In this document: piece after piece, positions 1 through 45,273 of the stretch | Layout: every line of letters starts with the position of its first letter | How positions within the stretch are numbered: the stretch's first letter is position 1 | From: Burkholderiaceae bacterium | Lineage (GTDB): Bacteria > Pseudomonadota > Gammaproteobacteria > Burkholderiales > Burkholderiaceae_E | DNA: 45,273 nucleotides | Direction of reading: 5' to 3' | Assembly (NCBI GenBank): GCA_023384005.1 | Contig: JAHDXY010000006.1 | Span: 1-45,273 of the forward strand | Notes under the pieces: generated by a model | Database searches by the model: none | Seen by the model: the letters and a program-made list of their open reading frames with translations, nothing else | What the model was told of the DNA's origin: nothing | Position numbers and translations under genes: made by a program

Positions 1-95
1 AGCTTGCCATCCCTGCGTAGGCGCCAGATCGTCATATCGGAGCATCCGCCGAGCTTTTCCTTCAGTTGCTTGTCTGTAATGAGTCGTTTCACCAT
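1..95 (-). CDS. AlpA-family excisionase/regulator, partial (runs off left edge)
   Basis: The reverse strand from position 95 reads MVKRLITDKQLKEKLGG, then a Cys-Ser-Asp-Met-Thr-Ile-Trp-Arg stretch ending in an Arg-Arg-Asp-Gly-Lys segment. This is the usual start of AlpA/MerR-like DNA-binding proteins of P4-type elements (helix-turn-helix with a Thr-Ile-Trp-Arg recognition helix). An AGGAG ribosome binding site lies just upstream of the ATG. Only about 31 codons are inside the window. AlpA proteins typically regulate or assist excision of integrated elements, and the integrase remnant next door on the same strand fits that. The call rests on motif and context over a short stretch; a phage regulator of another subfamily is possible. 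Confidence 0.6.
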   Translation of the reverse strand, partial: MVKRLITDKQLKEKLGGCSDMTIWRLRRDGK

Positions 96-219
96 CGGTC
101 TCCTGTTCTATCGCGACCTCTCGGGTATGGATGGTATTGATAGCGCTGGCGATGGCTGCAGAAAACCAATGCAACCGGCGTCGTGGTTTCTAAGTGTCTG
201 ACATCGCTGGGGAATCTCT

Positions 220-999
220 TCACGCGTTGGCCTCGGTTGCAGCTACCGCAGTGGCCGACGGTTTGGCGACGGCGTCCAAGTAGTCCGCCCACCACTGCAT
301 CAGGCGGGTCCGCTCCTCGAATCGGTCACCCCGGTCGTATGCGCCCTTGACCTTGTTCTGTTCGGTGTGGGCCAAGGCGCGTTCCACGGCGTCGACGGAC
401 CACATGCGATGCTTCTTGCCGTCGATCTCCGTGACGGCCTCGTTGAGGATCGTCGAGGCCAGGGCGCGGAAGCCGTGGACGGTGGTGCGTTTGTGGAAGC
501 CCATCCGGTAGACGGCGAAGATCATGGTGTTCTGGCTTGCCGGTTTGTCTTCGAGCCGGCCAGGCATCAGCCACTGCGAGTGGCCGGTGACCTTGTGCAG
601 TTCCTCGAGCGTGGCGAGCGCTTGCTGCGGGAGAGGCACGCGGTGTTCGCGGCGGTTCTTCATCCGCTCCGCTGGAACTACCCACACCCCTTCCTCACGG
701 TCAAACTCGGTCCACTTTGCTTCGCGGACCTCGCTGGTGCGAGCGAGGGTGAGAATCAGGAGGCGCAGACCCAGGCGTGTCGCCGCGTCGCCGTTATAGG
801 CATCGAGTGCGCGCAGAAACGCAGCCGGGCCACGACGATCCGGGTGCTCCGTGGGATAGCGGCGCAATCGGAAGACGCGGCAATTGTTACCGCTGTGAAT
901 GGTGCATTGGGCACATTCAGCGACTTGGTTCCGAATGCGGAGGCACCTTCGGGCAACTAGCAGTCTGGCCCGTGGCGCAGGGCAACCTTCGCCAGCCAC
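220..999 (-). pseudogene. 5'-truncated P4-type tyrosine integrase
   Basis: The catalytic half of a phage/island tyrosine recombinase is recognisable from about residue 50 (position ~850) to the stop. The Arg of LARTSEVREAKW, the Lys of the MKNRREHRVPL beta-hairpin segment, HGFR (His-x-x-Arg), the His of ALAHTE and the Tyr nucleophile in AYDR are all present, followed by the typical QWWADYLDA end. The N-terminal arm-binding and core-binding regions, about 180-200 residues in P4-type integrases, are missing. The first ~50 residues of the open frame do not resemble an integrase. The gene therefore looks deleted at its 5' end and probably inactive. It lies downstream of tRNA-Arg on the same strand, the usual site for such genes. 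Island decay is inferred. Confidence 0.75.
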
Positions 1000-1173
1000 A
1001 CGCCGAGCGTCATAGTCTCGCGCACGATCGCGCAGTGCGCTACCGGCTTGAGGTCCTCAGGCCCCGGAAGCCCCAAGGCAGGAGCCGCGACACGGGCCCT
1101 AAAGGGCTGTACGCTGGCCAAGAGACGAAGCGTGAATGGTACAACTGGCGATCTATGGTACAGAGCAAGGAAA
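1000..1173. other. Gap between integrase remnant and tRNA terminator
   Basis: No convincing coding sequence was seen in this stretch. It is where the lost 5' part of the integrase and the attachment site would be expected if an element integrated at the tRNA 3' end. I could not recognise a direct repeat of the tRNA 3' end inside the window; the second attachment site would lie beyond the left edge. Confidence 0.4.
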
Positions 1174-1203
1174 AAGGGCTTGGTGATTTCTCTCCAAGCC
1201 CTT
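1171..1203 (-). terminator. Rho-independent terminator of tRNA-Arg
   Basis: On the minus strand a perfect 10-bp stem AAGGGCTTGG / CCAAGCCCTT (arms 1194-1203 and 1174-1183) with a 10-nt loop is followed by a T-tract (A-run at 1171-1175 on the plus strand). It starts 17 nt after the CCA end of the tRNA gene. Confidence 0.8.
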
Positions 1204-1220
1204 GAGTTTCTTACGTTTTT

Positions 1221-1297
1221 TGGCGCGCCCGGCAGGATTCGAACCCACGACCCCCTGGTTCGTAGCCAGGTACTCTATCCAACTGAGCTACGGGCGC
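1221..1297 (-). tRNA. tRNA-Arg (anticodon ACG)
   Basis: Read on the minus strand, the gene begins GCGCCCGTAGCTCAGTTGGA and ends CGGGCGC-G-CCA. The acceptor stem GCGCCCG/CGGGCGC pairs perfectly. The anticodon stem CCTGG/CCAGG encloses the loop CTACGAA, giving anticodon ACG. The T-arm contains GGTTCGAATCC and the CCA is encoded. The gene is 77 nt long. ACG is the main arginine anticodon for CGN codons in bacteria and is normally edited to ICG. Its 3' end is a likely integration site for the element whose remnants lie at 1-999. Confidence 0.95.
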
Positions 1298-1307
1298 ACA
1301 GCCGCGA

Positions 1308-1313
1308 AATATA
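1308..1313 (-). promoter_or_regulatory. Candidate -10 element for tRNA-Arg
   Basis: TATATT on the minus strand lies about 11 nt upstream of the tRNA 5' end. No good -35 is visible at 16-18 nt. A 7-bp inverted repeat CCGCGAA/TTCGCGG (1302-1308 and 1320-1326) brackets the element. Confidence 0.35.
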
Positions 1314-1372
1314 GCACGATTCGCGGTGCCCGATCCTTGCCTGCCGTGCGTCCGGCTGCGATCGTCGCGCGC

Positions 1373-2038
1373 TCAATCGAGCGCGCTTCGGGGGCCGCGA
1401 CCCGCGAGCGCGGTGCGCATCAGGTCGGCCATCGTCCTGGCGCCGAGCTTGTGCATCAGGTTGGCGCGGTGTGCTTCCACCGTCTTTATGCTGATCGTCA
1501 GGTCGTCGGCGATCTGCTTGTTCAGGCGTCCCGCGACGATCAGGTCCAGAACCTGTCGTTCGCGCGCGGTCAGCCGTGACAGACGCTGCGCGGCTTCGCG
1601 GTCGGCGTTCGCGCTGGCGTGCTCGGCGTCGCACCGATTCAGGCACTGTCGCACCAGCGCGCACAACTGCTCTTCGCTGAACGGCTTCTCGATGAAATCC
1701 ACGGCGCCCTTTTTCACGCAGTTCACGGCCATCGGGACGTCGCCGTGACCGGTGATGAACACCTGCGGAACGCGGATGTCCATGCGGATCAGTTCGTCCT
1801 GCAACTCGAGCCCGGACATGCCCGGCATGCGCACGTCCAGAAGGAGGCAACCTGCGTCATCGAGGCGCGCCGTCAGGCGGGCCCGTGCAAGGAGCTGATC
1901 CGCGCCTGGCAGCACGACCACCTCGAAAGCGTTCGCCTCGAGCAGCCAGCGCAGCGAGTCGCGCACTGCCTCGTCGTCGTCGACGACATAGACGGCGCGG
2001 CGCTTGCTCGAATCGGCGCTCGTTTCGTTCGCAGTCAT
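1373..2038 (-). CDS. FixJ-type response regulator (receiver + LuxR HTH)
   Basis: This is a 221-residue two-component response regulator. The receiver domain (about residues 15-125) has the acidic pair in VVDDDEA, phospho-acceptor Asp68 in LLLDVRMPG, the ITGHGD switch segment and Lys118 in EKPF. The C-terminal LuxR/FixJ helix-turn-helix (about 150-215) includes LTARERQVLDLIVAG and a KTVEAHRANLM recognition helix. The ATG at 2038 starts 29 nt after the stop of the upstream sensor kinase on the same strand, so the two should be co-transcribed. The frame stays open far upstream, but that part is a shadow of the kinase gene. FixJ/DctR/TodT-like regulators control nutrient-responsive promoters; the target here is unknown. 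Confidence 0.9.
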   Translation of the reverse strand: MTANETSADSSKRRAVYVVDDDEAVRDSLRWLLEANAFEVVVLPGADQLLARARLTARLDDAGCLLLDVRMPGMSGLELQDELIRMDIRVPQVFITGHGDVPMAVNCVKKGAVDFIEKPFSEEQLCALVRQCLNRCDAEHASANADREAAQRLSRLTARERQVLDLIVAGRLNKQIADDLTISIKTVEAHRANLMHKLGARTMADLMRTALAGRGPRSALD

Positions 2039-2067
2039 CGATGCCCTGGTCGGTCGCCGTCGTCCGC

Positions 2068-4260
2068 TCAGGCCGCACGCGTCATCGCGTGCGTGTCGGC
2101 CGCCGGCAGGGTGAATCGGAACTCGCAACCGCCGCTCGGGGTCGCTTCGACCCAGAGCCGGCCGCGATGTGCTTCGACGATCGAGCGGCAGATGTTCAGG
2201 CCCATTCCCATCCCCTCGGACTTCGTCGTGAAGAACGGCTCGAACAGCCGCGACCGCGCCTCGGACGAGAGGCCGGGACCGGTGTCGGAAACGGAGAATT
2301 CCACCTGCGCGTCGCGCCTGGTGGCCTGCACGCGAAGCGTGCGCCGCCGTGCTCCGCTCATCGCGTCGATCGCGTTCTTCGCGAGGTTCAGCAGAACCTG
2401 TTCGATCAGGATCGGGTCGGCATAGACCGGGGCGACCGAGGGATCGATCTCGATTTCGATACGCACCCCGCGTCGGCGCGCGTCGATCTCCGCAAGTCCG
2501 ATTGCCTCGGCGACGATCTCGGAGACCTTGCACCACCTGCGCTCGGGTTCGCTGCGCTTGACGAAGGCGCGAATCCGCTGAATCACCGTTCCCGCGCGCT
2601 CGGCCTGGGCAGCGGCCTTGGACAGGGCCTCGAGCGTCTCTTTCGGTTCGATCTCGAGCGCGGCGGATTGCCGGGTCCGGATTCTCGCGCTCAGGCCCAT
2701 GCAGTAGTTCAGGATCGCGGTGAGCGGCTGGTTCAGCTCGTGCGCCAGCGACGATGCCATCTCTCCCATGGTCACCAGTCGCGCAGTGCGCTGCAGCTTC
2801 TCCTCCTGCTCGCGATGCCGCTCTTCCGCCTCGTGACGTCGCGTGACTTCCGTCGCGACGACCAGGCGCGCCTGGCGACCGTCGACCCAGCGGATCAGCC
2901 TGGGCCTGAGGTCGAACCAGCGCCCGCTCGCAGGAAGGAGCAGTTCGCGCACTTCGCCGTCGCCAAGCGACGGGTCCGACGCCGCCATGACTGCGGCGAG
3001 GTCTTCGCTGTCGCCGAACATCTGGCGGCAAAGGCGGTTGGTGAACAGCGCTGAGTCCTTGCTCGCGCCGGACCCGCCCGCGAGCTCGACTTGCGGATCC
3101 GCCAGCGCGAGAACCAGCACCGCCGCGTCGAGTTCGTCGAGCACCTTGGCGAAGCGTTCGTGCGCCTCGGCAAGTTCCTCGCGCACCCGCCGCGGTTCGG
3201 TGATGTCGGTGACCGAGGTCATCCACCCGGTCTGCACGCCTTGTCCGTCGATCAGCGGGGAAACGTACATCCGGGCGTCGAACATCGATCCGTCCTTGCG
3301 GCGCACCTGGACCTCGAACCCGGACTGCGGCGCATGACCGGCCAGCACCATGTCCATGTTGGTCTTGTGCAGCGCTTCGCGTCCGCGCGGCCAATACGGA
3401 TAGGGCGGCAGGGTCCCGATCAGTTCGTCGCGACGATAGCCGATCATCTTGCTGAACGCGCGGTTCACGTAGGTGATGCGGCCGTCCATGTCGAAGGCGC
3501 GCATCCCCGTGAGGATCGATTCCTCCATCGCCTGCCTGAAGGCGGTTTCGGCGCGCAACGCCGCCTCGGCGGCCTTGCGCTCGGTGACGTCGTGCGCGAC
3601 GGCATACCAGGTAGTCGATCCGGGGTCGGGGTCGCGCCGCATCGACCAGTGCAACCAGCGCCATCCAATCCCGTCGGCGAGTCGCGCCTCGATACTTACC
3701 TGGGTGTCGGACGTTCGATCGTCGACGCGCAGCGCCTGGGCGAGTTGCTCGCGATCGTCCGGGTGCACGAAGTCAAAGAGGAGCGCGCTGCCGAGCTCGG
3801 CTCCCACGAGCGTCTCGAATGCGGGGTTCGCGCGGTGCACTCGGCCGGAAGCCCCGAGCACGCACATCAGGTCCTGCGAGAGCCTGAACAGGCGGTCGCG
3901 CTCGGCCTCGGCCATGATGCGCCGACGCGCGTGGCGCCAGAGAAGCACCAGGCTCAGCAGGCTCGCCGCCGATAGCGCAAACACCGCGAGCACCAGGTTA
4001 TGCTCGATCCGGTGCGGTTGCGGATCGAGCGCGTCGGCGCGCAGCCGCACGCCGTGGCCCGGAGGGTCGAGCATTGGCGCGTAGCCGAGTCGCGAAGGCG
4101 CCCCCGAAGCCGATTGCGGCCCGACGATCACGTTGCCCGCGCCTGCAGTGATCGCTACCCGGTAGTTTGGCCGCACGTCTGGCGGGAGCGCGGCGCCGAG
4201 CATGCGGTTCAGCGAGTACCCGACGACCAGGGCCCCCGCTACACCGGTGTCGCGCAGCAT
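2068..4260 (-). CDS. PAS sensor histidine kinase, main part (downstream of an in-frame stop)
   Basis: This 730-residue open frame holds the C-terminal part of a periplasmic sensing segment, a membrane helix (~87-108), three PAS-like regions (~120-235, 240-355, 360-480), a HisKA box with the phospho-accepting His in SLAHELNQPLTAI, and an HATPase domain (NLAKNAIDAM, DTGPGLS, FEPFFTTK, GMGMGLNICRSIV). It is in the same frame as the 175-residue piece at 4267-4794, with a single TAA (4267-4269) and two codons between them. The first residues (APMLRDTGVAGALVVGYSL) read like the middle of a DctS-type sensor domain, not a natural N-terminus. Either the kinase is a recent pseudogene, or it restarts at ATG 4260, or the stop is a sequence error. 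It forms a pair with the regulator at 1373-2038. Confidence 0.8.
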   Translation of the reverse strand: MLRDTGVAGALVVGYSLNRMLGAALPPDVRPNYRVAITAGAGNVIVGPQSASGAPSRLGYAPMLDPPGHGVRLRADALDPQPHRIEHNLVLAVFALSAASLLSLVLLWRHARRRIMAEAERDRLFRLSQDLMCVLGASGRVHRANPAFETLVGAELGSALLFDFVHPDDREQLAQALRVDDRTSDTQVSIEARLADGIGWRWLHWSMRRDPDPGSTTWYAVAHDVTERKAAEAALRAETAFRQAMEESILTGMRAFDMDGRITYVNRAFSKMIGYRRDELIGTLPPYPYWPRGREALHKTNMDMVLAGHAPQSGFEVQVRRKDGSMFDARMYVSPLIDGQGVQTGWMTSVTDITEPRRVREELAEAHERFAKVLDELDAAVLVLALADPQVELAGGSGASKDSALFTNRLCRQMFGDSEDLAAVMAASDPSLGDGEVRELLLPASGRWFDLRPRLIRWVDGRQARLVVATEVTRRHEAEERHREQEEKLQRTARLVTMGEMASSLAHELNQPLTAILNYCMGLSARIRTRQSAALEIEPKETLEALSKAAAQAERAGTVIQRIRAFVKRSEPERRWCKVSEIVAEAIGLAEIDARRRGVRIEIEIDPSVAPVYADPILIEQVLLNLAKNAIDAMSGARRRTLRVQATRRDAQVEFSVSDTGPGLSSEARSRLFEPFFTTKSEGMGMGLNICRSIVEAHRGRLWVEATPSGGCEFRFTLPAADTHAMTRAA

Positions 4261-4266
4261 CGGCGC

Positions 4267-4794
4267 TTACATTTCGAACCCCATCTCGTCGTCGAAGGCG
4301 TGAAAGGGCGCGGTATAGGTCGGTCGGCGCAGTTCGCGCGCGCGATCGAAGGCGTCGACGCCCTCGGCTTCGACCACCTGGCTGCGTTCGGCCCGAAACG
4401 GTATCGAAGCGACTCCCCTGGCGGCGAGCGTCCAGCGCACGCGCCGGTCCGGTGCGATCACGCTCACGTACAGGGCGTCGTGGTTGCGGCGCAGGAAGTC
4501 CTGGATCGCCTCGAGCACGCGCCCGGTTGGCGCCGTGATCGTGGACACGTCGGCCGACGCGCTCACCATCGCATCCTGATTCTCGCGAAGCCTCAGCTTG
4601 ATCGCCTGCAGGGCGGCGTCGACGTCGCGATACAGGGCTTGGCGCTGCCGGTCGTCGGCGGCTTCGTTCAGGTACCAGAAGAAACTGACGACCAGAGCGA
4701 CGAACAGCGCCAGCCCGAAGACGTGCGCGAGGGTAAACAACTTGATCGCGCGAAGCTCTACGCCCGGCGCGGGGGGCAGGTGACGGTCGCTCAT
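4267..4794 (-). CDS. N-terminal piece of the split sensor kinase
   Basis: This 175-residue frame has a short cytoplasmic start, one membrane helix (~18-41, containing FGLALFVALVVSFFWYL) and an extracytoplasmic region ending at MGFEM-TAA. Such a region with one leading helix is the first half of a DctS-like sensor module, and the second half continues in frame after the stop at 4260. Alone, this piece would be a single-pass membrane protein without a kinase domain. The ATG at 4794 is 207 bp from the divergent aceE start. The two pieces together would give about 908 residues, normal for a multi-PAS kinase of this kind. Confidence 0.7.
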   Translation of the reverse strand: MSDRHLPPAPGVELRAIKLFTLAHVFGLALFVALVVSFFWYLNEAADDRQRQALYRDVDAALQAIKLRLRENQDAMVSASADVSTITAPTGRVLEAIQDFLRRNHDALYVSVIAPDRRVRWTLAARGVASIPFRAERSQVVEAEGVDAFDRARELRRPTYTAPFHAFDDEMGFEM

Positions 4795-5001
4795 CGGATG
4801 CTCGGATTGCGGTCCAGTGTATGGTCAGCGCGACAGGGCGTCCATCGTGCCGCAGGCGATCCGACGAAATCCTATAATACGAAATGCAAATGCATAGAGT
4901 GAAAATTTCTCTTGTCTTTCATGGTGAGCCTCTCTAAAATCGGTCGAGCCCCTGGCGCGAAAGCAACCCACAAGAAGCAGTCGTTTCACAGGAGACAGCG
5001 A
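4795..5001. promoter_or_regulatory. Divergent control region, sensor kinase / aceE
   Basis: This 207-bp AT-richer intergenic region carries a perfect TATAAT at 4873-4878 (plus strand, 123 nt before aceE) without a clear -35. A short inverted repeat ATGCA-AA-TGCAT at 4884-4895 follows directly and could be an operator overlapping the start site. The aceE ribosome binding site GGAGA is at 4991-4995. Confidence 0.45.
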
Positions 5002-7710
<2,709 letters not shown>

Positions 7711-7722
7711 GGCGCAAGCGAG

Positions 7723-7957
7723 ATGAGCCAGACAATCGAAGTGAATGTCCCCGACATCGGCGACTTCAAGGAAGTCGAGGTGATCGAGGTCCTGGTCAAA
7801 CCGGGCGACACAGTCAGCGCCGAGCAGTCGCTGATCACGGTCGAGTCGGACAAGGCGTCGATGGAGATTCCGAGTTCGAGTGCCGGCGTGGTGCGCGAGC
7901 TGAAGGTCAAGCTCGGCGACAGGGTCGCGATGGGCACGCCGATACTGGTGCTCGAGG
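7723..7957 (+). repeat. Lipoyl-domain direct repeat, copy 1 (aceF)
   Basis: The DNA encoding the aceF lipoyl domain closely matches that at 9700-9934 in lpd, including long near-identical blocks such as the one around GACATCGGCGA-TTCAAGGAAG and GTCGGACAAGGCGTCGATGG. Both copies have the same orientation, about 2 kb apart. Confidence 0.8.
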
Positions 7958-9120
7958 CCGCCGCGGGGGAGATCGCCACGCCGGGGGCGGACGTCGCGAC
8001 GCCGGCGGCGGCGGACACGGCGACGCCCGCCGCGTCGGCGGATCCGGTGGCCGGCGCTGGACCGACCGGTGCGTCATCGTCCGCGCCGGCCGCGGCGCCG
8101 TCGCCTGCGGCAATGCCCGCGCCGTTGCCTGCGGCAATGCCTGCGCCGTCGCCCGCGGCAATGCCGGAGCCCTCATCTGCGGCCGCGCACGTTGTCAAGG
8201 CCCACGCCTCGCCGTCGGTGAGGCGCTTCGCTCGCGAGCTCGGTGTAGACGTGTCGCTGGTGCGCGGCACCGGTCCGAAACAGCGGATCTTGCACGACGA
8301 CGTCCGGGCCTACGTGAAGGATGCCGTCGCGCGCGCCTCGGGCGCGACGCTCGCCGCGCCCTCTCCGTCGGGCGACTCGGGCGCGGGATTGGGGCTGATC
8401 CCCTGGCCGAAGGTCGATTTCGCCAGGTTCGGCCCGGTCGAGGCGAAGGCGCTTTCGCGGATCAGGAAGATCTCGGGCGCGAACCTGCACCGCAACTGGG
8501 TGATGATCCCGCACGTCACGAACAACGAAGACGCCGACATCACCGAACTCGAAGCGTTCCGTGTGCAATTGAACAAGGAGAACGCCAAGAGCGGCGTGAA
8601 GGTGACGATGCTGGCGTTCCTGATCAAGGCCTGCGTCGCAGCGCTCAAGCGCTTTCCCGAGTTCAACGCCTCTCTCGAGGGCGACTCCCTGGTCTACAAG
8701 CAGTACTGGCACGTGGGCTTTGCGGCCGACACCCCCAACGGGCTGGTGGTGCCGGTGATCAAGGAGGCAGACACGAAGGGAGTGGTCGCGATCGCGAAGG
8801 AGATGGGTGAGCTCTCGGCCAAGGCGCGCGACGGAAAACTCGGCCCGGCAGACATGCAGGGCGGATGCTTCACGATCTCCAGCCTCGGCGGCATCGGAGG
8901 CACCTACTTCACTCCGATCATCAACGCGCCGGAGGTGGCGATACTGGGCGTATGCCGCTCATCGATGAAGCCGGTGTGGGACGGCAAGGCCTTCGCGCCG
9001 CGGCTGATCCTCCCGCTTTCGCTTTCCTACGATCATCGAGTGATCGACGGCGCCGCGGCGGCGCGCTTCAACGCGTATCTGGCGCAGTTGCTCGGCGACT
9101 TTCGCCGCGCGATGCTCTGA
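7723..9120 (+). CDS. aceF: Dihydrolipoamide acetyltransferase, PDH E2
   Basis: This 465-residue E2 core protein has one lipoyl domain (1-80, lipoylated Lys44 in [10 protein letters not shown]), a long Ala/Pro/Met linker with a tandem repeat, an E3/E1-binding domain (~165-200, [20 protein letters not shown]) and the catalytic acyltransferase domain with the C-terminal [12 protein letters not shown] active-site motif. It forms the structural core of the complex and moves acetyl groups to CoA. Many proteobacterial E2s carry two or three lipoyl domains. This one has one, while E3 downstream carries a second nearly identical one. A 10-nt gap separates it from the next gene. Confidence 0.96.
8095..8166 (+). 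repeat. 24-bp tandem repeat in the aceF linker (3 units)
   Basis: Three 24-bp units encode [16 protein letters not shown] and APSPAAMP, followed by a degenerate fourth. They lie in the flexible linker between the lipoyl and peripheral-subunit-binding domains. Confidence 0.8.
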
Positions 9121-9130
9121 CGCGGCTTCG

Positions 9131-9703
9131 ATGACCACGATCGTCGTCGTGCGCAAGGCCGGGCAAGTCGCGATCGCCTCGGATTCGCTAGTCACGTTCG
9201 GCGAGTTGCGGCTGTCGGGCGACTACGAAGCCAACGAGAAGATCATCAAGGTCGGCGACTCGTATATCGGACTGGCGGGCAGCACCGCGCATTTCTCCGT
9301 GGTTCGACGCCTGCTGGAGTCGACCGATCATCTCGAACTCCACTCGCGCGACGAGGTGTTCGATACCTTCCTTCGGGCGCACACGCAACTGAAGGAGAAG
9401 TACTTCCTCAACCCGAAGGAGGACGAGGACGATCCCTACGAGTCCTCGCAGATCACCGCGGTGATCGCCAATCCCAGCGGGATCTTCGGGGTCTACTCGC
9501 TTCGCGAGGTGTTCAAGTTCGAGCGGTTCTGGGGAATCGGGTCGGGGCGCAACTTCGCGCTGGGTGCGATGCACGCCAGCTACGACCGGCTGCGCTCGGC
9601 GCGCGCGATCGCCCGGGTGGGCGTCCTCGCCGGCACCGAATTCGACAAGAACTCAAGCGGCCCGATCAGGGCCTTCAGTTTCGGTGAGAAGGCAGGCCAA
9701 TGA
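9131..9703 (+). CDS. Proteasome-like Ntn hydrolase, BPH type
   Basis: This 190-residue protein begins MTTIVVVRKAGQVAIASDS, the pattern of HslV and proteasome beta subunits. After Met removal it would expose an N-terminal Thr nucleophile (codon 2). Asp18 matches proteasome Asp17, and Lys37 in ANEKIIKVGDS is the likely counterpart of Lys33. A GLAGST segment and GSGRNFALGAMHASYD follow, as in the beta-subunit fold. There is no HslU partner, and the overall sequence fits the self-compartmentalising betaproteobacterial proteasome homologue (BPH) better than HslV. The gene sits between aceF (10-nt gap) and lpd (ATGA overlap), so it is translated with the pyruvate dehydrogenase subunits. Peptidase activity and substrates are inferred, not shown. 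Confidence 0.8.
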   Translation: MTTIVVVRKAGQVAIASDSLVTFGELRLSGDYEANEKIIKVGDSYIGLAGSTAHFSVVRRLLESTDHLELHSRDEVFDTFLRAHTQLKEKYFLNPKEDEDDPYESSQITAVIANPSGIFGVYSLREVFKFERFWGIGSGRNFALGAMHASYDRLRSARAIARVGVLAGTEFDKNSSGPIRAFSFGEKAGQ

Positions 9704-9934
9704 GCAAGACGATAGAAGTGAAGATCCCCGACATCGGCGATTTCAAGGAAGTCGAGGTGATCGAAGTCCTGGTCAAACCCGGCGAGACGATCGCGGCGGA
9801 GCAGTCGCTGATCACGGTGGAGTCGGACAAGGCGTCGATGGAGATCCCGAGCTCGGCCGCCGGGGTCGTTCGCGAACTCAAAGTGAAGCTCGGCGACAAG
9901 GTGTCCGAAGGCACCGTGCTGCTCGTGCTCGACG
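9700..9934 (+). repeat. Lipoyl-domain direct repeat, copy 2 (lpd)
   Basis: Second copy of the lipoyl-domain coding repeat; see 7723-7957. Recombination between the copies would delete most of aceF and the peptidase gene. Confidence 0.8.
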
Positions 9935-11586
9935 CTGACTCGACGCCCGCCGCGGCGGAGGGCGCACCGGCGGAGGGTGCGCCGGGTGAGGGCGCGCCGG
10001 GTGAGGGCGCGCATTCGGCTCCGGGGCAGGCGCCGGCCGAGGATCCCCCGGGAGCAACCGCTGCGGTGCCCGCGAGCACGCCTGCGCGAAGTTCGTCGCC
10101 GACACCGATCCTGGCTCCCGCCGGTGCCGCCGCCTATGGCGGCGCGACCGACCTGCACTGCGAGATGCTGGTGCTCGGCGCCGGGCCGGGTGGCTATTCG
10201 GCCGCGTTTCGCAGCGCCGATCTCGGGATGAAGACGGTGCTCGTCGAGCGCTACGCCGCGCTCGGGGGAGTGTGCCTGAACGTGGGGTGCATTCCGTCCA
10301 AGGCCTTGCTGCACAACGCGGCGGCGGTGGACGAAGCGCGCGCGTTGGCGGCGCGCGGGATCAGCTTCGGGGAGCCGGAGATCGACCTGGACAAGCTGCG
10401 CGGCTACAAGGAAAAGGTAGTCGGCAAGCTCACCGGGGGATTGGCCAGCATGGCCAGGGCGCGCAAGGTCGAGATCGTTCGCGGTTACGGAAGCTTTCTC
10501 GACGCGCACCACGTGGAAGTCGAGCTCACCAGCGGCGACGCACAGGACAAGACCGGCGAGAAGAAGGTCGTGCGCTTCGAGCGCGCGATCATCGCGGCCG
10601 GCAGCCAGTCGGTGCGGCTACCGTTTCTTCCCGAGGACCCGCGGGTCGTCGACTCCACCGGCGCGTTGCAGCTTCGTTCGATCCCCAAGCGCATGCTGGT
10701 GATCGGCGGCGGCATCATCGGGCTCGAGATGGGCACCGTCTATTCGACCCTTGGCGCGCGACTCGATGTTGTCGAGATGCTCGACGGCCTGATGGCCGGC
10801 GCCGACCGCGACCTGGTCAAGGTCTGGCAGAAGTTCAACGAGAAGCGCTTCGATCGACTGATGCTGCGCACGAAGACCGTGAAGGCCGAGGCGACGGCCA
10901 AGGGGGTCAAGGTCTGGTTCGAAGGCGAGAACGCGCCGCCCGAAGCGCAGCTCTACGAACTGGTGCTGAGCGCTGTCGGGCGCAGCCCCAATGGGCTCAA
11001 GATCGGCGCCGAGCGGGCCGGCGTCGCGGTCGACGCGCGCGGCTTCATCCCCGTCGACAAACAGATGCGCACCAACGTCGCGCACATCTACGCGATCGGC
11101 GACGTCGTCGGCCAGCCGATGCTCGCGCACAAGGCGGTGCACCAGGCGCACGTCGCGGCCGAGGCGGCCGCGTCGCTCAAGAGCTTCTTCGACGCCCGCG
11201 TGATCCCCTCGGTCGCGTACACCGATCCGGAACTCGCCTGGGTCGGCGTGACCGAGGACGAAGCCAAGGCGAGCGGCAGGAAGATCGCGAAGGCGGTCTT
11301 CCCCTGGGCCGCATCGGGACGGGCGATCGCCAACGGCCGCGACGAGGGCTTCACGAAGCTGCTGTTCGACGAGGAAACGCACCGCATCGTCGGCGGCGCG
11401 ATCGTCGGCACGCACGCGGGGGACATGATCGGCGAGGTGGCGCTGGCGATCGAGATGGGCGCAGACGCGACCGACATCGGCAAGACGATTCACCCGCACC
11501 CGACGCTGGGCGAGTCGATCGGCATGGCGGCCGAAGTCCACGAGGGGGTGTGCACCGACCTGCCGCCCGCGCGCAAGAGGAAATAG
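9700..11586 (+). CDS. lpdA: Dihydrolipoamide dehydrogenase (E3) with N-terminal lipoyl domain
   Basis: This 628-residue fusion has a lipoyl domain (1-80, Lys44 in [10 protein letters not shown]), an Ala/Gly/Pro/Glu linker (~81-145), then a full flavoprotein disulphide reductase. The FAD motif is VLGAGPGGYSAAF, the redox cysteines are Cys192 and Cys197 in GGVCLNVGCIPSK, the NAD motif is VIGGGIIGLEMG, and the C-terminal active-site His lies in HPHPTLGES. It reoxidises dihydrolipoamide to regenerate the PDH cycle. Lipoylated E3s are known in Neisseria and Burkholderiales. The ATG overlaps the stop of the preceding peptidase gene. The lipoyl domain is almost the same as that of aceF, implying a duplication. 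Confidence 0.96.
   Translation: MSKTIEVKIPDIGDFKEVEVIEVLVKPGETIAAEQSLITVESDKASMEIPSSAAGVVRELKVKLGDKVSEGTVLLVLDADSTPAAAEGAPAEGAPGEGAPGEGAHSAPGQAPAEDPPGATAAVPASTPARSSSPTPILAPAGAAAYGGATDLHCEMLVLGAGPGGYSAAFRSADLGMKTVLVERYAALGGVCLNVGCIPSKALLHNAAAVDEARALAARGISFGEPEIDLDKLRGYKEKVVGKLTGGLASMARARKVEIVRGYGSFLDAHHVEVELTSGDAQDKTGEKKVVRFERAIIAAGSQSVRLPFLPEDPRVVDSTGALQLRSIPKRMLVIGGGIIGLEMGTVYSTLGARLDVVEMLDGLMAGADRDLVKVWQKFNEKRFDRLMLRTKTVKAEATAKGVKVWFEGENAPPEAQLYELVLSAVGRSPNGLKIGAERAGVAVDARGFIPVDKQMRTNVAHIYAIGDVVGQPMLAHKAVHQAHVAAEAAASLKSFFDARVIPSVAYTDPELAWVGVTEDEAKASGRKIAKAVFPWAASGRAIANGRDEGFTKLLFDEETHRIVGGAIVGTHAGDMIGEVALAIEMGADATDIGKTIHPHPTLGESIGMAAEVHEGVCTDLPPARKRK
9958..10014 (+). repeat. 15-bp tandem repeat in the lpd linker
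   Basis: Three full 15-bp units and a partial fourth encode EGAPA, EGAPG, EGAPG and EGAH between the lipoyl and FAD domains. The repeat resembles in kind, but not in sequence, the linker repeat in aceF. Confidence 0.75.
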
Positions 11587-11642
11587 CCGCGCTGGCCCTA
11601 CTGCGGGCTTAACCTAGTTCGGCGATACGCAGGGGACACGTC

Positions 11643-12203
11643 TTGAATGCACTGCTTCGGTTCTCGCGGGCGATCGACGCTGTGAACAGCGCAATCGGGC
11701 GAACGGTGTACTGGCTGATCCTGATCGCGGTGCTGGTGAGTGCGACCAACGCGACGCTGCGCTTCACGGTGAACATCGCATCGAACGCGTGGCTCGAGTT
11801 GCAGTGGTACCTGTTCTCGGCGGTGTTCCTGCTGTGCGCCGGCTACACCTACCTGCACAAGGCGCACGTTCGCATCGACCTCGTCGCGGGCCGTTTCAGC
11901 TTTCGCACGCAGGCCTGGATCGACGTCGTCGGGATCATCCTGTTCATGCTGCCACCGTGCGCGCTGATCCTGTGGCATGGCTGGGACGCGTACCTGCTGG
12001 CGTGGACGACCAACGAGCAGTCGAGCGACGCGGGCGGGCTGGTGCGCTGGCCGGTGAAGCTGCTGATTCCGGTGGGTTTCGCGCTGCTGATCGCGCAGGC
12101 GCTGTCGGAACTCGTCAAGCGGATCGCGTTTCTGAAGGGACTGATCGAGTGGAGCCCGCCGGGGCACCAGACCGAGGAACCGGCATCGGCTGGCGGCCAG
12201 TAA
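11643..12203 (+). CDS. TRAP transporter small permease (DctQ family), set 1
   Basis: This 186-residue membrane protein has four predicted helices (around residues 20-40, 53-72, 95-118 and 138-158) and the conserved NAWLELQWYLFSAVFLL segment of the DctQ family. No ATG is available near the N-terminus; the start is taken as TTG 11643, with AGGGGA a few bases upstream. The gene lies 56 nt after lpd on the same strand, with no clear terminator between, so read-through from the PDH operon is possible. Together with the large permease downstream it forms a sodium-coupled TRAP permease that lacks an adjacent binding protein. The TakP-like protein at 17763-18851 is the likely partner. Confidence 0.88.
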   Translation: MNALLRFSRAIDAVNSAIGRTVYWLILIAVLVSATNATLRFTVNIASNAWLELQWYLFSAVFLLCAGYTYLHKAHVRIDLVAGRFSFRTQAWIDVVGIILFMLPPCALILWHGWDAYLLAWTTNEQSSDAGGLVRWPVKLLIPVGFALLIAQALSELVKRIAFLKGLIEWSPPGHQTEEPASAGGQ

Positions 12204-12237
12204 GAACGGCACAAGAACAAGACGGGCGAGCACCGGA

Positions 12238-13737
12238 ATGAATTTCTCGGACGAGATGATGGCGCCGGTGATGTTCGCCGGCCTGGCGGTGATGCTGCTT
12301 ACCGGCTTCCCGGTGGCCTTCGCGCTGGCGGCCAACGGGATGCTGTTCGCGTTCATCGGGTTCGAGATGGGCCTTCTGCAGCCGGAGCTGCTGCAGGCGC
12401 TGCCGCAGCGGCTGTTCGGAATCATGGGCAACCAGGTGCTGCTTGCGATTCCGTTTTTCACGTTCATGGGGATCATCCTAGAGCGCTCGGGGATGGCCGA
12501 GGATCTCCTGGACACGGTCGGTCAGTTGTTCGGCAAGGTACGCGGCGGGATTGCGTACGCGGTGATCTTCGTGGGCGCACTGCTTGCCGCGACGACAGGG
12601 GTGCTGGCGGCGTCGGTGATCGCGATGGGGCTGATTTCGCTGCCGGTGATGCTGCGTTACGGCTACGACGGGCGCATCGCCGCGGGCGTGATCTGCGCCT
12701 CGGGCACTCTCGCGCAGGTGCTGCCGCCTTCGCTGGTGCTGATCGTGATGGCCGACGTGCTCGGGGCGTCGGTGGGCGACATGTACCTCGGATCGGTCCT
12801 TCCGGGGCTGATGCTGGTGGCGATGCTGGCCATCTTCATTTTTCTGGTGACGGTGTTCAAACCGAAGATGCTGCCCGCGCTTCCGCCCGAGTATCGCCGG
12901 CTGCGCGGCGCGCCGTTGTACCGGCACGCCCTCGTGGTGATGGTGCCGCCGCTGGTGCTGATCTTCCTCGTGCTGGGCACGATCTTCATGGGCGTGGCCA
13001 CGCCGACCGAGGGCGGGGCGATGGGTGCGGTGGGCGCGCTCGGGCTGGCACTGGCGAAGCGCAGACTCGACTGGAAGCTGCTCAGGCAGGCGAGCCATTC
13101 GACCGCGCTGCTCAGCTCCTTCGTGATGTTCATCCTGATCGGTTCGACCGTGTTCGCGCTGACCTTTCGCGCGGTCGACGGCGACCTGTGGGTCGAGCAC
13201 CTGTTCGTGCAGATTCCGGGCGGGCAGCTAGGCTTCATCATCGTCGTCAACACCATCATCTTCCTGCTCGGATTCTTCATCGACTTCTTCGAGATCGCGT
13301 TCATCGTGCTGCCGCTGCTCGCGCCGGTGGCCGACAAGATCGGGCTGGACCTGGTCTGGTTCGGCGTGATGATCGGGATGAACATGCAGACGTCGTTCCT
13401 CACTCCGCCGTTCGGATTCGCGCTCTTTTACCTGCGAAGCGTCGCGCCCAGCGAGATCACGACGATGCAGATCTACAAGGGCGTCGTTCCGTTCGTAATC
13501 GTCCAGCTGATCGCGCTGGCGCTGGTGGTCTCGTTCCCGGCGCTCGTGTACACGCTGACCGGCGGGAAAAAGGTGGTGGACACCACCGGCGTGAAGATAG
13601 AGATCCCGAAGAACGACTACACCACGGGTGGCGGTGGCGGGATCTACGGCCCGGGGGCCAACCCCTACGCACCCTCGGGCCCCTCCGACCAGGGCGGCAC
13701 GACACCCGCTCAGGCGGCTCCGGGCACGCAGAAGTAG
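12238..13737 (+). CDS. TRAP transporter large permease (DctM family), set 1
   Basis: This 499-residue polytopic protein of the DctM/ion transporter superfamily has many hydrophobic helices and conserved segments LLAIPFFTFMGIILERSG, ASGTLAQVLPPSLVLI, ATPTEGGAMGAVGAL and LTPPFGFALFYLRSVAPSEIT. The last is typical of the mannitol/chloroaromatic/2-oxoacid branch associated with TakP-type binding proteins. The final ~45 residues (after KNDYTTGGGGG) form an unusual Gly/Pro/Ala-rich hydrophilic tail. The gene starts 34 nt after the small permease. It ends 18 nt from the convergent cyclase gene. Confidence 0.92.
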   Translation: MNFSDEMMAPVMFAGLAVMLLTGFPVAFALAANGMLFAFIGFEMGLLQPELLQALPQRLFGIMGNQVLLAIPFFTFMGIILERSGMAEDLLDTVGQLFGKVRGGIAYAVIFVGALLAATTGVLAASVIAMGLISLPVMLRYGYDGRIAAGVICASGTLAQVLPPSLVLIVMADVLGASVGDMYLGSVLPGLMLVAMLAIFIFLVTVFKPKMLPALPPEYRRLRGAPLYRHALVVMVPPLVLIFLVLGTIFMGVATPTEGGAMGAVGALGLALAKRRLDWKLLRQASHSTALLSSFVMFILIGSTVFALTFRAVDGDLWVEHLFVQIPGGQLGFIIVVNTIIFLLGFFIDFFEIAFIVLPLLAPVADKIGLDLVWFGVMIGMNMQTSFLTPPFGFALFYLRSVAPSEITTMQIYKGVVPFVIVQLIALALVVSFPALVYTLTGGKKVVDTTGVKIEIPKNDYTTGGGGGIYGPGANPYAPSGPSDQGGTTPAQAAPGTQK

Positions 13738-13755
13738 GCTTCGCGCTACCGGCGT

Positions 13756-14562
13756 TTAGCCCCGAGCGCTGAGCGCGTCGTCGAAGATCGCGACCGCGCG
13801 GGTCCAGCCGGCCGACGCGCCGCGGATCTTGTGCGGGAAGCAGGAGATGTAGAAGCCCGACGCGGGCAGCGCTTCGAGGTTGTGCAGCTTTTCGAGGTGG
13901 CAGTAGCCGATGTCGCGCCCCGCCTTGTGCCCTTCCCAGATCAGCGCCGCGTCGTGCGATTCGCCGTACTTCCTGGCGGTATGCACGAAGGGAGCGTCCC
14001 AGCTCCACGCGTCGGTGCCGGTGAGCCGAACGCCGCGTTCGAGCAGGTACATCGTGGCTTCGTAACCCATCCCGCAGCCGGAAGCGACGTAGTCGGGTTG
14101 CCCGTAGCGCATGCCCGCGCGCGTGTTCACGACGACGATCTCCAGCGGCTTGAGTTCGTGCCCGATGCGTGCGAGCTCGGCCTCGACGTCGTCGGCGCTG
14201 ACCACGTATCCGTCGCCGAAACCGCGGAAATCGAGCTTCACGCCAGGCTGGAAGCACCACTCGAGCGGGACCTGGTCGATCGCGATCGCCGGTTTCTTCG
14301 CGCCGAGCGCCTTGTCCATCGTCGAGTGGAAGTGATAGGGCGCGTCGAGGTGGGTGCCGTTGTGGGTCGAGAGGCTGACCGTCTCGACTGCCCAGCCCTC
14401 GCCATCGGGGAGATCCTCCTTGCGCAGGCCGGGAAAGAACGGTTCGATCTGCGAGAAGGTGTTCTGGTGGGTGAAGTACTGGATCTTCGGTGCGAACGCC
14501 GGCGGGTCGCTCAGCACGTCGTTCTCCAGGTAGATCGACAGGTCCACGAAGGTTCGGCTCAT
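13756..14562 (-). CDS. Cyclase-family metal-dependent hydrolase
   Basis: This 268-residue protein of the cyclase/kynurenine formamidase/isatin hydrolase family has the metal-binding signature STHNGTHLDAPYHFH (HxGTHxDxPxH, near residue 85) and a second conserved region VVVNTRAGMRYGQPDY. Members hydrolyse amide, imide or lactone bonds in formylkynurenine, isatin or similar compounds using Mn or Zn. It is the last gene of the minus-strand TRAP operon, 31 nt after dctM, with an ACGGAG ribosome binding site. It probably acts on the compound imported by that transporter. The exact substrate cannot be read from the sequence. Confidence 0.85.
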   Translation of the reverse strand: MSRTFVDLSIYLENDVLSDPPAFAPKIQYFTHQNTFSQIEPFFPGLRKEDLPDGEGWAVETVSLSTHNGTHLDAPYHFHSTMDKALGAKKPAIAIDQVPLEWCFQPGVKLDFRGFGDGYVVSADDVEAELARIGHELKPLEIVVVNTRAGMRYGQPDYVASGCGMGYEATMYLLERGVRLTGTDAWSWDAPFVHTARKYGESHDAALIWEGHKAGRDIGYCHLEKLHNLEALPASGFYISCFPHKIRGASAGWTRAVAIFDDALSARG

Positions 14563-14593
14563 CGTCGTTGCTCCGTCACTCGTTGCGTCGCGC

Positions 14594-15916
14594 TCACTGC
14601 CTGAGCAGCACCAGGCTGATGTCCGGAAAGAGGATCAGCAGCAGCAGAACCAGTGCCATCATCGCAGTGAACGGTGCCGTTCCGCGAAAGATCTCGCCCA
14701 GCGAGATCGACTTGTCCTCCAGCGTACTCTTGATGACGTAGACCGAAAGCCCGAAGGGCGGCGTGAGCAGTCCGATCTCGACCGCCACCACGGTGATCAC
14801 GCCGAACCAGATCAGATTCATTCCGAACTGCTCGGCGATCGGCAGCATCAGCGGCAGCGCGATCAGCATGATCGACGAGGAATCGATGATCGTTCCCAGC
14901 GCGATCAGGATCGCGACGTACAGCAGCAGGAAAGCGAGCGGGCCGAGCCCGGCCTGCGACATCGACTCGACAATGAACTGCGGCGCGCCCGACATCGCCA
15001 GCATCCGGGTGTAGATCGACGCGCAGATGATCAGGAAGCTCACGGAGACGGTGACGTGTCCGGTCTCGGTGAGAACGCTCCACAAGGTGCGCGCGTTGAG
15101 CTTGCCGCGCGCCGCCGCGATCACGAGCGCCATTGCAGCGCCCACCGCACCGGCTTCGGTCGCGGTGAAAAAGCCCGCGTACAGCCCGCCCAGCACCAGC
15201 CCGATCATCGCCGCGCTTGGCATGAGCTTGGCGAGCAGCACGCCGGCAGGCATCAGGGACTGCTGTCCGACGTCCTGCGGCGCGCCCCGCGCGTAGACCG
15301 CAGAGGGCCGAACGAACGACATCGCGACGATCCCCAGCGAGAATGCAGCCGCGAGCAGCAGGCCCGGGACGATTCCGGCGGTAAAGAGATCGCCAACCGA
15401 CTGGTTCGACAGAAAACCGTAGAGGATCATCAGCAGGCTCGGCGGGATCAGCATTCCCAGCACCGACGAACCGGCGACGACTCCGACCGAGAACGACGGC
15501 CGGTAGCCGAATCGCAGCATCTGCGGCACGGCCACTCGCGTGAACACTGCGGCCGACGCGATCGAGATCCCGGTGATCGCGGCGAATACGGCGTTCGACG
15601 CCACGGTCGCGATCCCCAGCCCGCCGCGCAACCGCCGCAGCAGCTGGTTGGCCACCTCGAAGGCGTCCTTTCCCACGTCCGCGATCGCGACCAGCAGCCC
15701 GGTCAGCACGAATAGCGGAACCACGCCGAAGATATGGCTCGCGATCGCGTCGCTCGCCGCCTGCGCGAGCAGATTGGCGGCGATTCCGACGTCGGCCTTG
15801 ATCAGCGCCACGCCGACGAAGGACACCAGGCCGAGGACGACCGCGACATGCATCCCGCCCCAGATCAGGACGAGCATCAGGATCAGCGAAGCGATCGCGA
15901 TCGTCGTCGCGCTCAA
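14594..15916 (-). CDS. TRAP transporter large permease (DctM family), set 2
   Basis: This ~440-residue DctM protein has multiple membrane helices and conserved SNAVFAAITGISIASAAV, MLIPPSLLMILYG, FTATEAGAVGAAMAL and LTPPFGLSVYVIK segments. The start is taken as TTG 15916, whose last two bases open the TGA stop of the upstream small permease (TTGA overlap); this gives N-terminus SATTIAIASLILMLVLIWGG. Frames extending further upstream run over dctQ and are not real. It belongs to the C4-dicarboxylate-like branch, unlike the set 1 large permease. Confidence 0.9.
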   Translation of the reverse strand: MSATTIAIASLILMLVLIWGGMHVAVVLGLVSFVGVALIKADVGIAANLLAQAASDAIASHIFGVVPLFVLTGLLVAIADVGKDAFEVANQLLRRLRGGLGIATVASNAVFAAITGISIASAAVFTRVAVPQMLRFGYRPSFSVGVVAGSSVLGMLIPPSLLMILYGFLSNQSVGDLFTAGIVPGLLLAAAFSLGIVAMSFVRPSAVYARGAPQDVGQQSLMPAGVLLAKLMPSAAMIGLVLGGLYAGFFTATEAGAVGAAMALVIAAARGKLNARTLWSVLTETGHVTVSVSFLIICASIYTRMLAMSGAPQFIVESMSQAGLGPLAFLLLYVAILIALGTIIDSSSIMLIALPLMLPIAEQFGMNLIWFGVITVVAVEIGLLTPPFGLSVYVIKSTLEDKSISLGEIFRGTAPFTAMMALVLLLLILFPDISLVLLRQ

Positions 15917-16503
15917 GCGGATCGTCCATCGGAGCGATCGCTGCGGCGGAGTGCCGTAATCGCGCGCGCGCGTGCGAGGTCCTCGCGGGCAAGCATCAGG
16001 AAGGTGAGCGCCGTCACCGAGAGGCCGATCAGCATGATCAGCCGCACCGGCCACAGTGGCGCGGTGAAGTCGCCGATCGCGCCGACGTACTCGCGGATGC
16101 GGATCGACTCGACCAGCGGCTTCCAGGCCGCCCACAGGATCGTTCCCATCAGCGCCGCGCCGACCAGGTGGTAGAGCGCCTCCAGGCGCGCCGCCCAGTC
16201 GGGTCTGGCGCGCCTGAGTCGCTCGAGAAGGATGTCGGCGCGGGTGAAACGACCGCTGCGCAGCGTGTCGGCCAGCTGCAGGAACACGATCCCGACGATC
16301 GACAACGACACCAGCTCGGTGACGCCACGCACCGGCGCGTCGAGCAGGTTGCGTCCGATCACGTCGGTGTTGATCAGCACCATCAGGGCGATGATCCACA
16401 CCGTTCCCAGCGCGTTGAGCGCCTGGACCACGCGATGGAAACGCCCGGGCAGTGCCCGGCCGTAGGAGTCGTCGGCCGGCGGGCGCGGTTGCTCCGCCGT
16501 CAT
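15913..16503 (-). CDS. TRAP transporter small permease (DctQ family), set 2
   Basis: This 196-residue protein has a hydrophilic N-terminus, then four helices (about 33-50, 60-78, 108-128 and 148-167) and the DctQ-type segment INTDVIGRNLLDAPVRGVTEL. It is translationally coupled to the large permease by a TTGA overlap at its 3' end. It starts 37 nt after the binding-protein gene of the same operon. Confidence 0.9.
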   Translation of the reverse strand: MTAEQPRPPADDSYGRALPGRFHRVVQALNALGTVWIIALMVLINTDVIGRNLLDAPVRGVTELVSLSIVGIVFLQLADTLRSGRFTRADILLERLRRARPDWAARLEALYHLVGAALMGTILWAAWKPLVESIRIREYVGAIGDFTAPLWPVRLIMLIGLSVTALTFLMLAREDLARARAITALRRSDRSDGRSA

Positions 16504-16540
16504 CTGGGACAGGGCTCGACCGAGTGCCCGGCTGGCGGGC

Positions 16541-17614
16541 TCAGTTCGCCGACCAGTCGCGCGGCAATTGCGTGCCCGCCTTCTTCAGGCCGTCGATGTA
16601 GCCGCTGAGCACCTCGTTGCCGGGCGCGCCCTTGCTCTGCAGGTCCGCCGCCCAGGTCTTGGCGACCGCCGGCAGCGTGTCGGCCCAGCGCTTGCGCTCG
16701 GCGGGGCTGAGTTCGGCGATCTTCGCGCCGCCCTCCTGCATCTTCGCCAGAAGTGCCGAGGCGGCCCCCGCCTGCGCGGCAGCGAAGCGCTGGCTGTACT
16801 CGGCGCCGACCTCGCGAAACACCGCTTGCACCTCGGGCGGCAGCGCGTCGAATCGGCGTTTGTTGATCGCGATTCCGCCGGCGTACATCGCGCCGAAGTT
16901 CACCTTCGTGATGTGCGGCGCGACCTCGTGCAGCTTGGCGCCCCAGGCGCCGGTGGAAAACACGATCGCTCCGTTGGACACGCCCGACTTGATGTCCTCG
17001 TAGTAGGTGTTCAGCGACCCCGCGACCGCCACCGCACCGGTGTCGCGAATCCAGTTGGCCGCCGGGCCCGGCGCGCTGATCTTCTTGCCCTTGAGGTCGT
17101 CGACCGAGCGGATCGGGAAGTTGGTCCAGATGTGATAGCTGTCGAGCGCGGCGCCCCCCAGATAGACCAGTCCGTTCTTCGTCCACGCGTCGCCCATGGC
17201 CGGGATCCGCGCCTGGAGATCGGCGACGATGCCGGTGACCGTTGCGATGTTGTCGGATCCGAAGGGCGTGAAGTAGCTGACGTTCTGCATCGGGAAACGC
17301 GCCGCTTCGAAGATCGTGCCGACAAAACCGACGTCGGCCACCCCATCGGCGATACCCTTCGATTCGGCGCCCAGCTTGATCAGCGTTCCGCCCCAGGCCT
17401 TTGTCCATTCGACCTTGACCTTGCCGCCCGCGGCCGCGAGGCGCCGGTCGACTTCGGGAATGAAGAACTCGTCGAGCAGTTTTACCCACAGGAATACCGG
17501 CGGATGGCCGCCCGCGGCTGTGAGCTTGAACGATTGCTGCGCCTGGGCGGGGGGCATCGCGGCCAAGAGCAGGCCCGCGGCGAGCAGGCTTGCATGAAAC
17601 GTGTGACGGATCAT
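16541..17614 (-). CDS. TRAP transporter substrate-binding protein (DctP family), set 2
   Basis: This 357-residue periplasmic binding protein has a Sec signal peptide (hydrophobic LLAAGLLLAAM, likely cleaved after PAQA, residue ~25). The DctP fold is indicated by the DVGFVGTIFEAARFP region, the conserved KGKKISAPGPAANWI segment of the hinge, and Arg/Asn ligand-region residues in SYHIWTNFPIRSVDDLKG. It is the first gene of the operon with dctQ, dctM and cyclase. An AGGAG site lies upstream of ATG 17614. The ligand is unknown; the operon's hydrolase suggests a cyclic or amide-containing organic acid. Confidence 0.88.
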   Translation of the reverse strand: MIRHTFHASLLAAGLLLAAMPPAQAQQSFKLTAAGGHPPVFLWVKLLDEFFIPEVDRRLAAAGGKVKVEWTKAWGGTLIKLGAESKGIADGVADVGFVGTIFEAARFPMQNVSYFTPFGSDNIATVTGIVADLQARIPAMGDAWTKNGLVYLGGAALDSYHIWTNFPIRSVDDLKGKKISAPGPAANWIRDTGAVAVAGSLNTYYEDIKSGVSNGAIVFSTGAWGAKLHEVAPHITKVNFGAMYAGGIAINKRRFDALPPEVQAVFREVGAEYSQRFAAAQAGAASALLAKMQEGGAKIAELSPAERKRWADTLPAVAKTWAADLQSKGAPGNEVLSGYIDGLKKAGTQLPRDWSAN

Positions 17615-17704
17615 TGCGAGCTCCTAAGCTGTTGAAATGAAACTGTACCGGAACGCCCGGTGTGCTTGCTAGAACGATCTGCGCGAACGATGAAGAGGGC
17701 AAAC

Positions 17705-17740
17705 CGGAAAGAAAGAAAGCCGCGGTTTCCCACGGCCTTC
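17705..17740 (-). terminator. Rho-independent terminator after the TakP-like gene
   Basis: On the minus strand GCCGTGG-GAAA-CCGCGGC forms a stem with a GAAA tetraloop (17720-17737), extended by A-T pairs and followed by TTTCTTTCTTT. It separates the TakP-like gene from the dctP operon downstream. Confidence 0.75.
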
Positions 17741-17762
17741 GTGACTCGAAATCGGGTCTCGA

Positions 17763-18851
17763 TCAGCGGCGAATCGTCCCCATATACGAATCATAAGCGC
17801 CTTCGTTCAGCCGTAGCCAGCCGGTTGAATCGCTCAGGAATCGCGTCTGATGATCGAACACCTTCTTGAACAGCGGGTTCTTTGCGCCCGTTTCGGTAAA
17901 CAGGTCCTGGCACGCCTTGTAGCAGACGTCCATGACGGACTTCGGAAAGGCTGCGACACGCGTGCCGCCCGCAATCAGTCGCTTGAGCGCCGCAGCGTTG
18001 CGCGCGTCGAAGCGCGCCATCATCTCGACGTTGGCCTCGAGCGATGCGGTACGAAGCATCTGCTGGTACGCCTTGGGCAGACTGTCCCAGGCCTTCTTGC
18101 CGACCATCAGGCTGAGCGCCGGACCCGGCTCCCACCATCCCGGGTAGTAGTACCACTTCGCCACTTTGTGCAGACCCATCTTTTCATCTTCGTAGGGCCC
18201 GACCCACTCGGCGCTGTCGATCGTGCCGCGTTCCAGCGCCTGGTAGATCTCGCCAGCGGCAATCTGCGAACCAATGACGCCGAGCTTGGCGAGCGCCTGA
18301 CCGGCAAAGCCGCCAATGCGGAATTTCAACCCCTTGAGGTCGTCTGGGGTCCTGATTTCCTTGTTGAACCAGCCGCCCATCTGTCCGCCGGTGTTTCCCG
18401 CAAGCAACGCAACGATGCCTTGCTTGTCGTAAAACTCCCTTTGCATCAGTTCCTCGCCGCCGCCGTCGATCCACCAGGCGTTGTGCTGGCGGAAATTCAG
18501 CCCAAACGGCACGCAGGCGCCGAAAGCCCAAACCGGATCCTTGCCGACGTAGTAGTACGAGGCAGTGTGGCCGCATTCGATCGTGTTGTTCATCGCCGCG
18601 TCGGCTACTTGCAGGCCGGGAACGATCTCTCCTGAGCCGAATACCCGGATGTTGAACTTGCCGCCCGACATCTCGGCGACATGTTTGGCAATGGACTCGG
18701 CTCCACCGAAAACGATATCGGTCGCCTTCGTAAAGCTGGAAGCACAGCGCCAGTTCAGGGTAGGTTGAGCCTGGATGATCGCTGGGGCAGCGAGAGTCGT
18801 TGTCGCCGCAGCGCCGATCGTCGCCTTCTTTAGCATGTCACGTCGTTGCAT
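17763..18851 (-). CDS. TakP-like TRAP binding protein for 2-oxo acids
   Basis: This 362-residue protein begins MQRRDMLKKATIGAAATTTL, a twin-arginine-type signal ending near APAIIQAQ. The mature part closely follows the Rhodobacter TakP pattern: SFTKATDIVFGGAE, SGEIVPGLQVADA, GHTASYYYVGKDPVWAFG, GNTGGQMGGWFNKEI, KFRIGGFAGQALAKLGV, and the ligand-site stretch DSAEWVGPYEDEKMG followed by YYYPGWWEPGP. TakP binds pyruvate and other 2-oxo acids with a sodium ion. No permease is adjacent; the set 1 DctQM at 11643-13737 is of the matching branch and is the likely partner. An AGGAGA site precedes ATG 18851, and a terminator follows the gene. Confidence 0.88.
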   Translation of the reverse strand: MQRRDMLKKATIGAAATTTLAAPAIIQAQPTLNWRCASSFTKATDIVFGGAESIAKHVAEMSGGKFNIRVFGSGEIVPGLQVADAAMNNTIECGHTASYYYVGKDPVWAFGACVPFGLNFRQHNAWWIDGGGEELMQREFYDKQGIVALLAGNTGGQMGGWFNKEIRTPDDLKGLKFRIGGFAGQALAKLGVIGSQIAAGEIYQALERGTIDSAEWVGPYEDEKMGLHKVAKWYYYPGWWEPGPALSLMVGKKAWDSLPKAYQQMLRTASLEANVEMMARFDARNAAALKRLIAGGTRVAAFPKSVMDVCYKACQDLFTETGAKNPLFKKVFDHQTRFLSDSTGWLRLNEGAYDSYMGTIRR

Positions 18852-19062
18852 TGCGTCTCCTGATCTGACTCGACGAATCGGACATGTACGGGTTCCGACA
18901 GTCGAGTTGCCGGCAACCTGTGCCGACAGAAGACGTCATGTTCCACGCCCATGCGGCAGAGTTGTGTTTTCCGAATCCGAACCGCTCAAGTGTAGCGCAC
19001 CTGCCGGGAGGCGCCGTTCGGGGGAAACCCCTAGCTGGGCCGGGACACGGGCGCGTGTCGCG
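18852..19062. promoter_or_regulatory. Upstream region of the TakP-like gene with palindromic operator candidate
   Basis: This 211-bp non-coding stretch contains a perfect 12-bp palindrome GTTGCCGGCAAC at 18906-18917, about 55 bp before the TakP-like start codon. It is a plausible operator. No regulator gene is adjacent, and no clear promoter was seen. Confidence 0.4.
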
Positions 19063-20460
19063 TTACTGGTCGAGCGCGGCGCGCGAACGTGCGATCGCCG
19101 CGCGCACCTGCGCCGGGGCGGTGCCTCCGATGTGATCGCGTGCCGAGACCGAGCCCTCGAGCGTGAGCGCGGCTGTCACGTCGGCGTCGACCAGCGGCGA
19201 GAACACGCGCAGCTCGTCGAGCGACAGATCGGGCAGATCGACGCCGCGCTCTGCTGCGTGGCGCACGGCTCGCGCCACCGCCTCGTGCGCGTCGCGAAAC
19301 GCGAGGCCCTTGCGCACCAGGTAGTCGGCCAGATCCGTTGCGGTGGAAAACCCCTCGGCGGCGGCGGCGCGCATGCGCTCCGCGCGCACCTCGATTCCGC
19401 GCACCATGTCGGCGAAGATCGTGAGCGTCGCCGTGAGCGTGTCCACCGTGTCGAACAACGGCTCCTTGTCCTCCTGGTTGTCCTTGTTGTAGGCGAGCGG
19501 CTGGCCCTTCATCAGCGTGAGCAGCGCGACGAGCGCGCCGTAGACGCGACCGGTCTTGCCGCGCGCGAGCTCGGGGACGTCCGGGTTTTTCTTCTGCGGC
19601 ATGATCGACGAGCCGGTGCAGAACCGATCGGGCAGGTCGATGAAGGCGACGCGAGGCGACATCCACAGCACCAGTTCTTCGCCGAGGCGCGACACGTGCA
19701 TCATGATCAGGCTCGCGGCGGCGCAGAATTCGATCGCGAAGTCGCGATCCGAGACCGCGTCGAGCGAGTTCTCGCACAGGCCCTCGAACCCGAGCGCGCG
19801 CGCGACGCGTTCGCGGTCGATCGGGTAGCTGGTGCCGGCGAGCGCGGCGGCGCCTAGCGGGAGCCGGTTGACGCGACGACGGCAGTCGACGAGCCGTTCG
19901 TCGTCGCGGCCGAACATCTCGGAGTAGGCGTGCAGGTGGTGGCCGAAAGTGACCGGCTGCGCGACCTGCAGGTGGGTGAACCCGGGCATGATCGTTTCGG
20001 CGTTCAGCTCGGCCATGTCGAGCAGCGCGATGCGCAGAGTGCGCAGCAGCGTGCGGATCTCGTCGATCGACCCGCGCAGCCAGAGCCGGATGTCGGTCGC
20101 GACCTGGTCGTTGCGCGAGCGCGCCGTGTGCAGGCGCTTGCCCGAATCGCCCGCGAGATCGGTCAGGCGCTTCTCGATATTCAGGTGCACATCTTCCAGA
20201 TCGATCGACCAGCGGAACTCGCCTCGTTCGATCTCGCTGCGGATGCGCGCCATCGCGTTGCTGATCATCTCCAGGTCGTGCTCGTCCAGCACGCCCACCG
20301 AGTGCAGCATCTCGGCGTGCGCGAGCGAGCCCTCGATATCGTGCAAGGCGAGTCGGCGGTCGAACTGCACCGACGCGGTGTAGCGCTTGACGAGTTCCGA
20401 GACCGGCTCGGAGAACCTCGCCGACCATGCGCTGGCCTTGCGTGAGAACTGATCTGTCAT
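19063..20460 (-). CDS. argH: Argininosuccinate lyase
   Basis: This 465-residue enzyme of the fumarase/aspartase superfamily splits argininosuccinate into arginine and fumarate, the last step of arginine synthesis. Visible landmarks are WSARFSEP at the N-terminus, [10 protein letters not shown], the catalytic-region [27 protein letters not shown], and the superfamily signature [12 protein letters not shown] (~residue 283). Length is normal. It is transcribed divergently from algZ, with 47 bp between the start codons. The same argH-algZ-algR-hemC order occurs in Pseudomonas. A strong TATAAT lies only about 10 bp before the ATG, suggesting a very short or absent leader. Confidence 0.97.
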
Positions 20461-20470
20461 AATCGACCGG

Positions 20471-20476
20471 ATTATA
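20471..20476 (-). promoter_or_regulatory. -10 element of argH (possible leaderless transcript)
   Basis: A perfect TATAAT on the minus strand lies 10 bp before the argH ATG (20458-20460). Transcription would start within a few bases of the start codon. A TTGCCG sits 21 bp upstream, a long spacing for a -35. There is no ribosome binding site. Confidence 0.45.
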
Positions 20477-20507
20477 AGGGCCGGCCGGGATTCGCCCCGG
20501 CAAGAAG

Positions 20508-21629
20508 ATGAACGAGACCAAGCCCGAATCAGCCACGAGGGCCCGTTCCACCCCGCGGGTCGCCGAGCACGAGCTGCTCGCGAGGGCGCGGCGCACGAGC
20601 GACGGGGCTTCTTCGCCGGTCCTCCCGGATTGCTGCAACTGGGGCACGATCGTTCGGCTGGCGCTGGCCTTCAACGTGGGTGCGGTGCTGGTCGCGCTCG
20701 CGATGGGAGCCGTTCTCGGCGACCCGGTGACGCGTTTCTTCGAACTCGCGGTGCTCACCGAACCGGCGCTGTTCGGTTCGCTGGCAACGCTGTGCGTCGC
20801 GCGGCGCTGGGTCAACGGGCAGCGCCGCGCGGTGCAATGGGCCGCGGGGCTCTCGCTTCCCACGCTGATCGCGACGCTCGTGCACCTGGGCAGCGCGAAC
20901 GAGCCCGGCTTCGCGGGTGCCGCGATCGTGGCGTCGTGTGCCGCCACTCTCGCCTGGATCGCGATCGAGTTCCTGCGCCTGCGCGCGCTGTCGCTTTCGC
21001 CCTCGCTCGCCGAGGCGCGACTGCAGGCGCTACAGGCCCGGATCCGCCCGCATTTCCTGTTCAACAGCCTCAATACCGTGCTCGGGCTGATGCGCGCCGA
21101 CCCGCGTCGCGCCGAGCGCACGCTCGAGGATCTGGCCGATCTTTTTCGCGTGTTCATGCGCGACACGCGCGAACTCATCCCCCTGGACGAGGAGGTCGCG
21201 ACCTGCCGGCAGTATCTCGCGATCGAGCAGCTGCGGATCGGCGATCGCCTGCGGGTGAGCTGGCATCTGGACGAGATGCCCGGCGACGCACTGCTGCCGT
21301 CGCTGCTGCTTCAGCCCCTGCTCGAGAACGCGGTGCATCACGGGGTCGAGCCCAGGCTCGAGCCGGGGGAGGTCCGGATCGAGATCACCCGGCCTGGCGA
21401 GCGCGTGCGGGTCGAGGTCGTCAACCCGGCCTCCGACGGGCCGGCGTCGCGTCCGGGCAACCAGATGGCGCTGTCGAATGTGAAAGAGAGGCTGGCCCTG
21501 CTGTACGATATGGAGGCCGAGCTGAAGACCACGGTCGAGCAAGGCCTGTTCCGGTTGCTGCTCGAGTTCCCATATCGAAAGGAAAGGCGACGCCGCGATG
21601 TCCGACGCCATTTCAATCCTGATCGTTGA
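20508..21629 (+). CDS. algZ: LytS/AlgZ-type sensor histidine kinase
   Basis: This 373-residue membrane kinase has four hydrophobic helices (about 48-70, 78-98, 105-125 and 138-155), then the His_kinase domain with phospho-accepting His in [13 protein letters not shown]. The ATP-binding lid regions are [17 protein letters not shown] and [13 protein letters not shown]. This is the short AlgZ/FimS form without a periplasmic sensor domain. Its 3' end overlaps the start of the LytTR regulator gene by 32 nt. In Pseudomonas the orthologous pair controls alginate and type IV pili; which processes it controls here is unknown. Confidence 0.9.
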
Positions 21630-22398
21630 CGACGAGCCGATCGCGCGAAGCCGCTTGCGCGAACAGCTCGCCGACATAGCGCCCGAGTTCCCGCACCGGA
21701 TCGTCGGCGAGGCGGCCAATGCGCCCGAGGCGCTCTCGCGCATCGAGGCCTCGAGCCCGCAGATCGTGCTGCTCGACGTGCAGATGCCCGGAATGACCGG
21801 CATCGAACTCGCGCGACACATCTCGGCGCGGGCCGCGGCGACCGAGTCGCCCAAGCCGATGCCGCTGGTGATCTTCGTCACGGCTTTCGAGGAGTTCGCG
21901 GTCGAGGCCTTCGAGGTGCGGGCGATCGACTACCTGCTCAAGCCGGTGCGCGCCCAGCGGCTGCTGGAGGCGCTGCGCCGCGCGGCGACGCGACTGCCCT
22001 CGGACCAGATCCAGGCGATCGACCAGCTCGCGCGCGCGACCAACACTCGCCGGCGCCACCTCTCGGTGCACGAGCGCGGCCGCGTGATCCTCGTGCCGCT
22101 CGAGCAGGTCGTCTACCTGAAGGCCGAGCTCAAGTACATCACCGTGCGCACCCGCGAGCGCGAGTTCCTGATCGAGGAGTCGCTCACCTCGCTTGAGGAC
22201 GAGTTCTCCGACCGCTTCGTGCGCATTCACCGCAACGCGCTGGTGGCGCGGCCGTCGATCGCGGGATTCGAGCGCGTGACGCCCGATGCCGAGGAGGACG
22301 CCGGCGATCCCTACTGGCAGGTGGTGTTGCGCGACGTGAACGAGCGCTTGCCGGTGAGCCGGCGGCAGTGGTCCACCGTGAAGAACCTGGTCACCTGA
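21598..22398 (+). CDS. algR: LytTR response regulator, AlgR type
   Basis: This 266-residue protein has a receiver domain (1-125) with DDEPIARSR, phospho-acceptor Asp60 in [24 protein letters not shown] and Lys in DYLLKPVRA. It is followed by a LytTR DNA-binding domain (~160-262) with [27 protein letters not shown] and PVSRRQW. The gene overlaps its cognate kinase and leads into hemC. AGGAAAGG-like bases precede ATG 21598. LytTR regulators bind paired direct repeats upstream of targets; none were identified here. Confidence 0.93.
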
Positions 22399-22430
22399 AC
22401 GCTGCGCCTGCCGCGCGAGCGCGCGATTCC

Positions 22431-23378
22431 TTGAGTCCCGAACCGGGTTCCCCCAGCGTCCTGCGGATTGCATCGCGCGAGAGCAGGCTCGCGATGTGGC
22501 AGGCGCAGCACGTGCAGGCGCGGTTGCGCGCGCTGTATCCGCGGTGCGAGGTGTCGATCGTCGGCATGACCACCGAAGGCGACCGCGTGCTCGATCGGGC
22601 GCTTTCGGAGATTGGCGGCAAGGGGCTGTTCACCAAGGAGCTAGAAGTCGCGCTGCTGGACGGAAGGGCCGAACTCGCGGTGCACTCGCTCAAGGACGTG
22701 CCGATGGAACTCGGCGCCGAGTTCGCGCTCGCCGCGGTGCTGGCGCGCGAGGATCCGCGCGACGCGTTCGTCTCCGTGCACTACGCCACGGCGTCGGATC
22801 TCCCGGCGGGCGCGCGGCTGGGTACCTCCAGCCTGCGCCGGGCGGCGCAGTTCCGCCGCAGCTTTCCCACGCTCGTCATCCAGCCGCTTCGAGGAAACCT
22901 CGACACTCGGCTCGCCAAGCTCGACGGAGGCGAATACGATGCGATCGTTCTCGCGGCGGCCGGCTTGAAGCGCCTCGGGCTGGGGCATCGGATCCGCGCC
23001 ATGGTGGAACCGACGATGTGCCTTCCGGCAGCCGGGCAGGGGGCGCTCGGCATCGAGACGCTGGCTCGCCGCGACGACGTGCACGCGTGGCTCGCGCCGC
23101 TGGTCGACGAGGCGACGCTCTGGCAGGTGAGCGCCGAGCGCACCGTCTCGCGGGCGCTCGGCGGAAGCTGCAGGGTCCCGCTCGCTGCATACTGCGAGCC
23201 CACCCCCGAAGGAGGGCTGAGGATGCGCGCGTGCATCGCGAGCGCGGACGGCGCGACCGTGCTGTCGGCCGAGTCATCGGTGCGCCACGCGAGTGCGGCG
23301 ACTGCGGGCGAGCTCGGCGACGCGGTCGCCGACGCGTTGCTCGCCCAGGGCGCGCAGGCCTTCGTTCCAGCCCGGTGA
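22431..23378 (+). CDS. hemC: Hydroxymethylbilane synthase
   Basis: This ~315-residue porphobilinogen deaminase polymerises four porphobilinogen units in tetrapyrrole synthesis. Landmarks are [53 protein letters not shown], and the cofactor-attachment Cys in [11 protein letters not shown]. The start is uncertain: TTG 22431 gives a short leader before the conserved core and is preferred. A GTG at 22368 inside algR is the alternative and would add 21 residues. The stop overlaps the hemD GTG (GTGA). Confidence 0.93.
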
Positions 23379-24136
23379 CTCGGGTCGTCCTCACCCTGCC
23401 CAGGCCTCGCGCCGGGCGGCTTGCCGCACGATTGGCCGGGAGCGGTCACGAAGTCGCGTCGTTGTCGTTTCGCCGGCTCGTCGGCGAAGGCGATTCGCCA
23501 GGCGCGCGCCGGGTGTTTGCGCGGCTGAAGGAGTTCGACTGGGCGGTGTTCGTGAGTCCGGGGGCGATCGCGGCCGCTCGGCCAGCGTTCCCGGCATCTT
23601 GGCCGCTCGAGGTGGGCATCGCGGTCGTCGGTCCCGGAAGCGTGCAGGCCTTGCGCGAGGCGGGGATCGACACGCGGGTCGTGCGCTGCGTTTCGCCGGC
23701 GGGCGCTCCCTACGACGCCGACGCGCTGATGCGGCTCGCGCCCTTCGACGCGCCCGACGGCGCGCGCGTGCTGGTTGTCGCGGGTAACCGCGGGCGCAGC
23801 GACTGGATCGGCGCGCTGGGCGATCGCGGGGCGCGCGTCTCTCGCCTGAGGGTCTATCGAAACGAAGCCTGCGCACCGGATCCGGCCGCGCTTGCGCTCG
23901 TTGCCGAGTGGGCCGGGCGTCGCGATCCGGCGAGCTTCGTGTTCACCTCGCTCGACGCTGTAGCCGCGCTCGCGCGGCTGGACGCGGCGCGTTCCTGGTG
24001 GCCCTGGGCATCGAAGCAGCCCGCGCTCGCCCCGCACTCCCGGATCGCCACGGCGCTGACCGCGGCAGGGTGGGTCGAAGCGCGAACGATCGAACCGGGC
24101 GAGCAGGCGTTGTTCGCCGCGCTAGAATCGAGCTGA
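23375..24136 (+). CDS. hemD: Uroporphyrinogen-III synthase
   Basis: This 253-residue HemD starts at GTG 23375 inside the hemC stop, giving (M)[19 protein letters not shown]. The family is poorly conserved in sequence, but [45 protein letters not shown] and [12 protein letters not shown] match the two-lobed HemD layout. Position between hemC and hemX supports the call. It closes hydroxymethylbilane to uroporphyrinogen III with inversion of ring D. The stop overlaps the hemX ATG by one base. Confidence 0.93.
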
Positions 24137-25362
24137 TGAAACCGACCCAAGACAGCAACGAGCCCGTGCCCGACCCGGAATCGCCAGCGCGCGGGGGCGA
24201 CGCGTCGCAGCCGCACGCGGGTTCGACGGCGGCGTGCGAGCCGGAGGTGAAGCCCGAGCCGGTGGCGGAGCGCGCGGCGACGACGAAGCCCGAGCCGGTG
24301 GCGAAGCCCGAGCCGGTGGCGAAGCCCGAGCCGGTGGCGAACGGATCGCGATCGCGCGTCCCGGCCGCGCTTGCGATCGTCGCGATCGTCCTGGCGGTCG
24401 TTGCCGCGGTCGGCACGGGCTACCAGTGGCAGCGTGCCGATGGGGTCACGCGCGAGGCTGCGCGCAGGCTCAAGGAGGCGGACGAGCGCATCGCGCAGCT
24501 CGACGCACTGGTGCGCCAGTCGCAGGAACACACGCGCGAGCTGCAGGCGCGCTCGGTGATCCTGGAGACGAAGCTCACCGAAGCCCTGGGCCAGCAGTCG
24601 CAGCTCGAGCGCATGTACAAGGACATCGCCCAGGAGAGCATCACGGTAACGCTGGCCGACGTCGAGAACGCGGTGTCGATCGCCTCTCAGCAGCTGGTCG
24701 TCAGTGGCAACGTGCGCGGGGCGCTGCTCGCGATGCAGGACGCAGACGGACGCCTCAAGCGCATCAAGCAGCCCGACGCGGTGGGGCTGCGGCGACTGAT
24801 CGCGGCCGATATCGAACGCCTGAAGGCGGTTCCGAACGTCGACGTCGTCGCGCTTGCGCTGCGGCTCGATTCGGTCGCGAGCAGCGTCGCCCGACTGCCC
24901 CTGCTCGCGAGCATCACGTCGCCCCCGCCTCAGCCGCCTGCGGCCCAGCAGTCGCCGACCGCGAGTTTCTCGTTCGAGCGCCTCGCGAGCACCGGTCGGC
25001 AGGGATGGGAGGCGCTGCTCGCCGAGCTCGGACAGCTGTTTCGCGTGAATCGGGTCGACGCTCCCGACGCGCTGCTGCTCGCGCCGCAGCAACAGTACTT
25101 CGTCCGCGAGAACCTGCGGCTCACGCTGCTGTCGGCGCGCCTGGGCCTGCTGGCGCATTCCGAGCCGCTGCTGCGCGCCGACCTCGATCGCGCGATCGGA
25201 TGGCTGAACAGCTACTACGACCGCGACAGCAAGGCGGTGGCAAACGCGATCGAGACACTGCGACAACTGCGCGCCAGCCGGGTGCAGGCCGAACTCCCGT
25301 CGCTCGGTGACACCCTGAGCGCGGTGCGCAGCGCGCGCGCTGCGCGCGACCCGAACTCCTAG
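24136..25362 (+). CDS. hemX: HemX-like membrane protein
   Basis: This 408-residue protein has a charged, Pro-rich cytoplasmic N-terminus (1-72), one membrane helix (~76-96, AALAIVAIVLAVVAAVG), then a long coiled coil (~100-165) and an alpha-helical periplasmic domain ending RASRVQAELPSLGDTL. It matches the proteobacterial HemX (not the Bacillus protein). Its function is not well established, and the old methyltransferase annotation is unsupported. The cytoplasmic tail contains a KPEPVA tandem repeat. It is coupled to hemD by TGATG and followed by hemY after 11 nt. Confidence 0.9.
   Translation: MKPTQDSNEPVPDPESPARGGDASQPHAGSTAACEPEVKPEPVAERAATTKPEPVAKPEPVAKPEPVANGSRSRVPAALAIVAIVLAVVAAVGTGYQWQRADGVTREAARRLKEADERIAQLDALVRQSQEHTRELQARSVILETKLTEALGQQSQLERMYKDIAQESITVTLADVENAVSIASQQLVVSGNVRGALLAMQDADGRLKRIKQPDAVGLRRLIAADIERLKAVPNVDVVALALRLDSVASSVARLPLLASITSPPPQPPAAQQSPTASFSFERLASTGRQGWEALLAELGQLFRVNRVDAPDALLLAPQQQYFVRENLRLTLLSARLGLLAHSEPLLRADLDRAIGWLNSYYDRDSKAVANAIETLRQLRASRVQAELPSLGDTLSAVRSARAARDPNS
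24250..24339 (+). repeat. 18-bp tandem repeat encoding KPEPVA in hemX
   Basis: One copy of AAGCCCGAGCCGGTGGCG lies at 24250-24267, and three perfect tandem copies lie at 24286-24339. They encode (KPEPVA)n in the cytoplasmic tail before the membrane helix. Perfect identity suggests recent expansion. Confidence 0.9.
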
Positions 25363-25373
25363 GCGCGGGCGCG

Positions 25374-26558
25374 ATGGGACGGCTGATCTGGCTGTTGCTG
25401 ATCGTTTCGATCGCGGTGGGGCTGGCGCTGGTGATGCGCTTCAACCACGGCAACGTCGCGGTTCTTTGGCCTCCGTACCGGGTCGACGTTTCGGTCAACC
25501 TCGCGGTGCTCGTGCTGCTCGCGGTCTTTCTCGCGCTGCACCTGCTGATGCTCGCGCTGGGCAAGGCGTTGAACTTGCCGACGCGGGTGCGCGAGTACCG
25601 ACAGCGACGCCGCCAGGACGTCTCGCGAAAAGCGCTTCGCGACGGACTGCTCGCGCTGTTCGAAGGGCGATTCGGCAAGGCCGAGCGTTTCGCGGAGAAG
25701 GCGCGCGATGACGAGGAACTGGCCGGCACCGCGGCGCTGGTGGCGGCGCGCGCCGCGCACCGGATGCGCGAAACGCAACGCCGCGAACAGTGGCTTGCGC
25801 GCGCCCGTCTCGAGCGCCGCAGCGAACAGGCTGAATTGACGACCGCAGCCGAGTTCGCGCTAGACGAACAGGATGCCGGCAGTGCGGTGGCAGCGATCGA
25901 ACGCTTGCACGCCGGCAGCTCGCGCCACATCCATTCGTTACGTCTCGCGCTTCGCGCCTACGAACTCGGCGGACACTGGGATCGGCTGCTGCAGGTCCTG
26001 CGCCTGCTCGAAAAGCGCGACGCGTTGCCGGAGGCGGTGATTCGCGGATATCGGGTTCGCGCGTGCCGGGCGCTGTTCGAACGCGAGAGCGGCGCCGATC
26101 CGACCGGAGTGCGCGAGCGCTGGCGCGCGCTCAAAAGCGCCGACCGTGCGTTGCCGGAGGTGGTCGCCGCCGCGGCCGAGGCCTTTGCGCGGGCCGGCGA
26201 TCCAGGCCAGGCGCGCAAGTTGATCGAAGACGCGATGAAATCGTCGTACTCGCCGCTGCTCGTGCGCCCGTACGCGGCGATCGACGATTCGGCCACGCGC
26301 GAGCGTATCGAGCAGGCCGAGCGCTGGCTGGAGAAGTACGGTCCCGATCCGGCGCTGCTGCTCGCACTCGGTCGGCTGTGCATGCGCGAATCGCTCTGGG
26401 GCAAGGCGAAGGAGTTCCTGCTGCGTTACCTCGCGACCGGCGAGAACGCGGCCGCGCATCTTGCGCTCGCGGAGCTGGCCGACGCAACCGGTCAGGCGAG
26501 CGACGCGGCGATGCACTATCGCGCCGCGGCGCGCCTCGGTGGGGCGCCCGACGCCTGA
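25374..26558 (+). CDS. hemY: HemY-like TPR membrane protein
   Basis: This 394-residue protein has two N-terminal membrane helices (~3-20 and 43-63) with the conserved YRVDVSVNLAV loop between them. A helical TPR region follows (FEGRFGKAERFAEKA, AGSAVAAIERLHA, LRAYELGGHWDRLLQVL, LLALGRLCMRESLWGKAKEFL). It is the proteobacterial HemY found after hemX, distinct from the Bacillus protoporphyrinogen oxidase of the same name. It is linked to late haem synthesis, but the mechanism is not settled. It is the last gene of the hemCDXY operon. Confidence 0.92.
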   Translation: MGRLIWLLLIVSIAVGLALVMRFNHGNVAVLWPPYRVDVSVNLAVLVLLAVFLALHLLMLALGKALNLPTRVREYRQRRRQDVSRKALRDGLLALFEGRFGKAERFAEKARDDEELAGTAALVAARAAHRMRETQRREQWLARARLERRSEQAELTTAAEFALDEQDAGSAVAAIERLHAGSSRHIHSLRLALRAYELGGHWDRLLQVLRLLEKRDALPEAVIRGYRVRACRALFERESGADPTGVRERWRALKSADRALPEVVAAAAEAFARAGDPGQARKLIEDAMKSSYSPLLVRPYAAIDDSATRERIEQAERWLEKYGPDPALLLALGRLCMRESLWGKAKEFLLRYLATGENAAAHLALAELADATGQASDAAMHYRAAARLGGAPDA

Positions 26559-26611
26559 ACGAAGCGCGCCGGACTCGGCGTATCAGGCGGGCGGCGCCTG
26601 AACGAGGCGCG
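26552..26611. repeat. Short direct repeat / hairpin between convergent hemY and SDR genes
   Basis: CGCCTGAACGA-GCGCG occurs at 26552-26568 and 26595-26611 with one mismatch. The second copy lies in a hairpin GCGCCT-gaacg-AGGCGC (26594-26610). It may be a weak bidirectional terminator, but there is no T-tract. Confidence 0.4.
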
Positions 26612-27370
26612 TCAGACGCAGCGTCCGCCGTCGACTTCCAGGCACGCCCCGGTGATGAATTCGGCCTCGTCCGAGGCGAGGTACAGGGCTGCGTTGGCGA
26701 TGTCGCGCGGCTGCGACAGGCGCCCGAGAGGAATCGACGCGACGAATTTCGCGCGCATCTCGGGAGTGTCCTCGCCCATGAAGGTCGCGAGCAGCGGCGT
26801 TTCCCCCGCCACCGGGTTGATCACGTTCACGCGGATCCGGTGCGGCGCGAGTTCGACCGCCATCGCTTTGGAGATCGTGATCGCCGCACCCTTGGTGCCG
26901 TTGTACCAGACCAGGCCGGGCCTCGGACGCACACCGGCAGTCGAGGCGATGTTCACGAACACCCCGCCGCCATGTTCCTTCATGTGCGGCACCATGTGCC
27001 GCGCGCTCCAGTAAAGGCTCTTGACGTTGACCGCGAACACGCGGTCGAACTCGTCCTCATCCACGGTGAGCAGCGACTGGTTGCGGTGCGAGACGCCGGC
27101 GTTGTTGACCACGATGTTCAACGCGCCGTAGGCGGCGAGCGTGGCATCGAGCAAGGCGCGCACGTCGTCGCCCCTGGACACGTCGGCCGCGACGAACCGC
27201 GCCTGGCCACCGGCGGCGCGGATCGCCGCCGCGACCTTCTCACCGCTGGCGGCGTTGACGTCGTTGACGATCAGCCGCGCTCCCTCGGCGGCGAAGCGTT
27301 CGGCGATGCCCTGTCCGAACCCCGATCCCGCTCCGGTGACGATCGCCACTTTCGAGTCCAGTCTTGCCAT
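26612..27370 (-). CDS. Short-chain dehydrogenase/reductase (SDR)
   Basis: This 252-residue classical SDR has the cofactor motif TGAGSGFGQG (12-21), NNAG (89-92) and a catalytic Ser143, Tyr156-x3-Lys160 set (IASTAG, WYNGTKGA), with a GACLEVDGG C-terminus. The Asp at 37 (IVNDVN) after the second strand suggests a preference for NAD over NADP. The substrate is not evident. It is similar to glucose/3-oxoacyl/alcohol dehydrogenases. It lies 29 nt after an aldehyde dehydrogenase gene on the same strand, so the pair could oxidise an alcohol to an acid in two steps. Confidence 0.9.
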   Translation of the reverse strand: MARLDSKVAIVTGAGSGFGQGIAERFAAEGARLIVNDVNAASGEKVAAAIRAAGGQARFVAADVSRGDDVRALLDATLAAYGALNIVVNNAGVSHRNQSLLTVDEDEFDRVFAVNVKSLYWSARHMVPHMKEHGGGVFVNIASTAGVRPRPGLVWYNGTKGAAITISKAMAVELAPHRIRVNVINPVAGETPLLATFMGEDTPEMRAKFVASIPLGRLSQPRDIANAALYLASDEAEFITGACLEVDGGRCV

Positions 27371-27399
27371 CGTTCGATCTCCCTGCGATGTGCGCCGCG

Positions 27400-28851
27400 T
27401 CAGTCGTGTTTGATCGCGACCGTCTTGAGCGTGGTGAAGCCGTACAGCGCCTCGAAGCCCTTTTCGCGACCGTAGCCGCTGCGTTTGACGCCACCAAAGG
27501 GCAGTTCCACTCCACCGCCCGCGCCGTAGTTGTTGATGAAGACCTGTCCCGAGCGGATCGCGCGCGCCATTCTCATCTGGCGCGCCCCGTCGCGCGTCCA
27601 GACGCCTGCGACCAGCCCGTAGGGCGTGTCGTTGGCCAATGCCAGCGCCTGCGCCTCGTCGTCGAACGCGGTGGCAACCAGCACCGGACCGAAGATCTCG
27701 TCCTGAAACAGGCGATCCCGCGCGCCGACTCCTTCGAGCAGCACCGGCGCCTGGTAGTAGCCGCCCCGTGGAACGTCCTCGAGCACCGCACCCTGGGCGA
27801 TCAGTCGCGCGCCCCCCGCACCGGACTCGTCCAGGTAGGCGCGGACCCGGCCGAGCTGGCGGGCCGAGATCAGCGGACCGACGTCCAGGTCGAGCGTGGC
27901 CGGCCCCGCGCGAAGCGCGGTGAATCGGGCGGCGAGCGCTTCGATCACGCGCGCGTGGATGCTGCGTTCGATCAGCACCCGGCTGCCCGCAGAACAGGTT
28001 TGTCCGCAGTTCTGCACGATCGCATTGACCAGCACCGGCAAGGCGGCCTCGATGTCGGCGTCGGCGAACACGATCTGGGGCGACTTCCCGCCGAGTTCGA
28101 GCGTGACCGGGCAGTGGTGCGCAGCGGCCGCTTCGGCCACGCGCCGTCCGGTCTCGGGCGAACCGGGGAACGAGATGTGGTCGATCCCCGGGTGCTCGGC
28201 GAGCGCCTGCCCGGCGCGCTGGCCCAACCCGGTGACGATGTTGAGCGCGCCGGGCGGCAACCCAGCTTGTGCGGCGAGCTCGGCGGTGCGCAGCAGCGAC
28301 AGGCAGGCGTCCTCGGCGGGCTTGACGACGCAGGCGTTGCCCACGGCAAGCGCGGCGCCGACCGATCGCCCGAAGATCTGCATTGGGTAGTTCCACGGAA
28401 TGATGTGCCCGGTCACGCCATGCGGCTCGCGCAGCGTGAGCACCGTGTAGCCGTTCTGGTAAGGCAGCGTCTCGCCGTGCAGCTTGTCGGCCGCGCCGCC
28501 GTAGTACTCGAAGTAGCGCGCCAGCGCGATCGCGTCGGCGCGCGCCTGCTTGAGCGGCTTGCCGGTGTCGGTGGACTCGATCGCGGCGAGCGTCTCGCGG
28601 TGCGTTTCCACCAGCGCGGCGAGGCGCATCAGGACGCGCCCGCGTTCGACAGCGGTCGTGCGGCCCCAGGCGCCCTCGGCCGCACGCCGCGCGGCGGCGA
28701 CCGCGGCGTCAATGTCGGCGCGACCTCCCCCGGCGATCGTCGCGAAGACCGCGCCGGTCGACGGATCGATCACGTCGATCGGGTCGCCGCCGCGCGCCGG
28801 TACATGGGCATTGTCGATGAACAGCGCGTTTGAACGGGGCAGGTCCAGCAT
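27400..28851 (-). CDS. NAD(P)-dependent aldehyde dehydrogenase
   Basis: This 483-residue ALDH superfamily enzyme has IIPWNYPM (oxyanion Asn), VVKPAED, the general-base Glu in VTLELGGKSPQIVF, catalytic Cys286 in NCGQTCSAGSR, and the FGPVL and PFGGVKRSGYGREKG ends. It resembles betaine/gamma-aminobutyraldehyde-type ALDHs. The usual FTGS loop that contacts the cofactor reads FPGSPETGRR. A CCGGAG site precedes ATG 28851. It forms a two-gene unit with the SDR downstream. The substrate is not determined. Confidence 0.93.
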   Translation of the reverse strand: MLDLPRSNALFIDNAHVPARGGDPIDVIDPSTGAVFATIAGGGRADIDAAVAAARRAAEGAWGRTTAVERGRVLMRLAALVETHRETLAAIESTDTGKPLKQARADAIALARYFEYYGGAADKLHGETLPYQNGYTVLTLREPHGVTGHIIPWNYPMQIFGRSVGAALAVGNACVVKPAEDACLSLLRTAELAAQAGLPPGALNIVTGLGQRAGQALAEHPGIDHISFPGSPETGRRVAEAAAAHHCPVTLELGGKSPQIVFADADIEAALPVLVNAIVQNCGQTCSAGSRVLIERSIHARVIEALAARFTALRAGPATLDLDVGPLISARQLGRVRAYLDESGAGGARLIAQGAVLEDVPRGGYYQAPVLLEGVGARDRLFQDEIFGPVLVATAFDDEAQALALANDTPYGLVAGVWTRDGARQMRMARAIRSGQVFINNYGAGGGVELPFGGVKRSGYGREKGFEALYGFTTLKTVAIKHD

Positions 28852-28959
28852 CGATCGCTCCGGAGTTCGATCGGCGGGCGCTGCCGCGGTGCGGCGCGCG
28901 CCACGATCGGGTGTGTCTGAACGGATTCTAGACGAGCGCTGCGAAGCGTCGGACGCGGG

Positions 28960-30141
28960 TCAGCGCGCGCGACGAAAAGGCGTGCGTTCGCGCAGTTCGT
29001 CCGCGTAGTGCGCGACCATTTCGGTCTCGCGCTCGAGGAAGCGCTCGACCGCGTCGGCGAACGCGGGCTCGGCGAGCCAGTGCGCCGAGCAGGTCGGCTC
29101 CGGAACGAAGCCGCGCGCCATCTTGTGCTCACCTTGCGCGCCGCCTTCGATTACCGCGAGCCCCAATTCGATCGCGATCTCTATCGCCTGGTAGTAGGCC
29201 GTCTCGAAGTGCAGCATCGGCTGCGGCTCGACCGTGCCCCAATAGCGCCCGTAGAGGCGATCTGCGTCGCGCACCAGCAGGCTAGCCGCGATCGGACGGC
29301 CGGCGCGACGCGCGCACACCATGATCAGGTTCTCCGGCATCGATTCGCCGATTCGCACGAAGAACTCGCGTGCGAGGTACGGGGTCGCCCCGTGCGCGGC
29401 ATAGGTCGAGGCGTAGCAATGACTGAAGAACGCCCAGTGGGCCTGCGTGATCGATTCGCCGTGAAGGCGCTCGAAAGTCACTCCGCCGTCTCTCACCTTG
29501 CGGCGTTCGGCGCGGATCTTCTTGCGCTTGGGCTGGGTCAGCGAGGAAAGGAAAGCCTCGAAGTCGGCGAAGCCGTGGTTGTGCCAGTGGAACTGGACGT
29601 TCTCGCGAATCATCAGGCCCCGATCGCGCAGCGCGTCGCGGTCGCGCTCGCACGGGTAGAGCACGTGCAGCGACGAAACCTCAGCCTGGCGCGCGTGCGC
29701 GAGCGCAGCTTCGGCGAGCGCTGCGCGGGCCGCCTCGTCGACCGCGAGCAGGCGCGGCCCCGCAACCGGCGTGAACGGGATCGCGCCGACCAGTTTCGGG
29801 TAATAGTCCAGCCCGTGGCGGCGGTAGGCGTCGGCCCAGGCCCAGTCGAACACGTACTCGCCCCAGGAGTGGAACTTGCGGTAGAGCGGCATCGCCGCGC
29901 ACAGCGCGGCGCCGCCCGAGATCGGGGTCTCGAGCATCAGGAACTCCGGTTCCCATCCGCTTTGCGGCCCCACGCACCCGGCGCGCTGCAGCGCGTCGAG
30001 GAACTCGAAGCGCAGGAACGCCGGCAGCGCGCCGGCGCTGCTGCGCCGAACGAGATCGTTCCACGCCACGACGCCGAGCGACGCCGGGCCGCGAAAGATC
30101 CGCGTGCGATAATTCGTCGCTGTCGTGCCAACGGTTTTCAT
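28960..30141 (-). CDS. COG3146-type GNAT/FemAB-like protein (DUF482)
   Basis: This ~393-residue protein with a double GNAT-like fold is widespread in proteobacteria. The signature regions are AMPLYRKFHSWGEYVFDWAW, YRRHGLDYYPKLVGAIPFTPV, TQPKRKKIRAERRKV, FETAYYQAIEIAIELGL and QGEHKMARGFVP. These proteins are annotated as N-acetyltransferases or peptidogalycan biosynthesis proteins without a firmly established substrate. The start is taken as ATG 30141 (MKTVGTTATNYRTRIF), which overlaps the nadE ATG on the other strand. A GTG at 30069 would remove that overlap but lose part of the conserved N-terminus. Confidence 0.85.
   Translation of the reverse strand: MKTVGTTATNYRTRIFRGPASLGVVAWNDLVRRSSAGALPAFLRFEFLDALQRAGCVGPQSGWEPEFLMLETPISGGAALCAAMPLYRKFHSWGEYVFDWAWADAYRRHGLDYYPKLVGAIPFTPVAGPRLLAVDEAARAALAEAALAHARQAEVSSLHVLYPCERDRDALRDRGLMIRENVQFHWHNHGFADFEAFLSSLTQPKRKKIRAERRKVRDGGVTFERLHGESITQAHWAFFSHCYASTYAAHGATPYLAREFFVRIGESMPENLIMVCARRAGRPIAASLLVRDADRLYGRYWGTVEPQPMLHFETAYYQAIEIAIELGLAVIEGGAQGEHKMARGFVPEPTCSAHWLAEPAFADAVERFLERETEMVAHYADELRERTPFRRAR
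30108..30113 (+). promoter_or_regulatory. Candidate -10 element for nadE
   Basis: GATAAT lies about 33 bp before the nadE ATG, inside the start of the divergent COG3146-type gene. No clear -35 is visible. Confidence 0.3.
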
Positions 30142-30145
30142 GACC

Positions 30146-31768
30146 ATGCCTGTTCGTATCGCGGCCGCACAGATCAACCAGACCGTCGGCGATTTCGACG
30201 GCAACGCCCGGCGCATCATCGACGCGGCCAAGGCCGCCGCGGCTCAGGGCGCGGGCGTGCTGGTCACCCCCGAGTTGTCGCTGTGCGGTTATCCGCCCGA
30301 GGATCTGCTGCTTCGCGCCGCATTCTATGACAGGTGCGACGCCGCGCTCGCGCGGCTGCAGGCCGAGACCGCTTCGCTCGAACTTCACCTGCTCGTCGGC
30401 ATGCCGGTGCGGCGCAACGGGTTGCGCTACAACGCGGCGCTCGTTCTCCATCGCGGCTCGACCGTCGGCGAGTACGCCAAGCACGATCTCCCGAACTACG
30501 ACGTCTTCGACGAACAGCGCTACTTCGAACCTGCGAACCGCCCGCTCGTTTTCGAGGCCCTCGGACTGCGCTTCGGCGTCGTGATCTGCGAGGATTTCTG
30601 GTACCGGCACGCCCCCGAGATGGCGCGTGCCTCGGGTGCGCAGGTGCTGCTCGCGCTCAACGCCTCGCCGTTTCACACCGACAAGCATGTCGGTCGAATC
30701 GACGTCGCGCGCGAGAACGTGTCGCTGCTGTCGATGCCGATTGTCGCCGCGAACCTTGTCGGCGGCCAGGACGAGCTGGTGTTCGATGGCCTGTCCTTCG
30801 CGCTCGATCGCATGGGTGCGGTCGTCGCGCAGAGCAAGGCCTTCGAGACCGACCTGCTGCTGGTCGACGTGGTCGAGCGCGACGGGGTCGTCGACCTCGA
30901 GGGGGCGGGCGCGCCGGCGCGAATGCCGCTCGAGCAGCAGATCTACTGCGCTCTGGTGGTCGGTGTACGGGACTACCTCGGGAAGAACGGGTTTCCTGGC
31001 GCGATCGTCGGGCTGTCCGGCGGCATCGACTCGGCGCTCACGCTCGCGGTCGCGGTCGACGCACTCGGTGCCGATCGGGTAAGCGCGGTGATGATGCCCT
31101 CGCGCTATACGGCAGAGATCTCCAGGGTGGACGCGCGCGAGATGGCGCGGCGCCTGGGCGTGCGCTACGACGAGATCCCGATCACGCCGATGGTCGAAGC
31201 ATTCGATCGAAGCCTGGCCGACGAGTTTCGCGGGCTCGCCCAGGACACGACCGAGGAGAACATCCAGGCGCGCGTGCGCGGCACTCTGCTGATGGCGATT
31301 TCGAACAAGTTCGGGTCGATCGTGCTCACGACCGGCAACAAGAGCGAGATGGCGGTCGGTTACTGCACGCTGTACGGTGACATGGCGGGGGGCTTCGCGG
31401 TGATCAAGGACATCGCGAAGACCATGGTCTATCGTTTGTCCGACTATCGCAACGGCGTATCGGAGGTGATCCCGCGGCGGATCATCACGCGCCCGCCAAG
31501 CGCGGAGTTGCGCGAAGGCCAGCTCGACCAGGATTCGCTGCCGTCGTACGAAGTGCTCGACGGCATCATGCAGATGTACATGGAAGACAATCGCAGCATC
31601 GCGGAGATCACCGCCGCAGGGTATCCGCCAGAGGCGATCGAGCGGGTGGTGCGCCTGATCCGGATCAGCGAGTACAAGCGGCGCCAGGCGCCGGTCGGGA
31701 TTCGCGTCACGCGGCGTGCGTTCGGGCGCGACTGGCGCTACCCGATCACTTCGAAGTTCCGCGACTAG
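30146..31768 (+). CDS. nadE: Glutamine-dependent NAD+ synthetase
   Basis: This 540-residue two-domain enzyme converts nicotinate adenine dinucleotide to NAD using ammonia from glutamine. The N-terminal nitrilase-like glutaminase has catalytic Glu43 (TPELSLCGYPPEDLL), Lys112 (YAKHDLPNYDVFDEQRYF) and Cys148 (VVICEDFWYR). The C-terminal synthetase has the PP-loop GLSGGIDSAL (~289-298), TGNKSEMAVGYCTLYGDMAGGF and RRQAPVGIRVT. The start is ATG 30146 (MPVRIAAAQINQTVGDF); ATG 30140 is the alternative. glnB follows after 24 nt, linking NAD and nitrogen status in one likely transcript. Confidence 0.96.
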   Translation: MPVRIAAAQINQTVGDFDGNARRIIDAAKAAAAQGAGVLVTPELSLCGYPPEDLLLRAAFYDRCDAALARLQAETASLELHLLVGMPVRRNGLRYNAALVLHRGSTVGEYAKHDLPNYDVFDEQRYFEPANRPLVFEALGLRFGVVICEDFWYRHAPEMARASGAQVLLALNASPFHTDKHVGRIDVARENVSLLSMPIVAANLVGGQDELVFDGLSFALDRMGAVVAQSKAFETDLLLVDVVERDGVVDLEGAGAPARMPLEQQIYCALVVGVRDYLGKNGFPGAIVGLSGGIDSALTLAVAVDALGADRVSAVMMPSRYTAEISRVDAREMARRLGVRYDEIPITPMVEAFDRSLADEFRGLAQDTTEENIQARVRGTLLMAISNKFGSIVLTTGNKSEMAVGYCTLYGDMAGGFAVIKDIAKTMVYRLSDYRNGVSEVIPRRIITRPPSAELREGQLDQDSLPSYEVLDGIMQMYMEDNRSIAEITAAGYPPEAIERVVRLIRISEYKRRQAPVGIRVTRRAFGRDWRYPITSKFRD

Positions 31769-32131
<363 letters not shown>

Positions 32132-32144
32132 AGGGCGCGCTCGG

Positions 32145-33215
32145 GTGTCGTGCGACGCCTGGCCAGCGATACCGGCGCAGCTGCTCGGCGCGCAGCGCAC
32201 CCCTTTTCCGGTGAGCGCCACGCACCAGGTGCGCCCCGACCTGTACAAGCTCGACGCGGTGGCGCGCGACGACACTCGAGACGATGATCGCGCCAAGCCG
32301 CAAGCAATCCCCCGGGCAGTTCCCCGGGACGAACTCGCGAGCGACGGGGTCGGCCTGCTGCGCGCGGACCACTGCGCGCCGCGCTACCTTCGCGAGAAAC
32401 TCGCGCTGCTCGACGCGCGCGCGCATCCGCTCGTACTGGTGGCGCCGGCCTGCGATCGCGACGCGAGCGAGGCGGCTCTGCGCCAGGCGGTCGCGATGCT
32501 CGCCGGCGCGCATCCGCAACTGCTCGCCGTCAGCGACGCCTGCGAGGGCGGAGTCGACTTTGCCCTGAGCGGAATCGGGCTGCGCGACGATACCGGTCGG
32601 ACCTGCCCGGTGGTCGCGTTGCGCGCGGACGCGGCCGGAGTCTGCGCGCGGATCGCATCGCTGCCGCCGCCACGACGTACGCTGGCTGCGCTCGCGCTGT
32701 CGGTGCAGGAGGACCTCGTGCTGATGGCGATCACGCCCGAGGGATTCGTCGCCGAGGCGATGAGCGTCGCCTTCGCGAGCGGCTGGGATCCGGCGCGCAA
32801 GATCGGTCGCAGGCTGTTCGACATTCACCAGCCGGTAGCCGAAGGCGAAGCCTTGCGCGCGGCGTCGGACAATCTCGCGCGTGCGATGGTGGGAAAGGGC
32901 CCGTTCGTGCGCTACGTCTGGACAATCTCGGACAGCGACGCGCTCGCGCGCCCGCCCGGGCACGCAGTGGCGGCCGAATCGGTGGAGGCGCTCTGGTTTC
33001 GCTGTGAAAGGCAGGTCACGCTTCCGCTGGCCGCTTTCGATCGCTCGCTCTTCCTGATCCGGGTGTTCGTCGAGCCACTGTCGACGATCGCCCGCGACGA
33101 GCCGCGGCGATCGCTCATCGCGCGGGCGCTCGAGTCGATGGGCGACGAACTGGTGCGTTACAAGGGCCTGGAGCAAGTCCGTGCGCTGGTTCGCAGGCAG
33201 TGGGGCACAACGTGA
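32145..33215 (+). CDS. DUF3445 / haem-dependent oxidative N-demethylase-like protein
   Basis: This ~356-residue protein starts at GTG 32145, 13 nt after glnB. It matches the DUF3445 family, some members of which are haem-dependent oxidative N-demethylases. Recognisable segments are SVQEDLVLMAITPEG, VAFASGWDPARKIGRRLFDIHQPV, VRYVWTISD, LWFRCERQVTLPL and FLIRVFVEPLSTI. The His of the DIHQPV segment is a plausible conserved functional residue. The first ~70 residues contain a charged, low-complexity stretch. The substrate is unknown; the family has been linked to methylated amine turnover, which would suit the glnB neighbourhood, but that link is inference. Confidence 0.75.
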   Translation: MSCDAWPAIPAQLLGAQRTPFPVSATHQVRPDLYKLDAVARDDTRDDDRAKPQAIPRAVPRDELASDGVGLLRADHCAPRYLREKLALLDARAHPLVLVAPACDRDASEAALRQAVAMLAGAHPQLLAVSDACEGGVDFALSGIGLRDDTGRTCPVVALRADAAGVCARIASLPPPRRTLAALALSVQEDLVLMAITPEGFVAEAMSVAFASGWDPARKIGRRLFDIHQPVAEGEALRAASDNLARAMVGKGPFVRYVWTISDSDALARPPGHAVAAESVEALWFRCERQVTLPLAAFDRSLFLIRVFVEPLSTIARDEPRRSLIARALESMGDELVRYKGLEQVRALVRRQWGTT

Positions 33216-33267
33216 TGAGTAAAGCCTGGCCGCGCGGACTTCGCGGCGCGTGCGGTATCGGGCGTTG

Positions 33268-34497
33268 ATGACAGCCGAACGCTTTGACCTGGCGATCGTC
33301 GGCGCGGGCGCAGCCGGGATGTTCTGCGCGGGCGTCGCCGCGCAGCGCGGGCGGCGCGTCGTGCTGATCGACCACGCGCGGCGGCCTGGCGAGAAGATTC
33401 GCATCTCGGGCGGGGGGCGGTGCAACTTCACGAACGTCGATGCGGGCCGGGTCGAACGCTACGCGAGCGAGCAGCCGTTGTTCGCCCGGCATGCGCTGCG
33501 CGGCTACGGCCCGCAGTCGTTCATCGAACTGCTTCGCCGTCATCGCATCGGATTTCACGAGAAGCACCGCGGGCAGCTGTTCTGCGACGGTTCGAGCGAA
33601 CAGGTGGTCGCGATGCTGCGCTCGGAGTGCGACGCCGGGGGCGTGCACTGGCGCGCACCGTGCGCGCTCGAATCGGTCGCGCTGCTCGAGCGCGGCGGCG
33701 AGAGGGTGTTTCGCCTTCGCACCGATGCGGGGGAGACGAGCGCGGGCGCGCTGGTCATCGCCACCGGCGGCCTGTCGATCCCGAAGATCGGCGCGACCGA
33801 TCTTGGCTACCGGATTGCGCGCCAGTTCGGCGTCGGCGTGATCGCGCCACGCCCGGCTCTGGTGCCGCTGAGCTTCACGCCGCAGGCGTGGGCACCGTTC
33901 GCCGGGCTCTCCGGGCTCGCGCTGCCCGTGCGGATTCGCATCGCGGACGATCCGGCCGCACCGGCCTTCCTGGAAGACCTGCTGTTCACGCACCGCGGCC
34001 TGTCCGGCCCCGCAGCGCTTCAGATCTCGACCTACTGGCGGGAGGGAGGCGAGATCGAGGTCGACCTCGCGCCGGGCGAGGGCGTCGAGCAGGCATTGAC
34101 CGTCGCGCGCGACGGCGGACGCCGCCAGATCGGCAGCGTGCTGGGCGAACAACTTCCCAGGCGTCTCGCGTCGACCTGGCTGGCGCAGTTCGCAGGCACC
34201 GGCCTTGGCGCCGAGACCAGGGTTGCGGAGGCTGGAAAGCGCGCGCTCGCCGGGTTGGTCCAAGCGCTGCATCATTGGCGCCTGAAGCCCTCGGGCAGCG
34301 AGGGCTATCGAAAGGCCGAAGTCACGGCCGGTGGTGTGGACACCCGGGCGCTCGACCCGCGCACGATGCAGGTGCGCGCGATTCCCGGCCTGCACTTCAT
34401 CGGCGAGGTGGTCGACCTGACCGGATGGCTGGGGGGCTACAATTTCCAGTGGGCGTGGGCATCGGCCTACGCCGCAGCGATGGCGTTGAGCGAATGA
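33268..34497 (+). CDS. HI0933/YhiN-family flavoprotein oxidoreductase
   Basis: This 409-residue FAD protein of the HI0933-like family (also described as aminoacetone oxidase-like/BaiN) has the dinucleotide motif VGAGAAGMFCAGVAAQRG, PGEKIRISGGGRCNFTN, FHEKHRGQLFCDGSSEQV, ATGGLSIPKIGATDLGY, and the C-terminal GGVDTRALDPRTMQ followed by GLHFIGEVVDLTGWLGGYNFQWAW. ATG 33268 (MTAERFDLAIVGAGAA) is chosen over an upstream GTG. The physiological substrate is not settled. The stop overlaps the next ATG (ATGA). Confidence 0.9.
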   Translation: MTAERFDLAIVGAGAAGMFCAGVAAQRGRRVVLIDHARRPGEKIRISGGGRCNFTNVDAGRVERYASEQPLFARHALRGYGPQSFIELLRRHRIGFHEKHRGQLFCDGSSEQVVAMLRSECDAGGVHWRAPCALESVALLERGGERVFRLRTDAGETSAGALVIATGGLSIPKIGATDLGYRIARQFGVGVIAPRPALVPLSFTPQAWAPFAGLSGLALPVRIRIADDPAAPAFLEDLLFTHRGLSGPAALQISTYWREGGEIEVDLAPGEGVEQALTVARDGGRRQIGSVLGEQLPRRLASTWLAQFAGTGLGAETRVAEAGKRALAGLVQALHHWRLKPSGSEGYRKAEVTAGGVDTRALDPRTMQVRAIPGLHFIGEVVDLTGWLGGYNFQWAWASAYAAAMALSE

Positions 34498-35153
34498 GCG
34501 CATCGTCGTTTTCGCATCGCGCGCGGATCGAGGCGGTGCTGCTCGCCGCCGGATCGTCGACGCGGATGCGCGGACCGAACAAGCTGATGGCGCGACTCGA
34601 CGGAGTGCCGCTCGTGTGCCGCGCGCTCCAGGTGCTGCGCGACGCGGGATTCGCTTCGCCGATCGTCGTGCTCGGGCACGACGCGAATCGGATTCGCGCG
34701 TTGCTCGGTGCGTGCGAGGCCGCGCACGGCGCCAGGCTGATCGAGCACCACGGGCACGCGAGCGGGCAGCAAGGGTCGGTCGTCGCCGGCCTCGCGGCGG
34801 TCGATCCGCAGGCGCCGGCGGTGATGATCATGCCTGCGGACATGCCGCTGCTACGTCCGAGCGACCTGCGGGCGCTGGTCGCGGCCTTCGACGCGCGAGC
34901 ACCGGGCGTTGAAGCGCTGGTGCCGTACCTGGGCGATCGTCGCGGCAATCCGGTCATCGTCGCCCCGCAGGCGGTCGCCGCGGTGCTCGCCGCACCCGAA
35001 GGCGGGATGCGCCGGTACATCGACGCTCACCCGCAAAGGGTCGCGAGATTCGCCGCGCCGAACGACCACTACACTGTGGACGTCGACACCCCGGAAGCGC
35101 TCGGGGAGCTCGCGAGGCGCGGCGCAATGCGCCTGGATTGGTCACAGGGATAG
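34494..35153 (+). CDS. MocA-like molybdopterin nucleotidyltransferase
   Basis: This 219-residue MobA-like NTP transferase has the loop LLAAGSSTRMRGPNKL (17-31), GQQGSVVAGL, the metal-site MPADMPLL and GDRRGNPVIV. This matches MocA, which transfers CMP to molybdopterin to give the cytosine dinucleotide cofactor used by xanthine-oxidase-family enzymes, better than MobA. The XdhC-like gene 3 nt downstream strengthens that reading. Overlap with the preceding flavoprotein gene indicates co-translation. Confidence 0.82.
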   Translation: MSASSFSHRARIEAVLLAAGSSTRMRGPNKLMARLDGVPLVCRALQVLRDAGFASPIVVLGHDANRIRALLGACEAAHGARLIEHHGHASGQQGSVVAGLAAVDPQAPAVMIMPADMPLLRPSDLRALVAAFDARAPGVEALVPYLGDRRGNPVIVAPQAVAAVLAAPEGGMRRYIDAHPQRVARFAAPNDHYTVDVDTPEALGELARRGAMRLDWSQG

Positions 35154-35156
35154 GAA

Positions 35157-36179
35157 ATGGACAGCATCGATCGCGAAGTCCTCGAGCGCACGCTCGAGTG
35201 GGTCAACGGCGGGCACCGCGTCGGGTTGGTGACGGTGATCGAGACCTGGGGATCGGCTCCGAGGCCGCCCGGCGCCTTGCTCGCGGTGCGCGACGACGGT
35301 CTTGTCGTCGGCTCGGTTTCGGGGGGGTGTGTCGAGGACGACCTGATCGCGCGCGTGCGCCGTTCAGGGCAGCCCGAGGCGGCGACGCTGGTGAGCTACG
35401 GCGTGACGCGCGAGGAGGCGGCGCGTTTCGGACTGCCTTGCGGCGGGGCGCTCAAACTGGTGCACGAGCCGGTGCGCGACGCGGGCTGGATCGTGTCGCT
35501 GCTCGAGCGGATCTCCAGGCACCAGCTGGTCACGCGCGAGCTCGAACTCGCGAGCGGGAAGGTGAGCCTGCACCCGGCGGCGCGCGGCGACGCGCTTCGC
35601 TTCGACGGCGAACGGATGTGCTCGGTATTCGGCCCGCGTTACCGGTTGCTGGTGATCGGTGCGGGGCAGCTATCGCGGGTGCTGGCGCAGATGGCGCAGG
35701 CGCTCGACTTCGAGGTCTTCGTCTGCGACCCGCGCGTGGAGTATTTCAGCACGCTGGACCTTCCGGACGTGGGCTACCTTCCGGGAATGCCCGACGATGT
35801 CGTTCGCGAACTCAAGGCCGACGCGCACACGGCGATCGTCGCGCTGACGCACGACCCGAAGCTCGACGACATGGCGCTGATCGAGGCGCTCGATTCGCCC
35901 GCGTTCTATGTCGGCGCGCTCGGCTCGCGCGCGAACAACACGAAACGGCGCGAACGCCTCGCGTTGTTCGAGCTCTCCGATGCGCAGATCGCGCGGCTGC
36001 ACGGACCGATCGGATTGCACATCGGCAGCCGTACCCCGGCCGAGATCGCCGTGTCGATCCTGGCCGAGATCGTCTCGGTGAGGAACGGGGTCGCGCCAAC
36101 GCAGAAGAAGGCGAGCGAGCGCGCTGCTGCGGCGCGCAGCGTGCCGGCGCTGCCGGTGGGTTCAACCGCCGGGGCGTAA
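35157..36179 (+). CDS. XdhC/CoxF-family molybdenum cofactor maturation protein
   Basis: This 340-residue protein has an N-terminal XdhC/CoxI domain (TVIETWGSAPRPPGALLAV, GSVSGGCVEDDL with the functional Cys, LPCGGALKL) and a C-terminal Rossmann domain (LLVIGAGQLSRVLAQMAQAL, FYVGALGSRANNTKRRERL, GLHIGSRTPAEIAVSILAEI). Such proteins sulphurate and insert the cofactor into xanthine dehydrogenase/CO-dehydrogenase-like enzymes. No such enzyme is in the window. The 3' end overlaps the convergent Smr gene by 18 bp. Confidence 0.9.
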   Translation: MDSIDREVLERTLEWVNGGHRVGLVTVIETWGSAPRPPGALLAVRDDGLVVGSVSGGCVEDDLIARVRRSGQPEAATLVSYGVTREEAARFGLPCGGALKLVHEPVRDAGWIVSLLERISRHQLVTRELELASGKVSLHPAARGDALRFDGERMCSVFGPRYRLLVIGAGQLSRVLAQMAQALDFEVFVCDPRVEYFSTLDLPDVGYLPGMPDDVVRELKADAHTAIVALTHDPKLDDMALIEALDSPAFYVGALGSRANNTKRRERLALFELSDAQIARLHGPIGLHIGSRTPAEIAVSILAEIVSVRNGVAPTQKKASERAAAARSVPALPVGSTAGA

Positions 36180-36794
36180 CAGCACGATCAGCGCCCCGGC
36201 ACCGCCGTCGGTGGGCCTCGCCTGGCAAAATGCGAGTACCTCGTCGCGCTGCACGAGCCAGCGCGGCACCTTGTTCTTGAGCACCGGCTCCTTGCCGGCC
36301 GAGCCCAGCCCCTTGCCGTGGATCACGCGCAGACAACGCAGGCCGCGCCGATGCGCGTTCGCGACGAAGCCGGCGAGCGCCTCTCGCGCTTCGTCGACTC
36401 GCAGCCCGTGGAGATCGAGCTGCTGCTGAACGACCCAGTGCCCGCGACGCAAACGGCCCGGCACGTCGTGGCCGACGCCGTCGCGCCGGAACGACAGCGC
36501 GGAATCGGTCTCGAGCAGGCGTTCGATGTCGATTTCGTCGGAGATCGACTCGGCGAGTGCGGCGCGTTCGTCGAGTTCGTGCTGTCGCGGCCGCGGCGCG
36601 ACCGACCGATCCGGATGCTCGAAGCGATCGGCACGTGCGAGCGGGCGGGCATCGGCGACCGCGTCGCGAAAGGCGCGCGCCTCGCGCTCGCGCCTGGCAC
36701 GCGCGTCGAGTTCGCGCCGTTGCTGCTCGCGCTGCTCCTCGGCGCGTGCCTTGAGCGCGTCGCGCAGCGCACGCAGGTCCGCAAGCGCCTTCAT
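36162..36794 (-). CDS. Smr-domain protein
   Basis: This 210-residue protein has a charged coiled-coil N-terminus (AEEQREQQRRELDARARRE) and a C-terminal Smr (MutS2-type) nuclease-like domain with LDLHGLRVDEAREALAGF and LRVIHGKGLGS. Stand-alone Smr proteins like E. coli SmrA/SmrB can act as DNA or RNA endonucleases; SmrB cleaves mRNA at collided ribosomes. Here the role is not known. A GGAGG site precedes ATG 36794. It is 68 nt downstream of trxB on the same strand. Confidence 0.88.
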   Translation of the reverse strand: MKALADLRALRDALKARAEEQREQQRRELDARARREREARAFRDAVADARPLARADRFEHPDRSVAPRPRQHELDERAALAESISDEIDIERLLETDSALSFRRDGVGHDVPGRLRRGHWVVQQQLDLHGLRVDEAREALAGFVANAHRRGLRCLRVIHGKGLGSAGKEPVLKNKVPRWLVQRDEVLAFCQARPTDGGAGALIVLLRPGG

Positions 36795-36862
36795 CTACGC
36801 CTCCCGGACCCCGGCCGTCTTCGTCGCGGTCGCCTTCATCTTCGCCGCCTCTGCATTGCCCC

Positions 36863-37822
<960 letters not shown>

Positions 37823-37945
37823 TCAGGTTCCAGACGTTGTAAAAGACTCAAGGAATCATAAACTTAGGGGGCGATCTTCAGGTATTTTTTGATTTGTCGC
37901 CGCGAATGTGCGAAATTATAGGCAATCCACCGGATCGAGGTCGGT
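37823..37945. promoter_or_regulatory. Divergent promoter region, trxB / Crp-family gene
   Basis: On the plus strand TTGTCG (37894-37899), a 17-bp spacer and TATAGG (37917-37922) form a reasonable promoter for the Crp/Fnr gene. On the minus strand TATGAT (37860-37855) is a candidate -10 for trxB with no clear -35. Confidence 0.45.
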
Positions 37946-38620
37946 ATGGCGCACGAGGAAAACAAGGCATTCCTGCGGCGGGTTCCGCTGTTCTCGGGCT
38001 TGACCGAGTCGCAGCTGGACACGCTCGCGGCCGGAAGCGCGCGTCGCAGCTACCCGAAGGGTCGCACGGTCGTGTCCGAGGGCGAACCGTCGCAGTCGAT
38101 GTACATCCAGCTCGCCGGACGCGCCAAAGTGCAGCGCTCCGACTCCGAAGGCAAGGAGGTGATTCTCGCGGTGCTGGGCGCCGGTGAGTTCTTCGGCGAG
38201 ATGAGCCTGATCGACGATGCTCCGCGCTCGGCGAGCGTGATCACGCTCGAGCCCTGCGAGTTCATGGCGGTGAGCAAGGACGCGTTCAAGGCCATGCTGG
38301 TGCAAAGCCCCGAGGTGGCGATGAACGTGATGCGCGGCATCGTGCGCAGGCTGCGCGATGCGGACAAGAAGATCGAGACGCTCGCGCTGCTCGACGTGTA
38401 CGGCCGGGTCGCGCGTGTGTTGCTCGACTTCTCCGAGAACGTCGGCGGAGAGCGCATCGTGAAGAACAAGATGCCGCGCCAGGAAATCGCGAAGATGATC
38501 GGCGCGTCGCGCGAGATGGTCTCGCGCGTGATGAAGGGCCTCGAGACCGACGGCTACATCGTCGCGCTTCCCGAGGGCAAGTTGCAGCTTCGCGAGAAGC
38601 TCAGCTCCTATATCAGTTGA
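37946..38620 (+). CDS. Crp/Fnr-family transcriptional regulator
   Basis: This 224-residue protein has a cyclic-nucleotide-binding-like domain (~12-130; [38 protein letters not shown]), a dimerisation helix and a Crp-type helix-turn-helix ([24 protein letters not shown], ~172-196). There is no N-terminal Cys cluster for an Fnr iron-sulphur centre. The phosphate-binding cassette [14 protein letters not shown] is close to that of true CRP, so cAMP or another nucleotide could be the ligand. It lies 13 nt before ftsK, where E. coli has Lrp. Confidence 0.9.
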
Positions 38621-38633
38621 CGCCGGGTTCACT

Positions 38634-41003
38634 GTGAGCCGATCGGCGACCGCGGTCGCGGCGTCGGGTCGACGATCCGGCGCGGGCGGCTTCGCGCTGC
38701 CCGAGCGCGCGGCGGAATTGCTGCGCGAGGCGGGCTGGATCGCCAGGATCGCGCTCGGCGTATTCCTGCTGCTGATCCTCGTCACCTACGACCGGGCCGA
38801 TCCCGGCTGGTCACACGCGGTGCAGGTCGATCGGATCGTCAATGCCGGTGGCCGCGTCGGCGCCTGGTTCGCGGACCTGCTGCTCTACCTGTTCGGGCTG
38901 TCCTCGTACTTGCTCGTGATGCTTTGCCTCGCGAGCGTGGTGCGCGGCTACCGCAGGCTGCGCCCCAGACCGGCGCGCGATGCGCATGCCATCGATGTCG
39001 AACGTTTCGCCTGGGAGCGCTGGCTCGGCTTCGCGCTGCTGTTCATCGGCAGCGTTGCAGTCGAATCGTCGCGGATGTACGGAATGGGGGCGGCGCTGCC
39101 GCTCGCGCCCGGCGGAATCGTCGGCGAGCTGATCAGCACACCGCTGTTCGCAGGATTCGGCGCCACCGGCGGGACGCTCGCGCTGTTCGTCGCGATCGCC
39201 GCAGGCTTCAGCTTGTGGGCCGGGCAGTCGTGGCTCACGATCTTCGAGCACGTCGGCCTCGGAATCGAACTCGCGTGGCACGGCCTGGTACGCATCGCGT
39301 CGGCGCGACGCGACCGGCGCATCGGCGAAGTTGCCGCCACCGAACGCGAAGGGCAGGTGGTGGTCAAACGCCGGATCCTGGGCGACGACGCCGAGCGGGT
39401 GCGGATCGAGCCCGCGCTGGCGCGCATCGAACCCTCGCCGCGGGTCGCGGCCGAGGCGCAGGTTGCGCTGTTCTCCGATCTGCCGGCCGACACGCAATTG
39501 CCCCCGCTCGCCCTGCTCGACGCGCCCGCGCAGGCGCAGGAGACCGTTTCGCAGGAAACCCTCGAGTACACCTCGCGGCTGATCGAGAAGAAGCTCGCCG
39601 ATTTCAACGTCTCGGCGAACGTGATCGCCGCCTATCCCGGTCCGGTGATCACGCGCTACGAGATCGAACCGGCGACCGGCGTCAAGGGCAGCCAGGTCGT
39701 GAACCTCGCGAAAGATCTCGCGCGCGCTCTGTCGCTGGTGTCGATCCGCGTCGTCGAGACGATCCCCGGCAAGAGCCTGATGGGACTCGAGCTGCCCAAT
39801 GCGCGGCGCCAGACGGTGCGCCTGTCCGAGATCATCGGTTCGAAGGTGTACTCGGACGGCGCGTCGGCGCTCACGCTGGCGCTGGGCAAGGACATCGCCG
39901 GCAACCCGATGGTGGCCGACCTCGCGAAGATGCCGCACCTGCTCGTGGCCGGCACGACCGGATCGGGCAAGTCGGTGGGCATCAACGCGATGCTGCTTTC
40001 CTTGCTCTACAAGGCCGACCCTTCACGGGTCAGGATGATCATGATCGACCCGAAGATGCTCGAGATGAGCGTCTACGAGGGCATTCCCCACCTGCTCGCG
40101 CCGGTGGTCACCGACATGCGCCAGGCGGGCAACGCGCTGAACTGGTGCGTGGCGGAGATGGAGCGGCGCTACCGCCTGATGAGTCGACTCGGCGTGCGCA
40201 ATCTCTCCGGCTACAACGCAAGGATCGCCGACGGCGAGCGGCGCGAGAAGCCGGTCCCGAATCCCTTCTCGCTCACGCCCGATGCGCCCGAGCCGCTCGG
40301 GCGCCTGCCGCAGATCGTCGTGGTGATCGACGAACTCGCCGACCTGATGATGGTGGTGGGCAAGAAGGTCGAGGAGCTGGTCGCGCGCCTCGCGCAGAAG
40401 GCGCGCGCCGCAGGCATCCACCTGATCCTCGCGACGCAGCGACCCTCGGTGGACGTGATCACCGGACTGATCAAGGCGAACATCCCGACGCGAATCGCGT
40501 TCCAGGTGTCGTCGAAGATCGATTCGCGCACCATCCTCGACCAGATGGGCGCCGAGTCGCTGCTCGGCCAGGGCGACATGCTGTTCCTGCCGCCCGGACA
40601 CGGCATTCCGGTACGAATCCACGGTGCCTATGTCGCCGACGACGAGGTCCACCGCGTCGTCGGGCACTGGAAGTCGCTTGCCGAGCCGCAGTACGTCGAG
40701 GGCATCCTCGAGGGCGGGGTGCCGGAGGAAGCCGACACCGGAAGCGCGGTCGGCTTCGGCGGGCTGCAGCAGACGCTGGCCGAAGCAGGCGTCGAAGGTG
40801 AGTCCGATCCGCTGTACGACCAGTCGGTGGCGGTCGTGCTCAAGCACAAGCGCGCGTCGATATCTCTGGTGCAGCGCCACCTTCGCATCGGCTACAACCG
40901 GGCGGCGCGCCTGCTCGAGCAGATGGAGAAATCCGGGCTGGTCTCCGCGATGGCCAGCAACGGCAACCGCGACATCCTCGTGCCGAATCGGGACGAGGAC
41001 TGA
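38634..41003 (+). CDS. ftsK: DNA translocase FtsK
   Basis: This 789-residue divisome protein pumps chromosome ends apart at the septum. It has four N-terminal membrane helices (to ~residue 200), a short linker compared with the very long one in E. coli, the alpha/beta ATPase motor with Walker [13 protein letters not shown] (~440) and Walker [13 protein letters not shown] (~561), and a gamma winged-helix domain (~725-789; [22 protein letters not shown]) that reads polar DNA motifs. GTG 38634 is the start, 13 nt after the Crp-family gene. Confidence 0.96.
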
Positions 41004-41046
41004 GGCGAGGTCGTCCGCCGGGCGCGTTCGCGCGTTGAACGAGACG

Positions 41047-41069
41047 GCGGCGCCGATCCCCGGCGCCGC
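41047..41069 (+). other. GC-rich hairpin between ftsK and lolA
   Basis: GCGGCGCCG (41047-41055) and CGGCGCCGC (41061-41069) pair perfectly around a 5-nt loop. There is no T-tract, so it may be an attenuating or mRNA-stabilising structure rather than a full terminator. Confidence 0.35.
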
Positions 41070-41080
41070 GACTGCGTAGA

Positions 41081-41785
41081 ATGTCGCCAATGCGGAGCAT
41101 CGATCGGCCCCTGAAGGCGGGTGGGCGTGGCGCGGGATTCGCGCGCTTCGGCGCGCGCCTGCTCGCGTGTGTTCTCGCATGCGCCGTCGTCAGCGTGGGC
41201 GCCGCGAATCCGGCCTTCGCGCAGGCCTCGGGCGCGTTGGCGCAGCTCAAGCGCTTCGTCGCCGAGACGCGCTCGGCCCGCGGCGAGTTCACCCAGCGCA
41301 GCCAGCGCGGGCGCAGCGAGGCGGCAGACACCTCGAGCGGGCGCTTCGCGTTCGTGCGCCCGGGGCTGTTCCGCTGGGAGGTCTCCAAGCCTTTCGAGCA
41401 GCTGATGGTGGCCGACGGAGAACGGCTGTATTTCCTCGACCGCGACCTCAATCAGGTCACCGTACGCAAGCTCGCCGACTCGCTGGGCGCGAGTCCGGCG
41501 GCGATCCTTTTCGGATCGGACGATCTGGAGCGCAACTTCACGCTGCGCGACGCGGGCGAGCGCGACGCGCTGGCATGGCTGGAGGCACTACCGCGCGTCG
41601 CCGACGCAGGATTCGAGCGCATCCTGATCGGCTTTCGCGACAACGTTCCCGAGGCGATGGAGGTCAAGGATGCCTTCGGTCGAACGACGCGTTTCTCGTT
41701 TCGCGCGATCGAGCGCAACCCGTCGATCGATCCGGCGCAGTTTCGTTTCGTGGCCCCCGCCGGCGCCGACGTGATCCGGCAATGA
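41081..41785 (+). CDS. lolA: Outer-membrane lipoprotein carrier protein
   Basis: This ~234-residue periplasmic chaperone carries lipoproteins from LolCDE to LolB. It has a long N-terminal region and a signal peptide (LLACVLACAVVSVG, cleavage likely after NPAFA, about residue 49). The LolA fold follows, with AQLKRFVAETRSARGEFTQ, GRFAFVRPGLFRWEVSKPFEQ, RLYFLDRDLNQVTVRKL and PSIDPAQFRFVAPAGADVI. ATG 41090 is an alternative start. Its location after ftsK and before rarA matches the E. coli ftsK-lolA-rarA order, apart from the two inserted genes. Confidence 0.93.
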   Translation: MSPMRSIDRPLKAGGRGAGFARFGARLLACVLACAVVSVGAANPAFAQASGALAQLKRFVAETRSARGEFTQRSQRGRSEAADTSSGRFAFVRPGLFRWEVSKPFEQLMVADGERLYFLDRDLNQVTVRKLADSLGASPAAILFGSDDLERNFTLRDAGERDALAWLEALPRVADAGFERILIGFRDNVPEAMEVKDAFGRTTRFSFRAIERNPSIDPAQFRFVAPAGADVIRQ

Positions 41786-41789
41786 GACG

Positions 41790-42902
41790 ATGATCGCTGC
41801 GCCTGCCCGGGTCGGGGATGCGTTCGAGGCGATCGACACTCCGGCGCTGCTGGTCGATCTGGACGCCTTCGAGCGCAACGTCGCCGCGGCGCAGGCGCAC
41901 GTGAACGCCTGCGGCGCGCGCCTGCGCCCGCACGGCAAGGCGCACCGCTGTTCGACGATCGCGATGCTGCAGATCGCCGCCGGTGCCACGGGCGTGTGTT
42001 GCCAGAAGGTCGGCGAGGCCGAAGTCTTCGTCGCCGCAGGCATCGCAGACGTGCTCGTGACCAACGTCGTGGTTGGCGAGTCCAAGGCGCGCCGGCTCGC
42101 CGCACTGGGGCCGCGCGCGCGTGTCGCGGTCTGCGTCGACAGCCTGTTGCAGATCGAGCAGATCGCCAGCGCGGTGCGAGCGCTGGACACGCACCTGGAC
42201 CTCCTGATCGAGATCGACGTGGGAAATCGCCGCTGCGGCGTCGACTCGCCAGGCGAGGCCGTCGACCTCGCGCGCGCGATCGCCGCGCACGCGCCCTGGC
42301 TCTCGCTTCGCGGCCTGCAGGCCTATCACGGCAAGGCGCAGCATCTGCGCAGCACCGGCGAGCGTGCGGTCGCGATCGGCAAGGCCGCCGCGCAGGCCGC
42401 GCTGATCGCGTCGGCACTGCGCGCCGACGGGCACGAATGCGCCGAGGTCACCGGAGCCGGGACCGGAACCTACCCCTACGAGCTTGCTTCGGGCGTGTAC
42501 ACCGAGGTCCAGCCCGGCTCCTACGCACTGATGGACCTGGACTACGGCGCGAACCAGCGCGATCCTGATGCGCCCCCCACGACATATGCGCTGAGCCTGC
42601 TCGCGACGGTGATCACGGTGCGTTGCGGGCACGCGGTGCTCGACTGCGGGCACAAGAGCGTGGCGATCGACAGCGGCGCGCCGCGCGTCGAACTGGGCGG
42701 ATGGCGCGTGCGCGGGCTGTCCGACGAGCACACGGTGATCGAGAAGAGCGGCGAAGCCGAAGCGCTCGCCGTGGGGCAGAAAGTGCGGATGTTGCCCGGG
42801 CACTGCGACCCGACCGTGAACCTGCACGACTGGATCGTGGCGACGCGCGGCGAACGGGTCGAGGCGCTGTGGCCGGTCGACGCGCGTGGCGCGTCGTTCT
42901 GA
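41790..42902 (+). CDS. DSD1-type PLP enzyme (D-threonine aldolase / D-serine dehydratase-like)
   Basis: This 370-residue fold-type III PLP protein starts 4 nt after lolA. DTPALLVDLDAFERNV begins the alanine-racemase-like barrel; Lys50 in LRPHGKAHRC is the expected PLP lysine. DVGNRRCGV, GAGTGTYPYEL and the C-terminal LPGHCDPTVNLHD follow; that His-x-Cys pattern matches the metal site of D-threonine aldolases and eukaryotic-type D-serine dehydratases. The reaction is probably cleavage or dehydration of a D-3-hydroxy-amino acid; the exact one cannot be told. It lies directly before an MFS transporter. Confidence 0.88.
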   Translation: MIAAPARVGDAFEAIDTPALLVDLDAFERNVAAAQAHVNACGARLRPHGKAHRCSTIAMLQIAAGATGVCCQKVGEAEVFVAAGIADVLVTNVVVGESKARRLAALGPRARVAVCVDSLLQIEQIASAVRALDTHLDLLIEIDVGNRRCGVDSPGEAVDLARAIAAHAPWLSLRGLQAYHGKAQHLRSTGERAVAIGKAAAQAALIASALRADGHECAEVTGAGTGTYPYELASGVYTEVQPGSYALMDLDYGANQRDPDAPPTTYALSLLATVITVRCGHAVLDCGHKSVAIDSGAPRVELGGWRVRGLSDEHTVIEKSGEAEALAVGQKVRMLPGHCDPTVNLHDWIVATRGERVEALWPVDARGASF

Positions 42903-42912
42903 GCGCGACGAG

Positions 42913-44208
42913 ATGTCGCAACACTCGCAACGCTCGCAACGCCGACACGACACGCGCACGATCGTCGTCGTGGGCGTGGTGCACGGCACTTCGCACTTCG
43001 GGCAACTGCTGCTCGCACCTCTGTTTCCGTGGATTCGCGAGGCCTTCTCGCTCAGCTACGCTGAACTCGGCCTGCTGATGACGGTGTTCTTCTTCGCGTC
43101 GGGCGTGTTCCAGGCGGGGGCCGGCTTTCTCGTCGACCGCGTGGGCGCGGTGCGTGTGCTGCTCGGCGCGCTCGCACTGTACGCGGTCTGTGCGCTGGGC
43201 TTCGCGACGAGCACCGGTTACGCGGCGCTGCTCGTGTTCGCAGCGGTCGGCGGATTGGCGAACTCGCCGTTTCACCCGATCGACTTCTCGATCCTCAACG
43301 CAAGCGTCGCGCCGACCCGTCTTGGCCACGCCTACGCGGTGCACGGGGTGACCGGCAACCTCGGCTGGGCCGTCGCACCGCTCTTTCTCGTATCGATCGC
43401 GGCTACGCTGGGCTGGCGCTACGCGCTTGCGGCCTCGTCGCTGGTGTTCGTGGCGGTCTGGCTGCTCGCGTGGTTTCACCGCGACGAGCTCTCGGGCCGC
43501 GCACGCGCCGACGCGTCGCGCCCAGCGCCCGGGGAGGGGCACGATCCGCGCGCTTGCGCAGCGGCGCGTCCGGCCGCCAGCGTGCCGGTCCCCGGCGCAC
43601 AGGCTGCCTCGGGGTTCGCGTTCCTTCGCCTGCCGGCGGTGTGGATGAGCTTTGGTTTCTTCTTCGCCGCTGCGGGGGCGCTGTCTGGCGTGCAGAGCTT
43701 CGCGCCCGAGGCGGCGCGGCAGTTGCACGCGGTTCCGCTCGCGCTGGTCGCGGTGTGCCTGAGCGCGTACATGGTCGCCGGCGCGGGTGGGATGATCGTC
43801 GGCGGCTTCCTCGCGGCCGATCCGCGACGCGCCGAGCGGCTGATCACATTCGGCTTCGGTTCGGCCTCGGTATTGGCCGTTCTGGTCGGCGTGATGAGCT
43901 GGCCCGGCTGGATGGTGCCGGTGCTGTTCGCGCTGATCGGTTTCGGCACCGGCACGGCCGGTCCGTCGCGCGACCTGCTGGTGCGTCGCGCCGCGCCGCC
44001 GGGCGCCACTGGAAGGGTGTACGGAATGGTGTACTCGGGGCTGGACGCCGGAGCGGCGGTCGCTCCCGCGATGTTCGGGGCGCTGATGGATTCCGGGCAT
44101 CCCGGGGCGGTGTGGATCGGGATCGCCGCGTTCCAGGGGCTGATCATCCTCGCCGCCCTGCGAGTCGGTCGCGTCACGGCAGCGCGCGCGCCGGCCGCTG
44201 CGGGCTAA
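42913..44208 (+). CDS. MFS transporter
   Basis: This 431-residue protein has about 12 membrane helices split by a hydrophilic loop (~195-235, Ala/Pro/Arg rich). The first half contains FASGVFQAGAGFLVDRVGAVRVLLG, the MFS loop 2-3 signature region, and NSPFHPIDFSILNASV. It resembles the fosmidomycin-resistance/sugar-phosphate-type MFS branch. ATG 42913 is chosen over an upstream GTG at 42886. Substrate unknown; cotranscription with the PLP enzyme 10 nt upstream suggests an amino-acid-related compound. Confidence 0.87.
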   Translation: MSQHSQRSQRRHDTRTIVVVGVVHGTSHFGQLLLAPLFPWIREAFSLSYAELGLLMTVFFFASGVFQAGAGFLVDRVGAVRVLLGALALYAVCALGFATSTGYAALLVFAAVGGLANSPFHPIDFSILNASVAPTRLGHAYAVHGVTGNLGWAVAPLFLVSIAATLGWRYALAASSLVFVAVWLLAWFHRDELSGRARADASRPAPGEGHDPRACAAARPAASVPVPGAQAASGFAFLRLPAVWMSFGFFFAAAGALSGVQSFAPEAARQLHAVPLALVAVCLSAYMVAGAGGMIVGGFLAADPRRAERLITFGFGSASVLAVLVGVMSWPGWMVPVLFALIGFGTGTAGPSRDLLVRRAAPPGATGRVYGMVYSGLDAGAAVAPAMFGALMDSGHPGAVWIGIAAFQGLIILAALRVGRVTAARAPAAAG

Positions 44209-44242
44209 GCGAGCCATCGGCGCTCGGGCAAGCGGACGCGAC

Positions 44243-45273
44243 GTGGACCAGACTCCGCTCGCCGAGACGATGCGCCCGCACGCGCTCGACGAGGTGATCG
44301 GGCAGTCGCACCTGCTCGGGCCGGGCAAGCCGCTTCGCGTCGCGTTCGAAACCGGCCGCGCGCACTCGATGCTGCTGTGGGGGCCGCCCGGAGTGGGAAA
44401 GACCACGCTCGCGCGCCTGATGGCCGACGCGTTCGAGGCGCAGTTCATCGCGATCTCGGCGGTGCTGGGCGGCGTGCGCGAGATTCGCGAGGCGGTCGCC
44501 GCGGCCGGGATCGCGCGATCGCAGGGCCGCGCGACGATCCTGTTCGTCGACGAGGTGCATCGCTTCAACAAGGCGCAGCAGGATGCCTTCCTGCCGCATG
44601 TCGAGAGCGGATTGCTCACGTTCATCGGCGCCACCACCGAGAACCCGTCGTTCGAAGTCAACGGTGCGTTGCTGTCGCGCGCGCGCGTCTACGTGCTGCG
44701 TCCGCTCGCGGCCGACGACCTGCGCGAGCTCTTCGAGCGCGTCAGCGCGCGCTTCGGCGACGCCGCGCCCGCGTTCGACGACGAGGCGCGCGAGCGCCTG
44801 GTCGCTTCGGCCGATGGCGACGCGAGGCGGCTGTTCAATGCGATCGAGGTCGTCACGCAAGCAGCCGGCGCGCAGGGCCGCACGCGCGTCGATTCGGCCT
44901 TTCTGGAATCGGCTCTGAGCCAGGACCTGCGGCGCTTCGACAAGGCGGGCGACGCCTTCTACGACCAGATCTCGGCGCTGCACAAGACCGTGCGCGGCTC
45001 GCACCCCGACGCCGCCCTGTACTGGATGTGCCGGATGCTCGACGGCGGCGCGGACCCGCGCTATCTCGCCCGGCGCATCGTGCGCATGGCGAGCGAGGAA
45101 GTCGGCTTGGCCGATCCGCGCGCGCTGCGAATCGCGCTCGACGCGGCGGAGGTCTACGAACGGCTCGGTTCGCCCGAGGGCGAGCTCGCGCTCGCGCAGG
45201 CAGTGGTCTACCTCGCCTGCGCCGCGAAATCCAACGCCGCCTACGTCGCCTACAACGAGGCGCGCGAGTACGT
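44243..45273 (+). CDS. rarA: Replication-associated recombination protein A, 5' part (runs off right edge)
   Basis: Translation from GTG 44243 gives (M)DQTPLAETMRPHALDEVIG, then Walker A LLWGPPGVGKTTLARLM (~47-60), Walker B ILFVDEVHRFNKAQQDAF (~97-114), sensor 1 TFIGATTENPSFEVN, and LDGGADPRYLARRIVRMASEEVGLADP of the C-terminal tetramerisation region. This is the RarA/MgsA/Mgs1 AAA+ ATPase that acts at stalled replication forks. About 343 codons are present, roughly 80% of the usual length. It lies 34 nt after the MFS gene. Confidence 0.95.
   Translation, partial: MDQTPLAETMRPHALDEVIGQSHLLGPGKPLRVAFETGRAHSMLLWGPPGVGKTTLARLMADAFEAQFIAISAVLGGVREIREAVAAAGIARSQGRATILFVDEVHRFNKAQQDAFLPHVESGLLTFIGATTENPSFEVNGALLSRARVYVLRPLAADDLRELFERVSARFGDAAPAFDDEARERLVASADGDARRLFNAIEVVTQAAGAQGRTRVDSAFLESALSQDLRRFDKAGDAFYDQISALHKTVRGSHPDAALYWMCRMLDGGADPRYLARRIVRMASEEVGLADPRALRIALDAAEVYERLGSPEGELALAQAVVYLACAAKSNAAYVAYNEAREY

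What the first reader, a model, noticed from the sequence alone, without database searches (positions are those of the whole stretch)
4261..4272. Single in-frame TAA splits a PAS sensor kinase
The 175-residue and 730-residue pieces share one reading frame and are separated only by TAA plus two codons. Reading through the stop gives a continuous DctS-like extracytoplasmic domain (MGFEM-stop-APMLRDTGVAGALVVGYSL). A point mutation (for example CAA to TAA), an assembly error, stop read-through or translational restart at ATG 4260 could explain it. The downstream response regulator is intact.
Basis: seen in the sequence. Interest (0 to 1): 0.6.

Follow-up and report, generated by a model that had tools for sequence, protein, structure and literature searches.

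The report
Nonsense-interrupted AccS-type sensor kinase gene
A bacterial gene for a carbon- and redox-sensing kinase beside the pyruvate dehydrogenase genes carries one stop codon in the middle of its sensor domain, which looks like an ordinary recent one-base interruption (or a base error in a draft genome) rather than a new kind of split protein.

Summary
On the minus strand, TAA at 4269-4267 separates a 175-codon frame from a 730-codon frame in the same reading frame, two codons before ATG 4260. Relatives have one continuous gene: 93 of 93 relative frames that reach this position read through it. The gene is an AccS/BphP-type kinase, followed by its FixJ-like regulator and divergent from aceE (73 of 80 loci). 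The stop lies inside a beta-strand of a CACHE-like sensor domain. There, 31 of 64 orthologues have Tyr codons, one base from TAA, against 6.4% of codons generally; none has CAA. Strongly conserved sensor positions survive on both sides (12 of 12 at 90%, 17 of 21 at 80%), and no second lesion was seen. This fits a recent single-base nonsense change or a base error in this 507-contig draft; no reads were available to decide. Read-through is unlikely. Restart at ATG 4260 is poorly supported but not excluded, because the isolated AccS kinase module works in Azoarcus (PMC6456745) and six sensor-less orthologues occur. Low interest.

The parts
4267..4269 (-). in-frame TAA stop (residue 176 of the read-through frame)
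4267..4794 (-). upstream piece, 175 aa plus stop: first membrane helix and first part of the sensor domain
2068..4260 (-). downstream piece, 730 aa plus TGA stop: rest of the sensor domain, second membrane helix, PAS region, HisKA, HATPase_c
4252..4284 (-). codons of the predicted beta-strand (residues 171-181) that the stop interrupts
   Evidence: AlphaFold2 model, block 171-180 mean pLDDT 97
4657..4755 (-). first hydrophobic segment (residues 14-46)
   Evidence: hydropathy scan
3934..4002 (-). second hydrophobic segment (residues 265-287)
   Evidence: hydropathy scan
3187..3498 (-). PAS domain (best PAS_4 stretch, residues 433-536)
2551..2769 (-). HisKA (residues 676-748, His685)
2098..2418 (-). 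HATPase_c (residues 793-899)
1373..2038 (-). intact FixJ/LuxR-type response regulator, accR-like, 221 aa
4912..7710 (+). aceE, pyruvate dehydrogenase E1, divergent neighbour (an ATG lies at 5002)

Best explanation
A single-copy accS/bphP-type sensor kinase gene has recently taken a one-base nonsense change in the codon for residue 176, in the core of its extracytoplasmic CACHE-like sensor domain. Translation then ends at 175 residues, giving a membrane-anchored half domain that should not fold (inferred). The PAS and kinase parts remain encoded but are made, if at all, only from weak downstream starts (inferred). The effect expected is loss, or loss of sensing, of the kinase that feeds the AccR-like regulator next door. 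Shown: frame, position, continuity in relatives, domain layout, conserved positions kept. Inferred: recent event, loss of function.
For: 93 of 93 relative frames that reach the column are open there (five genomes appear twice, judged by equal contig lengths). Of 20 matching genomes among 60 relatives, 20 have an open frame over the match. 31 of 64 non-redundant orthologues have TAT or TAC there, one base from TAA, against 917 of 14400 codons in the same stretch of the same genes. TAA is a rare natural terminator in this genome: 4 of 92 long coding-like frames in the sample. The gene is single copy in the assembly. Strongly conserved sensor columns kept: 12 of 12 at 90%, 17 of 21 at 80%; cytosolic 171 of 176 at 90%. 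The stop sits inside a confidently modelled strand.
Against: No reads were available, so a base error cannot be told from a real allele. The same-genus relatives have His there (CAC), two bases from TAA, so a Tyr ancestor in this lineage is assumed. The lack of a second lesion also fits an artefact. The sensor region of this gene has diverged about twice as fast as its cytosolic part (ratio 2.04), but 2 of 14 intact relatives exceed that and a third has 1.98, so it does not show relaxed constraint.
Confidence: 0.5

Rival explanations
1. The stop is a consensus or assembly base error, or a minority-strain base, in a draft genome; the organism has the ordinary full-length kinase.
For: The assembly is a 507-contig draft, 90.6% complete with 4.5% contamination. 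It has N-gap frame breaks (C497, C164) and odd joins (C335, C411), and another otherwise clean gene with a single in-frame stop, a peptide-ABC ATPase with TAG in C377. Conserved positions intact, no second lesion.
Against: No N in the window. Single-stop splits are not common in this assembly: 2 of 261 matches to four Pfam families carry an internal stop (for ABC_tran 150 of 233 candidates were scored). Of 15 other TAA/TAG same-frame junctions in the sampled 532 kb, 12 are clearly two different genes, 3 undecided, none shown to be a split (19 TGA junctions not checked).
Confidence: 0.36
2. A working split: the 730-aa piece is made by termination-reinitiation at ATG 4260 (or a later start) and acts as a sensor-less AccS kinase.
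For: In Azoarcus the isolated AccS autokinase module (AccS') restores succinate-dependent repression in an accS null mutant (PMC6456745, section 6). Six of 80 loci carry accS-position kinases with no large extracytoplasmic domain (L069, L070, L074, L075, L078, L084). The stop-to-start gap is 6 nt. The kinase part stays conserved.
Against: ATG 4260 has no Shine-Dalgarno pairing (dG +0.1; 79% of 2051 internal ATGs are as strong or stronger), although the gene's own ATG 4794 is not strong either (-2.2). Reinitiation falls steeply with distance and natural coupled pairs mostly overlap by 4 or 1 nt (PMC10666635, abstract). The piece keeps an 86-residue half domain before its only membrane helix, which would have to cross the membrane without the first helix (inferred). 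No relative shares this boundary. TAA is a rare gene end here.
Confidence: 0.08
3. Stop read-through or recoding makes the full-length kinase.
For: Both sides of the sensor stay conserved and the frame continues.
Against: Read-through is reported as least at UAA in bacteria (PMC5289835, passages). None of the 22 tRNAs that ARAGORN named among 23 Rfam hits has a UUA anticodon (set incomplete). No relative frame that reaches the column keeps a stop there, so nothing suggests a conserved recoding site.
Confidence: 0.03

Closest known systems
AccS/AccR of Azoarcus sp. CIB (PMC6456745)
   Same: About 900 aa, two membrane segments around a ~220-residue extracytoplasmic region, PAS region, HisKA/HATPase, adjacent FixJ-like regulator, location by aceE; 42-44% identity over most of the length to Azoarcus, Aromatoleum and Thauera homologues at the same locus in most cases.
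   Different: Interrupted by TAA in the sensor domain; one of the three redox cysteines (AccS Cys697 position) is Leu, the Cys694 and Cys863 positions are Cys.
BphP/BphQ of Acidovorax sp. KKS102 and Burkholderiales relatives (named in PMC6456745)
   Same: Same order of bacteria, divergent from aceE, same regulator type.
   Different: The paper says BphP-type kinases lack PAS-1; this one has the longer cytosolic region of AccS.
Six sensor-less accS-position orthologues (L069, L070, L074, L075, L078, L084)
   Same: Kinase next to an accR-like gene without a large extracytoplasmic domain, as the 730-aa piece would nearly be.
   Different: They are single complete genes with their own membrane helices; no interrupted half domain.
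Ordinary single-nonsense pseudogenes or alleles in bacterial genomes
   Same: One in-frame stop, rest of the frame intact, relatives continuous.
   Different: Nothing tested sets this case apart.

Membership tests
AccS/BphP-type sensor kinase | Located by the pyruvate dehydrogenase genes and directly followed by an accR-like regulator | tested here: met
   Regulator 1373..2038(-) follows the kinase, aceE diverges. In relatives the kinase and regulator occur together in 79 of 80 loci; aceE is in 75 of 80, divergent in 73.
AccS/BphP-type sensor kinase | Extracytoplasmic domain between two membrane helices | tested here: met
   Met only for the read-through frame: hydrophobic segments 14-46 and 265-287, CACHE-like fold. 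In the frame as it stands the domain is cut at residue 175.
AccS/BphP-type sensor kinase | HisKA plus HATPase_c kinase module with phospho-accepting His | tested here: met
   Pfam HisKA 676-748, HATPase_c 793-899, His685
AccS/BphP-type sensor kinase | Three PAS motifs (AccS) or lacking PAS-1 (BphP) | tested here: inconclusive
   Pfam PAS_4 gives two stretches; a third PAS was not resolved, though total length and alignment fit AccS.
AccS/BphP-type sensor kinase | Three conserved redox cysteines (AccS Cys694, Cys697, Cys863) | tested here: not met
   Cys, Leu, Cys at these positions; at the Cys697 position 35 of 70 non-redundant relatives have Cys, 9 have a gap, the rest another residue. Membership therefore rests on position and architecture; the quinone switch as described for AccS is not claimed.
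Programmed stop read-through / recoding | Stop codon conserved at the site in relatives | tested here: not met
   0 of 93 relative frames that reach the column have a stop there.
Natural two-gene split | Relatives encode two proteins with the same boundary | tested here: not met
   0 of 93; the six sensor-less kinases begin near the membrane helix, not at this boundary.
DctS/DctR | Orthology to DctS of Rhodobacter and control of a dctPQM transporter | not tested
   No DctS sequence was compared. A dctQM pair lies at 11643-13737(+), but no regulatory link was tested.

The most novel reading that the evidence does not exclude
The stop is fixed in the population and useful: it disconnects an AccS-type kinase from its extracytoplasmic (organic-acid type) sensor, leaving a kinase restarted by termination-reinitiation that answers only to cytoplasmic or redox cues, a snapshot of how the sensor-less accS orthologues could have arisen.
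Probability: 0.07. Interest if true: 0.4.

Novelty: new member of a known kind. Interest (0 to 1): 0.13.

Why it matters
As an interrupted gene it is ordinary. The useful by-products are a better name for the kinase (AccS/BphP-type, tied to aceE in betaproteobacteria) and the prediction that its sensor has a CACHE-like fold close to KinD, which was crystallised with pyruvate; a pyruvate or organic-acid ligand is an untested guess. If the stop proved real and fixed it would be a small natural experiment on uncoupling this kinase from its external sensor.

Tried and rejected
Gln codon CAA as origin: none of 64 non-redundant orthologues has CAA; in the full set of 100, two do. Relaxed constraint of the sensor as proof of a real, older loss: pairwise identities looked suggestive (N piece 40-43% to six same-genus sequences that share 54-66% among themselves apart from two close pairs), but on a fixed tree the sensor/cytosol branch ratio of 2.04 is exceeded by 2 of 14 intact relatives (G033 2.51, G020 2.08) with G035 at 1.98, and some nodes of that tree are weakly supported. 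At the 80% threshold 4 of 21 conserved sensor columns differ, rank 18 of 65 sequences; at 90%, 0 of 12. So this was dropped.

Conserved in-frame TGA in other homologues: one search flagged 9 listed rows with one TGA; the five held as loci (L148, L153-L156) show no stop inside the alignment; the other four (G393, G165:C2, G202, G414) were not re-examined. The listing was cut, and many of its matches cover only the PAS and kinase parts, so it does not test the stop column in all 142 matching genomes of 399.

A literature search for a sensor kinase with a premature stop and reinitiation found no paper holding all three terms; that is not evidence that none exists.

Papers: PMC6456745 abstract, passages and sections 6 and 11 (part 1 of 2); PMC5289835 abstract and passages; PMC10666635 abstract and outline. 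Others were seen as listings only.

Full report
What is there. On the minus strand a frame of 175 codons (4794-4270) ends in TAA at 4269-4267; after two codons (GCG, CCG) an ATG at 4260 opens a 730-codon frame that ends in TGA at 2070-2068. Read through, the two give 908 residues with the stop at residue 176. Both pieces have the codon usage of this genome in this frame and not in the other two frames of the strand. The window has no N. It lies in a draft genome of 4.82 Mb in 507 contigs, 90.6% complete and 4.5% contaminated, in which the sensor piece has one match.

What gene it is. The C-terminal piece has PAS, HisKA and HATPase_c. A FixJ/LuxR-type response regulator follows at 1373..2038 and aceE runs the other way from 4912/5002. 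In 80 loci fetched with the 730-aa piece, kinase and regulator occur together in 79, aceE is present in 75 and divergent in 73 (a locus cut by a contig end can lack a gene for that reason). This is the arrangement described for AccS/AccR of Azoarcus sp. CIB and BphP/BphQ (PMC6456745, sections 6 and 11 part 1). AccS is 903 aa with a periplasmic region between two membrane segments, a PAS region and a kinase module; the read-through frame fits that. One redox cysteine is not kept, so I claim position and architecture, not the quinone switch. The nearest named relative in the scan is Quisquiliibacterium transsilvanicum (L022, 58% in the best segment).

Relatives are continuous. Among 60 relatives, 20 match the 175-aa piece, each in one open frame of 752-1038 aa (one is cut by a contig end). 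Seven do not reach it: six sensor-less kinases and one cut contig. In 64 non-redundant sequences with the sensor: Tyr 31, His 20, Gln 4, Phe 4, others 5. Tyr codons are one base from TAA: 31 of 64 here, against 917 of 14400 codons in the same stretch. The same-genus sequences have His codons, so the Tyr ancestor is an inference.

Where the stop falls. AlphaFold2 on 45 aligned sequences (mean pLDDT 89.5, pTM 0.79) puts residues 171-181 in one strand, and block 171-180 has mean pLDDT 97. Foldseek's best solved structures are the sensor of sporulation kinase KinD (4jgq_A, E 3.5e-8; a KinD entry with pyruvate, 4jgp_B, E 1.8e-7), chemoreceptor domains and DctB (3e4p_B, E 1.0e-6). So the TAA cuts one domain through its sheet, not between domains.

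Is it decaying? Strongly conserved sensor columns are kept: 12 of 12 at the 90% level (3 before, 9 after the stop); at 80%, 17 of 21 (6 of 9 before, 11 of 12 after). In the cytosolic part 171 of 176 are kept at 90%. Terminal-branch ratios show a fast sensor (2.04 times the cytosolic part), but two intact relatives are faster and a third is close. So there is no firm sign of decay: the stop is recent, or not real.

Is the assembly at fault? Four Pfam families in the own genome gave 261 matches, 2 with an internal stop: a TAG in an otherwise clean peptide-ABC ATPase (C377) and a TAA in a permease fragment whose frame is also broken around it (C3). Two other ABC genes break at runs of N. In 532 kb (the window plus 40 stretches) 36 same-frame junctions look coding on both sides. 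Apart from this one and C377 (fetched because it was flagged), 15 end in TAA or TAG; scanned piece by piece, 12 join two different families and 3 are undecided. The 19 TGA junctions were not scanned. Single-stop splits are therefore present but rare, which leaves both a real allele and a base error possible.

Could the two pieces work? ATG 4260 lacks Shine-Dalgarno pairing (dG +0.1; 79% of 2051 internal ATGs are as strong or stronger). Reinitiation after a stop depends steeply on distance (PMC10666635, abstract); here it is 6 nt. For: the isolated AccS kinase module restored repression in an accS null mutant (PMC6456745, section 6), and six of 80 loci have kinases in this position without the large sensor (starts chosen by script). 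Read-through is least at UAA (PMC5289835, passages), and no UUA-anticodon tRNA is among 22 named (an incomplete set).

Verdict. A one-base nonsense interruption of an accS/bphP-type gene, real and recent (0.50) or a sequence error (0.36), with a working split at 0.08 and read-through at 0.03. Ordinary; low interest.

Noticed in passing
window 9131-9703 (+): A betaproteobacterial proteasome homologue (BPH) gene sits between aceF and lpd (5ovu_A, E 3.6e-74). BPH was also found in 11 of 80 loci, beside aceF in each (29 of the 80 hold aceF's catalytic part; others may be cut).
   Followed up: partly
window 220-999 (-) and 1221-1297 (-): An integrase fragment (PF00589) lies beside a tRNA-Arg(ACG) gene near the contig start, as at the edge of an integrated element.
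   Followed up: no
window 11643-13737 (+): A dctQ-dctM TRAP transporter pair follows lpd.
   Followed up: no
L180 2108-3157 (+) (G000:C377): A peptide-ABC ATPase is split by a single in-frame TAG at 2450-2452 in an otherwise clean frame.
   Followed up: partly
L203 and L204 (G000:C335, C411): A permease end follows a solute-binding gene in another frame, and an ABC ATPase end follows another gene in another frame: possible chimeric joins or remnants.
   Followed up: no
L069, L070, L074, L075, L078, L084: accS-position kinases without the large extracytoplasmic domain, next to an accR-like gene and near aceE.
   Followed up: partly
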